This document shows, one piece after another, positions 1-64,000 of a DNA stretch of 64,000 bases (within the stretch, counting starts at the first letter, position 1; each line of letters opens with the position of its first letter). Position numbers and translations under genes: made by a program. Source of the stretch: a virus; IMG/VR virus record IMGVR_UViG_3300021389_000014, positions 1 to 64,000 of that record. One strand, written 5' to 3'. The notes below the pieces were generated by a model that was not told the DNA's origin, did no database searches, and saw only the letters and a program-made list of their open reading frames with translations.

Positions 1-1184
1 CTTCTGCCACTAACAATCATATTTTGAGCAAGTTTTAAGACATTAAGAAAATCTTGGCCAAGAACACTAGTAGTATATCCCGTCATATCTTTTAAAAAAA
101 CTTCTATATCAATTCCAGTTGCTAAAGATGATACTAACGAATCTGTCATATCTTTTGTAAATATGCCACCAAAATTTGTAATTATACTATTAAATGCATT
201 TTTTTGTTGTTTTGTAAGTGTCGCATAATAAGAAGACACAACTGAGTCATTCATAACTTCCATTCTTCCTGTCAGCATTTCTCTTCTGCTTTGTCCGGTC
301 AACTTTGCCATAGCACTAGTTTGATATAACAATTCATTTAAACTATCTGTCAAATTCAATTGGCTGTTGCCTAAAAGTTGTCCACTTTTTTGTCTTATTC
401 TCATTTCATCCAACAAAACTTGATTTAGTTCTGTTATGGACATACCAAAATAGTTGAAATCTTCACCGGCTTTTTTTAAAAACGAGTTTAATTCTTCTGA
501 AACTAGTTTTAAATAATTATTTGAACTAAGTCCTAGACCTCTAAAAGATTCCGTGTTTTCAGAAATTAACTTTGTAAAATCTTCCATAGACATTGCCGCA
601 TCGCCTGAATATTTTCTAAGATTTATTAATTCTACACCAAATGCAGCACCGCTGTCTGCTAAGTCTATTATAGATTTAGAGAAAACTTGCATTTGCCCAA
701 CAACAAAACCAATTGCAGACGCAATCCCAGAGAACAAAATTCCTAACAGTGGTATTGAAGAAGTTACACTTTTAATAGAATCTAGAACAGAATTTATAGA
801 ACTAAAAGCACCATCTATAGTTCCGATGTCGTGCTGGAATGAACGTGTTAAATCTCTTTTCATATCTGAAAAAATTTTGTTACGGTTTTCTTCCCTTTCT
901 TTTTTCTTTGCTTCTCTTCTTTCTTCCAAATCATGAAATCTTTGTTCTAGTCTGGTTCTATGTTTTTGCTCAGAATCAATACTTGACAAAGAAATGTCTA
1001 CTTTCTTCATTGCATTAGCTATTAATTTATTAGTTTTTTCTGAATTGTTTATATTTTTTAAAATTCCGGTCAATAATTTTGCAGAAGCAACGCCACTATT
1101 TTCTATTTTTTGGAGAGTCTCTTCTGTTGCCCAATCCAATGTAATATAAGTTCCGTTGAAATCTATATCTTTATTTTTTGCCAT
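1..1184 (-). CDS. tape-measure-like tail protein, N-terminal part
   Basis: An open reading frame with no stop runs from an ATG at 1184 off the left edge, so only the first ~394 residues are present. The start is preceded by AGGAT about 8 bases upstream. Residues ~75-110 are highly charged and coiled-coil-like. Residues ~143-168 form a long hydrophobic Gly/Ala/Ile-rich segment, followed by helical sequence. A helical protein with an internal membrane-like segment, next to baseplate-hub genes, fits a tail tape measure protein, which sets tail length and leaves the virion with the DNA. No specific family motif is recognised, so another tail protein is possible. Confidence 0.5.
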   Translation of the reverse strand, partial: MAKNKDIDFNGTYITLDWATEETLQKIENSGVASAKLLTGILKNINNSEKTNKLIANAMKKVDISLSSIDSEQKHRTRLEQRFHDLEERREAKKKEREENRNKIFSDMKRDLTRSFQHDIGTIDGAFSSINSVLDSIKSVTSSIPLLGILFSGIASAIGFVVGQMQVFSKSIIDLADSGAAFGVELINLRKYSGDAAMSMEDFTKLISENTESFRGLGLSSNNYLKLVSEELNSFLKKAGEDFNYFGMSITELNQVLLDEMRIRQKSGQLLGNSQLNLTDSLNELLYQTSAMAKLTGQSRREMLTGRMEVMNDSVVSSYYATLTKQQKNAFNSIITNFGGIFTKDMTDSLVSSLATGIDIEVFLKDMTGYTTSVLGQDFLNVLKLAQNMIVSGR

Positions 1185-1209
1185 TTTTCAAAATCCTATA
1201 AAATATGTA

Positions 1210-1217
1210 GATAAATA
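1210..1217 (+). promoter_or_regulatory. late promoter-like motif (GATAAATA)
   Basis: One mismatch from the T4 late -10 element TATAAATA, 54 bases upstream of the gp26-like gene at 1272. A minus-strand copy faces it at 1244-1251. Confidence 0.45.
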
Positions 1218-1243
1218 CATTTAGTTACATTTTACTATGTAAG

Positions 1244-1251
1244 TATTTATG
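1244..1251 (-). promoter_or_regulatory. late promoter-like motif (CATAAATA)
   Basis: Minus-strand CATAAATA, 60 bases upstream of the tape-measure-like gene. It faces the plus-strand motif at 1210, with a TTACAT/ATGTAA inverted repeat between them, so the two transcripts would overlap at their 5' ends. Confidence 0.45.
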
Positions 1252-1271
1252 GTATAAAATTAGGAGAAAAT

Positions 1272-2123
1272 ATGTCTGAAAATCCACTATCATCACTATA
1301 TCGTTCAAAATCAAATTATGTATCTCTGCCAAGCAGAGGTAGATTTTACACAAGTGGGATAAAATTATCAATAGATGGAGAACTAGGTGTTATGCCTATG
1401 ACCATCAAAGACGAAATAGAGTTAAAATCGCCAGATTCTCTTTTCAATGGAACTGCTTTAATTAATGTTATAAAAAATTGTGCACCAGATATTGTTGATG
1501 TATCTGAAATACCAATTTGCGACATAGACTCTATTCTTTTTGCAATAAAAGCAGCAAGTGAAGAAAATATGGAAATAGAAGTAGAATGCAAATCATGTAA
1601 AGAAATAAACAGCTATAATTTGAATTTAAATCGCTATCTATATACTGCAAAGCAAATACCAGATGATAACACCATTATTCACGAAGATGGAATCGTATAT
1701 TTAAAACCTCATACGCTGGATACCGTGTCAAAGCAAAAAATACAAGATTTTAAAATTACTCAAATGGAAATGCAATTAAAAGATAAACTGTTAGAAGAAA
1801 ACAATAATGAAATTTTAAATGAAATAACAAATAATCTGAAAGTATTGTATAACGAAACAACAGAAATAACTATTGATATTATGGTCGATAGCATATACAA
1901 AATATCAATCCCATCAAAGGATATAGAAGTAGTAGATAAAAATCATATAAAAGAGTGGGTGTTGAATATCAATCGCGATTTAGTCAAAAATATAAACAAA
2001 AAGATAGGATCACTTAATAAAAATGGGATCAATAAAGAAATTGAAATGTCATGCACTAGCTGCGAAAATAAATTTAAATCTGAATTGGAGATAAATCCTT
2101 TAAATTTTTTCACAAACGAGTAA
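1272..2123 (+). CDS. 26: gp26-like baseplate hub assembly protein
   Basis: 283 residues, with ATG preceded by AGGAG. The N-terminal segment with LPSRGRFY and the MTIKDE stretch resembles the T4 gp26 family (T4_baseplate, PF12322). Two CxxC pairs, CKSC near residue 106 and CTSC near residue 262, could hold a metal ion and are typical of the longer homologues in non-coliphage T4-like viruses. In T4, gp26 is needed to assemble the baseplate hub. The gene lies between a tape-measure-like gene and a small gene in the same orientation, which fits a hub-assembly cluster. The family call is by motif recognition only. Confidence 0.65.
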   Translation: MSENPLSSLYRSKSNYVSLPSRGRFYTSGIKLSIDGELGVMPMTIKDEIELKSPDSLFNGTALINVIKNCAPDIVDVSEIPICDIDSILFAIKAASEENMEIEVECKSCKEINSYNLNLNRYLYTAKQIPDDNTIIHEDGIVYLKPHTLDTVSKQKIQDFKITQMEMQLKDKLLEENNNEILNEITNNLKVLYNETTEITIDIMVDSIYKISIPSKDIEVVDKNHIKEWVLNINRDLVKNINKKIGSLNKNGINKEIEMSCTSCENKFKSELEINPLNFFTNE

Positions 2124-2128
2124 TCAAT

Positions 2129-2344
2129 ATGTACGGAAGTGAATTAAATTCGTTTCTTAATAATATGATTACTCAAAGAGAACAAATAAAGAAAAATATA
2201 ATCGATCTATCTATATATTCCAATGGTTCCATCAGACTCGAAGATATGTATAATCTTACAACTATAGATGTTGCCAATATTGAAAAGACAATATTGGAAA
2301 AAATAAAGATGGATAAAGGAATCAAATCACAACAAATGCTCTAA
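2129..2344 (+). CDS. small protein, possibly a gp51-like hub assembly factor
   Basis: 71 residues, five bases after the gp26-like gene and evidently co-transcribed with it. It is helical and charged, with no membrane segment or signal peptide. A short protein at this position in T4-like phages is often the hub assembly factor gp51, but I see no diagnostic motif, so that identity is inferred from position alone. A strong terminator follows 40 bases downstream, making this the last gene of the unit. Confidence 0.5.
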   Translation: MYGSELNSFLNNMITQREQIKKNIIDLSIYSNGSIRLEDMYNLTTIDVANIEKTILEKIKMDKGIKSQQML

Positions 2345-2384
2345 GATGTAAATCTCAAAAACTCAATTAAGAAGAACTAAAAAT

Positions 2385-2424
2385 AAAATCACTAGAAAAG
2401 TATTTTTTCTAGTGATTTTTGTTT
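2385..2424 (+). terminator. rho-independent terminator
   Basis: Inverted repeat AAAATCACTAGAAAA / TTTTCTAGTGATTTTT followed by a T-rich tract, just after the small gene ending at 2344. Confidence 0.8.
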
Positions 2425-2425
2425 A

Positions 2426-2444
2426 TTGGTTACGTAGTAACCAA
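2426..2444. repeat. perfect 8-bp inverted repeat
   Basis: TTGGTTAC GTA GTAACCAA: an 8-bp stem with a 3-base loop, directly after the terminator. Function unknown. Confidence 0.6.
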
Positions 2445-2486
2445 TGTGCAGAATAACTAAAGAACATTATATCATAATAGCATAAG

Positions 2487-2517
2487 AGATACTTGTTCAT
2501 TTCATTCACAAGTATCT
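2487..2517. repeat. 10-bp inverted repeat
   Basis: AGATACTTGT and ACAAGTATCT separated by 11 bases, in the gene-free gap between convergent genes. There is no clean T tract after either arm. Confidence 0.6.
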
Positions 2518-2520
2518 TTA

Positions 2521-2574
2521 TGAATCATCTATATATTCACTACGCTTATGCTTCGTTCATATATAGATGATTCA
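2521..2574. repeat. perfect 16-bp inverted repeat
   Basis: TGAATCATCTATATAT (2521-2536) is the exact reverse complement of 2559-2574, with a 22-base loop. It is the longest perfect inverted repeat I noticed in the window. It could be a strong RNA hairpin or a protein-binding or replication site. Confidence 0.7.
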
Positions 2575-2625
2575 TTTATTGAGATTCTTAATTGATTAGA
2601 TATATGATTATATATTTGAATACTG

Positions 2626-2631
2626 TATAAT
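2626..2631 (+). promoter_or_regulatory. consensus -10 box (TATAAT) before the candidate RNA
   Basis: A perfect TATAAT lies about 10 bases before the point where base composition changes (about 23% GC to about 39% GC). No good -35 box is visible 16-18 bases upstream, so this is a weak or activator-dependent promoter candidate. Confidence 0.4.
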
Positions 2632-2639
2632 ATACAATA

Positions 2640-3120
2640 TAAGATAATGAATATCATTACCTTGGATTTTGAACACACTTTGCCTTCCGACGGGCAAAGC
2701 ATGTTCAGACTAGTGGTGTTATTACCTCATCATCATCACACTCTATACAGATCGACCATGTAACGTCTGGAAGAGGCGGTTATCCTGTACCTCTTTACGA
2801 TCTAACTTCCCTACTCAGTATTATTATTATAATACCTTTTGTGACAGCGCATCTCATTGTATAAAGCAGTATAGATTACCGTATACGAGAATGTAGGTTC
2901 CAAGTGATCAGGAGAGCCTACTCATTTTCAGGAGAGTCACCCCTGATACTTACAAGATTATATCTTGACAAAAAACGAACTTTCCGGAATTCTTTTCATC
3001 AGAAAGCACAACTTACCATTCCACTGGCTACGAGCATTACCTCGGCTAGATTTCGGCAGATAAAAAACATTATCATTTGCGTTGCTATATGTTTATAAAG
3101 GGTTCTGTGTTAGCCATATT
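2640..3120 (+). ncRNA. candidate large structured noncoding RNA
   Basis: No credible gene lies here, yet GC is about 39% (186 of 480 bases in 2641-3120, counted by hand) against about 23% in the 180 bases before it. Closely packed complementary segments include 2645-2650/2654-2659, 2671-2675 plus 2678-2684 with 2693-2699 plus 2702-2706, 2749-2754/2798-2803 enclosing 2771-2776/2790-2795, 2818-2824/2829-2835, 2853-2863/2882-2890, 2902-2912/2942-2951 and 2953-2958/2962-2967. Possible long-range closures are 2643-2649/3068-3074 and 2710-2716/3021-3027. Size and phage context recall the ornate GOLLD and ROOL RNA classes, but I cannot match a consensus. Strand is inferred from the TATAAT at 2626. 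Confidence 0.55.
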
Positions 3121-3158
3121 AGTTATAAGTTAATTTATACCATATATAATGATTCGGG

Positions 3159-3674
3159 TCAAGTCCTTTTACACATTTTTTCAAAAGAATTTGCATTTTT
3201 TTCAAAGAAATCTTCAAACTTAGTTAAACGCCAAGTTCCCCAATTTTCGGATTCATAATCTACAAATCTTCCACATTCAAAATCCTGTGGCAACTGATAA
3301 GCAACATAACGACCAATGTAATCAAATTTCATAAAAATTATGTTTACATCTCCCTCGTCAGATACTTCCATAGTTTGGTCTATGAAATTCTCTAAATCCG
3401 GTATACGGTCGGTAGATAACAATTTGTGAAATTGAAATTCCTTATAACGCTTACATTCACAATTAAAATGAATCCAATCGTCAGGAGGAACAATATCACC
3501 CTTGTGTGAGCGTATTTGTCCCTCTGTGAGCGTATTTTTTCTAGAGGAATTTTTACCCCCTATGTATGCGCCCGACGCCTGAATTCTATGAAAACTGTCA
3601 CTATATAAATCTGAAAGATACTTTGCTACTTCCCTCTCAAATCCACTGCCTTTAACTTTACTTTTACTTGCCAT
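3159..3674 (-). CDS. PD-(D/E)XK-type nuclease, resolvase-like
   Basis: 171 residues from the ATG at 3674. An upstream in-frame start at 3710 is rejected because it lies inside the terminator hairpin of gp46. The N-terminal KGSGFEREVAKYLS helix carries a conserved Glu. GDIVPPDDW supplies the metal-binding Asp and NCECKRY the E-x-K, together the PD-(D/E)XK nuclease core arranged as in Holliday-junction-resolvase-like enzymes. A late-type TATAAATA sits directly upstream. Encoded after gp46/gp47, it would fit branched-DNA processing during recombination or packaging. The exact substrate is not determinable. No clear Shine-Dalgarno sequence is visible, and an initiation very near the transcript 5' end is possible. 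Confidence 0.65.
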   Translation of the reverse strand: MASKSKVKGSGFEREVAKYLSDLYSDSFHRIQASGAYIGGKNSSRKNTLTEGQIRSHKGDIVPPDDWIHFNCECKRYKEFQFHKLLSTDRIPDLENFIDQTMEVSDEGDVNIIFMKFDYIGRYVAYQLPQDFECGRFVDYESENWGTWRLTKFEDFFEKNANSFEKMCKRT

Positions 3675-3679
3675 ATAGT

Positions 3680-3687
3680 TATTTATA
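3680..3687 (-). promoter_or_regulatory. late promoter (TATAAATA)
   Basis: Perfect T4 late -10 element on the minus strand, between the gp46 terminator and the nuclease start at 3674. Transcription would begin almost at the ATG. Confidence 0.6.
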
Positions 3688-3694
3688 TAGTTAA

Positions 3695-3718
3695 TAAAAA
3701 AGGGGCACAAAATGCCCC
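3695..3718 (-). terminator. rho-independent terminator of the gp55-gp47-gp46 unit
   Basis: GGGGCA / TGCCCC stem with a 5-base loop, followed on the minus strand by a T run, eight bases past the gp46 stop codon. Confidence 0.85.
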
Positions 3719-3725
3719 AATTTTC

Positions 3726-5483
3726 TTAATTTTCTTCTTCTATAGAATATGCAGTAAATCCGTTTTCTTTTGTAACAGTAAGTATGTTATTCACCCTACC
3801 CATCAACTCTTCTCGGTGGGAAATTAGGAATATAGATTTGTTTCTTTCACGACACATGGTTTTTAATAGTTCAAGTGCAGCTTCAACTCCGTTTCCGTCT
3901 AGGCCATTGTCCATCAGTTCGTCAACTGCCATAAAGTTTATACTATAATTCATACTTTCAAAAACATCGCGGAAACTCCAGCTTAGACCAAGAATAAGAC
4001 GATTTCTTTCGCCACGGCTTAAATTGTCGAAATCTAAATCACGTCCAAGTTCTGTAATATCTACATTAAGATCACTTTGGAATTTAACTTCGTGCGGTAA
4101 TCCTAATTTTTCAAGATAATATGCAAGGCGATTGTTAAGATATACTAAATTTTGTTCAATGATTTTTTTACGAATAAAGCTATCTTTATTTGTAAGTAAT
4201 TTTAATAAGAAGTCTTGATGAGTTTTTAAGTCTGTAAGTTCGTTTAGTTTATCCCAACTAATAGGTTTTAACGCAGTGTTTTTAAGTGTTTCAATTTGTT
4301 CACTATACGGGTCTGATGCTTCTGTTTTTTCTTTTATCTTATTTTCAACATAAGAAACTGAATTTTTATGTTCGTAAGCATCATTTATTGAACTATAAAA
4401 GGTAGATGGCTTTTCAATTATACTGGTATGACTATCTAGTTGTTCTGTTAACCCTGAAAGTTCCGTTGCAAGTATTTCTATTTTTTCATTAAGAGATTTT
4501 ATAGATTCACTTTTATCACCAATAAGAGACAGATGATTTTCATCATGCAATTTCTGTCCACAAGCAAAACATTCGTGATTTTGTAGTTTTTCTAATTCAT
4601 TTTCGTATTTAATTTTTCTTTTATCTAGTTCACTAAGTTGTTTTGTTTTCTCGTTGTGTTTAGATTTTAAATCACGATGTTCTGAAACTGACTTTTCATA
4701 GGACGAGAGTAATTCGTGGTTTTTTATTTCAGTTTCAATATCAATTTTCAGCAATTGTTCAAGGGTTTTTGAAAATTCTTCCAAATCGTTTTCTTTGGTA
4801 GTTTCCCAAATACGCTTTCTGCGTTCTAAATCTTTGATACTTTTTTCTATCTGATCATTTGCTTCGCTTACTGCTTTGTTTTTGTATTCTTCTTCTTTTA
4901 TACGGTCCTTTGTATCTTTTATAAGCTCTTTTAAAACAGTAGCCTTTTCACTAAGCTGTGTTATGCCTAATAATTGCTCAATAGTATCACGTTGTTCTGC
5001 TGCTCTCATAGAAAGAAATGGTTCTGTAAATGTATTAAGACATACTAAGTGTTTAAACATAGTATGACTCATTCCTATTAACTTTTCAATTTCTTCTTGA
5101 GTAAGACGATTTTCCCCTTGTTGTTCTTCGGTTTCGTCTTCCATATCGTTTACAAAGAAACGCAAAGCAACAGGCTTGCGTCCGCGTTCAATACGATACT
5201 TATTTCCGTTTACTTTAAATTCTAGTGTAACCAACATATTTTTATTATTGGTTATGTTTACCATATTATCTTTTTTAATATTGGTTAGAGCAGAGCCGTA
5301 TAGTGCAAAAGAAATGGCGTTAAGCATAACACTTTTGCCAACACCATTTCTGCTACCATTTCCGCCCAAATCTAAGTTATTACCGATAACAAGGGTAAGA
5401 TCACTGTCTTCAAAGTTTATGGCTTGGGTAATGTTACCCACGCTCATAAAATTCTTCATTGTGACATTTTTAAAAGTTATCAT
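3726..5483 (-). CDS. 46: gp46 recombination nuclease ATPase subunit (SbcC/Rad50 type)
   Basis: 585 residues, close to T4 gp46 (560). Walker A is NGSRNGVGKS at ~42-51. Two long coiled-coil arms flank a zinc-hook motif CFAC at ~304. The ABC signature NLSRGERNRL is near 490 and Walker B FMAVDEL near 515. With gp47 it forms the Mre11/Rad50-like complex that resects DNA ends for recombination-dependent replication and host DNA breakdown. The start codon overlaps the gp47 stop by four bases, so the two are translationally coupled, as in T4. A terminator follows immediately. Confidence 0.95.
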   Translation of the reverse strand: MITFKNVTMKNFMSVGNITQAINFEDSDLTLVIGNNLDLGGNGSRNGVGKSVMLNAISFALYGSALTNIKKDNMVNITNNKNMLVTLEFKVNGNKYRIERGRKPVALRFFVNDMEDETEEQQGENRLTQEEIEKLIGMSHTMFKHLVCLNTFTEPFLSMRAAEQRDTIEQLLGITQLSEKATVLKELIKDTKDRIKEEEYKNKAVSEANDQIEKSIKDLERRKRIWETTKENDLEEFSKTLEQLLKIDIETEIKNHELLSSYEKSVSEHRDLKSKHNEKTKQLSELDKRKIKYENELEKLQNHECFACGQKLHDENHLSLIGDKSESIKSLNEKIEILATELSGLTEQLDSHTSIIEKPSTFYSSINDAYEHKNSVSYVENKIKEKTEASDPYSEQIETLKNTALKPISWDKLNELTDLKTHQDFLLKLLTNKDSFIRKKIIEQNLVYLNNRLAYYLEKLGLPHEVKFQSDLNVDITELGRDLDFDNLSRGERNRLILGLSWSFRDVFESMNYSINFMAVDELMDNGLDGNGVEAALELLKTMCRERNKSIFLISHREELMGRVNNILTVTKENGFTAYSIEEEN

Positions 5484-6502
5484 AGTTTAGAATAAATCTC
5501 CATTAATTTTTTGTTATTTATTACATCGCTATCTACTGCACTAAGTTGATTCACAACAATTTGATCTACATTTTCAATTTCTAAATCACTATCGGTTTTC
5601 CAATCGTCGCTGTCTGCTTCAATTTTCCTTGGAATAAGTGCTAGTTCTCGTAGATTGTATTGTGTTAAAAAAGTGTCTTTTATGTAGTTCGCTTCTTCGT
5701 AAGAAATTGGTATGTCTAGTGTAACACGACAATAGGATTTTGGCAACAAGTATTTTTCAGGTTCGTCAATAAGTGTTGAAAGATTGATAGTAACATATTT
5801 TGGTCCATCTGGCCAATCTATGTAAGTTGGTGTCTTGTCCCATTCTAACACCAACATACCTCTTTCATCGTCCCAAGCATCTGCATAATTATGACCAAAC
5901 GGCGAACCAACATAATTTACTTTTCCGCCACTTTGTCTTTTATGAAAGTGACCACTAAAAACATAATCTGGAATAGTGAAATCTTCTTTTTTCAAACCAC
6001 CATGGTCTGGCATTTCTACCATCGCATTCATTTTAAATTTAGGTAATTCAAAATGTCCGAAAACATATTTTGCTTTTAGTTTTGGTATCTTTTTCCATTC
6101 ATCTTCTACCAGCCAAGGAACCAATGCTACATTTTTTGTAACAATTGGTTTCTCGTTTATGACAGTAATGTTCGGAAATAGTTCTGCAAAAGGAAAGCTG
6201 AATAAATCTCGCTTTTCACGATAATACAAATCGTGGTTTCCGGTTAGGACGTACACCTGTTCAAAACTTTCGCTTAATTTTTTAAGACCAGTGTATCCGT
6301 ATTTTAGAGTAGATATGTTTATACTATTTCTTTGGTGGTTCCAGTCTCCTAAAAAGATGCAAGTTTCGCAATCGTTTGACTTTGCCTGTTCGCAAAACCA
6401 TTCCAAAAAATCTTCGCAATCTTGGTTATGGATTTTTGAATTATTTTTAAGTCCATAATGTATATCGCCAAAAATTGCAGCTTTCTTAAATAAATTAGCC
6501 AT
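5480..6502 (-). CDS. 47: gp47 recombination nuclease subunit (SbcD/Mre11 type)
   Basis: 340 residues from the ATG at 6502, which overlaps the gp55 end by 8 bases and has AGGA about 12 bases upstream. The in-frame ATG at 6529 would overlap gp55 further. Calcineurin-type phosphoesterase motifs appear in order: GDIHYG, GDWNHQR, GNHD, GHFE and GHFHKR. These ligate the two manganese ions of Mre11-family nucleases. Partner of gp46 encoded immediately downstream. Confidence 0.95.
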   Translation of the reverse strand: MANLFKKAAIFGDIHYGLKNNSKIHNQDCEDFLEWFCEQAKSNDCETCIFLGDWNHQRNSINISTLKYGYTGLKKLSESFEQVYVLTGNHDLYYREKRDLFSFPFAELFPNITVINEKPIVTKNVALVPWLVEDEWKKIPKLKAKYVFGHFELPKFKMNAMVEMPDHGGLKKEDFTIPDYVFSGHFHKRQSGGKVNYVGSPFGHNYADAWDDERGMLVLEWDKTPTYIDWPDGPKYVTINLSTLIDEPEKYLLPKSYCRVTLDIPISYEEANYIKDTFLTQYNLRELALIPRKIEADSDDWKTDSDLEIENVDQIVVNQLSAVDSDVINNKKLMEIYSKL

Positions 6503-7379
6503 TAATGCCAAAATCCTTTTGTTCTTCAATTACTTTGTTGTCGTATTCTTCGCGCCTTGCTTCCTGTTGTTCTTTTTCATCATTGAACTGGCGAGTATAG
6601 CTAGGCATATATCCGTTGTCTTGTAATAAATCATCGCGAATATCTTGAACTTTCTTTTCATTATTTAATACACCCAAAAATGCGTTATTTAATGTTGTCG
6701 TAAAATATGCAAAAGGATTAGAGCCTTTGCTTTCGTCAAAATAAAGACCAAATTTTGAAAGTTGCAGTAGTGCGTTGCCTTTCATTTCTTCTAAGTAAGT
6801 ATAACCTCTAAAGTTTCCTCGCATAGAATATCTGTCAACCAATAACATCATCATTTTTCCAAGGTGGTCGTTTATTTTTCCTTTTGTGAGAGAAAAATGC
6901 CCTGTTTCTAAATCTCCTTCCCAATGACTTCTCACTGCTTCGTGCCATTCTCCATTCTCTAGCGCAAAATGTTTGTATGGTGGAAAGTTACATCTGATGT
7001 GATAATCTGCTTCTGTTTTTGGTGTTTTCTTTTTTGAACTTGAAGGAATGTGATCAAAACACATTAATCTTATTACTAACGGAGTTTCGTTCGCTTCTTC
7101 TTCTGTTACTGAAAATTGAGATAGCTTTGGTTTTGTTTTTGTTTTCAATTCTCCGCTTTCCCATTTTTTTAATTCTATTTCGTATTTGTTATAAGTCAAT
7201 CTTTTATATTTGTTTTCTATAGTTTCGTCTATTTTTTCTTTTGTTAATTCAGATAAATCGCGAACTATATTGTCGTAATAAAAATATTTTTTATCTTCAA
7301 TATAACAAAAACTCATCTTACTGTTGTGTATTTGTTTTAATAATTCTCTGTTATTTAAATAGTTTGTTCTTTTGGCCAT
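6495..7379 (-). CDS. 55: gp55-like late sigma factor
   Basis: 294 residues from the ATG at 7379, preceded by AAGGAGT; an upstream in-frame ATG lacks this site. Residues ~185-265 read as a minimal sigma region 2: a helix with LVDRYSMRGNFRGYT, then MKGNALLQLSKFG, FDESKGSNPFAYFTT and NAFLGVLNNEKK, matching the T4 gp55 core. gp55 lets host RNA polymerase recognise TATAAATA promoters, which occur across this window. T4 gp55 is shorter (185 residues); the extra ~110 N-terminal residues are lysine-rich and of unknown role. A perfect sigma-70 promoter precedes the gene, so late sigma is made early. Confidence 0.9.
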   Translation of the reverse strand: MAKRTNYLNNRELLKQIHNSKMSFCYIEDKKYFYYDNIVRDLSELTKEKIDETIENKYKRLTYNKYEIELKKWESGELKTKTKPKLSQFSVTEEEANETPLVIRLMCFDHIPSSSKKKTPKTEADYHIRCNFPPYKHFALENGEWHEAVRSHWEGDLETGHFSLTKGKINDHLGKMMMLLVDRYSMRGNFRGYTYLEEMKGNALLQLSKFGLYFDESKGSNPFAYFTTTLNNAFLGVLNNEKKVQDIRDDLLQDNGYMPSYTRQFNDEKEQQEARREEYDNKVIEEQKDFGING

Positions 7380-7398
7380 TATGACTCCTTTTATATAC

Positions 7399-7427
7399 AT
7401 TATACCATACTTTTTTAAAAATGTCAA
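7399..7427 (-). promoter_or_regulatory. perfect consensus early promoter for gp55-gp47-gp46
   Basis: On the minus strand, -35 TTGACA (7427-7422) and -10 TATAAT (7404-7399) are separated by exactly 17 bases. Confidence 0.9.
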
Positions 7428-7438
7428 GTTTTTATAGA

Positions 7439-7446
7439 TATAAATA
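7439..7446 (+). promoter_or_regulatory. late promoter (TATAAATA) for the baseplate block
   Basis: Perfect T4 late -10 element 30 bases upstream of the first baseplate gene, back to back with the early promoter of gp55. Confidence 0.85.
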
Positions 7447-7476
7447 CAGTATATATGTATTTAAAGGAAATCTTAA

Positions 7477-8166
7477 ATGTCTGATTTTAGAGTTATGTTA
7501 GTTGGAGGGGTATCACGAGGGGTTGGTACGAGTGGATTTTCATCTCCTGTTGGTCTGGGTATTAAAATAGACGTTGGCGGAATTTTAAGTGGTGGAATAA
7601 GTTCTGGATACGGACCGGACCAAGTTGACCCAAGCCTTGCCAACGCAGTCGGTTCAGGTACACGATCCACTGGTGGTGGAATTATATTTCCTTATACACC
7701 TACTATAACTTTTGGAAATAAATCAAATTACAGTGATTATGATTTGGTTCATACAAATTATGCAATAAATGCATTTGTTAATAGTAGACCAGATAATATT
7801 AGTATATCGGCACCTTTTTATAATCAGACAAAAGAAGAAGCATCGTATACCGCAAATGCAATTTTATTTTTAAGAACTTCGATGAAAATGGATTTTGGAG
7901 TTAACGCAACTGGAGCACCGCCGCCCATATTAAGGTTTAGTGCTTACGGGCCTTATAATTTGCAAAATGTTCCTGTTGTGATTTCTAGTTTTAATACTAG
8001 CTACCCGCCTGAACCGGATTATGTAGATGACGGGAATGGTAATTATTTTCCAACCGAAATGACACTTTCCATAGAACTAATACCGCAATATTCTGCTCAA
8101 TTGCAAAGTGAATTCAGCCTTAAAACATTTGCAAGCGGGAATGCATACAGTAGTGGATATATTTAA
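7477..8166 (+). CDS. gp48/gp54-like baseplate tail-tube cap protein
   Basis: 229 residues, with ATG preceded by AAAGGAAAT. After a Gly/Ser-rich N-terminus, residues ~70-215 carry a pattern typical of T4-like tail-tube initiators on the baseplate: YTPTITF, LVHTNYAIN, PFYNQTKEEASYTANAILFLR, PPPILRFSAYGP and a final PTEMTLSIELIPQY. Such proteins top the hub and start tube polymerisation. Which of gp48 or gp54 it corresponds to cannot be decided by eye. First gene of the plus-strand baseplate operon; its stop overlaps the gp53 start. Confidence 0.65.
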   Translation: MSDFRVMLVGGVSRGVGTSGFSSPVGLGIKIDVGGILSGGISSGYGPDQVDPSLANAVGSGTRSTGGGIIFPYTPTITFGNKSNYSDYDLVHTNYAINAFVNSRPDNISISAPFYNQTKEEASYTANAILFLRTSMKMDFGVNATGAPPPILRFSAYGPYNLQNVPVVISSFNTSYPPEPDYVDDGNGNYFPTEMTLSIELIPQYSAQLQSEFSLKTFASGNAYSSGYI

Positions 8167-8456
8167 TGGCAAATTATAAAAAAACAAGCGTATATAGTAA
8201 TACTATATTGAATAAAAAATATCTGGGCATATACGAGCCGCCTATAACCCCGAATATTGAAAATATGAAAAAATACACCATAACACAAAAATATCATCGC
8301 AGACCAGATTTGATGGCATATGATTTATATGGTAAAAGTGATTATTGGTGGATATTTACTATACTAAATAGAAGCGTTATCAAAGACCCTCTTTTTGATT
8401 TTGTAGAGGGCTTAGAAATTTATATACCAAATAATTTAACACAACTAGGACTATAA
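8166..8456 (+). CDS. 53: gp53 baseplate wedge protein
   Basis: 96 residues with the core signature of the gp53 family: YTITQKYHRRPDLMAYDLYG, then YWWIFTILNR and DPLFDFVEGLEIYIP, a LysM-like fold. T4 gp53 is twice as long, so this is the minimal form found in many T4-like phages. gp53 joins the wedges to the hub in the baseplate inner ring. The start overlaps the preceding stop (TAATG) and the next gene follows after three bases. Confidence 0.8.
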   Translation: MANYKKTSVYSNTILNKKYLGIYEPPITPNIENMKKYTITQKYHRRPDLMAYDLYGKSDYWWIFTILNRSVIKDPLFDFVEGLEIYIPNNLTQLGL

Positions 8457-8459
8457 TAT

Positions 8460-10826
8460 ATGCCATATTCTCCAAATCCATTAAACAGGTTTGCAACATA
8501 TTCTTACAGAATACGAATTTTTATGTATCCAGAATTAGTAACATCTTATGGTGACTATCAAACTGGTGTCATGGTTGCTGATAGCGCATCAACCGCAGAT
8601 TATAATATACAAAGCGTAGAACAGGTTCATCACCTTGGGTTCAATAATGCTAGACATGCGTTCACTAGTGAGTTTACTATACAAATAGCTGAAACAAATG
8701 GTATAACATTTTACCAAACATTGGCTGCTGCGGCAGGAATAACAGGAGTTAGCAATTTTATTTCAAATGCAAAATATGCAATTGAAATATCATTTCCTGG
8801 TCGTGATGATGGAAATGGTATAGGGACAGAAGGGCCATTTATAATACCCGTTATGTTCTTAAAGGTTGACACACAAATAACGGAGCGCGGTTCTTTATAC
8901 AATATAACTGCTGTTGAAATATCAACAAATAGCTACAGTTATAATCTAGGAAATATAAAAAGAACTGTTTCGTTTAATGCGTCTACCGTTGGTCAGGCTG
9001 TTGAAGAATTTCAAAGAGTTGTAAATCAACAAGAAGCTGCCGAATTAGAAACTAATGAAAACATGTTGTCTAGAAATGAATATATTTTTGAATTTGATTC
9101 TAGTGCCGCAGAATGGGCAGATTGGCCAATAGAATTTAATGAAGAAAATCCAGGAAGTGACGACGTTCTTAATACTAGACAGTTTCAAATTGTTGCCGGA
9201 TCATCCATTCAAGAATTTTTTACCAGAATAATGACCAATGCTGCGGAGTATAAATCTTATCCTGTTATAACTGGCGGATATTCTGCTCCAGACCCAGCGG
9301 GTTCTCCTAACAATTTTGATTTGAAAGTTCTTTATAAAATTATAGGAACTGAGGAAGATATTTTTTATGATCCTCTTGCTGGAAGATATACGAAAAAGGT
9401 TACTTACAGAATACGAAAGCATATATCGCCGGAATTGATTGTCAACAGTGAAGAAGTTTCCCATTATCAGAACAATCCCGCCGCGCAAACAACCAGAGTT
9501 CAGCATTTGCTTGGATTGGGTTTATTAAAAAAAAGATACGATTATCTTTATACTGGAAAAAACACAGAAGTTATTAATTTAGATATAAAGATAGAAAATA
9601 GTTACTATCTGATAAGCCCGCAAGCAAGCGGACAGATATTTTCTGCCAGACTTAGCGGCAATACTGCTCTATCAAGAACTAGAATTAATGAACAGAATTC
9701 AACAATTCAGCCAGAAGATAGAGGTTTTGGCATAACTGTTGATGCAAGACGACGCGCGGCAGACATTTCGGAAAGACTACTTGACACAACTCTTTCGGCA
9801 GATGAAAGAAGTTTGTTAATTTCAATGAGAAATTCTTATATATCTGAACTAGCAAGTGGACTGCCGCAAGGTCAATTTATGAGATACACGCATCTTAATG
9901 ATGCGGTAGAACAATCTGTAGTGAACGCTCCAGTCAATGATAATGACACGCAGGCTGTTTTAAGATTTGGTGCATCTATGCAAAATCTTTATAATAGCGG
10001 CGATCTGTTAGAAATAGAAATGCAGATACGTGGCGATCCGTATTGGCTTGGTCTTCCTAATTCTCTCTATGATCTTGGATTGCCTACGGATGCAGCCGAT
10101 TATGAGATGGGAGCAAATTATTTTTTCCTAAAAATAAATCTACCATCTCCGAATGGTCCGAGTAATGATTTTTTGATAACTGGATTATATCGTGTAATAA
10201 GTGTTATTAGTGAGTATAGAAATGGAAAATTTATTCAATATTTAAAAGCTTATCGCGATGTAATAATAAATACCGATACTGTTATTTCTACTTTAGAATC
10301 TGGCGATGGTGTTGCCCCAAATACCTCCCCGAATGCGCCACTTGACGGCTCTAGAACCTCTCCTAATGCGGGCAGTGCTAATCCCACTGTCACGGACCCA
10401 GCCGGATCAGGCAATCAAGGAGATGGTCTTAGCACAACGACAACCGGAGAACCTGTTGGAAACACTGGCGAAAATGGAAGACTACCAGTAGACAGTCTGA
10501 CACAAATAGCTCCTAATCATTATTTGAGAGAAGATGCAGCGGCTGCGTATGAAAGAATGGTATCAAGTGCTGCAGCAGACGGCATACGTTGGGGTATAAA
10601 AGATTCTTATAGAACATATGACGAACAAGTAATACTGGCAAACCGACTTGGATTATACAAAGACGGTGGGTTGGCTGCTGAACCCGGCCAAAGTAACCAT
10701 GGATGGGGTCTTGCCCTAGACTTAGACTTAGATTCACAGTCGCAGCAATGGATTAACCAGAACGCGGGAAATTATGGATTTAACACTATTTCCAGAGAAC
10801 CTTGGCACTGGGAATATAATGGATAA
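8460..10826 (+). CDS. baseplate hub protein fused to a VanY-type M15 peptidase
   Basis: 788 residues. Residues 1 to ~610 look like a beta-rich virion hub protein, in the order where a gp27-like hub would be expected. A Pro/Gly/Thr/Asn-rich linker (~615-680) leads to a C-terminal peptidase of ~108 residues. The peptidase shows KDSYRTYDEQ, SNHGWGLALDLD (zinc His and Asp of the SxHxxGxAxD motif) and EPWHWEY (catalytic Glu and third zinc ligand), the full signature of VanY/D-Ala-D-Ala carboxypeptidases (M15). It probably cuts peptidoglycan stem peptides during tail penetration. The hub identity is inferred from gene order; the peptidase is clear. Confidence 0.75.
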   Translation: MPYSPNPLNRFATYSYRIRIFMYPELVTSYGDYQTGVMVADSASTADYNIQSVEQVHHLGFNNARHAFTSEFTIQIAETNGITFYQTLAAAAGITGVSNFISNAKYAIEISFPGRDDGNGIGTEGPFIIPVMFLKVDTQITERGSLYNITAVEISTNSYSYNLGNIKRTVSFNASTVGQAVEEFQRVVNQQEAAELETNENMLSRNEYIFEFDSSAAEWADWPIEFNEENPGSDDVLNTRQFQIVAGSSIQEFFTRIMTNAAEYKSYPVITGGYSAPDPAGSPNNFDLKVLYKIIGTEEDIFYDPLAGRYTKKVTYRIRKHISPELIVNSEEVSHYQNNPAAQTTRVQHLLGLGLLKKRYDYLYTGKNTEVINLDIKIENSYYLISPQASGQIFSARLSGNTALSRTRINEQNSTIQPEDRGFGITVDARRRAADISERLLDTTLSADERSLLISMRNSYISELASGLPQGQFMRYTHLNDAVEQSVVNAPVNDNDTQAVLRFGASMQNLYNSGDLLEIEMQIRGDPYWLGLPNSLYDLGLPTDAADYEMGANYFFLKINLPSPNGPSNDFLITGLYRVISVISEYRNGKFIQYLKAYRDVIINTDTVISTLESGDGVAPNTSPNAPLDGSRTSPNAGSANPTVTDPAGSGNQGDGLSTTTTGEPVGNTGENGRLPVDSLTQIAPNHYLREDAAAAYERMVSSAAADGIRWGIKDSYRTYDEQVILANRLGLYKDGGLAAEPGQSNHGWGLALDLDLDSQSQQWINQNAGNYGFNTISREPWHWEYNG

Positions 10827-10838
10827 TAAGGAAATAAA

Positions 10839-13073
10839 ATGTCAATGAGGTCAGTTAACAGATTTCAAAAAAAAGTAAGACAACAATATAATCAAAATTT
10901 GATTAATATGGGGGTCACTATTCCGGCAGGGATATATCTCGGAGAAGTTACACAGAACAGTGATCCAGATTATCCAGATATGAGAGTGAAAGTTCACGTT
11001 TTTCGTTTACTTCCTGCTATAACTCCTCAAAATTCTAAAGAAGTAACCGACGATGAACCAGAATTGGGAAGTATTTGGTGCCAAAGAATGTCACCATTTG
11101 CTGCAAATACTGATGATTATTCTTATGGCATGATGGGTCCACCTCCTGAACCTGGAAATACCGTCATTGTTGCATATACTGGTGATTATGCTAGTGGAAT
11201 TATACTTGGTGTTTTGCCGGACCTTAAAAAGAACCAAGGTTTATTTACTGGCGGACAACCAGCAGCGGAAACGTCAGAAGGTATTAATCCTGCAAGTGAG
11301 CCAGATAGTCAAGGAAATCAAACTGCAATACCAGTTGTAGAAGGAACTGCTCCAGATTTATTAAAAGATGATCCTATGAGAAGACCATCTCAGCGATTTA
11401 ATCCAAGAAATACAAGCATTAGTGCAGCGGGAGGAAATCACGTTACTGTTAGTCCAGGTGATCGTGAAGATGGAACTGGCGCAGGTGTTAGAATGGGAAC
11501 AGGACGAGGTGCTCAATTGTTGATGGACAATCGTAGTGATACGATTTATATGAACAATGCTTCCGGAAATGGTTACATATCTATGGATACAAACGGTAAT
11601 ATAGATATGTATTGTGAGGGAACTTTTAGCGTACACGCGGTTGGTGGATTTAATTTTCACACCGATAACAGTTTTGTAATGCAGGCTGATGATGGAATTA
11701 ATATGAAATCTCTTGGCGGCAGTGGTGTAAAAATACAAGCTGCAGGAGGCAATTTGGATTTATCTATACTTAACGATGTTTATATAACTGCACAAGGTGG
11801 TGAGATACATGCCCTTGCTGGCAGTAATATAATAATGAAAGGTTCAAACATTCATCTGAACGGCCCCGATGCTACGCGTGCCACCCCGCCTACAGTTTCT
11901 TCCCAAATGGGAAACACTGGCGTAACTCAAAGCGTAAGTGGTCGTGTTCCAGAAGCAGAACCGTGGAGAGGGCATACGACATATAGTAGAGATGCTGACC
12001 AATCTGGTAACAGAAGTGAATATTCTACTGCACCTGGAGCGGGGATTGACCCAAGTCGTGTAGGAAATGAATATCCGCCAATACCAGAAAATTCTTCTAA
12101 TTTGGTATTTTGGCAAAACGGAGTAGATAGAAGAATTAGTCAACAATTATTTGATGCGCTTGAAAATATTGCTAGAGAATATGGAAAGGCATTAAAAATA
12201 ACAAAAGGTTATGTTATACCTTCTCGTTCTGGTGGAACTAGCAATGCAGATAATAGTTTGCATATGACTGGCCAAGCAGTAGACATTATTCATGCTGAAG
12301 GTAGACCGGAAATTTTACGAGATGAAGTTTTGCAAATTATAGAACTAGCTAAAAACAATGGTATAGGTGGTATAGGGGTTTACAATGATAGAAGACCAGA
12401 TGCTGCATTTGCAAACGAACTACATTTTGATTTAGGTCGTGAAAGAATTTGGGGAGAATGCGCTGATGGAACATTGCAATACGAATGTTTACCTACCGCT
12501 ATACAAAATGAGGCCAGTGAATTAGGATATGATCCAGAAATTCCGATAGAAGATGCTCGATTTGCAACAGGAAACGGAGCAGTCAATGTAGAAGATATAT
12601 CTGGTAATTCCAACGCAGAAAAATTGTATAATTATTTTGTAGAAGAAAGAGGCTATTCCCCGCAACAAGCTGCTGGTGCAGTTGGTAGTTTGATGGGAGA
12701 AAGTTATGAAAGACTAGACCCAACTGCGGTAAACAGTATAGGTGCAACTGGAATTGCGCAATGGCTTGGTCCAAGAAAAAATAATTTATATGAATTTTCG
12801 GCAAATCCAAACGCATTTGATCCTAATTCTTTTGATAGCACTTCTCCGCTAGACCCATTGTCTTTTGACACGCAATTGCAATTCTTAGATTGGGAATTAA
12901 ATAATGATTCTTACGAATCTAGAACAGACAGTCATATGGTTCAAGCTACCAATGCTGCGCAAGCCGCAGAAATATGGACTAGAATTTATGAGAGGCCATC
13001 GGCTGCGGAAATTTCTTCATCTTTGCCCACTAGACAACAATACGCCAACAACGTGTTAAGTTCCTTTTACTAA
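10839..13073 (+). CDS. 5: gp5-like tail spike with M15 peptidase and lysozyme domains
   Basis: 744 residues with four parts. Residues ~25-135 form an OB-fold like gp5/VgrG N-termini (GIYLGEVTQN, PDMRVKVHVF, GNTVIVAYTGDYASGIILG). Residues ~200-345 form a repetitive beta-helix-like needle (GNIDMYCEGTF, GSNIIMKGSNIHLNGP). Residues ~420-530 carry an M15-type zinc peptidase with SLHMTGQAVDI and ELHFDLG. Residues ~590-744 match the phage tail lysozyme type (Phage_lysozyme2, PF18013): QQAAGAVGSLMGES, then GATGIAQWLGPR. In T4 gp5 the lysozyme sits between the OB-fold and needle; here both enzymes follow the needle. It probably punctures the outer membrane and cuts both sugar and peptide bonds. Confidence 0.75.
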   Translation: MSMRSVNRFQKKVRQQYNQNLINMGVTIPAGIYLGEVTQNSDPDYPDMRVKVHVFRLLPAITPQNSKEVTDDEPELGSIWCQRMSPFAANTDDYSYGMMGPPPEPGNTVIVAYTGDYASGIILGVLPDLKKNQGLFTGGQPAAETSEGINPASEPDSQGNQTAIPVVEGTAPDLLKDDPMRRPSQRFNPRNTSISAAGGNHVTVSPGDREDGTGAGVRMGTGRGAQLLMDNRSDTIYMNNASGNGYISMDTNGNIDMYCEGTFSVHAVGGFNFHTDNSFVMQADDGINMKSLGGSGVKIQAAGGNLDLSILNDVYITAQGGEIHALAGSNIIMKGSNIHLNGPDATRATPPTVSSQMGNTGVTQSVSGRVPEAEPWRGHTTYSRDADQSGNRSEYSTAPGAGIDPSRVGNEYPPIPENSSNLVFWQNGVDRRISQQLFDALENIAREYGKALKITKGYVIPSRSGGTSNADNSLHMTGQAVDIIHAEGRPEILRDEVLQIIELAKNNGIGGIGVYNDRRPDAAFANELHFDLGRERIWGECADGTLQYECLPTAIQNEASELGYDPEIPIEDARFATGNGAVNVEDISGNSNAEKLYNYFVEERGYSPQQAAGAVGSLMGESYERLDPTAVNSIGATGIAQWLGPRKNNLYEFSANPNAFDPNSFDSTSPLDPLSFDTQLQFLDWELNNDSYESRTDSHMVQATNAAQAAEIWTRIYERPSAAEISSSLPTRQQYANNVLSSFY

Positions 13074-13093
13074 TAATATATGGAAAATAAAAT

Positions 13094-13828
13094 ATGATAA
13101 ACAAAAATGCGCCAATATCTGCAAGACTACAGTGGGAAACGTTTGTTATATCTGATTCGCACAGGGCAAATCTTCCGGTTGACAAAACCGTTTTGCAGAC
13201 AAGTGAAGATATGATAGAACTTATACTAGCAAATAACTATAGATATAGAATGTATAGATATTTGTCAGAAGAAGAAAAAACTTATAAAATAGGTTATGGC
13301 TATGGCGATTCGTCATTGCCATATGGCATGACTGAGGACGACGCATATGGCGAATGGATAAAAGAATTTAAGAAAAAAGAGGATCAATTTGCTAGGCAAC
13401 TCCCAATAAATTACTTATCACAATCTCAATTTGACGCACTAATGTCTCTTTATTTTACAACAGGAAATTGGAGATATATTCCTTCAAACACTGTTCCTGG
13501 CAGTTATGATATTCTTAATGCAGTAAAACTTGGAAACTGGGAAGCAGTAGCAAATATGATTTCAGATTGTCCTACAAACAGACATCAAAGATTTGTAGAA
13601 GCTAGAGTTATGATACTTGGGGATTATTCTACTCAAAGAACGAGAAGGTCTATTGCAATTGAGGGAATACAATTTGCACGTGCACAATATGGTGCAAATA
13701 AAATAACAGATTCTGTATCAAAAAAACAGGCAGAATTTGCATATTATCGTCAAACTGGGGGAGGATATTTGCCAAACACCCCTATGCTCAGAAAAATACA
13801 AATTAAAAGACAATATCCTCTAAGATAA
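13094..13828 (+). CDS. lysozyme-like baseplate protein, catalytic residues replaced
   Basis: 244 residues. Residues ~40-140 follow the T4-lysozyme (GH24) outline: an N-terminal helix, YKIGYGYG in place of the YTIGIGH hairpin, then MTEDDAYGEWIKEF and LSQSQFDALMSLYFTTGNW. Aligned by eye, the T4 lysozyme triad Glu11/Asp20/Thr26 is Asn/Tyr/Lys here, so it is probably not a glycosidase. It sits between the gp5-like spike and gp25, so it may be a structural baseplate component derived from a lysozyme, perhaps still sugar-binding. The C-terminal ~70 residues are basic and unassigned. Confidence 0.55.
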   Translation: MINKNAPISARLQWETFVISDSHRANLPVDKTVLQTSEDMIELILANNYRYRMYRYLSEEEKTYKIGYGYGDSSLPYGMTEDDAYGEWIKEFKKKEDQFARQLPINYLSQSQFDALMSLYFTTGNWRYIPSNTVPGSYDILNAVKLGNWEAVANMISDCPTNRHQRFVEARVMILGDYSTQRTRRSIAIEGIQFARAQYGANKITDSVSKKQAEFAYYRQTGGGYLPNTPMLRKIQIKRQYPLR

Positions 13829-13848
13829 AAATACCACTTTATTTTAGT

Positions 13849-13856
13849 GATAAATA
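13849..13856 (+). promoter_or_regulatory. late promoter-like motif (GATAAATA)
   Basis: One mismatch from TATAAATA, directly before the gp25 ATG at 13862. It may provide an internal start, although the spacing to the ATG is very short. Confidence 0.3.
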
Positions 13857-13861
13857 AAGAT

Positions 13862-14227
13862 ATGGAAAATAAATTTATTGGATATTCTACGATTGGTATT
13901 GAATTTGGAAGTGTCACATTGACTGATGTGAGTCTTGCTATTAGAGATTTGTACAATCATTTCTATACAAGAAAAGGTGAGAGGTTAGGTGAGCCAGATT
14001 TTGGTAGCATCTTGCCTCTTATGGTTTTTGAGCAATTGGATGATACGTCCATTTTTGCGATTGAACAGGACGTTAAAAACGTCATAAAATCAGACCCAAG
14101 ATGGGAATTTATTAGTATGTCTACAGAAACTGGTGAGAATAGTATCGTATGTGTCGTTCGTGTCAACTATGTAGAAAATGCAACCGCCCAAGAATTATAT
14201 CTAAGATATACAGCAGAAGAGAGTTAA
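13862..14227 (+). CDS. 25: gp25 baseplate wedge protein
   Basis: 121 residues from the ATG at 13862; an upstream GTG at 13849 minus two bases (13847) is possible but no better supported. The core IRDLYNHFYTRKGERLGEPDFGSILP is the hallmark of the GPW/gp25 family, conserved from T4 through P2 and type VI secretion baseplates; the EPxFGS motif is intact. gp25 binds gp6 and gp53 and helps nucleate the sheath. It is encoded immediately before gp6, as in T4. There is no clear Shine-Dalgarno site. Confidence 0.9.
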   Translation: MENKFIGYSTIGIEFGSVTLTDVSLAIRDLYNHFYTRKGERLGEPDFGSILPLMVFEQLDDTSIFAIEQDVKNVIKSDPRWEFISMSTETGENSIVCVVRVNYVENATAQELYLRYTAEES

Positions 14228-14230
14228 AAT

Positions 14231-17200
14231 ATGTCACAGAGTGCAAGGCAGCGTAATTTATTTGCAGCAGAAGATTTTACCGTAGTTTACGATAGCTTTA
14301 AACAGGCCAACTTTAAGGCGTATGATTACGAAACTATAAAAACTGCGATGGTAGACTATATTAGAACAAACTATCCGGAAAATTTTAATGACTGGATTCG
14401 TTCTAGTGAATTTACGTCACTTATTGAACTTATGGCATTTCTTGGCCACAATCTGGCTTTCCGTAGTGATTTGGCAGTTAGAGAAAACTTTTTAAGCACC
14501 GCAGAGCGCCGTGACAGCGTTTTAAAAATTGCAGATTTTCTGGGATACAATCCCGCTCGCGCGTATCCAGCTACTGGTTTCTTAAAAATAAAGAGCATAA
14601 AAACAAATCAAAATGTGTACGGAGTTTCTGGAAAATCTCTAAAAGATGTTAAGGTTGAATTCCAAAATACCACCGATTCTGGATTTCAAAATTTTATGTT
14701 GGTAATTAATGAAGTATTGTCGTCATCTAATTTATTTGGCAAGCCATACGATAGTGTTGGCATAGATGACATAAGTAATGATTTATATTTGACGAATAAA
14801 GTTGCCACAGATAAAGTAGTTTATAGTTTCAAAGCATCGGTTGGTGGGGTAAAATATCCGTTTGAAATACATAATAGTGCCGCATCAGAAGAAAATAGTA
14901 CAATAGTAGAACCAAGCCCAAATCCAGCTAATGCATTTGCACTTTTGTATAAAAATGATAATAAAGGAATTGGTAGTAAAAATACTGGGTTTTTTGTTGG
15001 ATTTAAACAAGGAAGTCTACAATATACTGATTATACAATAGACAATCCAGTTTCAAATTTAAAAATTGATTTAAATGTAAACAATGTGAATGACACCGAT
15101 GTTTGGGTTCAAGCTATTGACGAGACTGGCACAGTAATTGAGACTTGGACTAAAGTTGATACGGTAAATGGCATTTCTCAAATATTTAATCCAAATAACC
15201 AAGATAGCAGAAAATTCTTTTCTGTAAAAACAATGGAAAATGATAATGTTAGTATAAATTTCGGAGATGGCGATTTTGCAGAAATACCAAAAGGGATAAT
15301 CCGTATATGGTATAGAACTAGTTTGAATCAATCTTATACGCTGAACCCAGACGACATTGGAATCATAAGCTTTAGTATCCCATATATCGGAAGTGACAAC
15401 AATCGTTATAATGCAACGTTTACACTAGAATTGCAAGAACCAGTTACAAATGCTTCTTCTCGTGAAACTTTGCAAACTATAAAAAATAAAGCCGGAAGAA
15501 TATTCAATACGCAAGACAGAATGGTAACGGCGGAGGATTATGCCACTTATCCTGTTTCTGTTTCGTCAAATATTATAAAAATAAAAAGTGTAAACAGAAC
15601 GCATAGCGGACATAGTAAATTTATTGATTTTAATGATCCTACCGCGACATATCAAAATGTTGATATTTTTAGCGACGACGGATATTTTTACACCGAAAAT
15701 ATCGTCACTAGGTCAACTATCCCAGAAAATTCAAATTTTAGTGTTTCGCAAATATTTGATGCTTATATAAGGAATATTCCGGCAGATGATGAGCTATTGA
15801 ATTTTTATTATAAGTATTATGAGCCTATAAACAAACCGGATTTAGATTTTTATGAATGGCAGCAAGTCACATTTGGTCCTTCTTCTAGTTCTGGATATTT
15901 TACAAAATTGGAAGAAAGTTCTAATGTTGTTAAAAGAGTTGGACCGTATGCAGACCGCGTATTGCTCGAGTCTATAACTGCAAATTCTATAATAGAGTTT
16001 ATTTTAGATGGTCATGACCCAATATGGGCAAGGGTCATAAGTGTGTATGAAGATGGATTGGGTCTGGAAGACAGCACTGGATATCCTACTGGTCTTGACA
16101 ACAAAGGAAATGGTTCAATAATGTTGTCAAAAACTGTTCCAGATGGATATTATATCAATCGTGTATTTCCGGCATTTTCTAAAAATTTTACAGAAAGTGA
16201 AAAAATCTCTATTTTGAAAAATCTTAATAGTAAAAATAATTTTGGATTACGATATAATAATATTGAAAATTCTTGGACTATCATTGGTCCAGAAAATCTT
16301 TTTCCATATACTCCTCTAATGCAAGATGATTTTAGTTTACAAAATGCAGGAGACGAGAGTTCTTCAAATTTAGACAATAGTTGGTTAATTCGCTTTGATT
16401 ATTCTGGAAATAAGTGGACTGTTCTTACTAGAAATTATCGTATTGTTTTTGGAAGCGAAGAAGCAGTGAGATTTTACAACGTAAAGGGAAACTATAAAAT
16501 TAATGGTTTTAATAAAAAATCAGACAAGGATAAAGTATCTATATTGAAATATAACACTTACCCAGACACCATGATGCCAACAAATAAAACAATAGATGTA
16601 TATGCTCACAGGTATTATACCGAGAATGGTGGCAATCAAGACGACCATAAAATAATAATGACTCTTTCTGATATAAACAATGATGGTTATCCAGATAACC
16701 CAGTTGCTCTTTCTGATTTTATAGGAACAAATATGATACCGATAGCCAAAAAGACGGACGGGATTATTGAATATCAAGTATATGATCCTACTTATACTCC
16801 AAATAAAAATGGAAGAAGCAATGTTGCATTTAAATGGACAAGGATTGCAGAGAGTGATAAAAGAATTGATCCATCAATAAGCAACGTGATAGATACATTC
16901 GTTTTAACTTCTGGATACGATAGAACATTTAGGTCTTGGGTTGCCAATAATCGTGACAAAAAATATTTGCCTGTCCCGCCTACATCTGGTGCTATTTCTA
17001 CGCAATTTGCAAATATCAATAGAAAAAAGAGTATAAGTGATAGTGTTATATATCATAGTGGAAAATATAAAATTATATTTGGAGAATTGGCTGATGTTGA
17101 ATATCAAGCAAAGTTTCGTGTAGTCAAATCTCCAGGAACAAGCTTAAATGACGGAGAAGTAAAGAGCCGAGTAGTTTCTGCAATCAGAGATTTTTTTGAT

Positions 17201-17443
17201 ATAAATAATTGGGATTTTGGTGAAATGTTTTATTTTACTGAGCTTTCATCTTATATACACAATAGATTATCTGGGTTTATTAGTAGCGTAGTTATTGTTC
17301 CTACCCAAGAAAGCAGTGTATTTGGTAATTTATTTGAATTGGCCCCAGAGACAGACGAATTGTTTTTGCCGGATGTAAGTATAGAAGATGTAGACATTGT
17401 TGATAGCTTTACAGAAGCAAATTTGAGACTTAGAAGGAATTAA
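14231..17443 (+). CDS. 6: gp6 baseplate wedge protein
   Basis: 1070 residues against 660 in T4. The N-terminal ~130 residues match the gp6 family closely: YETIKTAMVDYIRTNYPENF, SEFTSLIELMAFLGHNLAFR, ENFLSTAERRDSVLKIA and LGYNPARAYPATGFL. gp6 dimers form the iris ring that widens when the sheath contracts. The extra length lies in the C-terminal two-thirds, which are Asn/Ser/Asp-rich and beta-predicted, suggesting added peripheral domains. Three bases separate gp25 and gp6; the next gene starts three bases after the stop. Confidence 0.9.
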   Translation: MSQSARQRNLFAAEDFTVVYDSFKQANFKAYDYETIKTAMVDYIRTNYPENFNDWIRSSEFTSLIELMAFLGHNLAFRSDLAVRENFLSTAERRDSVLKIADFLGYNPARAYPATGFLKIKSIKTNQNVYGVSGKSLKDVKVEFQNTTDSGFQNFMLVINEVLSSSNLFGKPYDSVGIDDISNDLYLTNKVATDKVVYSFKASVGGVKYPFEIHNSAASEENSTIVEPSPNPANAFALLYKNDNKGIGSKNTGFFVGFKQGSLQYTDYTIDNPVSNLKIDLNVNNVNDTDVWVQAIDETGTVIETWTKVDTVNGISQIFNPNNQDSRKFFSVKTMENDNVSINFGDGDFAEIPKGIIRIWYRTSLNQSYTLNPDDIGIISFSIPYIGSDNNRYNATFTLELQEPVTNASSRETLQTIKNKAGRIFNTQDRMVTAEDYATYPVSVSSNIIKIKSVNRTHSGHSKFIDFNDPTATYQNVDIFSDDGYFYTENIVTRSTIPENSNFSVSQIFDAYIRNIPADDELLNFYYKYYEPINKPDLDFYEWQQVTFGPSSSSGYFTKLEESSNVVKRVGPYADRVLLESITANSIIEFILDGHDPIWARVISVYEDGLGLEDSTGYPTGLDNKGNGSIMLSKTVPDGYYINRVFPAFSKNFTESEKISILKNLNSKNNFGLRYNNIENSWTIIGPENLFPYTPLMQDDFSLQNAGDESSSNLDNSWLIRFDYSGNKWTVLTRNYRIVFGSEEAVRFYNVKGNYKINGFNKKSDKDKVSILKYNTYPDTMMPTNKTIDVYAHRYYTENGGNQDDHKIIMTLSDINNDGYPDNPVALSDFIGTNMIPIAKKTDGIIEYQVYDPTYTPNKNGRSNVAFKWTRIAESDKRIDPSISNVIDTFVLTSGYDRTFRSWVANNRDKKYLPVPPTSGAISTQFANINRKKSISDSVIYHSGKYKIIFGELADVEYQAKFRVVKSPGTSLNDGEVKSRVVSAIRDFFDINNWDFGEMFYFTELSSYIHNRLSGFISSVVIVPTQESSVFGNLFELAPETDELFLPDVSIEDVDIVDSFTEANLRLRRN

Positions 17444-17446
17444 TAG

Positions 17447-20400
17447 ATGAAGCCCGAAAATACAAAAAAAGTAGACAGAAATATACAAAGCGGAACCACA
17501 AAAATATTACAAGGTTCTAGAAATGTTACAGACTTTTTGCCTAATATTTTCAAAACCCCTACGAATAGAAAATTTTTAAATTCTACACTTGAAAATCTTT
17601 TCAGTTCTGGAACAACCGAAAATATAAATTCATACTGGGGCAAAGTTTCTGGGTCAACATTTGATTACGAAAATGACGTTTTTAATTCTGATACTACCTC
17701 TATTCGTCAAAATTATCAATTTGCTACTGGATTTAAAACTTCTGTAGATAGTCAGGAGGTTGCAACGTCTTATATAAATGCAATCCGTTCTCTTACAAGT
17801 AATGGATATGCCGTTGGTGATATGGACCGTTTGATGGCAGAGCAAGAATATATACTTGATCTTCCTATAAACAGTGACATGTTTGTAAATTACTTGAATT
17901 ATCATTGGCTTATAGATGATATGCCGGTATGCGTAATAGAACCGACCTCTTCTAATCCTATTGATATTGATAAAATTGTGAAAGTTAACTCTTACACTAC
18001 CCCAGTTCTTGAAAATGGAAAAACTCTTACCTTAGTAAATGGAATGAGAATTTCTTTTTCTGGAGTAAATGCAACTAGTAGTTCTGGGAATTATTTTGCA
18101 AATTCAATATATTTTGTTGAAGGAGTTGGTTCCGGTGAGATAACACTAGTAGAACAAATAGATCGGTTTGGAAAAAATGTATTTCCTCGTGCAGTCCCTT
18201 ATACGCCATATATTTATAGAGATGGATGGGATACCTCATTATTTGATTCGGTAGAATATGACGACAGTGTATATATAAATTTGTTAAAAGAGTATGTTGT
18301 TATGGACAGAATGTCCGATGACAAGAATGCTTGGTCGCGAATAAACAAATGGTATAGCATATATGCAATAACCGCCACCGCAGAATACAATGAATTTAGC
18401 ATATCATCTGTAATAAATGAAAAGACTTCGGCAAGAAGACCTATTATACAGTTTGACCCAAATATGGAATTGTATAATAGTGGGAAAAAATGGAAACTTG
18501 TTATAGACCATCATATTGAGGGAGTAACAGAAGCGGAAATTGAAGGAAATTCTCAATACTTCAATAATTATTATTATCTTGAAAATGGTGATAGAGTGCT
18601 GCTGACTGACAAAGATACTGATACATTTGGCGTATATGCCGTTACTGGTGTAGGAAGTAATATAAACTTGACTTCTATTACATCTAGTTTGGCATTCCAA
18701 AAAGACGATAAAATATATGTATCGCATTCGAACGTAGATGAGTTTATTGCAAACGAATTTTATTATGAATTTGGGAAATTGATTCGTGCACAGCAAAAGA
18801 CGCATAGAAGCGATTCTCCGTTATTTTCTTTATACGATTCAGGATCGAAATCTCTAAATAATTATAACGAAACGAATTTTGTAGGTAACGAAATATTTAA
18901 ATATAAAACAAGCGATACTTCTATTCTAGATCAAGAAACTGGACTGAACTTAGCATATGATTTAAATAATCCAGAAGCATACTCGTTTGACATTGCGATA
19001 GAAAGTAAAAAATATTTATATTCTAGTGAAAATGGAATCATAACCAATATTGACGGAGAATATTTTTTTAAAAAACATATTCATTCAGAACAATATGTTT
19101 CGGTATGGTCGCCAACGAAAGATGTTCAACGTTCAAAAGTCAATGAAGTCATAGTTGTTGAAAAAGACGGGCAGAACGTTTCTTATAATATATCTCCCAT
19201 TGAGCATCCAAATAGTTATATTGTTAAAATAAATCAAGACAATGCTATATGGTTTGAAAAAAAATACGGATATATATACAGCGATGGCGAAAAAAATCCT
19301 AATATAACACTTGTTCGGAACATGGATTATACAATAAATTATATATCAAACTACCAATCAGCAACTGGTATTTACTTGGATATTTTTGATCCATACGGAA
19401 ATGTTCCATCTGGGGTAACAATATCAAATGATAATACAAACGAAATTGCATTAAATGTTTCCGATAGTTACGAGTATGATACGCTAATATACAAAGCAAG
19501 TGGCTATGAATATTATGGTATTATTTTCTTGGTAGATTCTATTAAATCTTATGACGTTTTGTTAAATGGAAATTCTGCTACAGACACTGACTACGTTTAT
19601 CAAAATGGAACTATAAAGATAACTTCTTCTTTAAAAAAAGGAGACGTAGTGGAATTTTCATACTACACTGACCAAGCATCTGCCCCGCGTGATATTGCGT
19701 CTAGTTTTAAATATAATCCACTAAATGAGCCAGTATTTGAGTTGAATTCTACTGAAATAGCAGATCATATTATAAAACAAAATATAGAAAATCCGTTCTA
19801 CGACGGAGTGTTTGTCGGAGAAAATACATATTATAAATCTCCGAAAAACACCACTTATGGGGGAAATATCAGACAGCAAATATATTCTCCCGCGCCACAT
19901 TCTATATTTCATGCTAATGAAAATTACGATATTCTTACGTCTATTGATATTATCAAGACTGACTACGAAAACTTTAAAAATATATTTAAGTCCAAAGTAA
20001 CGCAACTTTGGAATAGAAATTCATTTGACAGTATTCGGGATTTGGTAGACGAAACATTGTCTCAAATTAATATAGGAAAGAACGAAACATTTTCATATGC
20101 TAGAAGCAATATGGCATACTATGACAACTTCGAAACATATACGCATAATGTAACGGATACCGATCTAACATTCGATATATCTTTTTTAAAAAATGCGTAT
20201 GGAAATAAAAAAACGAGTTACCAGCTTTGGATCATCACAGATGAATCGACCCAGCAAGAATGGGTTCCTTTAAAAGAAGATAAAGATTTTACATTAAATT
20301 TTGATTTAATAAAAATAAATCAAGAAATCCTCGGCTCTGCAACTAGTGCAACGGTAGAATTAAGATTGTATGATATGGAAGCAAAATCTTATATACCATA

Positions 20401-23400
20401 TAGTCCTGTTGCTCTTGGATTTGCGAAGAAAAGCCTAGTAAGATTTGATGGAAACTATATAATCTGTCATGATGGCTCTAAGCACACAGCTACGACTAAT
20501 GAAATTTTTAATATGTACGATACATCATTTGATGTTGTGTCCGCCGCAGTGTATGATTTAGAAACTAGAATTTATAATAATATATCGGATAGCAAGACTT
20601 CTGTATTCGAATTCTTACCAAGAACTAATACCAGAGAATTTATGAATTATTCTCTTTTAAATACTATGCTAAAAGAAGAGTGTATAAGTTGGTCATCGGC
20701 ATACACCGATGGATACGAAGAAGTAAGAATTTTGGATTTTAATTCTGCTGATAAATTCACTTACAATTACAAATCTGTTACCGAGTATGAAAGTTATAAA
20801 TCTTTATACAAATATATGTTTAACACGGAACGCCCTCATACACATCCTTGGGAAATGTTTGGATTTGTTGACGAGCCAACCTGGTGGTCTGCCGCATACA
20901 GTTGGGTTGATGTTTATAAACGAGAAAGATTGGTTGATTCTCTTAAAAATGGTTCAATTAATTATATTGGAAATCAGACAGAGCCAGACATCGCATACGC
21001 ATATTACAATTATGATTGGGATAACCAAATATTGGTCACAGAAACGGGAGAATTAAATGATCCTATAACTGCGGGAATAATAGATGAAATAGAATTGGGA
21101 ATTTCTAATTTACATAATAATTTTTCTTTCGGAAATGACATGTTTTTGGTTGAACAAAATTGGAAAAATACAAGTGATTATATATTTTCACTGGCGAAAG
21201 CACTGTTTAGATTAAAACCATATAAGATGTGGAACATATTTTGGAAAAAGAATGATTTGATTGAATTAAATCAGACTTCAAAATCTATAAAACTATATGA
21301 TTCTACGAAATCAAGAATTGGCATAAGAGAAAAAAACTTACACTTGTATAAAAATGAATTGAAACACGTTATTGGTTTCAAAATTCCCCAAACACAAACA
21401 GATTATGGTCAGATTTTATCTGTGATTGCTCCGCAAAATGAATTCTATGGACAAGCAACATTCAGTCCTGTTATAAATCAGAGTAGAATTGAGAATATAC
21501 AAATAATAAATTCTGGATACGGGTATAGAAAAGATTTCCCAGTTATTATACAAACCGTGAACGGATATAATACTAGCGAAGTTATGGCAGTAGTTGAAGA
21601 CACGCCAGTTAATACTGTTTTCGGGATGAATGCGTTGCTAGTAGAGCAATATAATAATATTACTAACATAGAAGAACTTCTGCATAACACAGAATCTCTT
21701 CCCATAATACACCTTGGTGGATATAGTAAAAAAGAATTGCTTAAAATAGAGTTGGATGGTAGTTATACTAACGGTAAAATTACTATACCTCCGGAGGATT
21801 ACGGAATATATCTATCAAAGTCTCCAACAATTGCAAGAATACGATATTCTGGGGTTATCGTAAAGAAAACAGAAACTGGCGAATACGAAGTTTCTGGGTA
21901 TAACACTAGAAATAAAAATTTCATTATTTATCAAGTTAATACTAATGGACAAAGTAACGATGTGGTAATAGATCAAACTTACTCCATAACCCGTTACACA
22001 AAATTTAAGAATTTAATAGCAGGTGTTCCATACGGAACCCGCTTTAAAAAACGCCAAGATTTGTATAACTTCTTAACTGGTCTTGAAGAATTTTATAAAA
22101 AAATTGGATTTCATGATATGAACTGGGAACAAGGTTCCTTGTCAATAATGAGATGGACTATGGCAGAAAATGATTCTAATACCACATGGGAAAATGGGTT
22201 AAAAAATAATAGAGTTATATTTAAACAAGGTTCGACTGGAATTGTAAAAGAAATATCAGATTATGATTCATTTAATAATCCGATTTCTAACGTCCTAAAA
22301 TCTCCTATATCTCCAAATAATTTTATTTTCTATAGATCGGAGAATTTTACTGAAATAAAACCAAAAAATGAGGCGAATTTAACAGAAAAAATCTACGGGA
22401 TAACCATAGACCTGATAGAATATGAACATTTGTTGCATATAAATCAACAAACACGGTTTGGTGATATAATTCAAAATAATAAAACCGGATTATTCAACGA
22501 TAGAATAAAGATAAAGGGAGAGCGAACCAAAAACTGGAATGGAAGAATTAATGTTCCTGGTTTCTTGGTAACTGAAAGCGAAATAGTAAACAACTTTGAT
22601 AGCAATATCAGAGAAATAGAAAACGATATTTTGAATTCTTACAACAAAACTCTTAATACGCTGACTAGGTATACAGACAAATACACAGTTGGATACCAAG
22701 AGAAGCCATATTTTATCGATCTTACCGACACCGAAACTTCGGCTTACGAATTTTCAAAAGGTGTAAGAAAATACAAAGGAACCACACAAAGCATTGACGC
22801 CATATTAAAAAATAAAAACATATTCGCGAATAATAGTGATACTATTTCTGAAGACTGGATGATATTTTCAAAAGATTATGGCGATAAGAACGTTTCTGAT
22901 GCAATTCGCGTAGAGGTCCCTCGTGATTTGGTTAAATCTGATCCACAGATAATACGTTTTAATAACAACACGAGCTATGACGATCCATATGATACCGTCA
23001 TTGATATACCAAAAGGTTCCAGTAGCTATATATCTGGTAATTTTGAAAATCCAATACCAACGTTGCCGCCAAAACCATTTAGTTTGAGAAATGCAGATGA
23101 TATTAAATATTTTGAAAACTTTGCAAAAACTTCTGGAATTCCGTTTGAGAGCGAAGTAGATTATGTGGTTGGCGGTATTGGTGATATGCTGGAAGTTTAT
23201 GAATACTCTAGCGATTATGCAAATGTTCCGCTATGGTCTGGTAACGTTTCGTACAAAAAAGGTGATATAGTTCGAAAAGGTCCGCGAGTATATCAATATT
23301 TGTTAGAAACAACTGGATATAATCAGATAGCATCACAGAGTTACATTAGAGGAAATGTGACATTTCCAATTGTTTCGTCTGGTTCTACATTTATAATAGG

Positions 23401-26400
23401 AGTAAGACAAGCAGATGAAACTGAAATAACTTATTACGATATAACTTTTGAAAAAACCCAAGGTGTTGCAGAATACGTGCCTTATGAGTATATTTCGACA
23501 GTTGCAAATCCTGTCACAAATGTCGGGAAAAATCTATCGATCAATGGAAACACAATAGTGTTATCTAGCTCCACGGCTACTAATGTAACTCCTACATCAA
23601 ATTCAATTACTGCGACTGGAACACTTGCCGATTTTAGTGTTATTGGAGAGTATTTAGATCAAATTATAATCGACGACTATCGTATAAGATTGAGTAATAT
23701 TGATGAGTTGCTTAATTCAAAAATAACTTTATTTACTGCGTTGTCTTCAGTAAATGTAGACTTACAGAATGTTGGATTAGATTCAGCCGGTCTATATCTA
23801 GGTAATATCCCAACTAAAATGAATGCTTTTAGGCAGTCTTATATTTCGGAAACTTCTTTACAAGATTGGAAAAATTTCTTAAATAATTATTATTCGGGAA
23901 TATACGAAAATTACGGGTTTAATATAAATTATCTTACAAATTTCTATTCTTCATTGAATGGATTTGAAGATTATTATGATGAGTTTGTTGCATTCTATGA
24001 GAACGAAATAAGTATATACGAAACATTATTTGGTATTACTATAGAAAATGGTGTTACGCAAGTTTCGAGTACAACGTTGAATACTATGATACAATCTATA
24101 GAAAACACTTTATATATTACAAAAATTTCCAGATATATAAAATCTGGTGGTATCATAATCGGCAGTGACAATATTGCTATTCTTGGTACAACTGATAGTG
24201 TTTCTTTAGATTCTCAAGAAATCGTTGATAAAATAAATAATTATTTTTCAAGATTGAATTTGTCGGATTCTTATGCTGCGAATATAATTGATGATAAGTT
24301 ACAAATTGTTAAATATATACCGTTAGCGCAAAACACCGGAAGTTTGTCCATCATTGTTGATACAACTGGTACGAATTTGGGATTTGAAAACGAAATAAAT
24401 GTATATAATGTTCTAGACGAATTGGTTACTACTGAATATTTCGTGTCTTTGGAAAATTTAATAAACACAATAAATTTTTATGCAATAAATGGAATTGTTG
24501 CATCTTCTCAAAACGGATATTTAAAAATAACAAGTAGTAACCCTGAACTCATCATAGGAGAAGGGACTGCAAATTCTGATATTGGATTGGTAGCGGGAAC
24601 ATATGCTTCACAATTCGTGGATGGGACTATATTATTGGATTTAGATGTCAATGATGTTGTTGAGCAAATAAACAACGAAAATATACAAAATGTTGTTGCA
24701 TCAAACATAAATGGTAGCGTTGTTATATCCGCGTCTGTCGCAGAGATAGACATAGGTGCAGGAACCGCAAATTCTGTGTTAGGGTTTTCTGACATCGATT
24801 CTATCGTTACTGTTGGAACAAATGAAAGTGCTGGTAGTATAAGCAATACGTTCAATTCATCTGAATGGACAACTATCTCCGATCCTATTGACTTTAATAT
24901 ATGGGTAAACAATAATCTAGACCCAATTATTGTAAACACAAGCAGAAGTTCTGGATATAATGTTTACCAAGCTATGGATTTTGATCTTGAAATTTTTGAA
25001 ATATGTCCTGGCACATTTTCAAACGATGATGCGATGATAAAATTCTTAAAACCTCATAACTTACAAGTCAATGATTATGTAGTTATAACTGCATCAAATT
25101 CATCTCCGAATGTAGACGGCATTCATCGTGTAACTGCCATATATTCAGATACCATAATATTCATAGAGAGCTATATAAAAAATAATGGTTCTTATGGAAA
25201 ATGTTTTCCATTAAGGCCAGTTAGGTTTTCAAACACACAGCAGATGCTTGATAGCGGATTTGATCAAAAATATCATTCTGGAATTTATGGTTGGAAACCA
25301 GGAATGTACGCATATGTAGATTCTTATGAAGATACGGGTATTCCAGCGGCGTATCGTTGTATTGACGTGAATTTATTTGGTGCTGTTTATTTTGAATTGA
25401 TAAGAAAATTCGAACCAATGGCAGACAATTATAAACTAAAATCTGCATACGCGTATGACTATGGAAAAATGCAAACAAAAACAGAATTTGAAGTATTTGA
25501 TCCAGTAAAAGGAATAATACCTGGAATTGCTGAAATAGAAATTGATATAAAAAGTATATATGACAATGCACGATATACGGATTCTACGGATACTGATGAA
25601 AAAATAGACATGGACAATTATTGGGCAGACGATCATGTCGGAAAAACGTGGTGGGATATGTCAACCGCAGTTTATATGGATTATGAACAGGGGTCTCTTG
25701 ATGGGCGTCAACAAAATTGGGGAAAACTGTATCCAACCTCAAGCATTGATGTGTACGAATGGACAAAAAGCACAGTTCCGCCAGATATTTACGAAGAAGA
25801 GGTTATCTCAAATGCAGTAGTTGGTGGCATTCAACTTACCGGAACTCCGTACTACCGAATCGGAAGATATGGCGACAAAGAATATTACTGGACAGAAAAA
25901 ACGACATTTGACCGTTCACGCGGAATAAATGAAACTTATTATTATTACTGGGTAAAAAACAAAACTACTGTCCCGAATAGCAAGAGAAGATACACAACGA
26001 TTGATTTGGAAAATATAATAAGAAATCCTAGTTCATACGGTATTAATTGGATTGCAGCAATTTCCAATGATGCAATAATTTTATCTGGATTGGCAGATTG
26101 TTTGGCATGTGATAAATCTATTATTAATGTATGGTTCCAAGAAAGCGATGATAGTTATCATAAAGAGTATATCATTCTCTCTGAGGAAGAAAAGGAAAAA
26201 AAGATACCCTATGATTTGCACAAATCGCTCAGAGACAGTCTTGCGGGATATACGGATTATGATATAGAATTAACTTATTCTCCTTGGATGCCATTAAAAA
26301 ATTATAAGAAGGATGACGTGGTAAAATATGAGGATAGCTATTATATCGCCATGTCAAATAACACCGCCGTTACCCCTGCGCCGCAAATATCTGTTAACCC

Positions 26401-28111
26401 TGTTGTGTACGATGGTGTGTGGCATGAACTAAAGTTTTTAAATGCTATACAAAACGAAGATGTGTGGGATATAAAAAGCTATGGATACACATGGGATGAT
26501 GCTTTATGGGATGACACTGATTGGTCGAGAATATTCCCAGACAATTTGGATAATATTGACGGAGAATTGTATATAAAGTCATTGAAAAATATACCAGATT
26601 ATAAAAAACATCCGTTGGTTAAAAATGGTATATCAAAATTCGGTCAAAGTTGGTTTAAAAATGTTTCAGATGCAAGAAGATCGTTTGTTGAAAAATTAAA
26701 TCAGACTTTAAAAATGATTAATATGTATGAAATAAGATCAAGTTGGTATTATTCTTTTAATACAGTATTTCATCCTACTGGTAAAGTGTTTGATTCTTCA
26801 TTCGTTGAATACAAAGTATCTGATATGTATACATATACAGACTGGTATACGGCGGACTATAAAAATATAACAAAAATAAATTATACTATTCAAACAGCAG
26901 AAGAAATAGGAAATATTAATCCTTCTTTGGGAGAAACACTAAAAATTATAGGGATCAAAGACCCAGAAGATGACATCAAACGGTCAAAAATATATATGTA
27001 TGATGGTGTTGCGTGGAATTTGATATACCACGAAAAAGCTACGATCCATTTTTCTGATGACATATGGAATCCAAAAACATCATCAAGAACGTGGTCTGAT
27101 GATTTATGGGATGTTGATTCTTGGGATAGAGATACTGGTCCATATTTCTTTAAAATGCTAGATATTTTATATGAAACGGTATTTAATGGAGAACTAAAAA
27201 GTTTATACAATGAACTTTGGTTTACTATGCTTAGATATGTTCATAGTGAGCAAGATTTTGTAAATTGGGCAGTCAAATCCTCTTACTTTAAATTTGTTCT
27301 TGAAAATGAATTTACGGAAGACAAAAAGTATAAGAAAGATATAATACAAAATGTTCTTGATTATATCCAAGATGTGAAGCCATTTACTAGCAAGATGAGA
27401 GATTTTACGAATAGAAAAAATATCATTGATAGTACGACTATAGGAATTGCAGAATTAGATGACATAAAATCGGTCACTTTGAATTACTCTGATGTGTCAA
27501 CTGATGCAGTGTATAATGGGGATGTAATATTAACAAACACATTTGCTGAACAAGGTGATATTGATACGGTAACATCTGACATGATAACTACCGAATATGA
27601 TTTTATATATGATGGCAACGTCATGGATTATAGTAATGATAAATTTTCAGAAGAACTAATTCCATCAAGAATGAGAGATGCGGTTGGTATTTTCATTACT
27701 AGAAATGAGGTAGGAGACACAGAAACCGACACCACTAAGCAATATGTTATGCATGTAAACAATAAAAACAAAATTTCGTATAGTATATCTGAAAACACTG
27801 ATATTTCTCAATTGACAAATAATATACTCAAAACTGATACCTCTATAGAGGTAGATGATGGAAGTAAATTCTTGTTTAATTCTGGAAACACTATATCTAA
27901 AAGTTCTGGCGTAGCTTGGATAAACGGTGAAAGAATTGAGTATAAAAATGTAATTGGAAATATTCTTTTGAATTGTGTAAGGGGGACTGGCGGAACTGCG
28001 CCACGAGACCATATAGCAGGCGACGATATGCTTTATACCAATAATGAAAATGTGGATTATCCACCGATTGAATTGAGCACTATACTGTATGATGCTATCA
28101 ATTTTAATTAA
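17447..28111 (+). CDS. 7: giant gp7-position baseplate wedge protein
   Basis: 3554 residues, one sixth of the window, without a frameshift. It follows gp6 as gp7 (1032 residues) does in T4. The N-terminus (TDFLPNIFKTPTNRKFLNST) resembles starts of large T4-like structural proteins. The body is rich in Asn, Tyr, Asp and Ile with many aromatic turns, and reads as a chain of beta domains. Residues ~2290-2450 contain repeats of ~67 residues ending in IIGEGTANSDIG and DIGAGTANSVLG. W-rich stretches (WDDALWDDTDWSR, WSDDLWDVDSWDRD) occur near 3020 and 3220. It probably forms the outer wedge and may carry fiber-like modules. The gp7 label is by position. Confidence 0.7.
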   Translation: MKPENTKKVDRNIQSGTTKILQGSRNVTDFLPNIFKTPTNRKFLNSTLENLFSSGTTENINSYWGKVSGSTFDYENDVFNSDTTSIRQNYQFATGFKTSVDSQEVATSYINAIRSLTSNGYAVGDMDRLMAEQEYILDLPINSDMFVNYLNYHWLIDDMPVCVIEPTSSNPIDIDKIVKVNSYTTPVLENGKTLTLVNGMRISFSGVNATSSSGNYFANSIYFVEGVGSGEITLVEQIDRFGKNVFPRAVPYTPYIYRDGWDTSLFDSVEYDDSVYINLLKEYVVMDRMSDDKNAWSRINKWYSIYAITATAEYNEFSISSVINEKTSARRPIIQFDPNMELYNSGKKWKLVIDHHIEGVTEAEIEGNSQYFNNYYYLENGDRVLLTDKDTDTFGVYAVTGVGSNINLTSITSSLAFQKDDKIYVSHSNVDEFIANEFYYEFGKLIRAQQKTHRSDSPLFSLYDSGSKSLNNYNETNFVGNEIFKYKTSDTSILDQETGLNLAYDLNNPEAYSFDIAIESKKYLYSSENGIITNIDGEYFFKKHIHSEQYVSVWSPTKDVQRSKVNEVIVVEKDGQNVSYNISPIEHPNSYIVKINQDNAIWFEKKYGYIYSDGEKNPNITLVRNMDYTINYISNYQSATGIYLDIFDPYGNVPSGVTISNDNTNEIALNVSDSYEYDTLIYKASGYEYYGIIFLVDSIKSYDVLLNGNSATDTDYVYQNGTIKITSSLKKGDVVEFSYYTDQASAPRDIASSFKYNPLNEPVFELNSTEIADHIIKQNIENPFYDGVFVGENTYYKSPKNTTYGGNIRQQIYSPAPHSIFHANENYDILTSIDIIKTDYENFKNIFKSKVTQLWNRNSFDSIRDLVDETLSQINIGKNETFSYARSNMAYYDNFETYTHNVTDTDLTFDISFLKNAYGNKKTSYQLWIITDESTQQEWVPLKEDKDFTLNFDLIKINQEILGSATSATVELRLYDMEAKSYIPYSPVALGFAKKSLVRFDGNYIICHDGSKHTATTNEIFNMYDTSFDVVSAAVYDLETRIYNNISDSKTSVFEFLPRTNTREFMNYSLLNTMLKEECISWSSAYTDGYEEVRILDFNSADKFTYNYKSVTEYESYKSLYKYMFNTERPHTHPWEMFGFVDEPTWWSAAYSWVDVYKRERLVDSLKNGSINYIGNQTEPDIAYAYYNYDWDNQILVTETGELNDPITAGIIDEIELGISNLHNNFSFGNDMFLVEQNWKNTSDYIFSLAKALFRLKPYKMWNIFWKKNDLIELNQTSKSIKLYDSTKSRIGIREKNLHLYKNELKHVIGFKIPQTQTDYGQILSVIAPQNEFYGQATFSPVINQSRIENIQIINSGYGYRKDFPVIIQTVNGYNTSEVMAVVEDTPVNTVFGMNALLVEQYNNITNIEELLHNTESLPIIHLGGYSKKELLKIELDGSYTNGKITIPPEDYGIYLSKSPTIARIRYSGVIVKKTETGEYEVSGYNTRNKNFIIYQVNTNGQSNDVVIDQTYSITRYTKFKNLIAGVPYGTRFKKRQDLYNFLTGLEEFYKKIGFHDMNWEQGSLSIMRWTMAENDSNTTWENGLKNNRVIFKQGSTGIVKEISDYDSFNNPISNVLKSPISPNNFIFYRSENFTEIKPKNEANLTEKIYGITIDLIEYEHLLHINQQTRFGDIIQNNKTGLFNDRIKIKGERTKNWNGRINVPGFLVTESEIVNNFDSNIREIENDILNSYNKTLNTLTRYTDKYTVGYQEKPYFIDLTDTETSAYEFSKGVRKYKGTTQSIDAILKNKNIFANNSDTISEDWMIFSKDYGDKNVSDAIRVEVPRDLVKSDPQIIRFNNNTSYDDPYDTVIDIPKGSSSYISGNFENPIPTLPPKPFSLRNADDIKYFENFAKTSGIPFESEVDYVVGGIGDMLEVYEYSSDYANVPLWSGNVSYKKGDIVRKGPRVYQYLLETTGYNQIASQSYIRGNVTFPIVSSGSTFIIGVRQADETEITYYDITFEKTQGVAEYVPYEYISTVANPVTNVGKNLSINGNTIVLSSSTATNVTPTSNSITATGTLADFSVIGEYLDQIIIDDYRIRLSNIDELLNSKITLFTALSSVNVDLQNVGLDSAGLYLGNIPTKMNAFRQSYISETSLQDWKNFLNNYYSGIYENYGFNINYLTNFYSSLNGFEDYYDEFVAFYENEISIYETLFGITIENGVTQVSSTTLNTMIQSIENTLYITKISRYIKSGGIIIGSDNIAILGTTDSVSLDSQEIVDKINNYFSRLNLSDSYAANIIDDKLQIVKYIPLAQNTGSLSIIVDTTGTNLGFENEINVYNVLDELVTTEYFVSLENLINTINFYAINGIVASSQNGYLKITSSNPELIIGEGTANSDIGLVAGTYASQFVDGTILLDLDVNDVVEQINNENIQNVVASNINGSVVISASVAEIDIGAGTANSVLGFSDIDSIVTVGTNESAGSISNTFNSSEWTTISDPIDFNIWVNNNLDPIIVNTSRSSGYNVYQAMDFDLEIFEICPGTFSNDDAMIKFLKPHNLQVNDYVVITASNSSPNVDGIHRVTAIYSDTIIFIESYIKNNGSYGKCFPLRPVRFSNTQQMLDSGFDQKYHSGIYGWKPGMYAYVDSYEDTGIPAAYRCIDVNLFGAVYFELIRKFEPMADNYKLKSAYAYDYGKMQTKTEFEVFDPVKGIIPGIAEIEIDIKSIYDNARYTDSTDTDEKIDMDNYWADDHVGKTWWDMSTAVYMDYEQGSLDGRQQNWGKLYPTSSIDVYEWTKSTVPPDIYEEEVISNAVVGGIQLTGTPYYRIGRYGDKEYYWTEKTTFDRSRGINETYYYYWVKNKTTVPNSKRRYTTIDLENIIRNPSSYGINWIAAISNDAIILSGLADCLACDKSIINVWFQESDDSYHKEYIILSEEEKEKKIPYDLHKSLRDSLAGYTDYDIELTYSPWMPLKNYKKDDVVKYEDSYYIAMSNNTAVTPAPQISVNPVVYDGVWHELKFLNAIQNEDVWDIKSYGYTWDDALWDDTDWSRIFPDNLDNIDGELYIKSLKNIPDYKKHPLVKNGISKFGQSWFKNVSDARRSFVEKLNQTLKMINMYEIRSSWYYSFNTVFHPTGKVFDSSFVEYKVSDMYTYTDWYTADYKNITKINYTIQTAEEIGNINPSLGETLKIIGIKDPEDDIKRSKIYMYDGVAWNLIYHEKATIHFSDDIWNPKTSSRTWSDDLWDVDSWDRDTGPYFFKMLDILYETVFNGELKSLYNELWFTMLRYVHSEQDFVNWAVKSSYFKFVLENEFTEDKKYKKDIIQNVLDYIQDVKPFTSKMRDFTNRKNIIDSTTIGIAELDDIKSVTLNYSDVSTDAVYNGDVILTNTFAEQGDIDTVTSDMITTEYDFIYDGNVMDYSNDKFSEELIPSRMRDAVGIFITRNEVGDTETDTTKQYVMHVNNKNKISYSISENTDISQLTNNILKTDTSIEVDDGSKFLFNSGNTISKSSGVAWINGERIEYKNVIGNILLNCVRGTGGTAPRDHIAGDDMLYTNNENVDYPPIELSTILYDAINFN

Positions 28112-28117
28112 TAAATA
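28110..28117 (+). promoter_or_regulatory. late promoter-like motif (AATAAATA)
   Basis: One mismatch from TATAAATA, overlapping the stop of the giant gene and 27 bases before the next start at 28144. Confidence 0.45.
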
Positions 28118-28143
28118 CTATCATATATTAACAGGAAGATAAA

Positions 28144-28722
28144 ATGATAAATGATACTGAAAATATGAACTTTAATGTAGAAGGTCACGTAAAGATCGTC
28201 AATTTAGACAATAATTCTGTTATATTAGATAAACGCAATGCAGTAAACTATCAGAATTTTGCCAAAATTATTTCACAGATTTTGGCAAATTCTGGAAGTG
28301 GTGCAGGAATTCATTCTATGGCTTTTGGCAATGGTGGAGTGAATATTGATAGTTTGGGAAATATAACATACAAACCTACAAAAACATTCGGTTCAGCCGG
28401 AAGCTTATACAACGAAACTTATTCAAAGATTGTTCAAAATGATCCGGTCGTTGATGAGTTTAATAATATTTCTTATACTTATATAGACGGCAATAATTAT
28501 AGTGATACGATTATTACCTCTACACTGGATTATAGTGAGCCGAGCGGTTATCCAGAGTTTGATACAACCGACAATATAAGTAGCGATTATATTTTTAATG
28601 AAATATCACTAAAAACTATAAACGACGAATATCTAACACATATTATCTTCCATCCTGTTTTGAAATCGCAAAATAGAAGAATTCAAGTAATTTATACACT
28701 AAGACTGACTATAGGAGCATAA
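28144..28722 (+). CDS. virion structural protein in the gp8 region
   Basis: 192 residues, with ATG preceded by AGGAAGAT. The opening NVEGHVKIVNLDNNSVILDK plus RNAVNYQNFAKIIS and IHSMAFGNGG recalls a family of small structural proteins found near the baseplate of large myoviruses. No enzymatic motif, signal peptide or membrane segment. It may be a baseplate periphery or fiber-attachment protein. It is the first gene after an apparent late promoter and is followed after one base by a fiber gene. Confidence 0.5.
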   Translation: MINDTENMNFNVEGHVKIVNLDNNSVILDKRNAVNYQNFAKIISQILANSGSGAGIHSMAFGNGGVNIDSLGNITYKPTKTFGSAGSLYNETYSKIVQNDPVVDEFNNISYTYIDGNNYSDTIITSTLDYSEPSGYPEFDTTDNISSDYIFNEISLKTINDEYLTHIIFHPVLKSQNRRIQVIYTLRLTIGA

Positions 28723-28723
28723 A

Positions 28724-31078
28724 ATGATATATACCGTTGATTTCAGCAATCCCGCAAAAACTCCTATATTGGTTAACATTGGCGAATTAGACAATTCTAC
28801 TTCTCTTTCCCTAGTTGGCAAAAACTACACAAGATATGGCGAAGTTTTTGCAGAAAATTATGTTCATTTACTTGAGCATTTTGCATATAGCGATCCTCCT
28901 TTGAATCCAGTAGAAGGCCAGATTTGGTATAAATCGGATGAGCAGTTGTTAAAAGTTTACGACGGAACACAATGGAAAGGTCTGACAGAGGGCGGCGATG
29001 CAGGTCCAACTGTTAAAAATGTATATTATGTTTCTGAAAGTGGAAGTGATTCTAACACTGGAGAATCTCTTGGTCAATCGTTTTTGACTATAGACCGTGC
29101 GTTGGAGAGAATACACGAAATTGATACAGAAGCAACGGAATATCGTCATCCTGTTACTATTTTTGTAAAAAGCGGAACATACACAATAAACAATCCGGTT
29201 GTAGTTCCAGAGAATGTTTCTATTGTTGGTGATAATCTACGTTCAGTGAACATAATGCCACAAAATGCAGACCAAGATATATTTTGGGTTAAGAATGCAG
29301 ACTATTTTGCAAATATGACATTTAGAAATCATGTATCGCCAAGTGCTGCTATTGCGTTTCCTCCTGATGGAAGTGCCGGAAGAATAACCACTAGCCCATA
29401 TGTGCAAAATTGTTCAAGCATAACGACAACAGGAACGGGTATGCGAGTTGACGGAGACCATACAGAAGGTCTAAAATCTATGGTTGTTGATGCATTCACC
29501 CAATATAATCAAGGTGGTATTGGTATTCATATGCTTAATCGCGGAAATACTCAATTGGTTTCTGTATTTACTATTTGCTGTGATAAAGCAATAATGTGTG
29601 AAAGTGGTGGATTTTGTTCGTTGACTAACAGCAATTCGAGTTTTGGGAATTACGCACTTGCATGTGACGGCGTTAGTTCACCAATATATACCGCTAATGT
29701 AGTTTCGCAAGATGCGGTTAATATTTTCACCTTTAACAATTTAACAAGAAAGCCTACCATTGGCGATGCCGTTAGTTTTGCCGGAGATGCAAATTATTAT
29801 ACCGTATTCGAAACAAGTGATTTAAGTATAGATAATACCGCAATATTTTCTCCATCTTATACCACACAGTCTTCCACACTGCAAAACTCACGTCAGACTA
29901 TATTGGACAATGCAGATATTTTAAAATCACAAACCATTGAATTCATAGTTACTAATTATCCAGACTTGGATTTTGATCAATTCTTGTGTTCCAGAGATGT
30001 TGGGATTGTACTTAATTCTATAGCGGATGATATGGTGTTTGGTTCTACTTATCTATCTACTGTTGCAGGAATAAGCTATTACAAAAATTCTGCTACCGAC
30101 GTAATTGATTTACAATTAACAGAAACAGTTGATGCAATTGATTTCTTAAAAAACAAAGTATTATCCTTGTTTTCCGGAACGAATACAGTTACTAGTAGAA
30201 TTGCAGAAAACTTCAACATAATACTAAACATTCTTCAAAATGGTAAATTATCTGCAGTTGACCCAGCGTATACTGATCCAGAAGTAGTAAATCAAAATGC
30301 GGTATATGCAAAAAACATGCTTATAGCAAATAGGCCATTTGTCGTGGCAGAAGCTGCGGCATATATGAGCGCAAATTATCCAAGTTATATATACGATATT
30401 GCAGAATTTAACGAAAATATAGAATACATATACAACGCCATGATATATGATATTCTTTATTTTTCAAATAAAGAAACAGCAGATGCTGCTGACGAATTCT
30501 TTAATGGAGGATTTATGGAGATTCCAGAACCCGACAGAACAAAATATGTAGATATGTTTATCTACTTGAAAAATATTACAAGAGACATACTTGGTAGTGT
30601 AAATATATCTCCAATTAATACTTCGCAGCCGCAAATCACTGCTCTGCCAGTAACAAACGAAACGCAAAAACAGCGCGCAGATTCGCTTTATGATATAGTT
30701 CTAGAGTTAATTGAGAATGGATACACTGTTACCGCCACGTTTGAAGAAGCTGCAACTGGAAGTTATGCATTGGGAGATGCGACTAACTTTCATCAATACA
30801 GTTTAATAACCGCATCGGGCCATACATTTGAATGGGTAGGTGCCGGAACTGACATCAATACCTCACTGCCATATCTTGGAGGCACAGCGATTGTTGAAAA
30901 TCAAGTATTGCAAGAAAATGGCGGAAAAGTATATTTTACCGGAACTGATGAACGTGGAGATTTTAAAATCGGAACTGATTTCACCATAAATAGAGCTAAA
31001 GGAACAATTGAAGGGCGCGTTTTCCGTAGAAGTTTGTATGGAATACTGACACCTTATATATTGGCATTACAGGAGTAA
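28724..31078 (+). CDS. tail fiber protein with beta-helix domain
   Basis: 784 residues. Residues 1-90 share their plan with the N-terminus of the 33447 protein: YTVDFSNPAKTPILV, TSLSLVGKNYTRYGEVFAEN, PVEGQIWYKSDEQLLKVYDG. This is probably the common attachment domain. Residues ~100-340 start with YYVSESGSDSNTG, then SFLTIDRALERI, TIFVKSGTYTINNPVVVP and VSIVGDN, which is the start of a pectate-lyase-like right-handed beta-helix. A helical segment (~380-640) follows, then a short C-terminal beta domain with GDFKIGTDFTINRAKGTI. Likely a receptor-binding or glycan-cleaving fiber. Confidence 0.7.
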   Translation: MIYTVDFSNPAKTPILVNIGELDNSTSLSLVGKNYTRYGEVFAENYVHLLEHFAYSDPPLNPVEGQIWYKSDEQLLKVYDGTQWKGLTEGGDAGPTVKNVYYVSESGSDSNTGESLGQSFLTIDRALERIHEIDTEATEYRHPVTIFVKSGTYTINNPVVVPENVSIVGDNLRSVNIMPQNADQDIFWVKNADYFANMTFRNHVSPSAAIAFPPDGSAGRITTSPYVQNCSSITTTGTGMRVDGDHTEGLKSMVVDAFTQYNQGGIGIHMLNRGNTQLVSVFTICCDKAIMCESGGFCSLTNSNSSFGNYALACDGVSSPIYTANVVSQDAVNIFTFNNLTRKPTIGDAVSFAGDANYYTVFETSDLSIDNTAIFSPSYTTQSSTLQNSRQTILDNADILKSQTIEFIVTNYPDLDFDQFLCSRDVGIVLNSIADDMVFGSTYLSTVAGISYYKNSATDVIDLQLTETVDAIDFLKNKVLSLFSGTNTVTSRIAENFNIILNILQNGKLSAVDPAYTDPEVVNQNAVYAKNMLIANRPFVVAEAAAYMSANYPSYIYDIAEFNENIEYIYNAMIYDILYFSNKETADAADEFFNGGFMEIPEPDRTKYVDMFIYLKNITRDILGSVNISPINTSQPQITALPVTNETQKQRADSLYDIVLELIENGYTVTATFEEAATGSYALGDATNFHQYSLITASGHTFEWVGAGTDINTSLPYLGGTAIVENQVLQENGGKVYFTGTDERGDFKIGTDFTINRAKGTIEGRVFRRSLYGILTPYILALQE

Positions 31079-31087
31079 GAAAACAAA

Positions 31088-31429
31088 ATGGCTTCACCAT
31101 TATTACCGTTAAACAAATTTTTAAATGTTGCTACTAAAGTAACAACCGTTGACCAGATAGCTTACACGGTTCCTTCGGGAATTTCTTCTATCGTGCTGTC
31201 GGCTATATGCACAAATTATACTGGAAACCCAGCGACACTAAACGTAAGAATTTCAAAAGCAGGAACAAGTTATTATCTTATTCCAAATATTGAATTGCCA
31301 GCAAATGAAGTAATGGATATTATTTCTGGAAGAATGGTTTTGACCGAGGGCGATCAAATTATTATAAAATCTAATATTGCAGATTCTGTTGATTTCGTTA
31401 TGAGTCTGAATGAATCGGCAAATGAGTAA
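31088..31429 (+). CDS. small virion or fiber accessory protein
   Basis: 113 residues, beta-rich, with no Cys and no membrane segment. The motif ending in LPANEVMDIISGRMVLTEGDQI resembles short beta-sandwich proteins found among tail fiber genes of marine T4-like phages. Nine bases after the beta-helix fiber and ten before the collagen-like fiber, so it is probably a fiber tip or joint. No function is directly shown. Confidence 0.55.
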   Translation: MASPLLPLNKFLNVATKVTTVDQIAYTVPSGISSIVLSAICTNYTGNPATLNVRISKAGTSYYLIPNIELPANEVMDIISGRMVLTEGDQIIIKSNIADSVDFVMSLNESANE

Positions 31430-31438
31430 GGAAAATAA

Positions 31439-32791
31439 ATGAGTGGTTATAAATCTAGATATCCGATAACTGGCCGTTACAAAAATACTGATTTTGATGA
31501 ATTAACGGCAGTCAGATATGATTATGTTAAGCCTGCGGAAAGTGAACCAAATCTTGGACTTCCTGCGGCTGATGGTTATGCCCTTTTGGGAAACACGAAT
31601 GGAACAAGATATTGGGCATTTGTCAATACAGGAGGTTCAGAAGGACCTCCAGGACCCCCAGGACCTCCAGGAGCAGTCATTGATCCAGAGACTGGGTTTG
31701 TTATTGGCCCACCTGGACCCACGGGATACGCCGGAAGCCGTGGAGCTACTGGACCCGTTGGTCCGGTAGGCGCTACAGGTACTCCAGGATTGCTTGGTGA
31801 TACTGGACCGATTGGGCCTGTAGGATATGTGGGTTCAAAAGGTGCGCCAGGAACCCCAGGAATCGCTCAAGTTGGATATACTGGTTCTGCCGGAGAAAAT
31901 GCAACTGGATACAGTGGTTCGTCAGGAGCAGACGGGTCAAGCGGTGTTCCTAGTGCTATAACAAGTGAAACAGTTGTTCCTAGTACAACTATTTCCGAAT
32001 ATGTTTTTTTTAACATACCTTCTTATTCTTCATCTGTCTTCGTAGATTGGAAATTTACAAGTTACTTAAATAGTCCATATTATATATCTTTATTTGTTGA
32101 CGACTATGAATATACTGGTAATGTTTTGTCATATAGCACGGGGCCGCAAGGCGATGATCCCTATCCGGTTTCTGAAGAACAAAGTTTAATGATAAACATG
32201 AACGATGGGACAGTTTTTAAAGTATGGTCCACCGACACCGTAGACACAGCATACGCGTCCCCAGATGAAAAAAGGTCTGGTATTACGAGAATGGGAACTC
32301 TTAATTCTAGGGTAACTGAAATTAAAGTTGCGATAAAAACACTGGCATCCGGTGTTACTACAGTTGACGGAAGTACGGCAGATATTCCTGATATAAATGT
32401 ATATTATGATAACCCACAGGCAGAAACTGGAACAATCCCGCCTCCAGAAGGTGGAACAGAAATAATACAAAGTATTGTTTCAGATCAGGTATATACCACT
32501 ATACAGTATCCAGCGTATACGGCACAGGTTTTCTCTAGGTTTACTGCTGGCCAAGTCTCTGACAGAGAACCAGTAGGTTCGTTGACTGTTAGCGCATATA
32601 TTAGACAAAATTCGAGTTCTAATTGGCAAATAGTAGGAACAAGAACGAGCGATCTTGTTAATTTTGGTGCTACCCCGCAGTTCATTAATATTAATTTCAC
32701 TGTCCCAGACAACTGGGAATACAAATTTGTATATTTTGCAAATACTCTCGACGTAAGTAATCCGAGTGGAACGGCAACGATTGTGTGGTAA
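31439..32791 (+). CDS. collagen-like tail fiber protein
   Basis: 450 residues. An N-terminal ~65-residue domain ends in GYALLGNTNGTRYWAFV, a fiber repeat motif. Residues ~70-165 hold collagen-type Gly-X-Y repeats (for example GPPGPPGPPGA and GATGPVGPVGATGTPG) with one break around VIDPETGFVIG, giving a triple-helical rod. The C-terminal ~280 residues are Ser/Thr/Tyr-rich beta sequence that could be the receptor-binding end. The Gly-X-Y region is locally GC-rich. Confidence 0.8.
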   Translation: MSGYKSRYPITGRYKNTDFDELTAVRYDYVKPAESEPNLGLPAADGYALLGNTNGTRYWAFVNTGGSEGPPGPPGPPGAVIDPETGFVIGPPGPTGYAGSRGATGPVGPVGATGTPGLLGDTGPIGPVGYVGSKGAPGTPGIAQVGYTGSAGENATGYSGSSGADGSSGVPSAITSETVVPSTTISEYVFFNIPSYSSSVFVDWKFTSYLNSPYYISLFVDDYEYTGNVLSYSTGPQGDDPYPVSEEQSLMINMNDGTVFKVWSTDTVDTAYASPDEKRSGITRMGTLNSRVTEIKVAIKTLASGVTTVDGSTADIPDINVYYDNPQAETGTIPPPEGGTEIIQSIVSDQVYTTIQYPAYTAQVFSRFTAGQVSDREPVGSLTVSAYIRQNSSSNWQIVGTRTSDLVNFGATPQFININFTVPDNWEYKFVYFANTLDVSNPSGTATIVW

Positions 32792-32818
32792 AATATGTTA
32801 ACAGTACAGATAATTAAA

Positions 32819-32826
32819 CATAAATA
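32819..32826 (+). promoter_or_regulatory. late promoter-like motif (CATAAATA)
   Basis: One mismatch from TATAAATA, 25 bases before the start at 32851. Confidence 0.45.
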
Positions 32827-32850
32827 CTTTTATATTGATAAGGAAATGGA

Positions 32851-33246
32851 ATGCAACATTATATAACGTATGATAAAACAACTGGAATGATAAAAACGTC
32901 AGGATGCGTTGACGATATAAGTCAGGTTAGGTTAAGAAATAACTGCGAGTTGGTAAAAGTGGGTGGACTTGTAAAATCAAATTTGCATTATGTTGATCTA
33001 GTTACAAAAAAAGTAAAAAAAAGGCCACAAAACACTTGGCAATCGGGGATTTCGGTTTCGGTGAACGAATCCTTTATATTTGAAAATGTTCCTAACGAAA
33101 CTTCAGTTTATATTGATGATGATTTTCTTGCTACGATTTCTGACGGAACGTTGGAGTTGGATATACCATTAGCTGGATTATACAAATTAAAAATTGATCC
33201 GCCATTTCCGTATTATGAACATATTGTAAAAGTAGAGGTGGTTTAA
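32851..33246 (+). CDS. uncharacterised small virion-region protein
   Basis: 131 residues, with ATG preceded by AAGGAAATGG. Predominantly beta, with an immunoglobulin-like feel in the last 70 residues (NESFIFENVPNETSVYIDDD, ending LAGLYKLKIDPPFPYYEH). It is first in a three-gene unit with the 62-residue gene at 33248 and the fiber at 33447, so a fiber accessory or assembly role is likely by context. Confidence 0.55.
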   Translation: MQHYITYDKTTGMIKTSGCVDDISQVRLRNNCELVKVGGLVKSNLHYVDLVTKKVKKRPQNTWQSGISVSVNESFIFENVPNETSVYIDDDFLATISDGTLELDIPLAGLYKLKIDPPFPYYEHIVKVEVV

Positions 33247-33247
33247 T

Positions 33248-33436
33248 ATGCCAAAAATAACAGCAGACATAACGAAATTAAAAGAAAAAAAGAATTCCGA
33301 AACTGATGCAAACAGGATGCAGGCGTATCGCGAAGAATCTGATCCGCTATTCTTTAAAGCCCATCGTGGAGAAATTGAACTTCAGGAATGGTCTGACAAA
33401 ATCCAAGAAATAAAGCAAAGGTTCCCAAAAGTATGA
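33248..33436 (+). CDS. small helical fiber-region protein
   Basis: 62 residues: a charged N-terminal helix, then DPLFFKAHRGEIELQEWSDK and a basic IQEIKQRFP ending. Short proteins with this RGEI...W..K..EIK pattern occur beside phage tail or fiber genes and look like assembly chaperones, though I cannot name a family with certainty. One base separates it from the gene upstream and ten from the fiber downstream. Confidence 0.55.
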   Translation: MPKITADITKLKEKKNSETDANRMQAYREESDPLFFKAHRGEIELQEWSDKIQEIKQRFPKV

Positions 33437-33446
33437 GAGACATAAT

Positions 33447-35570
33447 ATGAGTTATTCAATAAATTATTCCGATTTATCAAAAGTTCCATTAATAATAGAA
33501 GATGGAACAATAAACGCAACTACAGACTTGGCATTGCTGGGAAGAAGTGTCGGCGGCTACGGGCAATATATTGCGCAAAACTTTTTACACTTAGTAGAAA
33601 ATTTTGCAAGCCCGACACCACCAGAGGCTCCGACTCATGGCCAGATGTGGTATGATTCCCAGAACGATTTGCTAAAATATTATAATACAAGTAGTCAATG
33701 GAAAAATGTAAATTCAAGCAATGTGAATGCGTTTGGTCCTCCAGAAATAACCGGAGACACCACCCTAAATTACGCATCTGCCGAAGGCGACATTTGGTAT
33801 GATACCACAAAGGATTATCTTTATATCTATGCAGAAGGCCAGTGGTTGAATATTCTACAATTTGACCAAAATAATCGCTTTTTTATGGGAAATCGCTACG
33901 ACAATGTGGGAACTCTTCATAAAACTATGGAATTTATAGTTAATGGAAAAGTTGTTTACATTCTTTCAACCGACGATCAAGAATGGATACCAAGTTCTTA
34001 TGGGACTACAGCCGAAAGATTGCCAGATGGTAGACTGATGGTTTCGGATTATCCCCTTGTTAAGAAGGGTATAAATTTAAATTATGATCGTTCATATAAC
34101 TTGCATTATTATTATGTTACTATGTTAAACGAATTAACAGTTGACGTTGGGTTGGGAGATGTATACTTAGAACAAAATCAATTTGACGGAAATGGTCCTG
34201 GATTCACATTTAGGCCAAGCAGTGACCCAGATGATCAATCAAGTTTCTTTTCTCTTAGAAGTTTTGCAAATGATTCCAAACTTTGGGTTGGTTCAGAATC
34301 CACCACAGTTGCAAAAAATAATTTTGCTGTAGGATTTACTGGCGATAACGGCGAAGAACACGATTTAACAAAATATAACTTTGTTGTTGATACTGATGGA
34401 AATATAAATGCTTCTAGCATCCAGCTATCGGGGAATGCAGTTGTTTTGGGAGATGTAAGTGCTGCGACCGCCTCTGGTGATTGGATTGCAACAGTGGACG
34501 ATGTAACTGAAGGAACCTCTTTAGAAAAAATAATAACACCTGCTACGTTACGACAAGGAATAGCTCCAGTTACATATTTTGGAGAAAATACTAAAATCGT
34601 AAAAACAGAAAGAAAATCAAAAGCTGGCGGAACATATGAAATTTTGGAACATATAGTTAATGACGAAATTGTAAAAATTACATATGCATATGATACATAT
34701 ACTTTAATTGAATTCAATGATAGTGAACTAGACTACCAAGGAAGACAGTTGAATACTATGTTTAATACTATTATCCCAGGTGATAATTTTCCTTCTAGTG
34801 TTTTATCTATTATTAATCCTACTAGTGCGGAAGATTTGACAGCTTCATTGCAAGTTGGAAGAAAAGCTCTTCCTGCTGATCATGACCCAGAACAACCTAG
34901 ACTTTATAATCTTAATTATATACTAAGTGACACTATGACCGATGTGTATTACGACCCAGCTAATCCAGATGAAAATGTGGTATATACTGGTGGTCAGCGT
35001 GTTTCAAAATCTCTTTCATTTGGTTCGAGATATTCTACTACGGTAACGGCTGATGTATATTCGGCAGGAGACCCAGAACATGTTCAGGAAGAAGGAGTTT
35101 GGAAGGACGTTGTTACGATTCCTATAAGAGTTAGATATCGTGAATGGATACCATTATATAATTTTGAAATAAACGTTTTTTCGAATTTCATAAACGCAAA
35201 CTCATTTTCTGTTCGTGCAGTTCAAGAAGAAATACCAAATGTCGAAGTTGTTAAAGAATTTTTTACTAAAACTTGGGATATTGCAAATATTTCAAATTAT
35301 TCCTCAACTGATTTTATCTATAAATTTGTCTATGCTCCGTCAATATATGCATTTCTTGATCCGTTGTATGAATCTAATGGAAATTACACAGATGTCTCCA
35401 TAAAAATTCAAACACAAATCCCTACCGGAACGTTTGGCGCTGGAACCGAAATAAAAGTTTTTGAAGCGTATGGCACTGCTGAACTTGGGTATATGGCTTA
35501 TAGTGATTATCAAATCCGGGGCACCGCGAATGATTATGATGTTGAACGTTTAAAAAATATAGACGCATAA
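33447..35570 (+). CDS. tail fiber protein, N-terminal paralogue of the 28724 protein
   Basis: 707 residues. Residues 1-90 repeat the attachment-domain plan of the 28724 fiber: NYSDLSKVPLIIEDG, TDLALLGRSVGGYGQYIAQN, HLVENFASPTPPEAPTHGQM, WYDSQNDLLKYYN. A second copy of the GDIWYDTTKDYLYIYAEGQW type follows at ~110-135. Residues ~330-385 read like phage fiber trunk sequence (NINASSIQLSGNAVVLGDVS, TPATLRQGI). The C-terminal half is beta-rich and unlike the other fiber, consistent with a different receptor specificity on the same mount. Confidence 0.7.
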   Translation: MSYSINYSDLSKVPLIIEDGTINATTDLALLGRSVGGYGQYIAQNFLHLVENFASPTPPEAPTHGQMWYDSQNDLLKYYNTSSQWKNVNSSNVNAFGPPEITGDTTLNYASAEGDIWYDTTKDYLYIYAEGQWLNILQFDQNNRFFMGNRYDNVGTLHKTMEFIVNGKVVYILSTDDQEWIPSSYGTTAERLPDGRLMVSDYPLVKKGINLNYDRSYNLHYYYVTMLNELTVDVGLGDVYLEQNQFDGNGPGFTFRPSSDPDDQSSFFSLRSFANDSKLWVGSESTTVAKNNFAVGFTGDNGEEHDLTKYNFVVDTDGNINASSIQLSGNAVVLGDVSAATASGDWIATVDDVTEGTSLEKIITPATLRQGIAPVTYFGENTKIVKTERKSKAGGTYEILEHIVNDEIVKITYAYDTYTLIEFNDSELDYQGRQLNTMFNTIIPGDNFPSSVLSIINPTSAEDLTASLQVGRKALPADHDPEQPRLYNLNYILSDTMTDVYYDPANPDENVVYTGGQRVSKSLSFGSRYSTTVTADVYSAGDPEHVQEEGVWKDVVTIPIRVRYREWIPLYNFEINVFSNFINANSFSVRAVQEEIPNVEVVKEFFTKTWDIANISNYSSTDFIYKFVYAPSIYAFLDPLYESNGNYTDVSIKIQTQIPTGTFGAGTEIKVFEAYGTAELGYMAYSDYQIRGTANDYDVERLKNIDA

Positions 35571-35573
35571 TAC

Positions 35574-35602
35574 TTGACTCCTATGTATTTTTCGTGTATA
35601 AT
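35574..35602 (+). promoter_or_regulatory. early promoter for dsbA-polymerase
   Basis: -35 TTGACT and -10 TATAAT with a 17-base spacer, immediately after the last fiber gene. The shared 9-mer CGAATCATA follows at 35611-35619. Confidence 0.85.
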
Positions 35603-35632
35603 ATATCTTACGAATCATACATAGGAGAAGAT

Positions 35633-35884
35633 ATGACAAGAGTTTTTAACGATTCTGAAAAAACAAAAATTAAACAAGTTATCAAAGAAGGCGTAAGCAT
35701 AACCGGAGAGATAGAAGCTCTGCGAGGTGGCCTAAGCGATACGGTAAAAGCGGTTGCCGAAGAACTTGATATTAAACCTGCGCTGTTTCGTAAAGCAATT
35801 AAAATTGCACACAAAGCAGATGGACAAAAACAGCGCGAAGAGTTTGATGAACTGGATTCTATCTTACAAACGGTTTCGCAATAA
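35633..35884 (+). CDS. dsbA: DsbA-like double-stranded DNA-binding protein
   Basis: 83 residues from the ATG at 35633, preceded by AGGAGAAGAT; an upstream in-frame start lies inside the promoter. The pattern of helical EIEALRGGLSDTVKAVAEEL, then DIKPALFRKAIKIAHK and EFDELDSIL, matches T4 DsbA in layout and length (89 residues). T4 DsbA binds double-stranded DNA and affects late transcription. A terminator-like hairpin separates it from the polymerase gene, so this protein may be made in excess. Confidence 0.65.
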   Translation: MTRVFNDSEKTKIKQVIKEGVSITGEIEALRGGLSDTVKAVAEELDIKPALFRKAIKIAHKADGQKQREEFDELDSILQTVSQ

Positions 35885-35893
35885 TATACTGTC

Positions 35894-35926
35894 AACAGAC
35901 TGCATTAGCGGTCTGTTTTATTTTTT
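35894..35926 (+). terminator. terminator or attenuator between dsbA and gene 43
   Basis: AACAGAC / GTCTGTT stem (35894-35900, 35911-35917) followed by TTTATTTTTT. The polymerase start is only 13 bases further on and no new promoter is seen, so read-through must supply gene 43. Confidence 0.8.
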
Positions 35927-35938
35927 AAGGAGAATATA

Positions 35939-38716
35939 TTGAGTTATATTGATGCGTTTTTAGATAGAGAAAAGGACGCCATTCACATAGTTGAAAGACG
36001 AAATGGAAAGAGAATATTTTCAAAATTTCCAGTAAAATATGTCTTTTATTATCCAGACACAACGGGAAAATATACTAGCATTTTTGGTGAACGATTGACC
36101 AAAGTAACCTGCAATAACAAGAAAGAATTCAACCGTGAGAAAAAGATTAATAGTCACAAAAAGTTATACGAAAGCGACATAAATCCTCTTTTTAGATTTC
36201 TTGAAGAGAATTATACTGGAAAAGATGCTCCCGAACTTAACCTTGGATTTTTCGACTTGGAAGTCGATTTTAATAAAGAATTGGGATTTGCCCCGCCAGA
36301 CGATCCATTCAATCCTATTACTGCAATTGCACTTCATTTGACACATTTGGGTAAAACTATTTGCCTAGCTGTGAAGCCAAAAACACTGACTACTGAGCAA
36401 GCAAAAGAAATAATGGACAAATTTCCAGATTCGTATCTTATGGATTCTGAGGAAGATTTGCTACTGACTTTTCTTGACTTGATAGATGACGTTGATGTTC
36501 TCAGTGGTTGGAACAGCACAGGCTTTGATATCCCATATACAGTTAATAGAATTACTCGTATACTTGGAAGAGAATATAATAGGAAATTGTGTTTTTGGGA
36601 TCAATATCCTAGTCGTCGGGAATATGAAATGTATGGTAAGATGAATGAAACCTACGATCTTGTAGGACGCCAGCATCTTGATTATTTGGAATTATATAGA
36701 AAATATACATATCACGAAATGCACAGCTATAGTTTGGATGCAATTGGCGAATACGAATTGAACGAACGAAAGATAGCATACGAAGGGACTTTGGATAAAC
36801 TATACAACGAAGACTTTGAAAAATTCATTGATTATAACCGCCAAGACGTTGATTTGTTGGTAAATCTTGATAAAAAATTGCAATTCATTGATCTTGCCAA
36901 TGTTATTGCGCATGATAACTGCGTTATCTTACCAACAACAATGGGGTCTGTTGCGCAAATTGACCAAGCTATTGTGAACGAAGCACATAAACGAGGAATG
37001 ATTGTTCCAGATCGTGTTCGCAAGAATAACGACAAGTTTTCAAAAAAATCTAAGAAAATAGAAACAGAAGACTTGTATGATTACGATGACCGTGATTTTT
37101 TCGTAGATAGCGAAGAACCTGAAAATAAAATAAACGAAAACGAGTCGGTCGCTGGTGCCTACGTCGCTGTTCCAAAAACAGGGATACATGAATGGATTGG
37201 TAGCATTGACTTGAATTCACTTTATCCTAGTATTCTTCGTGCATTAAATATGAGTCCTGAAACGCTAGTCGGACAAATTCGGCTAGACTTGACCTCACAG
37301 ATGTTATCACAGTTTGAAAAAATTAGTGAGGCTTGGGATGGAAAGTTTGCCACACGAGAATACGAACTTGTCATGGAACGAGACCGCGAAACACTGTTAA
37401 AAGTTGATTTTCAAAATGGAGAAATTATCGAAGGCACTGGTGCGGAAATATACAAAATTATATTTTCAGAAGGACACCCTTGGATGCTGACTTCTAATGG
37501 AACTATATTTACAACAGAAATAAAAGGTATTATTCCAGGTTTGCTAGAAAGATGGTATAGTGAGCGTAAAGAATTACAAAAGAAAGCAAAATCTTTCAAA
37601 GGAGAAGACGAAGAACAGTTTAAGTTTTGGGATAAGCGTCAACTTGTTAAGAAAATTTTGCTTAACTCCCTGTATGGCGCACTTCTGAATGTAGGTAGCC
37701 GTTTCTTTGATGCTCGTCTTGGACAAAGCACTACGCTAACTGGTCGTTGTATAGATAGGCACATGGCTGCGATGGTTAATCAAGTCGTTACAGGAGATTA
37801 TGACTATAAAGGCAAAGCAGTTATTTATTGCGACACCGATAGTTCGTATTTTAGTGCTTATCCGATTTACAAGGAACAGATAGAAAGTGGTGAAGTAAAA
37901 TGGGATAGGGATACTGTTGTAGAACTTTATGATGCAATTTGTGAAGAAGTTAATAAAACTTTTCCTGAATACATGAGAAACAATCATCGTTGTCCTGATA
38001 GCTTTAATCATACTATTGCGGCAGGTCGTGAAATCGTTGGTTCGAAGGCAATTTTCATTAAAAAGAAAAGATATGCCATCATGGTTTATGACAATGAAGG
38101 GTTCCGAGAAGATAGCGGCAATACACCCGGTAAAGTAAAAGCCATGGGTCTTGATCTTAAAAGAAGCGATACGCCTACGTTTATGCAGAATTTCTTAAAA
38201 GACATTCTATTGATGATCCTAGAGGGTAGCAACGAAGAAGATATTATTTCTAAAATTAAAGATTTCAGAAAAGTCTTTAGAGACATGAAACCTTGGGAAA
38301 TAGGAACGCCAAAAAGAGTGAATAAACTCACATATTATTCTGGTTTAGAATATGGCAAAGATAAAGACGGTGACGAAATTTACAAAGGAAAGGCCAGAAT
38401 ACCTGGGCACGTTCGTGCAGCGATAAACTATAATCGTCTTCTTGATTTGCATAATGATAACTTTAGTATGCGTATTAGCGATGGCATGAAAACTATTGTT
38501 TGTAAATTAAAACAAAATCAACTTGGATTTACTAGTGTTGCAATTCCTATTGACGAATCGCGTATTCCGCATTGGTTTAAGGAATTGCCCTTTGATGTGG
38601 ATGCTATGGAAGAAGCGATCATTGATAAAAAAGTAAAAAATCTTATCGGTGTTCTAAAATGGAAGATAGAAAATAGTTACAACAAGACAAATTTTGACGA
38701 ATTGTTCGAATTTTAA
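35939..38716 (+). CDS. 43: gp43 family B DNA polymerase
   Basis: 925 residues against 898 in T4. The start is TTG at 35939, justified by AAGGAG six bases upstream; no ATG precedes the conserved sequence. Exonuclease motifs are FFDLEVDF (~105), GWNSTGFDIPY (~195) and YNRQDVDLL (~300). Polymerase motifs are DLNSLYPSIL (~423), KKILLNSLYG (~571) and YCDTDSS (~629). All catalytic acids are present, so both proofreading and synthesis should be active. It works with the gp45 clamp encoded next. The non-ATG start and the upstream hairpin suggest deliberately limited expression. Confidence 0.97.
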   Translation: MSYIDAFLDREKDAIHIVERRNGKRIFSKFPVKYVFYYPDTTGKYTSIFGERLTKVTCNNKKEFNREKKINSHKKLYESDINPLFRFLEENYTGKDAPELNLGFFDLEVDFNKELGFAPPDDPFNPITAIALHLTHLGKTICLAVKPKTLTTEQAKEIMDKFPDSYLMDSEEDLLLTFLDLIDDVDVLSGWNSTGFDIPYTVNRITRILGREYNRKLCFWDQYPSRREYEMYGKMNETYDLVGRQHLDYLELYRKYTYHEMHSYSLDAIGEYELNERKIAYEGTLDKLYNEDFEKFIDYNRQDVDLLVNLDKKLQFIDLANVIAHDNCVILPTTMGSVAQIDQAIVNEAHKRGMIVPDRVRKNNDKFSKKSKKIETEDLYDYDDRDFFVDSEEPENKINENESVAGAYVAVPKTGIHEWIGSIDLNSLYPSILRALNMSPETLVGQIRLDLTSQMLSQFEKISEAWDGKFATREYELVMERDRETLLKVDFQNGEIIEGTGAEIYKIIFSEGHPWMLTSNGTIFTTEIKGIIPGLLERWYSERKELQKKAKSFKGEDEEQFKFWDKRQLVKKILLNSLYGALLNVGSRFFDARLGQSTTLTGRCIDRHMAAMVNQVVTGDYDYKGKAVIYCDTDSSYFSAYPIYKEQIESGEVKWDRDTVVELYDAICEEVNKTFPEYMRNNHRCPDSFNHTIAAGREIVGSKAIFIKKKRYAIMVYDNEGFREDSGNTPGKVKAMGLDLKRSDTPTFMQNFLKDILLMILEGSNEEDIISKIKDFRKVFRDMKPWEIGTPKRVNKLTYYSGLEYGKDKDGDEIYKGKARIPGHVRAAINYNRLLDLHNDNFSMRISDGMKTIVCKLKQNQLGFTSVAIPIDESRIPHWFKELPFDVDAMEEAIIDKKVKNLIGVLKWKIENSYNKTNFDELFEF

Positions 38717-38718
38717 TC

Positions 38719-38747
38719 TTGACAATAGCTCATTACTGTGCTATTAT
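38719..38747 (+). promoter_or_regulatory. early promoter for the sliding clamp
   Basis: -35 TTGACA and -10 TATTAT with a 17-base spacer, starting two bases after the polymerase stop codon. Confidence 0.85.
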
Positions 38748-38787
38748 TATACTACAAATTAATACTAATAATGGAGAAAATATAAAA

Positions 38788-39537
38788 ATGGCTGAATTAA
38801 AAGATATAGTAGCTGATATTGTAAAGCATACCGCTACTAATTTTATTGAGCATGTAAAAATAACAGATAGCAGCGAAGAAACCATAATTGAAACAATGGA
38901 TGTAGATAAGACTGTTATTGTTAAAGGAAAGATTCATGATCCTATCGGTGAAATTGGTAATGAAATCGGTTTCGGAAACCTAAAATTCCTTAAAGGAGTT
39001 CTCAATCTTTCGAATTACCGTGTAGACGGTTCCACCGTATCGGTAGAACATCGTGAACGAAATGGGGAAAATATTCCTGATAGTTTACTGTTTAAAGATG
39101 TATATGGCAACACAGACCGTTATCGGTTTATGAGTAAGCAGGTTATTGACCAGAATTTAAAAACTGTAAAATTTAAAGGTGCTACTTGGAATGTTGAAAT
39201 AGAACCAACAAAACAAAAAGTAAGTGAACTACAAAGTGCTGCTGCGATTTATGGAGGCAGCGACACAACTTTTCAGTTGAAAACAGATAACGGAGACCTT
39301 GTAATTACTTTTGGTTCAGAAAAAAGCAGTTTTTCGGGAAAACGTATTTTTGCAACTGATGTTTCTGGTGACTACAAAGAACAATATCAGTGGCCATTGG
39401 CAAAAGTATTAGCTATTCTAGACTTGGGTATGTCTGGGAAATGTAAAATGTCTTTAAGCGATTTGGGAGTTTTGCAAATAAGTGTTGATAGCGGAATTGG
39501 TCAATACAATTATATACTACCAGCTTTAACTGCTTAA
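38788..39537 (+). CDS. 45: gp45 sliding clamp
   Basis: 249 residues from the ATG at 38788 (T4 gp45 is 228). An in-frame TTG at 38719 is rejected because it is the -35 box of the promoter. N-terminal MAELKDIVADIVKHTATNFI, GEIGFGNLKFLKGVLNL-like strands, YRFMSKQVID and a C-terminal GVLQISVDSG / YNYILPALTA fit the T4 clamp, a trimeric ring that tethers polymerase and activates late promoters with gp55. Its own promoter, rather than read-through from gene 43, would give the higher dose a clamp needs. The clamp-loader genes are not in this window. Confidence 0.85.
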   Translation: MAELKDIVADIVKHTATNFIEHVKITDSSEETIIETMDVDKTVIVKGKIHDPIGEIGNEIGFGNLKFLKGVLNLSNYRVDGSTVSVEHRERNGENIPDSLLFKDVYGNTDRYRFMSKQVIDQNLKTVKFKGATWNVEIEPTKQKVSELQSAAAIYGGSDTTFQLKTDNGDLVITFGSEKSSFSGKRIFATDVSGDYKEQYQWPLAKVLAILDLGMSGKCKMSLSDLGVLQISVDSGIGQYNYILPALTA

Positions 39538-39552
39538 TATATGGAGAAAAAC

Positions 39553-39840
39553 ATGAATAAATTAGTTGCACTAAGTGATATTAAATACGATCTACTTAAA
39601 ATTATTGAACCATACGATGGGCGTTTGTCTAGAAATGAGTGGAGACCAGTGGACAGACTGTTTACCAATTATCTTTTTGACCTAAAAAGAGATAGAGCAA
39701 TTCGTGATTTTAATAGCACTTATACTATAAAAGAAGGAACTATCATTTACGATGTGGGTATAAAACTATCAAATGATAGAAGCCCGAAGAAACTAAAAAT
39801 ATATGTTTCTACGTATAATCATCCTTGGGTATCTAAATAA
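39553..39840 (+). CDS. uncharacterised small protein after the clamp
   Basis: 95 residues from the ATG at 39553, chosen because ATGGAGAAAA just upstream supplies the ribosome site. Mixed helix and strand, basic, with RPVDRLFTNYLFDLKRDRAI and SPKKLKIYVSTYNHPW. No recognised domain. Fifteen bases after gp45 and followed by a terminator-like hairpin, so it shares the clamp transcript and may act in replication. Confidence 0.6.
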   Translation: MNKLVALSDIKYDLLKIIEPYDGRLSRNEWRPVDRLFTNYLFDLKRDRAIRDFNSTYTIKEGTIIYDVGIKLSNDRSPKKLKIYVSTYNHPWVSK

Positions 39841-39842
39841 TA

Positions 39843-39867
39843 GGGGGCCGTTGTGCCCCCAATTTTA
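39843..39867 (+). terminator. probable terminator after the clamp unit
   Basis: GGGGGC / GCCCCC stem with a 6-base loop, followed by AATTTT. Strong stem, weak T tract. Confidence 0.65.
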
Positions 39868-39939
39868 AAGAAGTTTTATATGAAATATAAAGAGAAAAAT
39901 CCAGAATTAAAAGCGATAAAATAAGGATATGAGATAATT

Positions 39940-39993
39940 TTGAAAAATCTACAAGTATACGAAGTTATTATAGACGGAAATGTTGAAAAATGA
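39940..39993 (+). CDS. possible 17-residue leader peptide of thymidine kinase
   Basis: A TTG-started frame encodes MKNLQVYEVIIDGNVEK and ends in TGA overlapping the thymidine kinase ATG (ATGA). AAGGATATGAG lies upstream of the TTG, while the kinase ATG has no good ribosome site of its own, so coupled translation is plausible. A separate 14-residue frame occurs at 39880-39924. Either could be chance or a gene remnant. Confidence 0.3.
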   Translation: MKNLQVYEVIIDGNVEK

Positions 39994-40562
39994 TAGGAAC
40001 ACTTACTTCTATTATGGGTCCAATGTATGCTGGCAAAACTAGTGAATTAATGAAGAGAATTCTTTGGTTAAATCACCAGAATCTACCATTGATGGTAATT
40101 AAGCCCGCTATAGATAATCGTTATAGTAAAAATAAAGAAATAGTCACACATACTGGTCACAAGTTTGAATGTTATTATTTGCATCTTGGTTCTATTGACG
40201 AAAACAATATATTTAACGACAATACGGTATTACAAGAAGCAGAGAATATGAATACTATATTCATAGACGAAATACAATTTTTTGATCCAGAAATACAAGA
40301 TTACATTAAGAAATGGATTTTGAGTGGAATACATGTGGTTGTGTCTGGATTGGACCAAGATAGTTCCGGTATGCCATTTGCTCTGTCTGCAAATATGTTA
40401 GCAATGAGTGATGAAGTTGTTAAGTTGCGAAGTTACTGTAACACTTGCGGTCAACCTGCCGCAAAAACACAAAAACTATATGACACAGGAAATCGTGTTG
40501 ATGTTGGCAGCAATGGAATGTATGAGGCAAGGTGTTTAGAACACTGGACTCCAAAAAAATAA
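39990..40562 (+). CDS. tk: thymidine kinase, type II
   Basis: 190 residues, the usual family length. P-loop GPMYAGKTSEL at ~10-20, DE of Walker B in TIFIDEIQFFD (~90), VSGLDQDSSG, and a zinc site CNTCGQPA near 149 with CLEH near the C-terminus. It converts thymidine to dTMP by salvage, complementing the thymidylate synthase at 47277. The gene sits between the clamp and RNase H genes. Confidence 0.93.
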   Translation: MIGTLTSIMGPMYAGKTSELMKRILWLNHQNLPLMVIKPAIDNRYSKNKEIVTHTGHKFECYYLHLGSIDENNIFNDNTVLQEAENMNTIFIDEIQFFDPEIQDYIKKWILSGIHVVVSGLDQDSSGMPFALSANMLAMSDEVVKLRSYCNTCGQPAAKTQKLYDTGNRVDVGSNGMYEARCLEHWTPKK

Positions 40563-40572
40563 AGGATATAAA

Positions 40573-40863
40573 ATGAGTTGGTTTAAGAATTTATTTTCTA
40601 AAAAAGAAGAAAATAAACCAGATAATAATTTAGTAGAAATAGAAAACAAATATAATTCAAGTGAGCCGTGGGTAGATGTTGTAAAAATATCGATGGAAGA
40701 TGAAAGCAATCCATCTAGTGGATATTTTGAACTTGACTGGAATCGTGCATTTGTTGAACAATTAACAGAGGCGGGATACAGTGGTCGCACAGAAGAAGAA
40801 ATTGTTGAACAGTGGTTTAATGACTTATGTCGTGGTGTTGTAAGTGACACACTTCCAGAATAA
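40573..40863 (+). CDS. uncharacterised acidic small protein
   Basis: 96 residues, with ATG preceded by AAAGGATAT. The N-terminus MSWFKNLFSKKEE is amphipathic and basic; the remainder is acidic, with DWNRAFVEQLTEAGYSGRTE and EQWFNDLCRGV. No recognised domain. Ten bases after thymidine kinase, so same transcript. The amphipathic start could associate with membrane. Confidence 0.6.
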   Translation: MSWFKNLFSKKEENKPDNNLVEIENKYNSSEPWVDVVKISMEDESNPSSGYFELDWNRAFVEQLTEAGYSGRTEEEIVEQWFNDLCRGVVSDTLPE

Positions 40864-40866
40864 CAG

Positions 40867-40895
40867 TTGACACGCTTCTAGTAGCGTGTTACTAT
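40867..40895 (+). promoter_or_regulatory. early promoter for RNase H with spacer palindrome
   Basis: -35 TTGACA and -10 TACTAT with a 17-base spacer. The 7-bp inverted repeat ACACGCT/AGCGTGT (40870-40876, 40883-40889) fills the spacer exactly, an operator-like position. Confidence 0.8.
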
Positions 40896-40926
40896 CATTC
40901 CATGATAAACAATAGAAAGATTTTAA

Positions 40927-41913
40927 ATGAGTTATATTTTAGTTGATACCCAGAATTTATTTTATCGTGCAAGGCATGTTGTGAGGGCTGGCGATCCAGA
41001 ACTAAAAATAGGAATGGCTTTTCATATTCTGTTTTCTAGTATTGCAAAATCCTATAGAGATTTTAGCGGTTCGCACGTAGTATTTTGCCTAGAAGGCCGT
41101 AGCTGGCGCAAAGATTTTTATAAACCTTATAAAAATAACAGAAAAGTTGCACGTGACGCCATGTCGCCAGACCAAAAAGCAGAAGACGAAATGTTTTTTG
41201 AAGCATTTGCGGAACTGGTTGAATATGTCCGGAATGACACAAAATGCACGGTATTGCAGCACCGAAATTGTGAAGCAGATGATTTTATTGCACGATGGAT
41301 TCAGCTTCATCCAGAAGAAAAGCATGTAATTGTTTCTACCGATAGTGACTACTATCAATTACTCAATGAAAATGTATCACAATATAATGGTGTAACTAAC
41401 CAGCACATTACTATTGATGGGATTTTTAATGATAGTGGAAAGCCCCTTGTTGATAACAAGACTGGTGAGCAAAAAACTATAGGAGACCCAGAATATCTTT
41501 TATTTGAAAAGTGTATTCGTGGCGACATAAGCGATAATGTTTTTAGTGCTTATCCTGGGGTTCGTACAAAAGGAACAAAGAATAAAGTAGGAATTCTAGA
41601 AGCATTTGCTGACCGAAATGATAAGGGGTTTGACTGGAATAATTTTATGTTACAACGTTGGACCGACCATGAGAATACAGAACACGTTGTATTGAGTGAT
41701 TATAATCGCAATAAAACTCTTATTGATTTAACGCAGCAACCGGAGCATATTAAAGAAGAAATGGACAAAACTATTCTAGAAGCATCTCAGAAAGAATATC
41801 CGTCTCAAATTGGTATACGTTTTATGAAGTTTTGTGGAAAATATAGTTTGCTCAAAATGAGCGAACGACCAAATGATTTTACTACGTTTTTAAACGCTGG
41901 ATGCAAAAATTAA
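40927..41913 (+). CDS. rnh: RNase H / 5'-3' flap exonuclease
   Basis: 328 residues (T4 RNase H 305). FEN-family acidic sites are visible: YILVDTQNLFYRA at the N-terminus, CLEGRSWRKDFYKPYK (~60), NCEADDFIARWI (~118), VSTDSDYYQLL (~140) and RGDISDNV (~205). It removes RNA primers and flaps during lagging-strand synthesis. The ATG is weakly preceded by AGAAAGA. A dedicated early promoter lies 30 bases upstream. Confidence 0.88.
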   Translation: MSYILVDTQNLFYRARHVVRAGDPELKIGMAFHILFSSIAKSYRDFSGSHVVFCLEGRSWRKDFYKPYKNNRKVARDAMSPDQKAEDEMFFEAFAELVEYVRNDTKCTVLQHRNCEADDFIARWIQLHPEEKHVIVSTDSDYYQLLNENVSQYNGVTNQHITIDGIFNDSGKPLVDNKTGEQKTIGDPEYLLFEKCIRGDISDNVFSAYPGVRTKGTKNKVGILEAFADRNDKGFDWNNFMLQRWTDHENTEHVVLSDYNRNKTLIDLTQQPEHIKEEMDKTILEASQKEYPSQIGIRFMKFCGKYSLLKMSERPNDFTTFLNAGCKN

Positions 41914-41927
41914 AATTTTAGATAAAT

Positions 41928-41952
41928 ACATCTATAGTAAAAATATAGGTGT
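41928..41952 (+). repeat. 5' hairpin before the 41959 gene
   Basis: ACATCTATA / TATAGGTGT (9 pairs, one G-T) with a 7-base loop, seven bases before the ATG, where it could cover the ribosome site. A GATAAATA late-type motif overlaps at 41921-41928. Confidence 0.45.
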
Positions 41953-41958
41953 ATTATC

Positions 41959-42252
41959 ATGTCTAGACCAAAACCAACCGTATTAATATCTAAAAAAGAA
42001 TTAGATTCATACAAAATAGAAGAAATACTCGACGCAGAAGGGGTATATGCTGTATTCTATAAAGGTTCTCCTATTAGTATAAAATGGGGGAGCGAATTCG
42101 TAGATGACATGCAACCAAAATATAGAAAAACATTTTTTCCAAGTGCAGCACATGCTTACAACTTAGCAGATAGATTGAATGAAAAATTTGAAACATCTGA
42201 TTTTGAGGTATTCAAGTTAGATAGTGGGACAAAAATGTCAAGAAATGTCTAG
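41959..42252 (+). CDS. uncharacterised small protein
   Basis: 97 residues: RPKPTVLISKKELDSYKIEE, then EGVYAVFYKGSPISIKWG and a helical FPSAAHAYNLADRLNEKFETSDFEVFKL. The layout of beta hairpin plus amphipathic helix is seen in small phage proteins, but no family is recognised. Overlaps the next gene by 8 bases, implying coupled translation. Confidence 0.55.
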   Translation: MSRPKPTVLISKKELDSYKIEEILDAEGVYAVFYKGSPISIKWGSEFVDDMQPKYRKTFFPSAAHAYNLADRLNEKFETSDFEVFKLDSGTKMSRNV

Positions 42253-42568
42253 TATAAGAACCCAGATAACTAGTTATTTTCAAAAGTTATATCAAGATAC
42301 TGACATAACGGAATATACGATGTTTGGGACTTATTCTGGAAATAGGCTATCTGAAGTTGGGAATAAGTTGATGATGAAAGAATTTAATCATCATGTTTTT
42401 CCGGTAAATAATGAAATTTCATTATACAAGAAAACAATTTTAAACAAAAATATGCCTAGACCATATTTTCTGTCAGATAAAAAAATTATATTGTATGATG
42501 ATAATGACGCTTCCTCTCTGCTGATGATGGAAGATATTTCTCTATGGATAGAATCAGTGACCATGTAA
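42245..42568 (+). CDS. uncharacterised small protein
   Basis: 107 residues from the ATG at 42245, overlapping the preceding stop; a GTG at 42224 is an alternative. Sequence IRTQITSYFQKLYQDTDITE, MFGTYSGNRLSEVGNKLMMK and LYKKTILNKNMPRPYFLSDK gives no known family. It forms a pair with the gene upstream. Confidence 0.5.
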   Translation: MSSIRTQITSYFQKLYQDTDITEYTMFGTYSGNRLSEVGNKLMMKEFNHHVFPVNNEISLYKKTILNKNMPRPYFLSDKKIILYDDNDASSLLMMEDISLWIESVTM

Positions 42569-42577
42569 ATAAAGTGC

Positions 42578-42606
42578 TTGACATATTGCATCGTATGTGA
42601 TATCTT
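42578..42606 (+). promoter_or_regulatory. early promoter for the small membrane protein
   Basis: -35 TTGACA and -10 TATCTT with a 17-base spacer, 34 bases before the ATG at 42641. Confidence 0.75.
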
Positions 42607-42640
42607 ACTCATATAAATAACGTCATATGAGGAGAAAACG

Positions 42641-42943
42641 ATGGAACAGGGTTTGGTGGCAGCGGGAATTGGGATTCTTATTGCACTTATTTCATATTCT
42701 TATGGGAAAACAGCAGGAAACCTAGTAACTACTAAAAGAAGTGCAGATTTTGCAGATGGTGTTAAGTATGGAACGACATCTGTTATAGCTCTTTTGATCA
42801 AATCAAAAGTTATAAACATGGACATTTCGAATGGATATGATTATAAGCTTACTGGAAATTCAAATAAATCAGTCACGATGACCGAATTGACAGAACTTGT
42901 TGAAACTAATGGCGTCGGAGCATTCAACAATGATAGTATCTGA
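42641..42943 (+). CDS. small membrane-anchored protein
   Basis: 100 residues, with ATG preceded by GAGGAGAAAACG. Residues ~4-24 (LVAAGIGILIALISYSYGKT) form one transmembrane segment with a short N-terminal tail; the rest is a soluble domain with two Lys-rich strands and a C-terminal helix. Under its own early promoter, suggesting an early membrane function such as takeover or superinfection control, which is inference only. Confidence 0.6.
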   Translation: MEQGLVAAGIGILIALISYSYGKTAGNLVTTKRSADFADGVKYGTTSVIALLIKSKVINMDISNGYDYKLTGNSNKSVTMTELTELVETNGVGAFNNDSI

Positions 42944-43106
42944 AAACACAATGTCGTTGTTCTATAACGATTTTAAGTTGTATCCAGAACCAGAGAAAAT
43001 AAAAGAAGCTTCCGAATGGTATAAAAATTACACGGGTACGACATATCGCGGCGAAGACAAAAAAGAACTTGTAGAAATCTACGCAGCTTTCAAAAAATTG
43101 GGTTGA
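42930..43106 (+). CDS. uncharacterised short protein
   Basis: 58 residues from the ATG at 42930, preceded by CGGAG and overlapping the upstream gene by 14 bases; an internal ATG at 42951 is the alternative. MSLFYNDFKLYPEPEKIKEA and YRGEDKKELVEIYAAFKKLG suggest a compact helical protein. No family recognised. Confidence 0.5.
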   Translation: MIVSENTMSLFYNDFKLYPEPEKIKEASEWYKNYTGTTYRGEDKKELVEIYAAFKKLG

Positions 43107-43131
43107 CATCCCAGAGCAAATCAAATAGATT
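43103..43131 (+). promoter_or_regulatory. early promoter for the MoxR gene
   Basis: -35 TTGACA and -10 TAGATT with a 17-base spacer. The shared 9-mer CGAATCATA follows at 43133-43141. Confidence 0.75.
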
Positions 43132-43172
43132 ACGAATCATAGCAAATACACAGTCAACTGATGGAGAAATAA

Positions 43173-44273
43173 ATGACTGAACAAACTCGCACTGTAAAAC
43201 TCAGCGAAGCAAAAAAGTATATCAAGCATCACTTCAAGAAAAAGCGTCCCACTATGCTTTGGGCTGGCCCCGGTGTTGGCAAAAGTGATCTTGTTGCAAG
43301 CATTGTAGAAGAGATTCCGAATTCTGCCCTCATTGATGTTCGTCTTCCTCTTTGGGAACCTACTGACATTAAAGGTATTCCGTTTTACAATTCTACTTCC
43401 AATACGATGGAATGGGCTTCCCCTGCAGAACTTCCTAGCGAAGAATTTGCAAGCAAGTACAATACTGTTGTTCTTTTCTTGGACGAACTTAATGGTGCTG
43501 CTCCTGCTGTCCAAGCTGCTGCATATCAGCTTATCCTCAATCGCCGTGTTGGAACGTATGAACTACCTGACAACGTTGTTGTTGTTGCTGCTGGCAACCG
43601 TGAAAGCGACAAGGGCGTTGCTTATCGTATGCCTAAGCCTCTGGCAAATCGTTTTGTCCACTACGAAGTCCGTGTTGATTTCAACGACTGGCAGCAATGG
43701 GCGCTTGGTAATGGTATTCATCCTGACGTGGTTGGTTATCTGACATTCTCTAAGCGTGACTTGCATCAGTTTGATCCTAGTTCGTCTGATCGCAGTTTTG
43801 CTACCCCGCGTTCTTGGTCATTTGTTAGTGAACTTCTTGATGATGTAGAAATGTTTTCTCCGCAGGAAATCACTGACATGGTTAGTGGTGCTATTGGTGA
43901 GGGAATTGCATTGAAATTCAACGCACACCGTGAGGTTTCCAGCCTCTTGCCTGATCCTAGCCTCATCCTTGATGGTAAGATTGACAATCTAAAAACCAAA
44001 GAGATTTCTGCAATGTATTCGCTTGCAACTTCTCTTTCCTATGAACTTAAAACAGTTTATGACCGTATTGGCAAAGATGTAGAGCAAGATGATTTTAACG
44101 AAAAGCTGGACAACATGCTGGAATTCTGCCTGAAGAATTTTGAACCGGAAATGAGCATCATGAGCGTTCGTGTTCTGGCAACACAATACAAAATGAAGTT
44201 GCCACTTCGCAAAATTCCGAATGGTGTGAAATTCTTTGACAAGTATGGTGATCTTGTTCTTGCCGCTGCATAA
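43173..44273 (+). CDS. MoxR-family AAA+ ATPase
   Basis: 366 residues, with ATG preceded by TGGAGAAAT. Walker A WAGPGVGKSD (~31-40), a MoxR-type LPLWEPTDIKGIPF insert, Walker B VVLFLDELNGA, VVAAGNRESDKG as sensor 1, and the PKPLANRFVHYEV arginine-finger region. MoxR ATPases work with a VWA-domain partner as chaperones or metal-insertion machines; the partner follows at 44361. Composition stands out: sampled 60-base lines read 43-52% GC against about 35% in the polymerase, with mostly CGT arginine and CTT/CTC leucine codons, suggesting transfer or selection for high expression. Own early promoter and own terminator. Confidence 0.88.
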   Translation: MTEQTRTVKLSEAKKYIKHHFKKKRPTMLWAGPGVGKSDLVASIVEEIPNSALIDVRLPLWEPTDIKGIPFYNSTSNTMEWASPAELPSEEFASKYNTVVLFLDELNGAAPAVQAAAYQLILNRRVGTYELPDNVVVVAAGNRESDKGVAYRMPKPLANRFVHYEVRVDFNDWQQWALGNGIHPDVVGYLTFSKRDLHQFDPSSSDRSFATPRSWSFVSELLDDVEMFSPQEITDMVSGAIGEGIALKFNAHREVSSLLPDPSLILDGKIDNLKTKEISAMYSLATSLSYELKTVYDRIGKDVEQDDFNEKLDNMLEFCLKNFEPEMSIMSVRVLATQYKMKLPLRKIPNGVKFFDKYGDLVLAAA

Positions 44274-44275
44274 AC

Positions 44276-44302
44276 AAAAAGGGGCTTCGGCCCCTTTTTT
44301 TC
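44276..44302 (+). terminator. rho-independent terminator of the MoxR gene
   Basis: AAAAAGGGGC TTCG GCCCCTTTTTTT: a strong stem with a UUCG tetraloop and T run, directly after the stop. Confidence 0.92.
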
Positions 44303-44331
44303 TTGACAACCGCGCTTATGTGTGGTAGTAT
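44303..44331 (+). promoter_or_regulatory. early promoter for the DUF2201 protein
   Basis: -35 TTGACA and -10 TAGTAT with a 17-base spacer. The -35 box abuts the terminator T run. Confidence 0.8.
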
Positions 44332-44337
44332 TAAATA

Positions 44338-44345
44338 TATAAATA
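44338..44345 (+). promoter_or_regulatory. late promoter (TATAAATA) in tandem
   Basis: Perfect late -10 motif seven bases downstream of the early -10 box, 16 bases before the ATG at 44361, so this gene may be transcribed both early and late. Confidence 0.6.
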
Positions 44346-44360
44346 ACTGATGAGGAAATC

Positions 44361-45542
44361 ATGTCTGATACTGCTGAAAACAAACTTGTAAAGGCCCGTC
44401 TTAAACTGCTGTTTAAGCATCCCTTCTTTGGTCAGATGGCCTTGCGTATGCGCTTGATTGATGTCACCGATGACGGTTGGTGTCCAACTGCCGCAACGGA
44501 TGGTCGCAACTTTTACTATAATGCCGACTTTGTGAATAAACTTGATCAAGACGAAATTGTTTTTCTTGTTGGTCATGAGCTTGGTCACTGTATTTTTGAA
44601 CATTTTTTGCGCGTAGATAAGCGTGACAAAAAGCTTTGGAATATGGCAGGCGATTATGTTATCAATCTTATGCTAGAACGTGAACGAATTGGACGAGTAA
44701 TCACAACTGTTCCTATTCTTTTGGATAACAAATACCGTGGACTTGCTACCGAAGAAGTATATGAAGACCTTGTTAAAAATGGTGCCGAGGAAAAAGATAC
44801 GCTTGACATTCACCTTGAAATTGGTGGTTCTGGCGAAGACGATGAAGAAGGCAATGGCGACAAAGATGGAAAAGGCAAAAAGCCAACTATCTCTGCCGAA
44901 GATGCGAAATCAATTTCTGATGATATTCGCCAAGCTGTTTTGCAAGCCGCGTCTGCATCTGCTGGTAATCTACCATCCGAGGTAAAGCGTATTATCAAAA
45001 ATCTTACCGAGTCTAAGATGGATTGGCGTCAGCATATTCGTTCATCCATTGAAAGTAGCATTAAGAGTGACTTTTCTTGGATGCGTCCTAACCGCAAAGG
45101 CTGGCATATGTCGGCTATCCTTCCTGGAATGACCCCAGGTCAAGAGATTGAGGTTGCTATTGGTATTGACACAAGTGGTTCTATTTCACAGAAAACACTT
45201 GAAGATTTTCTTGGTGAAGTAAACGGTATCATGGAGCAGTTTGAGCAATATACTATTCGTATTTGGCAATTTGATACCCGTGTATATGGCTACGAAAAGT
45301 TCACACATGATGACGGTAAGGATATTCGCGAATATGAAATTCGCGGAGGTGGTGGCACCGACTTCATGGCCAACTGGGAATACATGAAAAACAATGACAT
45401 TGACCCAAAACAGTTTATCATGTTTACAGACATGATGCCTTGGAATAGCTGGGGTGATCCGAATTACTGCGATACGCTATTTGTTGCACATAGCACAAAA
45501 ACCATTCAAGCACCATTTGGAACCACGGTATACTATGAATAA
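44361..45542 (+). CDS. DUF2201 metallopeptidase-like / VWA-domain protein
   Basis: 393 residues, with ATG preceded by TGAGGAAATC. The N-terminal half carries a zinc-peptidase signature VGHELGHCIFEH (HExxH, ~74-80) followed by NMAGDYVINLML, as in the DUF2201 N-terminal putative metallopeptidase family (PF13203). A glutamate/lysine linker (~155-180) leads to a VWA-like C-terminal domain with the MIDAS motif GIDTSGSIS (~270), GGGGTDF (~330) and FTDMM. It is the expected partner of the MoxR ATPase just upstream and shares its elevated GC and CGT-rich codon use. Targets are unknown. Confidence 0.85.
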   Translation: MSDTAENKLVKARLKLLFKHPFFGQMALRMRLIDVTDDGWCPTAATDGRNFYYNADFVNKLDQDEIVFLVGHELGHCIFEHFLRVDKRDKKLWNMAGDYVINLMLERERIGRVITTVPILLDNKYRGLATEEVYEDLVKNGAEEKDTLDIHLEIGGSGEDDEEGNGDKDGKGKKPTISAEDAKSISDDIRQAVLQAASASAGNLPSEVKRIIKNLTESKMDWRQHIRSSIESSIKSDFSWMRPNRKGWHMSAILPGMTPGQEIEVAIGIDTSGSISQKTLEDFLGEVNGIMEQFEQYTIRIWQFDTRVYGYEKFTHDDGKDIREYEIRGGGGTDFMANWEYMKNNDIDPKQFIMFTDMMPWNSWGDPNYCDTLFVAHSTKTIQAPFGTTVYYE

Positions 45543-45543
45543 T

Positions 45544-45565
45544 TTATGGCACTTCGGTGCCATAA
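45544..45565 (+). terminator. UUCG hairpin after the DUF2201 gene
   Basis: TTATGGCAC TTCG GTGCCATAA, a perfect 9-bp stem with UUCG loop. There is no T run, and its 3' arm overlaps a CATAAATA late motif, so it may be a processing or stability element rather than a terminator. Confidence 0.6.
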
Positions 45566-45568
45566 ATA
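45561..45568 (+). promoter_or_regulatory. late promoter-like motif (CATAAATA)
   Basis: One mismatch from TATAAATA, 25 bases before the start at 45593 and overlapping the UUCG hairpin. Confidence 0.4.
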
Positions 45569-45592
45569 ACTATATATAAAATAGGAGATAAT

Positions 45593-45820
45593 ATGACAGA
45601 ACAAACATTAAATACGGAGACTGCGCCAGTTTCTTTATCTGTAAAAGATTTGGCAGACGCAGCAAGTTACATAGATTTGGCGTTTAAAAAAGGAGCATAC
45701 GGCGCAGAAGAAGCCTCTGAAATTTCTAATCTGTATAAAAAAATCGTTGTATTTATAAATGCAACGATTGAAACGCAACAAAAAGCGCAAGAGGCAAACA
45801 AAGAAGGTAATACACAATAA
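45593..45820 (+). CDS. uncharacterised small protein
   Basis: 75 residues, with ATG preceded by AGGAGATAAT. Thr-rich start, then two helices: LSVKDLADAASYIDLAFKKG and EASEISNLYKKIVVFINATI, ending in a Gln/Lys tail. Layout resembles small conserved proteins of marine T4-like phages of unknown function. Overlaps the next start by one base (TAATG). Confidence 0.6.
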   Translation: MTEQTLNTETAPVSLSVKDLADAASYIDLAFKKGAYGAEEASEISNLYKKIVVFINATIETQQKAQEANKEGNTQ

Positions 45821-46461
45821 TGAAACATGTAGGAAGAATAGAAAATACTGGAAAACGCTGTGTCGTTGTTTTTAGAGAAATATACGATGAAACTGGAAAG
45901 GTCGTTGAATCTGACAAGTGCCTAGTAGTCGAAACAGATTCTCTGCCAGATTTCGCACACCAGGACATCATGTCCATAGTTGAAAGCGAACCTTCTCAGC
46001 GCGAAGGAGAACTGTTTAACGTTCTCGCACGAACTCGGTTGAGCAATGGTGATACTGCACTACCGTGGCTGCATTCGCAGGGTAGGCTCAGGAAGTATGA
46101 CACTGATAATATCGTGTTGATTCCGAATAGCAACACAAAGATCAAATTGAACGTTCTTAATAGAATTATTGAACTTCAAAAGGCAGGATATAGCGAAAGC
46201 GACATTCAACGAATCGCGAACGACATGCAATCTGAGAAAAAAACAAATCCAGATAAACAAAATGTTTCTGAACAAAAGCCAGCAAACGCCGTATTGACGG
46301 ATGAAGATTTGGCAAAAAATCTTATTTCGCAAGCGGAAACACTAAAAGCTGAGGTAGAAAGACTGGAGAAAGAGGCATATACTCTTGCTCCAAGTCTTAA
46401 ACCCACCAAAAGAAAAAGGGTCTCTGCTAAAAGTAAAGAAACTGTTATTGAGAGTAGTTAA
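45820..46461 (+). CDS. uncharacterised protein with C-terminal coiled coil
   Basis: 213 residues. A beta-rich N-terminal part (RCVVVFREIYDETGKVVESD, LVVETDSLPDF, HQDIMSIVES) is followed by a helix near 110-130 (KLNVLNRIIELQKAGYSESD) and a C-terminal coiled coil (LISQAETLKAEVERLEKEAY) with a basic tail KPTKRKRVSAKSK. No enzyme motif seen. The basic tail could bind nucleic acid. Third member of a tightly packed run with its neighbours. Confidence 0.55.
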   Translation: MKHVGRIENTGKRCVVVFREIYDETGKVVESDKCLVVETDSLPDFAHQDIMSIVESEPSQREGELFNVLARTRLSNGDTALPWLHSQGRLRKYDTDNIVLIPNSNTKIKLNVLNRIIELQKAGYSESDIQRIANDMQSEKKTNPDKQNVSEQKPANAVLTDEDLAKNLISQAETLKAEVERLEKEAYTLAPSLKPTKRKRVSAKSKETVIESS

Positions 46462-46752
46462 ATGGCTATAATCAAAAAAGAACGAGCATTTTCACAAATA
46501 ATGGGGGACGTTGAAGTCAACGAAGTCCCCATTATATTTGTAAAAAAGTTATCAATTTTATCCACTGAGCAAAAAGTTTATACTCTTTTAAAAAATGATC
46601 TTTCAGACTTTTCAAGTTTAGAAGATGCTATAAATTCTTTTCCTCATGAAATCCAAGATATAAACATTGAATTAGATATGAAGCTAATTGAAGATACTGT
46701 GAAATATGAACAGAATCGTTTACTTGGAGAAAACGGTAACGAAGATGATTAA
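46462..46752 (+). CDS. uncharacterised acidic small protein
   Basis: 96 residues, starting directly after the preceding stop. SQIMGDVEVNEVPIIFVKKL, then helical SSLEDAINSFPHEIQD and an acidic C-terminus NGNEDD. No domain recognised. It overlaps the DHFR start by 8 bases, suggesting coupled translation. Confidence 0.55.
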   Translation: MAIIKKERAFSQIMGDVEVNEVPIIFVKKLSILSTEQKVYTLLKNDLSDFSSLEDAINSFPHEIQDINIELDMKLIEDTVKYEQNRLLGENGNEDD

Positions 46753-47242
46753 AGCTATTTTCGCGTGTGATGATACGTGGGGCATCGGTAAAAACGGTGC
46801 CCTTCCATGGCCTCACAACCCAGAAGACTTAAAATGGTTTAAGCAATGCACAGATGGTGATGTTGTTGTTATGGGTCGTAAGACTTGGGAAAGTCTGCCC
46901 CGTAAGCCTCTTCCAAATCGTATAAACTATGTAGTTACATCAGACCATAACATTGAAAAAGGCTATTATGGAAGATTTACTAGCAAGGATGTTGGCAGAG
47001 CAATACGTTCTATAATTGAAGGTCGTATTGAGCCAATGCCAGATATTTGGATTATTGGTGGTGCGCAATTATTTGAGAGTTGCATTGATATAATTGAAGA
47101 AGTTCATTTATCTAGGATAGAAGGCGATTTTGATTGTGATGTTTTTTTACCAAAATGGAAATTAATGAGAAATTTTTACCTTGACAGTGCCAATATCCAT
47201 ACAAATAAACTCAATACCGAACATTGGAAAAAACGACAATGA
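46745..47242 (+). CDS. frd: dihydrofolate reductase
   Basis: 165 residues from the ATG at 46745, where the conserved sequence begins. IKAIFACDDTWGIGKNGALP and WPHNPEDLKWF carry the active-site region, VVMGRKTWESLP the NADPH-binding helix start, NYVVTSDHN a cofactor strand, and IWIIGGAQLFE the C-terminal GG motif. It regenerates tetrahydrofolate for the thymidylate synthase encoded 34 bases downstream, the classic T4 frd-td pairing. Confidence 0.93.
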   Translation: MIKAIFACDDTWGIGKNGALPWPHNPEDLKWFKQCTDGDVVVMGRKTWESLPRKPLPNRINYVVTSDHNIEKGYYGRFTSKDVGRAIRSIIEGRIEPMPDIWIIGGAQLFESCIDIIEEVHLSRIEGDFDCDVFLPKWKLMRNFYLDSANIHTNKLNTEHWKKRQ

Positions 47243-47276
47243 ATGATAGAATGAGAGAATTGAGCGGAGTATTAAT

Positions 47277-48155
47277 ATGAAAGAATATTTAGATTGTTTA
47301 CGCTATATTATGGATAACGGCGTGGATACTGACGACAGGACTGGCGTAGGAACTAGAAGTGTTTTTGGATACCAAATGCGATTTGATTTGTCTAACGGAT
47401 TCCCAGCAGTAACTACGAAAAAATTAGCATGGAAGCCATTGGTATCAGAATTACTGTGGTTTTTGGAAGGAAGCACCGATGAGCGTAGGTTAGCAGAAAT
47501 TCAATATGGAAAGCCAATAAATGAATTAATTGATAAAACAACAATATGGACTGCAAATGCAGATGCCCAAGGAAAATCACTCGGCTATTACAATGACGAA
47601 TATGTCAAAGAATTGGGTCCAGTTTATGGTACGCAATGGCGAAACTTCGGCAGTAGTTATGCCACATTCGAAAACAGCCGAGGTGTAGATCAAATTTCAT
47701 GGGTGATAAATGAAATTAAAACAAATCCAGATTCTCGTAGGTTAGTTGTATCTGCGTGGAGTGCAAATCAAATTCACGAAATGGCGCTTATGCCGTGCCA
47801 TTACTCATTTCAGTTTAATGTAATTAATAATAAGTTGAATTGTATATTCAACATGAGATCAACGGATTCTTTTTTGGGCTTGCCATTCAACCTCGCATCC
47901 TACTCACTGTTGACACATATGATTGCACAGGTATGTGATTTGGAAGTAGGAGATTTGGTATATTCTGGTGCAAATGTTCATATATATAAAAATCATTTTG
48001 ATGCGGTAAATGAGCAATTGTCAAGGGAGCCATTGCCACTTCCAACATTGTGGTTAAATCCGGAAATCAAAAATATAGATGATTTTACCATGGATGATAT
48101 AAAATTAGTCGGTTACGAATCCCATCCTGCTATAAAAGCACCGATGGCGGTTTAA
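47277..48155 (+). CDS. td: thymidylate synthase (ThyA type)
   Basis: 292 residues. DDRTGVGTRSVFGYQMRFDL at the N-terminus, KKLAWKPLVSELLWFLEGST, YGTQWRNFG, RRLVVSAWSANQIHEMALMP with the catalytic Cys in PCHYSFQF, then QRSxD-equivalent MRSTDSFLGLPFNLASY and NVHIYKNH. Converts dUMP to dTMP with methylene-tetrahydrofolate. Unlike T4 td, no intron interrupts it. Last plus gene of this block, overlapping a convergent minus gene by four bases. Confidence 0.96.
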   Translation: MKEYLDCLRYIMDNGVDTDDRTGVGTRSVFGYQMRFDLSNGFPAVTTKKLAWKPLVSELLWFLEGSTDERRLAEIQYGKPINELIDKTTIWTANADAQGKSLGYYNDEYVKELGPVYGTQWRNFGSSYATFENSRGVDQISWVINEIKTNPDSRRLVVSAWSANQIHEMALMPCHYSFQFNVINNKLNCIFNMRSTDSFLGLPFNLASYSLLTHMIAQVCDLEVGDLVYSGANVHIYKNHFDAVNEQLSREPLPLPTLWLNPEIKNIDDFTMDDIKLVGYESHPAIKAPMAV

Positions 48156-48796
48156 CGATAATAAAACCCCAGCCTAGTATTGGGCAAGTTACTATCACTG
48201 TTATCTTTATTTTCAATATACTGCCAATCTTTATAAGATTGGTGGTATTTTTTATTCTCCCATACGGGTATTATCTCAGTTGCATTTTCTGGAAAATCTG
48301 ATCCATGACGTAAATGAATTTCTATTATTTTATTTCCTATAAATTCTATGTTTAATTCTTTAGAATCTATTTCTTCTATAAAATCTGGTAATTTTATATT
48401 TGGTATTTGGATTTTTTTCCAACGATTAAATTGATAGAGTGGGTCGTCGTCTTCCCTAAATCCCTGACATGCAAATATAGGGGTCCATTTTTTATTTTTG
48501 TTAATAAAATCAATGCTTAAATGATTTCCGTAAAATCGTTCACACCAGAAATACCCTGCTGGTATTATAGTATCCGTGTTATTATTAAAAAATACAAAAG
48601 ATGCACCGACTCCCATACCGCCAAGATTATATATTGGTCTAACACAGTATTCTCCGGAATTTGACACATCTGTTCCGCTTGGCCCACAATCATACCCCAA
48701 TCTTAAACTTAATTCTAATTTATTGAATGTCCATCTAAGATTGGGGTATTTATTCCAAGCTTGGTAATCTTCTTTTATTTTTTCTTCGGGACGCAA
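48152..48796 (-). CDS. uncharacterised protein, ATP-grasp-like look
   Basis: 214 residues with a TTG start at 48796 inside the end of the upstream gene; no ATG precedes the conserved core. Core motifs EYCVRPIYNLGGMGVGASFV, AGYFWCERFYGNHLSIDF and NKIIEIHLRHGSDFP recall the middle of ATP-grasp enzymes (a nucleotide-binding RPxxNxGGMG loop, then a G-H...D strand), but the fold is not secured. Such proteins recur in marine T4-like phages without known role. Overlap with the gene upstream implies coupling. Confidence 0.55.
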   Translation of the reverse strand: MRPEEKIKEDYQAWNKYPNLRWTFNKLELSLRLGYDCGPSGTDVSNSGEYCVRPIYNLGGMGVGASFVFFNNNTDTIIPAGYFWCERFYGNHLSIDFINKNKKWTPIFACQGFREDDDPLYQFNRWKKIQIPNIKLPDFIEEIDSKELNIEFIGNKIIEIHLRHGSDFPENATEIIPVWENKKYHQSYKDWQYIENKDNSDSNLPNTRLGFYYR

Positions 48797-49806
48797 TTCG
48801 GAACTTCTTTTCCATTTTTCATTTTAGTGCCAACTGGTTCATACCCGTCCCAGCAAGGATTGTCTTTGGGGTTTTTCAAGCTTTTCTTCTTCTTGGCTTC
48901 ATTTACTTTTCCCCAACCAGTTTTTGCGCGAATTGCAAATTCTAGTTCATTTTCTAGTTCATAATCTTTTGAACCTTTCTTGTGTGGGCCACGTCCTTTT
49001 ACTTTGGCAAGTTCGTCTCTAAGCTGTGCAAGGCTTTTTCCAGAATGCTCACCAGTTGATTCGATCTCGCTGTCGCCTTCCCATTTTTCCCTTACTGGCA
49101 TAGCGCCTAAAGAAACCACAGGCTCTGCCGAAACTATGTCCGTTCCAGTAGGCTCCATCGGTATTTCTTGGTGTTCTCCGCGCGTCATTTGATATTCCAT
49201 ATAGTGCTTTACCGCAGATAGGTCTTCGCTTGCACGGGTTATCTTAGCCTGAACCCATGGCTCCAAATCGTCTGCGTCGTTAATCATTTGATGTAGGGCA
49301 ATTGCATATTTTGCAGTTTTATATAACTGGCTCTTCGCCATCCATCCATCGTCGTCTTCTGAATCGAGAACTCCCTCAGTTACCATAATTCTCATTCTTT
49401 TTCCAGTTTCGCTATTTTTTACAACAGCGGGTTTCCCTACGGAAATGTCAAAATCCGTTTCCCATTCGCCGTCTTGAATTTTCTTTTCAATCTCTGCTTT
49501 TGTCATTTCGCGAGATTCTTTCATATTTTTAGAAATAGCTTTTCTCTTTTTCTTCAAATATTCGTCAGTAGAATCAGTTTTTCCATCGTTATTGACATCA
49601 TCATCTTCTTTTCCAACGGGGTCTAGTTTTGATTCATTCATCGCTTTTTTTGTTGCAGTTGCATACATGACATCTTTCCATTTATCTCCATATGCATCTT
49701 TCATGCGCTTTTCGTCTTTTTTCATTCCTTTGACAATTTCTTCACGCTTTTCTTTTTGCGGGCCTGTCATCTTTTCTTCTAGCATTTTAATTCTCTTAGA
49801 TACCAT
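48775..49806 (-). CDS. lysine-rich protein with dockerin-like Ca loop
   Basis: 343 residues. The first ~110 residues are very rich in Lys/Glu/Met and include DVNNDGKTDSTDEY, a single EF-hand/dockerin-type calcium loop (~70-81). The middle is helical (YKTAKYAIALHQMINDADDL). The C-terminus has an NPCWDGYEPVGTKMKNGKEV motif then PNCVP, a Cys-bearing signature I associate with T4-like marine phage proteins of unknown role. Composition resembles scaffold or internal head proteins. Preceded by small basic genes in the same unit. Confidence 0.55.
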   Translation of the reverse strand: MVSKRIKMLEEKMTGPQKEKREEIVKGMKKDEKRMKDAYGDKWKDVMYATATKKAMNESKLDPVGKEDDDVNNDGKTDSTDEYLKKKRKAISKNMKESREMTKAEIEKKIQDGEWETDFDISVGKPAVVKNSETGKRMRIMVTEGVLDSEDDDGWMAKSQLYKTAKYAIALHQMINDADDLEPWVQAKITRASEDLSAVKHYMEYQMTRGEHQEIPMEPTGTDIVSAEPVVSLGAMPVREKWEGDSEIESTGEHSGKSLAQLRDELAKVKGRGPHKKGSKDYELENELEFAIRAKTGWGKVNEAKKKKSLKNPKDNPCWDGYEPVGTKMKNGKEVPNCVPKKK

Positions 49807-49829
49807 TATAAAAATCCTCTTTTATATAT

Positions 49830-50024
49830 TTACGATTTTTTCTTTCTCTTTTTCTTTTTAGGGTTGTCGCCAAAAAATCCAGTATCTTGATCCAATGCGT
49901 TTACCGCAGTTCCATTTGGATTTCTTCGTTGCGTTCCGCCTATGCTTCCGCTAACTGATGCTATTCCTCCGGCGCTTGTCGCGCCAGAAGAAGCAGTCTC
50001 TCTTAAAATATCATTTATTTTCAT
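49830..50024 (-). CDS. small virion-type protein with basic tail
   Basis: 64 residues from the ATG at 50024 with TGGAGT upstream; an in-frame TTG further up is less likely. A short helix MKINDILRETA is followed by a Gly/Ser/Ala linker, the segment GGTQRRNPNGTAVNALDQDT and GFFG, and a terminal NPKKKKRKKKS tail of basic residues. The tail suggests DNA or internal head binding. Overlaps the gene upstream by 14 bases. Confidence 0.5.
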   Translation of the reverse strand: MKINDILRETASSGATSAGGIASVSGSIGGTQRRNPNGTAVNALDQDTGFFGDNPKKKKRKKKS

Positions 50025-50247
50025 TTTTACTCCAGTCAATTTTTTTTGCTAATTTGGACATTGTGCGTTGATGTTTTATATCACTTCTAACCATTTTTCT
50101 TTTTTTACAAATTACTGTTCGGTATTCCTCTGGGGTTAGCGGTCCTTTTCCTTCTACCCCAGCAAATACGATGGCATCATATATTGATGTTTTTTCCATT
50201 GAACCAATAGTGTCTTCAAAGTTTGATTTTTTAACGTTTTTGTGCAT
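50011..50247 (-). CDS. uncharacterised small basic protein
   Basis: 78 residues from the ATG at 50247, preceded by the strong site AAGGAGGGCA; a start further upstream would overlap the GH19 gene. TSIYDAIVFAGVEGKGPLTP followed by EEYRTVICKKRKMVRSD and a Lys-rich helical end. No domain recognised. Lies between the GH19 protein and a second small basic protein in one minus-strand unit. Confidence 0.55.
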   Translation of the reverse strand: MHKNVKKSNFEDTIGSMEKTSIYDAIVFAGVEGKGPLTPEEYRTVICKKRKMVRSDIKHQRTMSKLAKKIDWSKNENK

Positions 50248-50273
50248 ATTACTGCCCTCCTTGATTAAAACTA

Positions 50274-53141
50274 TCATCGTTTGCCCTCTCTGCCCTTATT
50301 TTTCTTTCTACGGTCAATCATATATGGCAAACTAAACCAATGCTCAAACCATTCAGGAGTTCCCGGTTCAAGTCCTTTTTTCTTAGCCAACCTAGCAGTC
50401 TCTGTGCCAGTTATGCTTATATTTTCTTTTATATAATTTATAAAATCTTTTGATATTTTTCCATCTTTGAAAAATGTATTTTCGCCAACCAATCTACCAC
50501 GATAGGGATGTGGTTGTTCACCAGTCTTAGATGGTTTTGATTTTTTAGGCATTTTTTCTTTGCCTTTTACTTGATCTGGCTTTTTCTTTTCATTAACACG
50601 CTTTGGTCCCGTGAATGTAGTATATCTTTTTTCGCCAGTTTCAAAATTTATAAGCTTGTCTAAATCAAATCCACTGTTTGAACCAGCCATCTCCCCTGCC
50701 ACTTCTTCTGCATAAACCATCGGTTGATAAAATTTTCCATCAACTTCTATAAATTTTGCAGGACCGAAATTGTGTTTTTTTCTAAATTCTAATTGATGAT
50801 TGGGCAAGGTGCCAGTTTTGCTAGTTTTCATACTTAGGCCCAATACTTTATAAGATGCGCCATTTGATAGAGTAAATCTCATCCCTGGTCTAAAATCTCC
50901 AAATATTCCTTGTTCTTGTGCAATGGTGAACGCTTCACGTTTTAATTCTGCAATAGATTTTACATCGTCTGACATTTTTTTATGAAAGTCTTTTAGTTTT
51001 TTATCTTCTCGTTTCTTTGATAAATCAAATATTTCGCTTTCATTTATTTTTCCAGAACGTGTCATTACTTCTACATATTTGTTAAAGTATTTTTTTCTGT
51101 TTTCCAAATGTTTCATAGCTGGATTAATTTGACGCGTGACAGATTTTACGTCAGAAAAATCACTAACGTCTGGTCTTACAACATTAAGCCAAAACCATAA
51201 TGCAGTTTTTGCCGCAATTTTTGGATTTTCTACCATTTCTGGATTTTTTACTAGATCAATTCCCAAATCTTTTGAAGCTTCCGTATAATTATATTTTCCA
51301 GTTAAATGAATATAACCTCTTCCTTTATACTTGTATCCATCTCCAGGTTCGGTGTTCCCTAATGTTTTTGCTTTTTTTTCCGCGTATTCTGGGTCATATT
51401 TTTTGAAGTAACTTTTTCCTCCCAGTTCTTTTAGATGATTATACAATCCCGTTTCTTGTGCAGTCTGTGCAAGAAATGCAGCAAGTTCAATTCCTTTTAA
51501 TCCAGCGTTTTCTGCTGCATTGATTAGGTAAATTTCACTTGGCTGATCTGTTATTCTGACAACAGGTCTAGGATTTGGTCTTAGACTTTGTTTGGGAGCA
51601 GTATCAGTCGGTTCTTTCTTGGCTTCTGGTTCGTTAGAAAATCTTGAGTTCGGTCTTAAACTTGACTTTGGTGCAGAAGATTTACTATCGTCAGGAATTT
51701 GTTGTGTCTGAACTGGTTCGCTTGCATTTGCTTTGTTGATTCCGCCGTATCCTACTGCTCCCATTGCGCCAACTGTTCCCAAAGAACCCGCCACTGCCGC
51801 TGCTTTTCCTATCCTACGAAGTGCATCGCGAGGGCCTTCTTCTAGGGTACGCGCGTCTTCTATAATGGCTTTTTCAGATAATCCCATATTGAATAATTTA
51901 GTTGACGTAGTATTTTTTCTAGCTTTTTTGTTTAGTTCCGAAGGGTATCCGTCTTTGTTGACTTTATTTCCAAATTTTGCCGCTTGTGTTTTTATCTCAT
52001 TTGGACCAACATCCACTGTCGTGTTGACTCCCTTAACAACACGCCCACCGTGTTCTTTTATTGGCGATACCGTACTGCTTAGATTATTCCCAACGCCTAG
52101 TTTTCTTTTTATTTCTGCAAGCAAATCTATGAATATCTCTTTCACCTCATTTAGTCCTGCAAAAAAGTTCATAAACTTTTGCATAGTGAGAGACGCAACT
52201 GAGTTCATCATGTTTTGAAATACATCAAGTTTTTCAAATAACTCTTCTATCATTTCGCCTTTTGCAAAATTTACAAATTCGCTAAGTTTTGAATACTGAG
52301 TTATTCTTGACCAAATGAATTTAACAAATCCATACATTCCTAGCTTATAAAGCAATCCTTTCCATCCTCCTAGCTGGACTGCTTTTCGCTGACCAGTATA
52401 GAACATTTCTATTATTTGATTTATTTTTCCAATAGCTTGGTCTATTATTTTATTGTTAGTAGATGTTTGAAGTTTTGTGACCGTTCCCTTTATGGTTTTT
52501 AATTGATTTAGTGATCTTTTTCCGATTTGAATTGATGCTTTTTCTAAAATATCTGCATTGCTTATTATATCTTTTATTATTATTCCAGCATCTTTAAAGT
52601 TAGTTATTGTAGAACTAACATCAGACATCGTGTCGTCTGCCTTACTTTTTAAGAAATTTTTTATACTGTCGAGGAATCCTTCATATAATTCTATTTCTTC
52701 AAAAATATAGTCGGCTGTTATGCTTTCTGTTAGCGGAAATGTTGGAAAAATTACAGTTGCCAAAAAATTACTTTTTAAGTGATTTTTATGCTCTCTCAAG
52801 AAAGTGCTAACGATTTCTATATTTTCTCTCATATATAATCTCATAGCACGAGTTATCGCGTGTTGTATATCCTGGGCGGCTGGCTTTTCATTAAATACTT
52901 TTATTATGTTTTCTGGATTCAATTTGCTATAAAGTATCCAATTTCCACCAACTTCTCTTGTAGAAAACAATTCAAGTTTCCCGTTTTCGCTCATCTCTTG
53001 GTATTTGTCGAATAGCTCTCGTGATCTTATATTTGGTATGTATCGTGATACGGTAAACGCTGCATTTTCTGTGCTAATTTCTGGATTATCTTTTATAACT
53101 CTGTCCATATAGGTCAAGCCGATAATAAACTTATTTTCCAT
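50274..53141 (-). CDS. large virion-associated protein with GH19 lysozyme/chitinase domain
   Basis: 955 residues from the ATG at 53141 (AAAGGAATT upstream). The first ~350 residues are helical. A Gly/Ala segment (~440-470, VAGSLGTVGAMGAVGYGG) may touch membrane, then a Ser/Pro/Arg linker. Residues ~530-695 carry a GH19-type domain: ELAAFLAQTAQETGLYNHLK with the catalytic Glu, DGYKYKGRGYIHLTGKYNY and AAKTALWFWL. The C-terminal ~250 residues are Lys/Gly-rich. GH19 enzymes cleave chitin or, in phages, peptidoglycan. The size and extra regions suggest a virion or head-ejected enzyme rather than a simple endolysin. A late promoter lies 32 bases upstream. Confidence 0.75.
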   Translation of the reverse strand: MENKFIIGLTYMDRVIKDNPEISTENAAFTVSRYIPNIRSRELFDKYQEMSENGKLELFSTREVGGNWILYSKLNPENIIKVFNEKPAAQDIQHAITRAMRLYMRENIEIVSTFLREHKNHLKSNFLATVIFPTFPLTESITADYIFEEIELYEGFLDSIKNFLKSKADDTMSDVSSTITNFKDAGIIIKDIISNADILEKASIQIGKRSLNQLKTIKGTVTKLQTSTNNKIIDQAIGKINQIIEMFYTGQRKAVQLGGWKGLLYKLGMYGFVKFIWSRITQYSKLSEFVNFAKGEMIEELFEKLDVFQNMMNSVASLTMQKFMNFFAGLNEVKEIFIDLLAEIKRKLGVGNNLSSTVSPIKEHGGRVVKGVNTTVDVGPNEIKTQAAKFGNKVNKDGYPSELNKKARKNTTSTKLFNMGLSEKAIIEDARTLEEGPRDALRRIGKAAAVAGSLGTVGAMGAVGYGGINKANASEPVQTQQIPDDSKSSAPKSSLRPNSRFSNEPEAKKEPTDTAPKQSLRPNPRPVVRITDQPSEIYLINAAENAGLKGIELAAFLAQTAQETGLYNHLKELGGKSYFKKYDPEYAEKKAKTLGNTEPGDGYKYKGRGYIHLTGKYNYTEASKDLGIDLVKNPEMVENPKIAAKTALWFWLNVVRPDVSDFSDVKSVTRQINPAMKHLENRKKYFNKYVEVMTRSGKINESEIFDLSKKREDKKLKDFHKKMSDDVKSIAELKREAFTIAQEQGIFGDFRPGMRFTLSNGASYKVLGLSMKTSKTGTLPNHQLEFRKKHNFGPAKFIEVDGKFYQPMVYAEEVAGEMAGSNSGFDLDKLINFETGEKRYTTFTGPKRVNEKKKPDQVKGKEKMPKKSKPSKTGEQPHPYRGRLVGENTFFKDGKISKDFINYIKENISITGTETARLAKKKGLEPGTPEWFEHWFSLPYMIDRRKKNKGREGKR

Positions 53142-53172
53142 TATTAATTCCTTTAACAATATATATATTGAG

Positions 53173-53180
53173 TATTTATA
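53173..53180 (-). promoter_or_regulatory. late promoter (TATAAATA) for the GH19 unit
   Basis: Perfect late -10 motif on the minus strand, directly after the terminator of the preceding gene. Confidence 0.8.
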
Positions 53181-53205
53181 AAAAAACCCCCGCTAAAAGC
53201 GAGGG
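53181..53205 (-). terminator. rho-independent terminator
   Basis: ACCCTCGC / GCGGGGGT stem with a TTTTA loop and a minus-strand T run that merges into the late promoter at 53173. It ends the 53231-53659 gene. Confidence 0.9.
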
Positions 53206-53230
53206 TTAATTTGTTATTATAACAGATTAA

Positions 53231-53659
53231 TTATGGTGCAGGATCATCTGCTTCAAAATCATCTTCGTCAGTAGACGCAGATGTAATAACCATGTCGTCA
53301 CCCGCTTCTTCCATCTCTGCATAACCATCGTCGGTTGCATCCGTCCAGTTCCAAGCAATTGTGTCGCCAGTGCTTAGAGTTACACGGTGTGCGGAAATTT
53401 TAGAAACTTGAAATACGGTTCCGGCATCATCTTTGACAGAAATGCTCAGTTCTCCGTCTACAAGGTCTCCCGTTGCTTTTGGAACAAGATAGCACTCTTT
53501 GGTTACTGTCCCGTCAGTGCATACAAAACGCTTACTTCCAGTTTGCTTAACAATCCATCCATTTACGCTTCCGGCACCGCCAAAGTGAAATTGAACTTTG
53601 ATTTCATCGCCGCCTACTGTTGGTGGCCCGAAATATCTTTTATTTAATGGTCTTCCCAT
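53231..53659 (-). CDS. virion structural or decoration protein
   Basis: 142 residues, with ATG preceded by AAGGAGAATACC. Opens GRPLNKRYFGPPTVGGDEIK, then beta-rich repeats (HFGGAGSVNGWIVKQTGSKR, VQVS-type strands) and a strongly acidic tail DEDDFEADDPAP. Such small acidic beta proteins are common abundant virion components in marine T4-like phages. Local GC is higher than in the surrounding genes, as expected of a highly expressed gene, and it has its own terminator. Confidence 0.6.
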   Translation of the reverse strand: MGRPLNKRYFGPPTVGGDEIKVQFHFGGAGSVNGWIVKQTGSKRFVCTDGTVTKECYLVPKATGDLVDGELSISVKDDAGTVFQVSKISAHRVTLSTGDTIAWNWTDATDDGYAEMEEAGDDMVITSASTDEDDFEADDPAP

Positions 53660-53687
53660 TGGTATTCTCCTTTTTGTTTGTCAGTTA

Positions 53688-53701
53688 CGGGTTCTAACCC
53701 G
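53688..53701 (-). repeat. palindrome upstream of the virion gene
   Basis: CGGGTT CT AACCCG, extendable outward with one mismatch to GTAGCGGGTT/AACCCGTAAC on the minus strand. It lies in the 88-base gap between UvsE and the virion gene. No T run follows, so an operator or mRNA 5' hairpin is as likely as a terminator. Confidence 0.45.
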
Positions 53702-53747
53702 CTACGGGGAAGGAATGTATTCAAACCCCATAAAGACCCAACAAGGA

Positions 53748-54782
53748 TCAATTGACAATAGTATTTAGCGATTTTGCATAATTATATAGCTGCAAACTTG
53801 CCAAATTCTTGTTTTTTGCTTCTACCATAATATCAAAATCGTCCCAAAAAGATAGCGCCCAGTCGTTACATGCACGGCTGTGCATCATATCGCTATGTGC
53901 ACGTAGTTTAGTTTTTTTATGTCCTTCATTCAATAGTTGATTCATATCTGGCAGAATTGTACTATCTTTGATATATTCTTCCCGACTAACACTATAGTGC
54001 ATAGTCGGACGAACACCCCGCCAGCTATTCAAAATGGCCTTGATTCTTTTATCACTTGGATGAATGAATTCGCCCCCTGTTCGGATGTAATGGTGATGAA
54101 TGTCCAGAACAATTGGAATAATATCAGAAAGTTCAAGACACGAATCAATGCCCCACCCGAATTCATCGTTTTCGATTGTAATACTATTTCGTGCTTCGCT
54201 GCTTAATCTATTGTAAACTGCACGAATTCCATCTGGTCCGCGCTTGCCGCCAATATGAACATTGCACTTGAAATCTTGGAATTTTTGTCCATATCCCATC
54301 CAGCGAATCATGTCACAATGATATTCAAATTCGTGGATGCTATTTTCTACAACATTAGGATTATCGGAAGCCAAAACGGTGAACTGGCCAGGATGCATAG
54401 ACAAGCGAACATCAAGCTCACGAGCAATATCACCAATTCTGGCGAATGATTGTTCAAGCCATCTTTTTGTATCTTGGCTATCATAGAAGTAACTCCAATG
54501 CTGCTCAGTATAAAGAGGAAGAATATCTGAACTAATGCGAAGTAAACGACACTCATTTTCTAGTTTTCCTACATAATTAATAAGATTTTTTACAGATGAT
54601 ACGTTGTGCTTCACAACTTCTTCTAGTCGTTGTTCGGCAACGCGTTTTGATTGACGATTTAGCCAAGCGCGAGTAACCGAACGTGTATTGTATGGTTGTT
54701 CTACACTTTTCTTTTCTTTTGCGGACAGCATCTGGTCTTGATGCATGTATTTACATGCAAAGCCAATACGGTTTGTAGTCAT
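53748..54782 (-). CDS. uvsE: UV damage endonuclease UvsE/UVDE
   Basis: 344 residues. IGFACKYMH at the N-terminus, LLRISSDILPLYTE, RLSMHPGQFTVLAS, SIHEFEYHCDMI, NVHIGGKRGPDGI, SITIENDEFGW and VLDIHHHYI give the TIM-barrel metal-binding histidines and acids of the UVDE family. The enzyme nicks DNA 5' of UV photoproducts and other lesions. T4 instead uses the glycosylase DenV. It has an early promoter of its own and ATG preceded by AAAGGAACCC. Confidence 0.93.
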   Translation of the reverse strand: MTTNRIGFACKYMHQDQMLSAKEKKSVEQPYNTRSVTRAWLNRQSKRVAEQRLEEVVKHNVSSVKNLINYVGKLENECRLLRISSDILPLYTEQHWSYFYDSQDTKRWLEQSFARIGDIARELDVRLSMHPGQFTVLASDNPNVVENSIHEFEYHCDMIRWMGYGQKFQDFKCNVHIGGKRGPDGIRAVYNRLSSEARNSITIENDEFGWGIDSCLELSDIIPIVLDIHHHYIRTGGEFIHPSDKRIKAILNSWRGVRPTMHYSVSREEYIKDSTILPDMNQLLNEGHKKTKLRAHSDMMHSRACNDWALSFWDDFDIMVEAKNKNLASLQLYNYAKSLNTIVN

Positions 54783-54808
54783 TTGGGTTCCTTTCGAATC
54801 ATAGCCTT

Positions 54809-54837
54809 ATATTGCTACAATTCGCAAGGGAAGTCAA
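54809..54837 (-). promoter_or_regulatory. early promoter for uvsE
   Basis: Minus-strand -35 TTGACT (54837-54832) and -10 CAATAT (54814-54809), 17 bases apart. The 9-mer CGAATCATA lies just downstream at 54795-54803, in the opposite orientation to the other two copies. Confidence 0.6.
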
Positions 54838-55358
54838 CTAAAAAGATAAGGATGCGATTTAATTATTTTTACTAATTGTTCGTTTGTAAAGTCTATTCGT
54901 TTTTTATAATCTTCCGGAAGAATGCTCCAATCTCGTAAACTAGGGTGCGTCTGTTCTTCTAAATTATAATACCCAGAGTATCGCCAGCCTTCATTGATTT
55001 TTTTGTCTACCCAACGATTGTGCAAAAATTTAGAAAGAGTCTCACATATCTCTTCCTTCAATTGCTCGTCAATAATATATTCTGATATTTCTGATTTGTG
55101 TGTTTCGTCGTATTTTGTAGATACTATGAAATCACCATCATAATAATGATCCCATGCAGTTACTATATATTCTGCATCTGTATTACTAATGTCTTTTTTT
55201 AAGAATACCTTATACTTGTACACTTTTGATGTTTTTTGTGAAACTATTTTGTGTTGCGATATTGTTCCATTTGTCAAAAATTTAAGAATAATATTTAACC
55301 ATTTTTCTTTTTGTTCGTCCGAAAGTGGTTCCGGTGTTTCTAATAAAATATAATTCAT
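54834..55358 (-). CDS. RyR-domain protein
   Basis: 174 residues from an ATG at 55358; an ATG at 55379 that overlaps the upstream gene end is the alternative. The N-terminal ~100 residues are unassigned mixed helix/strand. The C-terminal ~60 residues match the ryanodine-receptor repeat (RyR, PF02026): FLHNRWVDKKINEGWRYSGY, then HPSLRDWSILPEDYKKRIDF. Bacterial RyR domains have been proposed to sense nucleotide-derived signals in conflict systems, so a phage copy could act against host defence or bind a metabolite. That role is inference. Confidence 0.7.
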   Translation of the reverse strand: MNYILLETPEPLSDEQKEKWLNIILKFLTNGTISQHKIVSQKTSKVYKYKVFLKKDISNTDAEYIVTAWDHYYDGDFIVSTKYDETHKSEISEYIIDEQLKEEICETLSKFLHNRWVDKKINEGWRYSGYYNLEEQTHPSLRDWSILPEDYKKRIDFTNEQLVKIIKSHPYLFS

Positions 55359-55365
55359 AATAATC

Positions 55366-55683
55366 TCACTCAAAATCATCCAATGATGGTACTTCGTCTT
55401 CTCCGAAATCTCTGTTTCTATTTATTTCTGGCGGGTCGCTTGGGGCTGCTGCACGTCCATTAAGATATAATCCAAACCAAGCTGCGCCAGCGCCAACTAT
55501 CACAGATACAAGTGCAGATTGTTCCATATTGGGATCAGTTAGAGACATAAACCAAGTAACTACTTCATATAACAAGTATATATACATTGAAATAAAAACA
55601 CGTGGAAAAATCCTCCATCTATCCAAATATGCGGGAGCGTTCCACCATAGTGTTTTTCGAAAGTCTATTAGTTTTTTTGCCAT
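55366..55683 (-). CDS. small two-helix membrane protein, holin-like
   Basis: 105 residues from the ATG at 55683 with TGGGAGT upstream; a start at 55701 would lie on the promoter. Two hydrophobic segments at ~30-50 (VFISMYIYLLYEVVTWFMSL) and ~58-78 (SALVSVIVGAGAAWFGLYLN), a basic N-terminal region and an acidic C-terminal tail. This resembles class II holins and small membrane proteins of T4-like phages. A late promoter precedes it, which suits a lysis gene, but the spanins are 4 kb away and holin function is not proven. Confidence 0.55.
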   Translation of the reverse strand: MAKKLIDFRKTLWWNAPAYLDRWRIFPRVFISMYIYLLYEVVTWFMSLTDPNMEQSALVSVIVGAGAAWFGLYLNGRAAAPSDPPEINRNRDFGEDEVPSLDDFE

Positions 55684-55704
55684 CAATATACTCCCATACA
55701 AATA

Positions 55705-55712
55705 TATTTATA
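55705..55712 (-). promoter_or_regulatory. late promoter (TATAAATA) for the holin-like gene
   Basis: Perfect late -10 motif on the minus strand, fused to the end of the preceding terminator. Confidence 0.8.
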
Positions 55713-55738
55713 AAAAAAGGGGGCATATGCCCCCTTTT
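55712..55738 (-). terminator. rho-independent terminator
   Basis: AAAAGGGGGCAT/ATGCCCCCTTTT perfect palindrome (55715-55738) with extra T residues on the minus strand, 23 bases past the 55762-56139 gene. Confidence 0.9.
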
Positions 55739-55761
55739 GATTTAGTATTTATTGATTAACC

Positions 55762-56139
55762 TTATGCCAATTCACTGAATGCCAACGTCAACGCAGCAAC
55801 AGTTACGTCGGTTTTGTTAGTTGCATCAGAAATTAGTGCATCTATTGCAGCAGCAACATCAGTGTCAGTATTGGCTGATACATACGCGCCAGCAGTTGCA
55901 CCATCTACCATTACAACGAAACCTTCGTCTTCGCGCTCACCGATGTGAACAACAGACATCTGTGTTTGAATTGCACGAATTGCTTTACCGAAGTTTCCTT
56001 CAACAAAAGCAGCTTGTCCGTCTACAGAAGGGGTGTCTGCAGTTCCGATATCACCAGCAGTGTTAGTGATGCTGAATACTAGTGGGTCATACCCGTAAAA
56101 ACTTCCAGAAGCGGTTAATCCATTTACCTTATTTACCAT
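55762..56139 (-). CDS. virion structural protein
   Basis: 125 residues, with ATG preceded by AAGGAGAAATAAA. Ala/Thr/Val-rich beta sequence: GSFYGYDPLVFSITNTAGDI, AFVEGNFGKAIRAIQTQMSV, FVVMVDGATAGAYVSANTDT. No Cys. Small Ala/Thr-rich proteins like this are typical abundant virion proteins in T4-like marine phages. GC above its neighbours, own late promoter and own terminator all point to strong late expression. Confidence 0.6.
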   Translation of the reverse strand: MVNKVNGLTASGSFYGYDPLVFSITNTAGDIGTADTPSVDGQAAFVEGNFGKAIRAIQTQMSVVHIGEREDEGFVVMVDGATAGAYVSANTDTDVAAAIDALISDATNKTDVTVAALTLAFSELA

Positions 56140-56184
56140 TTTTATTTCTCCTTAATATATTGCATCGTCTTTGATGCTTAATTG

Positions 56185-56192
56185 TATTTATA
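56185..56192 (-). promoter_or_regulatory. late promoter (TATAAATA)
   Basis: Perfect late -10 motif on the minus strand, 46 bases before the start at 56139. Confidence 0.85.
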
Positions 56193-56212
56193 AAATTTAT
56201 TCAAAAAAATGC

Positions 56213-56878
56213 TTATAAGTTAATATATTCTACAAAAATTCTCATACTTCCTGTCGTAGCGCCATTTATATTAATAGATAGCTGGTCTCCCGTGGAATAA
56301 AACTTATCTAGAGAATATATATACATCCCAATTCTATCACCGAGTATTTCACCAGATGCGATCAATGTTTCACTACTGTCAGATATAGAAATATTAGTAG
56401 TATCATATGCTTCGTCAATATGAATACTTATAGCTTTTAATTGGCTATTATCTGGTAACGTATCGCCAATAGTTTCTGTGGATATTCCAAAAGAACTAAC
56501 ATTTGATATGACAATATTTTTTAAGTTATTAGTGTCTTGCCATACGGGCAATCCATTTAATGACGTAATTACTTGTTGACTATCACCTGTTCCTACAGGC
56601 AACACATCTAGCGAACCTGTTTCGTTGGCATATAAAATATCTCCTGGATTGTATTGGTCTAATCCAGTTCCGCCTTTATCTAGCGGCAGAACTCCTACAA
56701 TATTATCGCCTGATAAATCAATTGTAAAATAATCTGGAAACGCGATTTCTTGTGCAGTAAATGCACCAACTGATGCATCCCATCTCAATAAGTAATTATC
56801 ATCTATTGTTGCAGGATCAATGACAATAAGAGGAATTGTTTGTGTTGTGATCGTAGATGTACTTGCATATATTGCCAT
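56213..56878 (-). CDS. fiber-like virion protein
   Basis: 221 residues, with ATG preceded by AAGGAG. The LPLDKGGTGLDQYNPGDILY stretch is the 'GGTG' element found in many phage tail fiber and collar proteins, followed by DSQQVITSLNGLPVWQ. The last 100 residues are beta-rich. It is paired with the next gene upstream (11 bases apart). Probably a short fiber or decoration protein. Confidence 0.6.
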   Translation of the reverse strand: MAIYASTSTITTQTIPLIVIDPATIDDNYLLRWDASVGAFTAQEIAFPDYFTIDLSGDNIVGVLPLDKGGTGLDQYNPGDILYANETGSLDVLPVGTGDSQQVITSLNGLPVWQDTNNLKNIVISNVSSFGISTETIGDTLPDNSQLKAISIHIDEAYDTTNISISDSSETLIASGEILGDRIGMYIYSLDKFYSTGDQLSININGATTGSMRIFVEYINL

Positions 56879-56889
56879 ATGAACTCCTT

Positions 56890-57297
56890 TTATATATTTA
56901 GTATAATTTTATCAATTGTTCCATGAACCGTAGAATTGTATGCGGTTTCTGGAAGATAAGAACGGTCAATACGTGCACGAATGTACAAAAGGTTGGCACG
57001 AAATGTGAAGCCCTCAGTAACGGTGTCTCCATCATTTGTCCCAGTAGGCGATACTGAATTTATTGGGTATTCACGATAAGGAGTCCCGCTGGTTAAATAT
57101 ATTGGAAACCAATCATCTTCTGTTGGATTGAGCGCAATTGTGCCTTCAACATAAAACCTGCCAACAAAGTTATTAACAGATATACTTACCGTATGCAAAT
57201 TTTGGGTCATTCCAGAAAATATGTCAGTTCTTGTTGCATCTCCAGTAAATGATAGTTCTGTTTGGTTTGTCAATATAGTATAACTAGTTTTACTCAT
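56890..57297 (-). CDS. small beta-rich virion protein
   Basis: 135 residues, with ATG preceded by AGAGGAACG. TILTNQTELSFTGDATRTDI, VSISVNNFVGRFYVEGTIAL and TFRANLLYIRARIDRSYLP read as a beta sandwich of the kind seen in virion decoration proteins. No catalytic motif. Forms a two-gene unit with the GGTG-containing protein downstream. Confidence 0.55.
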   Translation of the reverse strand: MSKTSYTILTNQTELSFTGDATRTDIFSGMTQNLHTVSISVNNFVGRFYVEGTIALNPTEDDWFPIYLTSGTPYREYPINSVSPTGTNDGDTVTEGFTFRANLLYIRARIDRSYLPETAYNSTVHGTIDKIILNI

Positions 57298-57316
57298 TTT
57301 TCGTTCCTCTATATGA

Positions 57317-57341
57317 ATAATGCCCGAAATTCGGGCATTAT
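57317..57341 (-). terminator. hairpin after clpA-like gene
   Basis: Perfect 11-bp stem ATAATGCCCGA/TCGGGCATTAT with a 3-base loop, seven bases past the ClpA-like stop. It has only a short T tract, so termination may be partial and feed the two virion genes downstream. Confidence 0.7.
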
Positions 57342-57347
57342 CGTTTC

Positions 57348-59576
57348 TTACTCTATATTTATCTTATTTTCTTTTAATTTTATTTTTATATCTTTGTTGT
57401 TTTTAGAAAATAGTATTTTTCTGGCCAATTCTTTTTTAATGTTATCATTGATAACTCGTGCCATAGGTCGCGCACCCATTAGAGGATCAAATCCTTTTTC
57501 GGAAATCCATTCTACTACATCATTATCCCACGTGAGATTTATAGATTGTTCATCTGTGAGAGATTTGAGTTCGTTTAGGAATTTCTCTGAAATATGATTA
57601 ACATTTTCGCGTCTTAGTTTGTCAAACTTAACTACTGAATCAAGGCGATTTCTAAATTCTGGTGAGAAGAATTTTGTCACAGCTTCATCTTGTGCGTCGT
57701 CGTGCTTGTCGCCACCGAATCCAATAACATTTCTTTCACTATCCGCCGCGCCCAAGTTGCTTGTCATGATAATGATTGCGTTTCTTGCGCTTGCAGATTT
57801 GCCATTTCCGCCAGTCACTATTCCATCGTCCATCAATTGTAGAAGAATGTTCAATACATCAGGATGTGCTTTTTCTACTTCATCAAGCAATAAAATGCAA
57901 TTTGGATATTGCTCTAATTTATTAATCAGTGCACCACTGCCTTGGCCACCATCACCATAACCAACATATCCAGGAGGCGATCCGATGAATTTCGCAACAG
58001 TATGCTTTTCTTGAAATTCGCTCATATCAAATTTTACTAATTCAAGATTCATAGATTTAGAAAGAACTTTACAAACCTCGGTCTTACCAACACCAGTTGG
58101 GCCAGTAAACAGATAACATCCTACTGGTTTGTTTTGTGGCTTTAGTCCTGCTTGGCTGATATAAAGAGAATCGGATAGCCAAGAAATTGCAGCGTCTTGA
58201 CCAAATATGCTTTTCTTTAATACAGAATCGATGTCAACTGTCTTTTTGCTCTTTTCTGATGCAGACGTAATACTATCAAGGGGAATTCTGCATATTTTAG
58301 ATATTTCGATCTTAATATCCTTCTCAGTGATTTTCTTTGTTTTTGTGTTTGTAAAAATCTTTTTACGTGCTGCGCTGCTGTCAATTATCTCAAAAGTCTT
58401 GTCTGGAAGTTTCTTATCAAGCATATACTTGACACTAAGATCAACTGCAAGATCAATTGCTTTTTTATCGAATTTTACTCCATGAAACTTTTCATAAGCT
58501 CCGATGCTCTGATTTAGAATTTTCTTTGTTTGTTCTGGTGTTGGTTCTTCTACGTCAATTTTATTGAAGCGACGAACTAATGCAGAATCTTTCTCAAATT
58601 TTTCACGATACTCATTATACGTCGTGGAACCTATACAACGGATTTTGCCATGTTGCAAGGATGGTTTAAGAAGATTGGCAACATCTAGGCCCCCGCTGGT
58701 TCCAGTTCCTGCGCCCATGATTGTATGAATTTCATCAATAAAAAGAATGATATTGTCAGATTTTTCTATCTCACTTAGAATGTTTTTAATTCTCTCTTCT
58801 ATATCCCCGCGATACTTTGTTCCTGCCATAAGCAATCCCATATCGAGGCTATAGATAACATAATCATATATCTCTTCCGGAACTTCGCCATTTACAATTT
58901 TGTGTGCAAGTCCCTCAACGATTGCTGTTTTACCAACTCCGCTTTCACCTACTAGAATTGCATTATTTTTCTTTTTTCTGGATAGCGTTTGAATTAGCTG
59001 TTCTATTTGATATTCTCTACCAATAAGCGGATCAACTTTATCACTAAACGCCAACTCGTTTAAATTTACACAATATGAATTTAACGAGCTTTTGTTCCTT
59101 CGGGAACTAGTTGTCATTTCGTCCCTTGTGCCTTCGTTGTATGGTAGTTCAGATTCACTAATCATGTTGTGAATTAGTGTTTCTCTTTCCATGCCAAACT
59201 TTTTAAAAATATAAAAAGATGGAGTTTCGCTTTCATGTAGAATAGAAAGAAGGAGATCGACCGTATCTATTGTGCGTTTTCCTGAAAAAATTGCTTGTGC
59301 CAACGCACGATTAAAGACACGTTCTATAGAAATTGTCTTTTTTGGTTTTTGCGTTTGATCTGTGATAAAATCTGATAATTCTTGTTTGATGTAATCATCT
59401 ATTTCTAATTTAATGTTATCGCAGTCGCAATTTAGAGAATCGCATATTTGTTTAATATGTATATCTTCTAGCAAAGAAGAGGTCAAATGTTCAACAGTAA
59501 CATACGAATGGTTGTATTTTTCTGCCAATTCGTATGCATTCTCTATAATATTTTCAATTGGTGTATTTGTTGTCAT
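57348..59576 (-). CDS. clpA: ClpA-like AAA+ unfoldase
   Basis: 742 residues, the size of E. coli ClpA (758). An N-terminal Clp repeat domain (~1-150, [17 protein letters not shown]) precedes two AAA+ modules. D1 has [13 protein letters not shown] (~208), [13 protein letters not shown] and [13 protein letters not shown]2 has [14 protein letters not shown] (~490), [13 protein letters not shown] and [14 protein letters not shown]. The ClpB middle coiled coil is absent, so it is ClpA-type. A loop with VIGFGG at the position of the ClpP-docking IGL/IGF tripeptide suggests it docks on host ClpP. No phage ClpP gene is in the window. Own early promoter. Confidence 0.92.
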
Positions 59577-59605
59577 TTTTTACCTTTATTTTGTTATATG
59601 TCTGT

Positions 59606-59634
59606 ATATTACAGCATTTTTTCGCCGTTGTCAA
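59606..59634 (-). promoter_or_regulatory. early promoter for the clpA-like gene
   Basis: Minus-strand -35 TTGACA (59634-59629) and -10 TAATAT (59611-59606), 17 bases apart. Confidence 0.85.
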
Positions 59635-59642
59635 ACAGAAAG

Positions 59643-60026
59643 TTACTCATTAGGTGAAGTTTCTTCGTAATAGTTTTCATAAGCAACAATTACTGCTCGT
59701 TGTTCGCGTATCAATCTTAAAAATTCCGCTTGGTTCAGGCCAAGATTTTCGTAATTTTCTGTAGTTAATGCAAATAGAACTGGATTTTTTCCTTGTTCTC
59801 TAAGATTTTGAAACGTTTCTTCTACATTGTCATCGGTGACGACGATCCATTTTGCGGACAAGGTAGTGATTTGTGTGGTCTGCGGTAATACTAACTCTGG
59901 TCGCTGTCTGTGCGTTTGGACTACCTCCACTGGTTTCTGTGGTGGCGAAACGCATCCACTAGTTATCGTAATTAGGGTTAGCAATGTCGCTACAGTAATT
60001 GTTGATTTCGCTAGGTCTAGTTGCAT
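59643..60026 (-). CDS. Rz1: outer-membrane lipoprotein spanin (Rz1-like)
   Basis: 127 residues, with ATG preceded by GAGGAAATAA. A signal peptide with hydrophobic core TITVATLLTLITITSGC ends in a lipobox-like TSGC (Cys ~25), followed by a proline-rich stretch VSPPQKPVEVV as in o-spanins, then a longer C-terminal domain than lambda Rz1. It overlaps the i-spanin gene by 68 bases in another frame, the classical overlapping Rz/Rz1 layout. Spanins fuse inner and outer membranes in the last lysis step, so the host is Gram-negative. Confidence 0.75.
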   Translation of the reverse strand: MQLDLAKSTITVATLLTLITITSGCVSPPQKPVEVVQTHRQRPELVLPQTTQITTLSAKWIVVTDDNVEETFQNLREQGKNPVLFALTTENYENLGLNQAEFLRLIREQRAVIVAYENYYEETSPNE

Positions 60027-60414
60027 TTATTTCCTCTGTGGTTAATGGGCTTCCGCTCATAATTTCAAAGCATCTATTTAAATCTTGTGTAGCAGAGTTT
60101 ACACGTGTTTCTATCATTTGCGGTCTTTCAACAGCAAGTTCTCCCAAATCATGTTCTCTTAGTAATCTTCTTAACTCGGTAACTACCAAATTTGCTCTTT
60201 GAAATTCATCTGAAACATTTTCGCTTTCTGTGGCGATCTGTCTTACATCTTCTAAAATGCGGTCTAACTCCTGACGGTTTTGATTGGCTGCATTTTTTAA
60301 CTGTGTGTTTTCGGAGGCTAGTGTGGTTATGGTATTCATTGTGGAATTGTACATATAATATCCTGTTCCAACAAGAGAGCCAACAACCGATATTATTAAT
60401 ACATATTTCCACAT
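59959..60414 (-). CDS. Rz: inner-membrane spanin (Rz-like)
   Basis: 151 residues. An N-terminal anchor (YVLIISVVGSLVGTGYYMY) is followed by a long periplasmic helix/coiled coil (ASENTQLKNAANQNRQELDR through ELRRLLREHDLG) and a C-terminal tail with two Cys residues that could pair or link subunits. Together with the embedded lipoprotein gene this fits the i-spanin role. It sits just downstream of IF-1 in a late-promoter-driven operon. Confidence 0.75.
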   Translation of the reverse strand: MWKYVLIISVVGSLVGTGYYMYNSTMNTITTLASENTQLKNAANQNRQELDRILEDVRQIATESENVSDEFQRANLVVTELRRLLREHDLGELAVERPQMIETRVNSATQDLNRCFEIMSGSPLTTEEINATRPSEINNYCSDIANPNYDN

Positions 60415-60419
60415 TTTAC

Positions 60420-60638
60420 TTATCCATGTCTATATATAATTCTTCCTTTTGAAAGATCATATGGCGTCATTTCAACATCCACCTTATCTCCCATAAGTAT
60501 ATTTATATTAAATTTTCTTATTTTTCCACTAATTATTCCTATGACAGTATGTCCGTTATCTAGTTTTACTTTAAATGTAGCGTTTGGAAGGCATTCTATT
60601 ATTTTGCCAATAAAAGTTATTGTATCTTGTTTTCCCAT
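60420..60638 (-). CDS. infA: translation initiation factor IF-1
   Basis: 72 residues, exactly the length of E. coli IF-1. The S1-type OB fold is complete: [40 protein letters not shown], then [20 protein letters not shown] and IYRHG, matching the bacterial IF-1 consensus including the ATFxVxL, ISGKxRK and TPYDLxKGRI motifs. Bacterial IF-1 occupies the 30S A site during initiation. A phage copy in a late operon suggests adjustment of ribosome choice in infection. Sits one base after the gene at 60640. Confidence 0.92.
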
Positions 60639-60639
60639 G

Positions 60640-61134
60640 TTAATAATTTATTAAAAAATCCATTCTTTCTTTTATAGATGCTTTTTCATCTTTTTTTCTA
60701 TACTTTTCGTCGTATTCTTCTGCTGTCGAAATTATATATTTTTCTAAATTTGATTCATTTAGTGCTATTTCTTCGTCTAATTGGTATGTAACAAATTTCC
60801 AATCATTTGTTTTATACTCAGTTATATTATTTATATCATCTAACAATGATATTATCTTATTATATACATTTGGCGTTCTTGCAAATTCTACAAATACTTT
60901 GTATGAACCATCTTGATTTGGAACAGACGAAGACTCTACGTCTAGATGTTCTATTGCACTTGTGCTTATAAAATTAGAAAGATCGTCGGCAGGCTTGTCG
61001 TATTTTGTAGTCAATGCAACAACAACCGTATCTGCATCTGTTCCGATTTTTGGTTTATACTGATCTATGCTTACTGTGGTATCTATGATACCATCAAGAT
61101 TTCCATTAGATAAACCTTCAGATATTGTTTTCAT
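60640..61134 (-). CDS. uncharacterised protein in the IF-1 operon
   Basis: 164 residues, with ATG preceded by [30 protein letters not shown] and [20 protein letters not shown] with [12 protein letters not shown] suggest an alpha/beta domain, and the C-terminal ~50 residues are a charged helix. I associate this type with marine T4-like phages next to the following protein, without a known role. Overlaps the 61118 gene by 17 bases. Confidence 0.55.
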
Positions 61135-61651
61135 TTTTTTCTCCTGAAATTTGTTTTACCGTGTCAAGATCGTTGTCTGAAGCGTCATTTATAGAACTCA
61201 TATCTAAGTCAACGCCGTTTATTTCTAATTTTTCCGTGCTATAATCATCTATAAGATGTCTCGGAATTAAAATTTCAACAAACCAAACATCTGAATTCTC
61301 TTTTTTTGGTTTTCGTTTTCCAGTTCTTGCTTCCATTTCCATATCTTCTGGTGATTCAACATTGACGCTCATTTTGTATGTTTTTTTAGCATACTTTACT
61401 ACGCCACCATGTTCCACTATTCGCTTTGCAGCACTAGGATCAGGCATCATGCTATACGGATACATCAGCGTTACTTTAACCCAGTATCGGTTTACTTCTG
61501 GGCCTTTAACGACTTCGCCTTCTATCCAATTTTTATAGGCATATATGTGCATGTTGTCTAGTATTTTTTCAAATTCTAGCAAAATATCCAATGAGCTATT
61601 TCCATCATATATACTTTTTATATTGTCTATTATCTCTTTATAATCAATCAT
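61118..61651 (-). CDS. uncharacterised protein, first gene of the IF-1 late operon
   Basis: 177 residues. The core NMHIYAYKNWIEGEVVKGPE, RYWVKVTLMYPYSMMPDPSA, VVKYAKKTYKMSVNVESPED and VWFVEILIPRHLID is a beta-rich domain that I associate with T4-like marine phages. The MPDP and KNWIEGE motifs look diagnostic but no function is established to my knowledge. Start ATG 25 bases downstream of a late-type promoter. Confidence 0.6.
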   Translation of the reverse strand: MIDYKEIIDNIKSIYDGNSSLDILLEFEKILDNMHIYAYKNWIEGEVVKGPEVNRYWVKVTLMYPYSMMPDPSAAKRIVEHGGVVKYAKKTYKMSVNVESPEDMEMEARTGKRKPKKENSDVWFVEILIPRHLIDDYSTEKLEINGVDLDMSSINDASDNDLDTVKQISGEKNENNI

Positions 61652-61675
61652 TTTGTAGTCCTTGACTTATACTAC

Positions 61676-61683
61676 TATTTATG
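61676..61683 (-). promoter_or_regulatory. late promoter-like motif (CATAAATA) for the IF-1/spanin operon
   Basis: One mismatch from TATAAATA on the minus strand, 25 bases before the 61651 start. No other promoter is seen before the spanins, so IF-1 and the spanins appear to be late genes. Confidence 0.6.
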
Positions 61684-61729
61684 TTTTCGCAATTATTTTG
61701 CTATAAACTGACTGTTTTTTATGTTATAC

Positions 61730-61737
61730 AATAAATA
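61730..61737 (+). promoter_or_regulatory. late promoter-like motif (AATAAATA) for phoH
   Basis: One mismatch from TATAAATA. Transcription would begin downstream of the ATG at 61721, supporting the GTG start at 61781. Confidence 0.45.
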
Positions 61738-61780
61738 CCATTACAACTTGGAATCAGCCTCTCAAAAAGGAGATCACATT

Positions 61781-62527
61781 GTGACAAAGCATAGAGCTAG
61801 AAAAACCAAAAATTCTAAACCCCAAGATATGGGACAGAATGCTCATCAAGTTGTAGACTTTCAGAAATACAAAAATCGTAAAAAAAATGTTGTAATCTTG
61901 CCAAAAAATTTGGCACAGGAGGATTATATTGCATTGATTGACGATAATAGAACCGATGTAATTTTTGCTATTGGTCCTGCGGGAACTGGCAAAACTATGA
62001 TCGCTGTATTGGCTGCAATTAGAGCATTAAAAAATGGCGAGTGTGAAAAAATCGTCATTACCAGACCAGCCGTAAGTGTTGATGAACAACACGGATTTTT
62101 GCCAGGAAATCTTGTTGATAAAATGGCACCATGGACAAGACCAATTTTTGATGTAATAGAAGAATATTATTCACCAACAGAAATAGAAACAATGATAAAA
62201 GAAAATATCATTGAGGTAGCTCCGTTAGCATACATGCGTGGTAGAACATTCAAAAATGCTTATATCTTATTTGATGAAGCACAAAATTCTACGCCCAATC
62301 AGATGAAAATGATACTCACGCGTTTGGGAGAAAATAGTAGAATAATAACTACCGGAGATTTAAATCAGCACGATAGAACATTTGAAGAAAATGGTCTAAA
62401 GGACTTTTTAGAACTATTGAAAAGTTCTTCTACTGGAAGAATTCAGTTTGTTGAATTCTCCCGTGAAGACGTAGAAAGACATCCAACAGTTCGCGAAGTC
62501 TTGTGCATATATGGCGACGAAAGATAA
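61781..62527 (+). CDS. phoH: PhoH-like ATPase
   Basis: 248 residues from GTG at 61781, chosen because AAGGAG lies eight bases upstream; an ATG at 61721 lacks a ribosome site and overlaps a late promoter motif. Walker A IGPAGTGKTMIA (~70), ITRPAVSVDEQHGFLPG, Walker B YILFDEAQNSTPNQMKM and TGDLNQHDR as sensor region define the PhoH family. PhoH is widespread in marine phages; its role, often linked to RNA metabolism or phosphate stress, is unsettled. The basic N-terminus (TKHRARKTKNSK) could bind RNA. Confidence 0.92.
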   Translation: MTKHRARKTKNSKPQDMGQNAHQVVDFQKYKNRKKNVVILPKNLAQEDYIALIDDNRTDVIFAIGPAGTGKTMIAVLAAIRALKNGECEKIVITRPAVSVDEQHGFLPGNLVDKMAPWTRPIFDVIEEYYSPTEIETMIKENIIEVAPLAYMRGRTFKNAYILFDEAQNSTPNQMKMILTRLGENSRIITTGDLNQHDRTFEENGLKDFLELLKSSSTGRIQFVEFSREDVERHPTVREVLCIYGDER

Positions 62528-62563
62528 TCTAAATTAAACTACTTGCTGATTCCAAGTTGTAAT

Positions 62564-63133
62564 TTACTTTATGATTTCGCAAATATGATTCCAGTTCTGA
62601 ACACGAGTTATGCGGTCATCTTCAAAATACTGGTTATGAGGATGGTTTATCAGGATAGATTTTAATCCAAAATCTGCCCCCATTACTGCGTTCTTTGGCA
62701 AATCCTCAATCCAATACAATCCGCTATCTTTATACGACTCAAGATGTTTTCTTTTGTGTTCACTGGTTTCCACACAATGGATGTCTACAAATGTATTTTT
62801 ACCAAAAAGATTTTCTAAGTTTATTTTTCTCAGCATTTCGGTATGATAATTGCTTCCGACACTAGTGATTCCAAGAAATTTATATCCACGCTCTTTTAAG
62901 ATAGCTACACCACTTAGCGCATCTCTAAAAGCTGGCAAATCGATAAGATATGCGCTGGTATTAAATTCTTGAACACACTTTTCGGCTCTATCCTGTGCAA
63001 TATCATAGCAATCATGCATTTCATATATGTCAGATTTTACAATATTATAACCACGGTCGTTCATCCACTTATGGAATTGCGATTCCCAGTCTAGGATCAC
63101 GCCATCGCAATCTGTTAGTATTAGTTTTTCCAT
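62564..63133 (-). CDS. HAD-superfamily phosphatase
   Basis: 189 residues. Motif I LILTDCDGVILDW (nucleophile and acid/base Asp), motif II in FLGITSVGS, a lysine around EHKRKHL and motif IV YWIEDLPKNAVMGAD (acidic pair) define a HAD hydrolase with a small C1-type cap (WESQFHKWMNDRGYNI onward). Substrate unknown; a nucleotidase in dNTP handling or a polynucleotide phosphatase role is possible. The start overlaps the preceding stop (TGATG). Confidence 0.8.
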   Translation of the reverse strand: MEKLILTDCDGVILDWESQFHKWMNDRGYNIVKSDIYEMHDCYDIAQDRAEKCVQEFNTSAYLIDLPAFRDALSGVAILKERGYKFLGITSVGSNYHTEMLRKINLENLFGKNTFVDIHCVETSEHKRKHLESYKDSGLYWIEDLPKNAVMGADFGLKSILINHPHNQYFEDDRITRVQNWNHICEIIK

Positions 63134-63855
63134 CACATTAAAGACTTTCCAATTTTATTTCCAATTTTGTATGATACATATGCGGTTCCTGCGGTTATAG
63201 CAGCACCTTTCAAAAAACCGCCACCACGACGATTTTTTCTTTCTTCTTTTTTAAGCTCTTTAATAAGCTTTGCTTCTTCTTTGGACCATGCAGCAGCTTC
63301 TTGTTCTGCTATGATCCGAGCACGTTCCATCTCTTGGAATTCGCGAGTATACCTACTAGGATTGACCACAGGGACATCATCAGGAATGATGAGACCAGTT
63401 TCATCATATTTGCGACCGTCTTCGCCGTATGTATAATACACGCCGTATGTTTCGTCGTATCCATCGTAACCGCCGTATTCGTCTTCATAGACGTATTCGT
63501 TTTCTTCGGAATTTTCTCTTTCATCCATAATCTGAAACAACTCTTCTAAAAACTCACTCGGAGATTGTGTATCGGGCGTTGTTTCTTCTTTTAGTGCATT
63601 ATATGCGTTTACTTCAATAAGAAGGCATTGTAGGCTCTCAGGATATTCATAAGATGTTCCCAAATCTTGATTAATCCCATCAATGGTTGATTTCCATTGA
63701 TGGGCAATCTTTTCTTTGTATTCAGAAGGAGATTCCGATATACCATCAATGGCTAATATAAGGTCAATTCTATCGTCGGGAAGATCAAAAAAACTAGTTT
63801 TTTCTTTAAAGTCTTTATTAATCTTTTCAATCATCTGTGTTACTTTGTTTGTCAT
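63133..63855 (-). CDS. uncharacterised acidic protein with C-terminal glycine-rich anchor
   Basis: 240 residues, with ATG preceded by AAGGAGAATCAGG. An N-terminal helical part (~1-115), a Tyr/Glu/Asp/Gly-rich low-complexity stretch (YVYEDEYGGYDGYDETYGVY, ~125-145), a helical Arg/Glu/Lys segment (TREFQEMERARIIAEQEAAA), then a basic turn and GGGFLKGAAITAGTAYVSYK, a glycine-zipper-like hydrophobic end that could insert in membrane. No family recognised. Early promoter upstream. Confidence 0.55.
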   Translation of the reverse strand: MTNKVTQMIEKINKDFKEKTSFFDLPDDRIDLILAIDGISESPSEYKEKIAHQWKSTIDGINQDLGTSYEYPESLQCLLIEVNAYNALKEETTPDTQSPSEFLEELFQIMDERENSEENEYVYEDEYGGYDGYDETYGVYYTYGEDGRKYDETGLIIPDDVPVVNPSRYTREFQEMERARIIAEQEAAAWSKEEAKLIKELKKEERKNRRGGGFLKGAAITAGTAYVSYKIGNKIGKSLM

Positions 63856-63876
63856 ACCTGATTCTCCTTTATATAA

Positions 63877-63905
63877 ACAATACTATGCTTCTTCTAGAAT
63901 GTCAA
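63877..63905 (-). promoter_or_regulatory. early promoter for the 63133-63855 gene
   Basis: Minus-strand -35 TTGACA (63905-63900) and -10 TATTGT (63882-63877), 17 bases apart. The -35 box lies within the 3' end of the gene upstream. Confidence 0.75.
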
Positions 63906-64000
63906 CCTCTGTGTAGTAGCTTTCTAGCGCATTTAGAAACCGATTTATCTCGGATATTGACATATCTCGGACTGGTTCTGGTAGAACAAAATTAAGATAA
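63883..64000 (-). CDS. C-terminal end of a truncated gene
   Basis: An open frame enters from the right edge and ends in TAG at 63885-63883, giving 38 residues: YLNFVLPEPVRDMSISEINR, then FLNALESYYTEVDILEEA. Its last codons contain the -35 box for the gene downstream. Too little remains for a functional call. Confidence 0.6.
   Translation of the reverse strand, partial: YLNFVLPEPVRDMSISEINRFLNALESYYTEVDILEEA

Follow-up and report, generated by a model that had tools for sequence, protein, structure and literature searches.

What occupies a gap of some 815 bp that lies between two convergent phage genes and holds no credible open reading frame? In the stretch of viral DNA analysed here (64,000 nt, hereafter the window), an ORF scan places this gap at 2345–3158, and a composition scan across it shows the GC content climbing from 0.22–0.28 to 0.37–0.43 over ~2640–3119. 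The initial annotation had pointed to both features, correctly in each case, and had proposed that the gap holds a large structured RNA; homologues, covariation, pseudoknots and a covariance-model match now bear that proposal out. Predicted folds of both strands beat dinucleotide-shuffled sequences (z = -2.4 for the plus strand, -2.6 for the minus strand). The surrounding genes are listed below; ARAGORN found no tRNA in the 64-kb window.

1272–2123, plus strand: T4-type baseplate hub gene, convergent with the RNA (T4_baseplate, PF12322, 2.2e-14)
2129–2344, plus strand: small conserved 71-aa ORF that follows the hub gene; the related locus L002 has a counterpart of equal length
3159–3710, minus strand: PDDEXK_15 endonuclease gene, directly 5' of the RNA (PF24608, 1.8e-22; RusA-like resolvase in PHROG), with its likely start at 3671
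3726–5483, minus strand: gp46, SbcC-like recombination subunit
5480–6529, minus strand: gp47, SbcD-like, with its likely start at about 6500
6495–7427, minus strand: late sigma factor, gp55-like (PHROG)

The nearest relative of the window is a 317,722-bp contig (G001), in which locus L002 has the same convergent gap with 70% identity over 558 nt. G001 carries three dispersed copies of the RNA (L002, L084 and L083), which sit beside unrelated genes. Its L002 locus also contains, at 400–2121 on the plus strand, a 573-aa homing-endonuclease-like ORF with repeated EKYGVDHYSKT units, which has the sigma factor gene on one side and gp47 on the other and is absent from the window. A motif derived from the window and the three G001 loci, GGCGGTYNNSCKRTACCNNNTTAC, occurs once in the window, where none would be expected by chance; among IMG/VR contigs, at least 119 stretches contain it. 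Among the matches listed, 105 had enough flanking sequence (53 clusters), and hairpin P-A of the conserved core (see below) could be fitted, by eye or by model, in all representatives except L183, which was a chance match and was taken out of the family. An exact, slightly narrowed version of the motif, which diverged copies could escape, had no match in 85,000 bacterial and archaeal genomes, and BLASTN searches of INPHARED with the window gap and the gaps of two relatives returned none either. Cultured phages were also reached by way of the adjacent nuclease, but in them this gene has another location, and a search of those loci yielded no RNA.

A core of ~155 nt could be aligned across 47 IMG/VR phage contigs (alignment A2), and it is this alignment that supplies the covariation among homologues for which the initial annotation had called. 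Over its 29 pairs, 87.9% of cells are paired, as opposed to 67.4% when shuffled, and 309 cells show changes on both sides. The covariation score is 0.560, compared with 0.215 (sd 0.011) for shuffles and at most 0.15 for slid structures. The core opens with hairpin P-A, which has a covarying 3-bp inner helix, and with an arm B whose loop pairs over a long range with the 3' end, forming a pseudoknot. It further contains hairpin P-C and a second pseudoknot, which joins the P-C loop to an upstream GCGUU. The placement of P-A and the long-range helix relied partly on complementarity, which favours both, while that of the second pseudoknot and P-C rests on fixed sequence anchors and is free of this bias. 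A covariance model (R1), whose training set included neither the window nor its 317-kb relative, matches the window on the gp46 strand and also retrieves L002, L083 and L084 (E 3e-7 to 3e-18). With this match, and with P-A, the long-range helix, P-C and the second pseudoknot all mapped in the window, where arm B is enlarged, the window RNA belongs to what we call type 1. Its mapped elements are as follows.

2731–2925, minus strand: conserved pseudoknotted core (cmsearch with R1, 48.7 bits, E 2.5e-8, model positions 1–156)
2893–2921, minus strand: hairpin P-A, outer helix GTAGG (2893–2897) with CCTAC (2917–2921), covarying 3-bp inner helix
2869–2875, minus strand: 5' strand of the long-range helix, within the arm B loop, hence a pseudoknot
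2742–2748, minus strand: 3' strand of the long-range helix, TCTATAC with GTATAGA, partner 2869–2875; 6 of 6 pairs changed on both sides in A2
2771–2795, minus strand: hairpin P-C, AAGAGG (2771–2776) with CCTCTT (2790–2795), near-invariant GGUAC...AACCGCC loop
2779–2806, minus strand: second pseudoknot, GTTA (2779–2782) with TAAC (2803–2806); 98.6% paired, three covarying pairs in A2

The long-range helix of this list is not one of the two closures proposed initially (2643–2649 with 3068–3074 and 2710–2716 with 3021–3027), both of which fall outside the helices tested for covariation and gain no support from it; the supported pairing is 2742–2748 with 2869–2875. The duplicated segments TCAGGAGAG and CCTACTCA are both present in the sequence as described, but as a repeat system they do not hold up, being partly pieces of the conserved hairpin at 2893–2921.

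Many T4-like viruses, from fresh water and from the sea, carry the RNA at the same syntenic site. At the loci inspected, its usual 5' neighbour is a PDDEXK or SegE-type GIY-YIG endonuclease (PF19835) behind gp46, and the baseplate hub gene faces it, often together with a small ORF; in the window, likewise, the RNA lies 3' of gp46 and an endonuclease and is convergent with the hub gene. The 5' neighbour is co-directional with the RNA in 96 of the 98 loci with a called 5' gene. Called 3' neighbours are convergent in 64 cases and co-directional in 33, so that no single downstream gene recurs as a target for regulation. The PDDEXK protein led to 80 IMG/VR loci, L002 among them. Thirty of 32 R1 matches lie 3' of the nuclease and on its strand. 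The 26 weak matches in loci fetched only through their nuclease (E 0.017–0.87) all follow the 3' end of that gene closely and share its strand, a consistency that would not arise by chance. Most of these 26 represent a divergent type 2, whose own covariance model reciprocally retrieves type 1 members (E 1.6e-4 to 0.05).

Some divergent loci have sequence features of their own. Type 2 loci L059–L081 share a conserved CCTCCTTGAG ~100 nt 5' of the core, which resembles the anti-Shine-Dalgarno end of 16S rRNA; it is more likely a short CUC..GAG hairpin. Two divergent members, L067 and L019, combine strings like those of Rfam family RF01718 (GGGGACGGAA..CTATCCTTAACAGGACG) with a different core, and by these strings they possibly bridge subtypes.

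Which strand is transcribed? Base-pair usage and folding both identify the structured RNA as a minus-strand transcript, on the same strand as gp46, as far as sequence can tell. Read on the minus strand, the 47-sequence core alignment contains 90 G-U cells and 21 A-C cells (p 2e-11, relatedness ignored), which argues for selection on a minus-strand RNA. Two subgroups each give the better consensus fold on that strand (-85.7 vs -63.5 and -130.6 vs -124.2 kcal/mol), and in pairs predicted on both strands the minus type of wobble outnumbers the plus type (69 vs 30 and 12 vs 8). Matches to RF01718 in relatives are on the minus-equivalent strand too, that is, the strand of the RNA family. Together with the covariance-model match, these observations favour the minus strand over the plus-strand reading with which the analysis began. 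The TATAAT box said to precede the RNA does exist, at ~2627 on the plus strand, but it lies beyond the 3' end of a minus-strand RNA and is therefore not its promoter.

Around the demonstrated core, the ends of the RNA are placed provisionally, the 5' end from a promoter-like site and the 3' end from terminal hairpins.

2640–3127, minus strand: structured ncRNA gene of about 490 nt, running from ~3127 to ~2643 (covariance-model match, synteny with L002, GC rise)
3134–3162, minus strand: promoter-like site, TTGACC (3162–3157), 17-nt spacer, TATAAA (3139–3134), by consensus match only; expected start ~3127
2671–2706, minus strand: terminal hairpin with 15 continuous pairs on the minus strand by way of U-G pairs, interrupted on the plus strand
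2380–2575, no strand assigned: palindromes at 2380–2424 and 2520–2575, beyond the 3' end of the RNA; similar palindromes flank homologues

Comparable TTGACA or TTGACG boxes with a 17-nt spacer accompany all three RNA copies of G001. Across type 1 as a whole, promoter-like sites gave p 0.025 against control windows and 0.34 against the other strand; this is no convincing enrichment, and the idea that every member has a sigma-70 promoter ahead of it is not supported. Given this weak enrichment, most members may be processed from operon mRNA, with a role in the 3'-UTR conceivable. A hairpin equivalent to the one at 2671–2706 is found in most homologues, and the palindromes at 2380–2575 are probable bidirectional terminators. 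Palindromes with loops such as TTCAyTTCrTTCA / GAACGAAGTGAG recur 3' of the RNA, in this part of the window, in the flanks of L002, L083 and L084 and at many type 2 loci, and the window hairpin stretch 2469–2515 matches G001 12107–12154 at 88%.

Does the RNA belong to a known family? The initial annotation had raised membership of GOLLD, ROOL or an intron family, or else a new class. Rfam matched nothing in the whole window at the gathering threshold, and no family scored meaningfully in the RNA part of the gap. In the gap GOLLD, ROOL and the intron families were absent even at E <= 10; nor was there any match to group I or group II introns, HEARO or RNase P (Rfam), or to tmRNA (ARAGORN). An RNase P-like reading, suggested by shared ACAGAG..AACC strings, was dropped as it had no Rfam signal. 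Of the two proposals a new class is thus the better one, with one qualification, which is that Polynucleobacter-1 (RF01718) corresponds to a fragment of some freshwater members. At 47–95 bits and on the same strand, this 141-nt model describes the 5' domain of freshwater type 1 members, which adjoins the conserved core on its 5' side; the model does not include the pseudoknotted core. It matches eight of 20 relatives tested and leaves 12 without a match; the window itself has none, either at gathering (37 bits) or at E <= 10. Weinberg et al. (2010; PMC2864571) tabulated the motif as 'Burkholderiales, fresh water/estuary' and did not assign it to any larger RNA of phages; among the open-licence papers searched, 'Polynucleobacter-1 RNA' is named nowhere beyond that table. 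The window RNA is thus in no complete Rfam family, and RF01718, a domain of some relatives, is its sole Rfam trace. We regard it as a new class of large ornate phage RNA as judged against the open-licence literature, and it may have been described elsewhere.

The likeness to known ornate RNAs is nevertheless instructive. Like the window RNA, GOLLD is large, ornate and phage-borne, with a conserved 3' part and a variable 5' domain; the window RNA differs in being shorter, in having no Rfam match and in lacking the tRNA neighbourhood that is typical, though not universal, of GOLLD. ROOL is similar in size, has multiple pseudoknots and also occurs in phages (PMC12286853), whereas the window RNA has no Rfam match to it and is not near tRNAs. 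Both GOLLD and ROOL form homo-oligomers that are RNA-only cages of unknown function (PMC12286853). Phage ICP1 produces an abundant orf-less transcript of ~800 nt, also large and non-coding, which sets a precedent for such a gap being the most expressed locus (PMC7567579); it lies at a different site, beside the lysis cluster, and the likeness drawn here is one of description.

A second ornate RNA is found at the equivalent site in cultured jumbo phages whose hosts include E. coli, Salmonella and Erwinia. Gaps of roughly 680–840 bp separate gp46/endonuclease VII from the hub gene in 121Q, Munch, pEa_SNUABM_47, BF, XbC2, XaC1 and CBB, and 40 records contain the gap sequence of 121Q, most often at four to five places each. 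In 14 aligned copies of the 121Q type, 46 of 72 predicted pairs show compensatory change. Their consensus fold favours the strand of gp46 (-142.0 vs -135.5), although strand-neutral wobble is balanced (13 vs 11), and TATAAT is present within 150 nt upstream in 13 of the 14 copies, which are related and not independent. The 121Q gap has only chance-level matches in Rfam, and the genome paper of phage CBB does not mention intergenic or non-coding RNA. In L232 (121Q copy B) and L235 (Munch copy A), a terminator-like hairpin followed by a T-run separates the RNA from its promoter-like site, directly behind the TATAAT box, with sequences GTGAC..GTCACCTTTTTTT and GGTAAAGG..CCTTTACCCTTTTT, as if both copies were attenuated. 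A similar hairpin and T-run (AGAGAC..GTCTCTTTTTT), located within the RNA, precedes the conserved 3' segment in about half of the jumbo-phage copies (columns ~529–548 of alignment A4) and is missing in the rest. In PA5oct (L206, 2600–3470) and Phosso (L210, 2481–3494) the equivalent site is a gap whose ORFs are tiny or absent; no model used here matches these gaps, which are possibly further subtypes.

The 121Q-type RNA resembles that of the window in its gp46–hub site, its gp46 strand, its multiple copies and its ornate structure, and it shares with type 2 a hairpin loop, ACAGAGCAACCCG / ACAGAGCAACC, that has an upstream GUUGC partner. In contrast, it has a different endonuclease, EndoVII, alongside on the opposite strand, and covariance models R1, R2 and R3 showed no cross-detection between the two. 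Since no covariance model links them, a shared origin of the two RNAs is put forward as a hypothesis, based on site, copy number and one common hairpin-pseudoknot module. We consider it conceivable, if rather doubtful, that there is one ancient RNA class at the gp46–hub junction of T4-like viruses, extending from aquatic phages to the 350-kb jumbo phages that infect E. coli and Salmonella, in which it would have multiplied to four to five promoter-driven copies. During infection it would form an abundant particle, made either of RNA only or of RNA and protein.

What might the RNA do? The reading we hold to be probable, with some reserve, is that this conserved pseudoknotted minus-strand RNA is stand-alone and trans-acting, is made during infection and, less certainly, serves as a scaffold or decoy rather than pairing with mRNA or controlling its neighbours. 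In the clade of the window it would be transcribed from its own promoter (TTGACC-17-TATAAA, 3162–3134, start ~3127), and/or arise by read-through from the sigma/gp47/gp46/nuclease operon, and its synthesis would end either at the terminal hairpins around 2643–2706 or at the palindromes beyond. The conserved hairpins, tied by two pseudoknots, could then form a rigid particle, which might work as scaffold or decoy alone, as homo-oligomers or together with a protein of host or phage; neither base-pairing with mRNA nor regulation of neighbours would be involved. We infer a separate, trans-acting RNA because copies adjoin unrelated genes, no downstream gene is constant, and promoter-like boxes accompany the RNA in the window clade and in jumbo phages. 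The idea of a scaffold, decoy or cage is weaker, and follows from the analogy to the RNA-only cages of GOLLD and ROOL. The extra jumbo-phage copies would fit an RNA needed in quantity.

The reading that competes best is a cis-acting 3'-UTR element of the gp47–gp46–nuclease transcript, which would stabilize the mRNA, block convergent transcription or provide feedback on the nuclease. Such a role gains from the fact that most members begin where a co-directional gene ends and promoters are not enriched family-wide: the RNA almost always starts near or overlapping that gene end, usually of an endonuclease, type 1 has no general promoter signal, and the RNA is placed at a convergent junction. We judge it unlikely all the same, as the upstream gene varies (PDDEXK, SegE-type, peroxiredoxin-like and others), distant copies stand beside unrelated genes in G001, as does the RNA of jumbo phages, and the pseudoknotted fold far exceeds a terminator.

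A ribozyme or mobile RNA element, such as a degenerate intron or the guide RNA of a lost nuclease, might be suspected from the dispersed copies in some phages, the comparable complexity of catalytic RNAs and the adjoining nuclease genes. This seems improbable given that Rfam models of group I and II introns, HEARO and RNase P do not match, that the RNA occupies a fixed, intergenic orthologous site instead of being inserted in scattered places, and that the type of nuclease is not constant. Slightly less credence goes to a replication origin or primer RNA forming an R-loop like ColE1 RNA II, with several origins per jumbo genome. A structured RNA of about the size of RNA II, present in three to five copies round large genomes and adjoined by recombination genes, would suit that function, yet in phage 121Q neither GC-skew nor AT-skew has an inflection at any of the four copies and the skew changes elsewhere, a result that applies to the 121Q-type RNA only. 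That the gap holds only palindromes or other conserved DNA sites and no RNA is hardly credible: true DNA-like palindromes do adjoin the RNA at 2380–2575, but G-U use is strand-specific, the pseudoknots covary and R1 matches are placed consistently by strand.

To our knowledge, large ornate phage RNAs such as GOLLD and ROOL are few and their functions open. The RNA described here adds another class to them, with a spread among aquatic phages far wider than its sole Rfam trace, RF01718, had implied, and it corrects RF01718 to one domain of a larger RNA. Because phages able to grow on E. coli K-12 have a conserved multi-copy RNA at the corresponding site, the role of such RNAs is testable in a laboratory strain.
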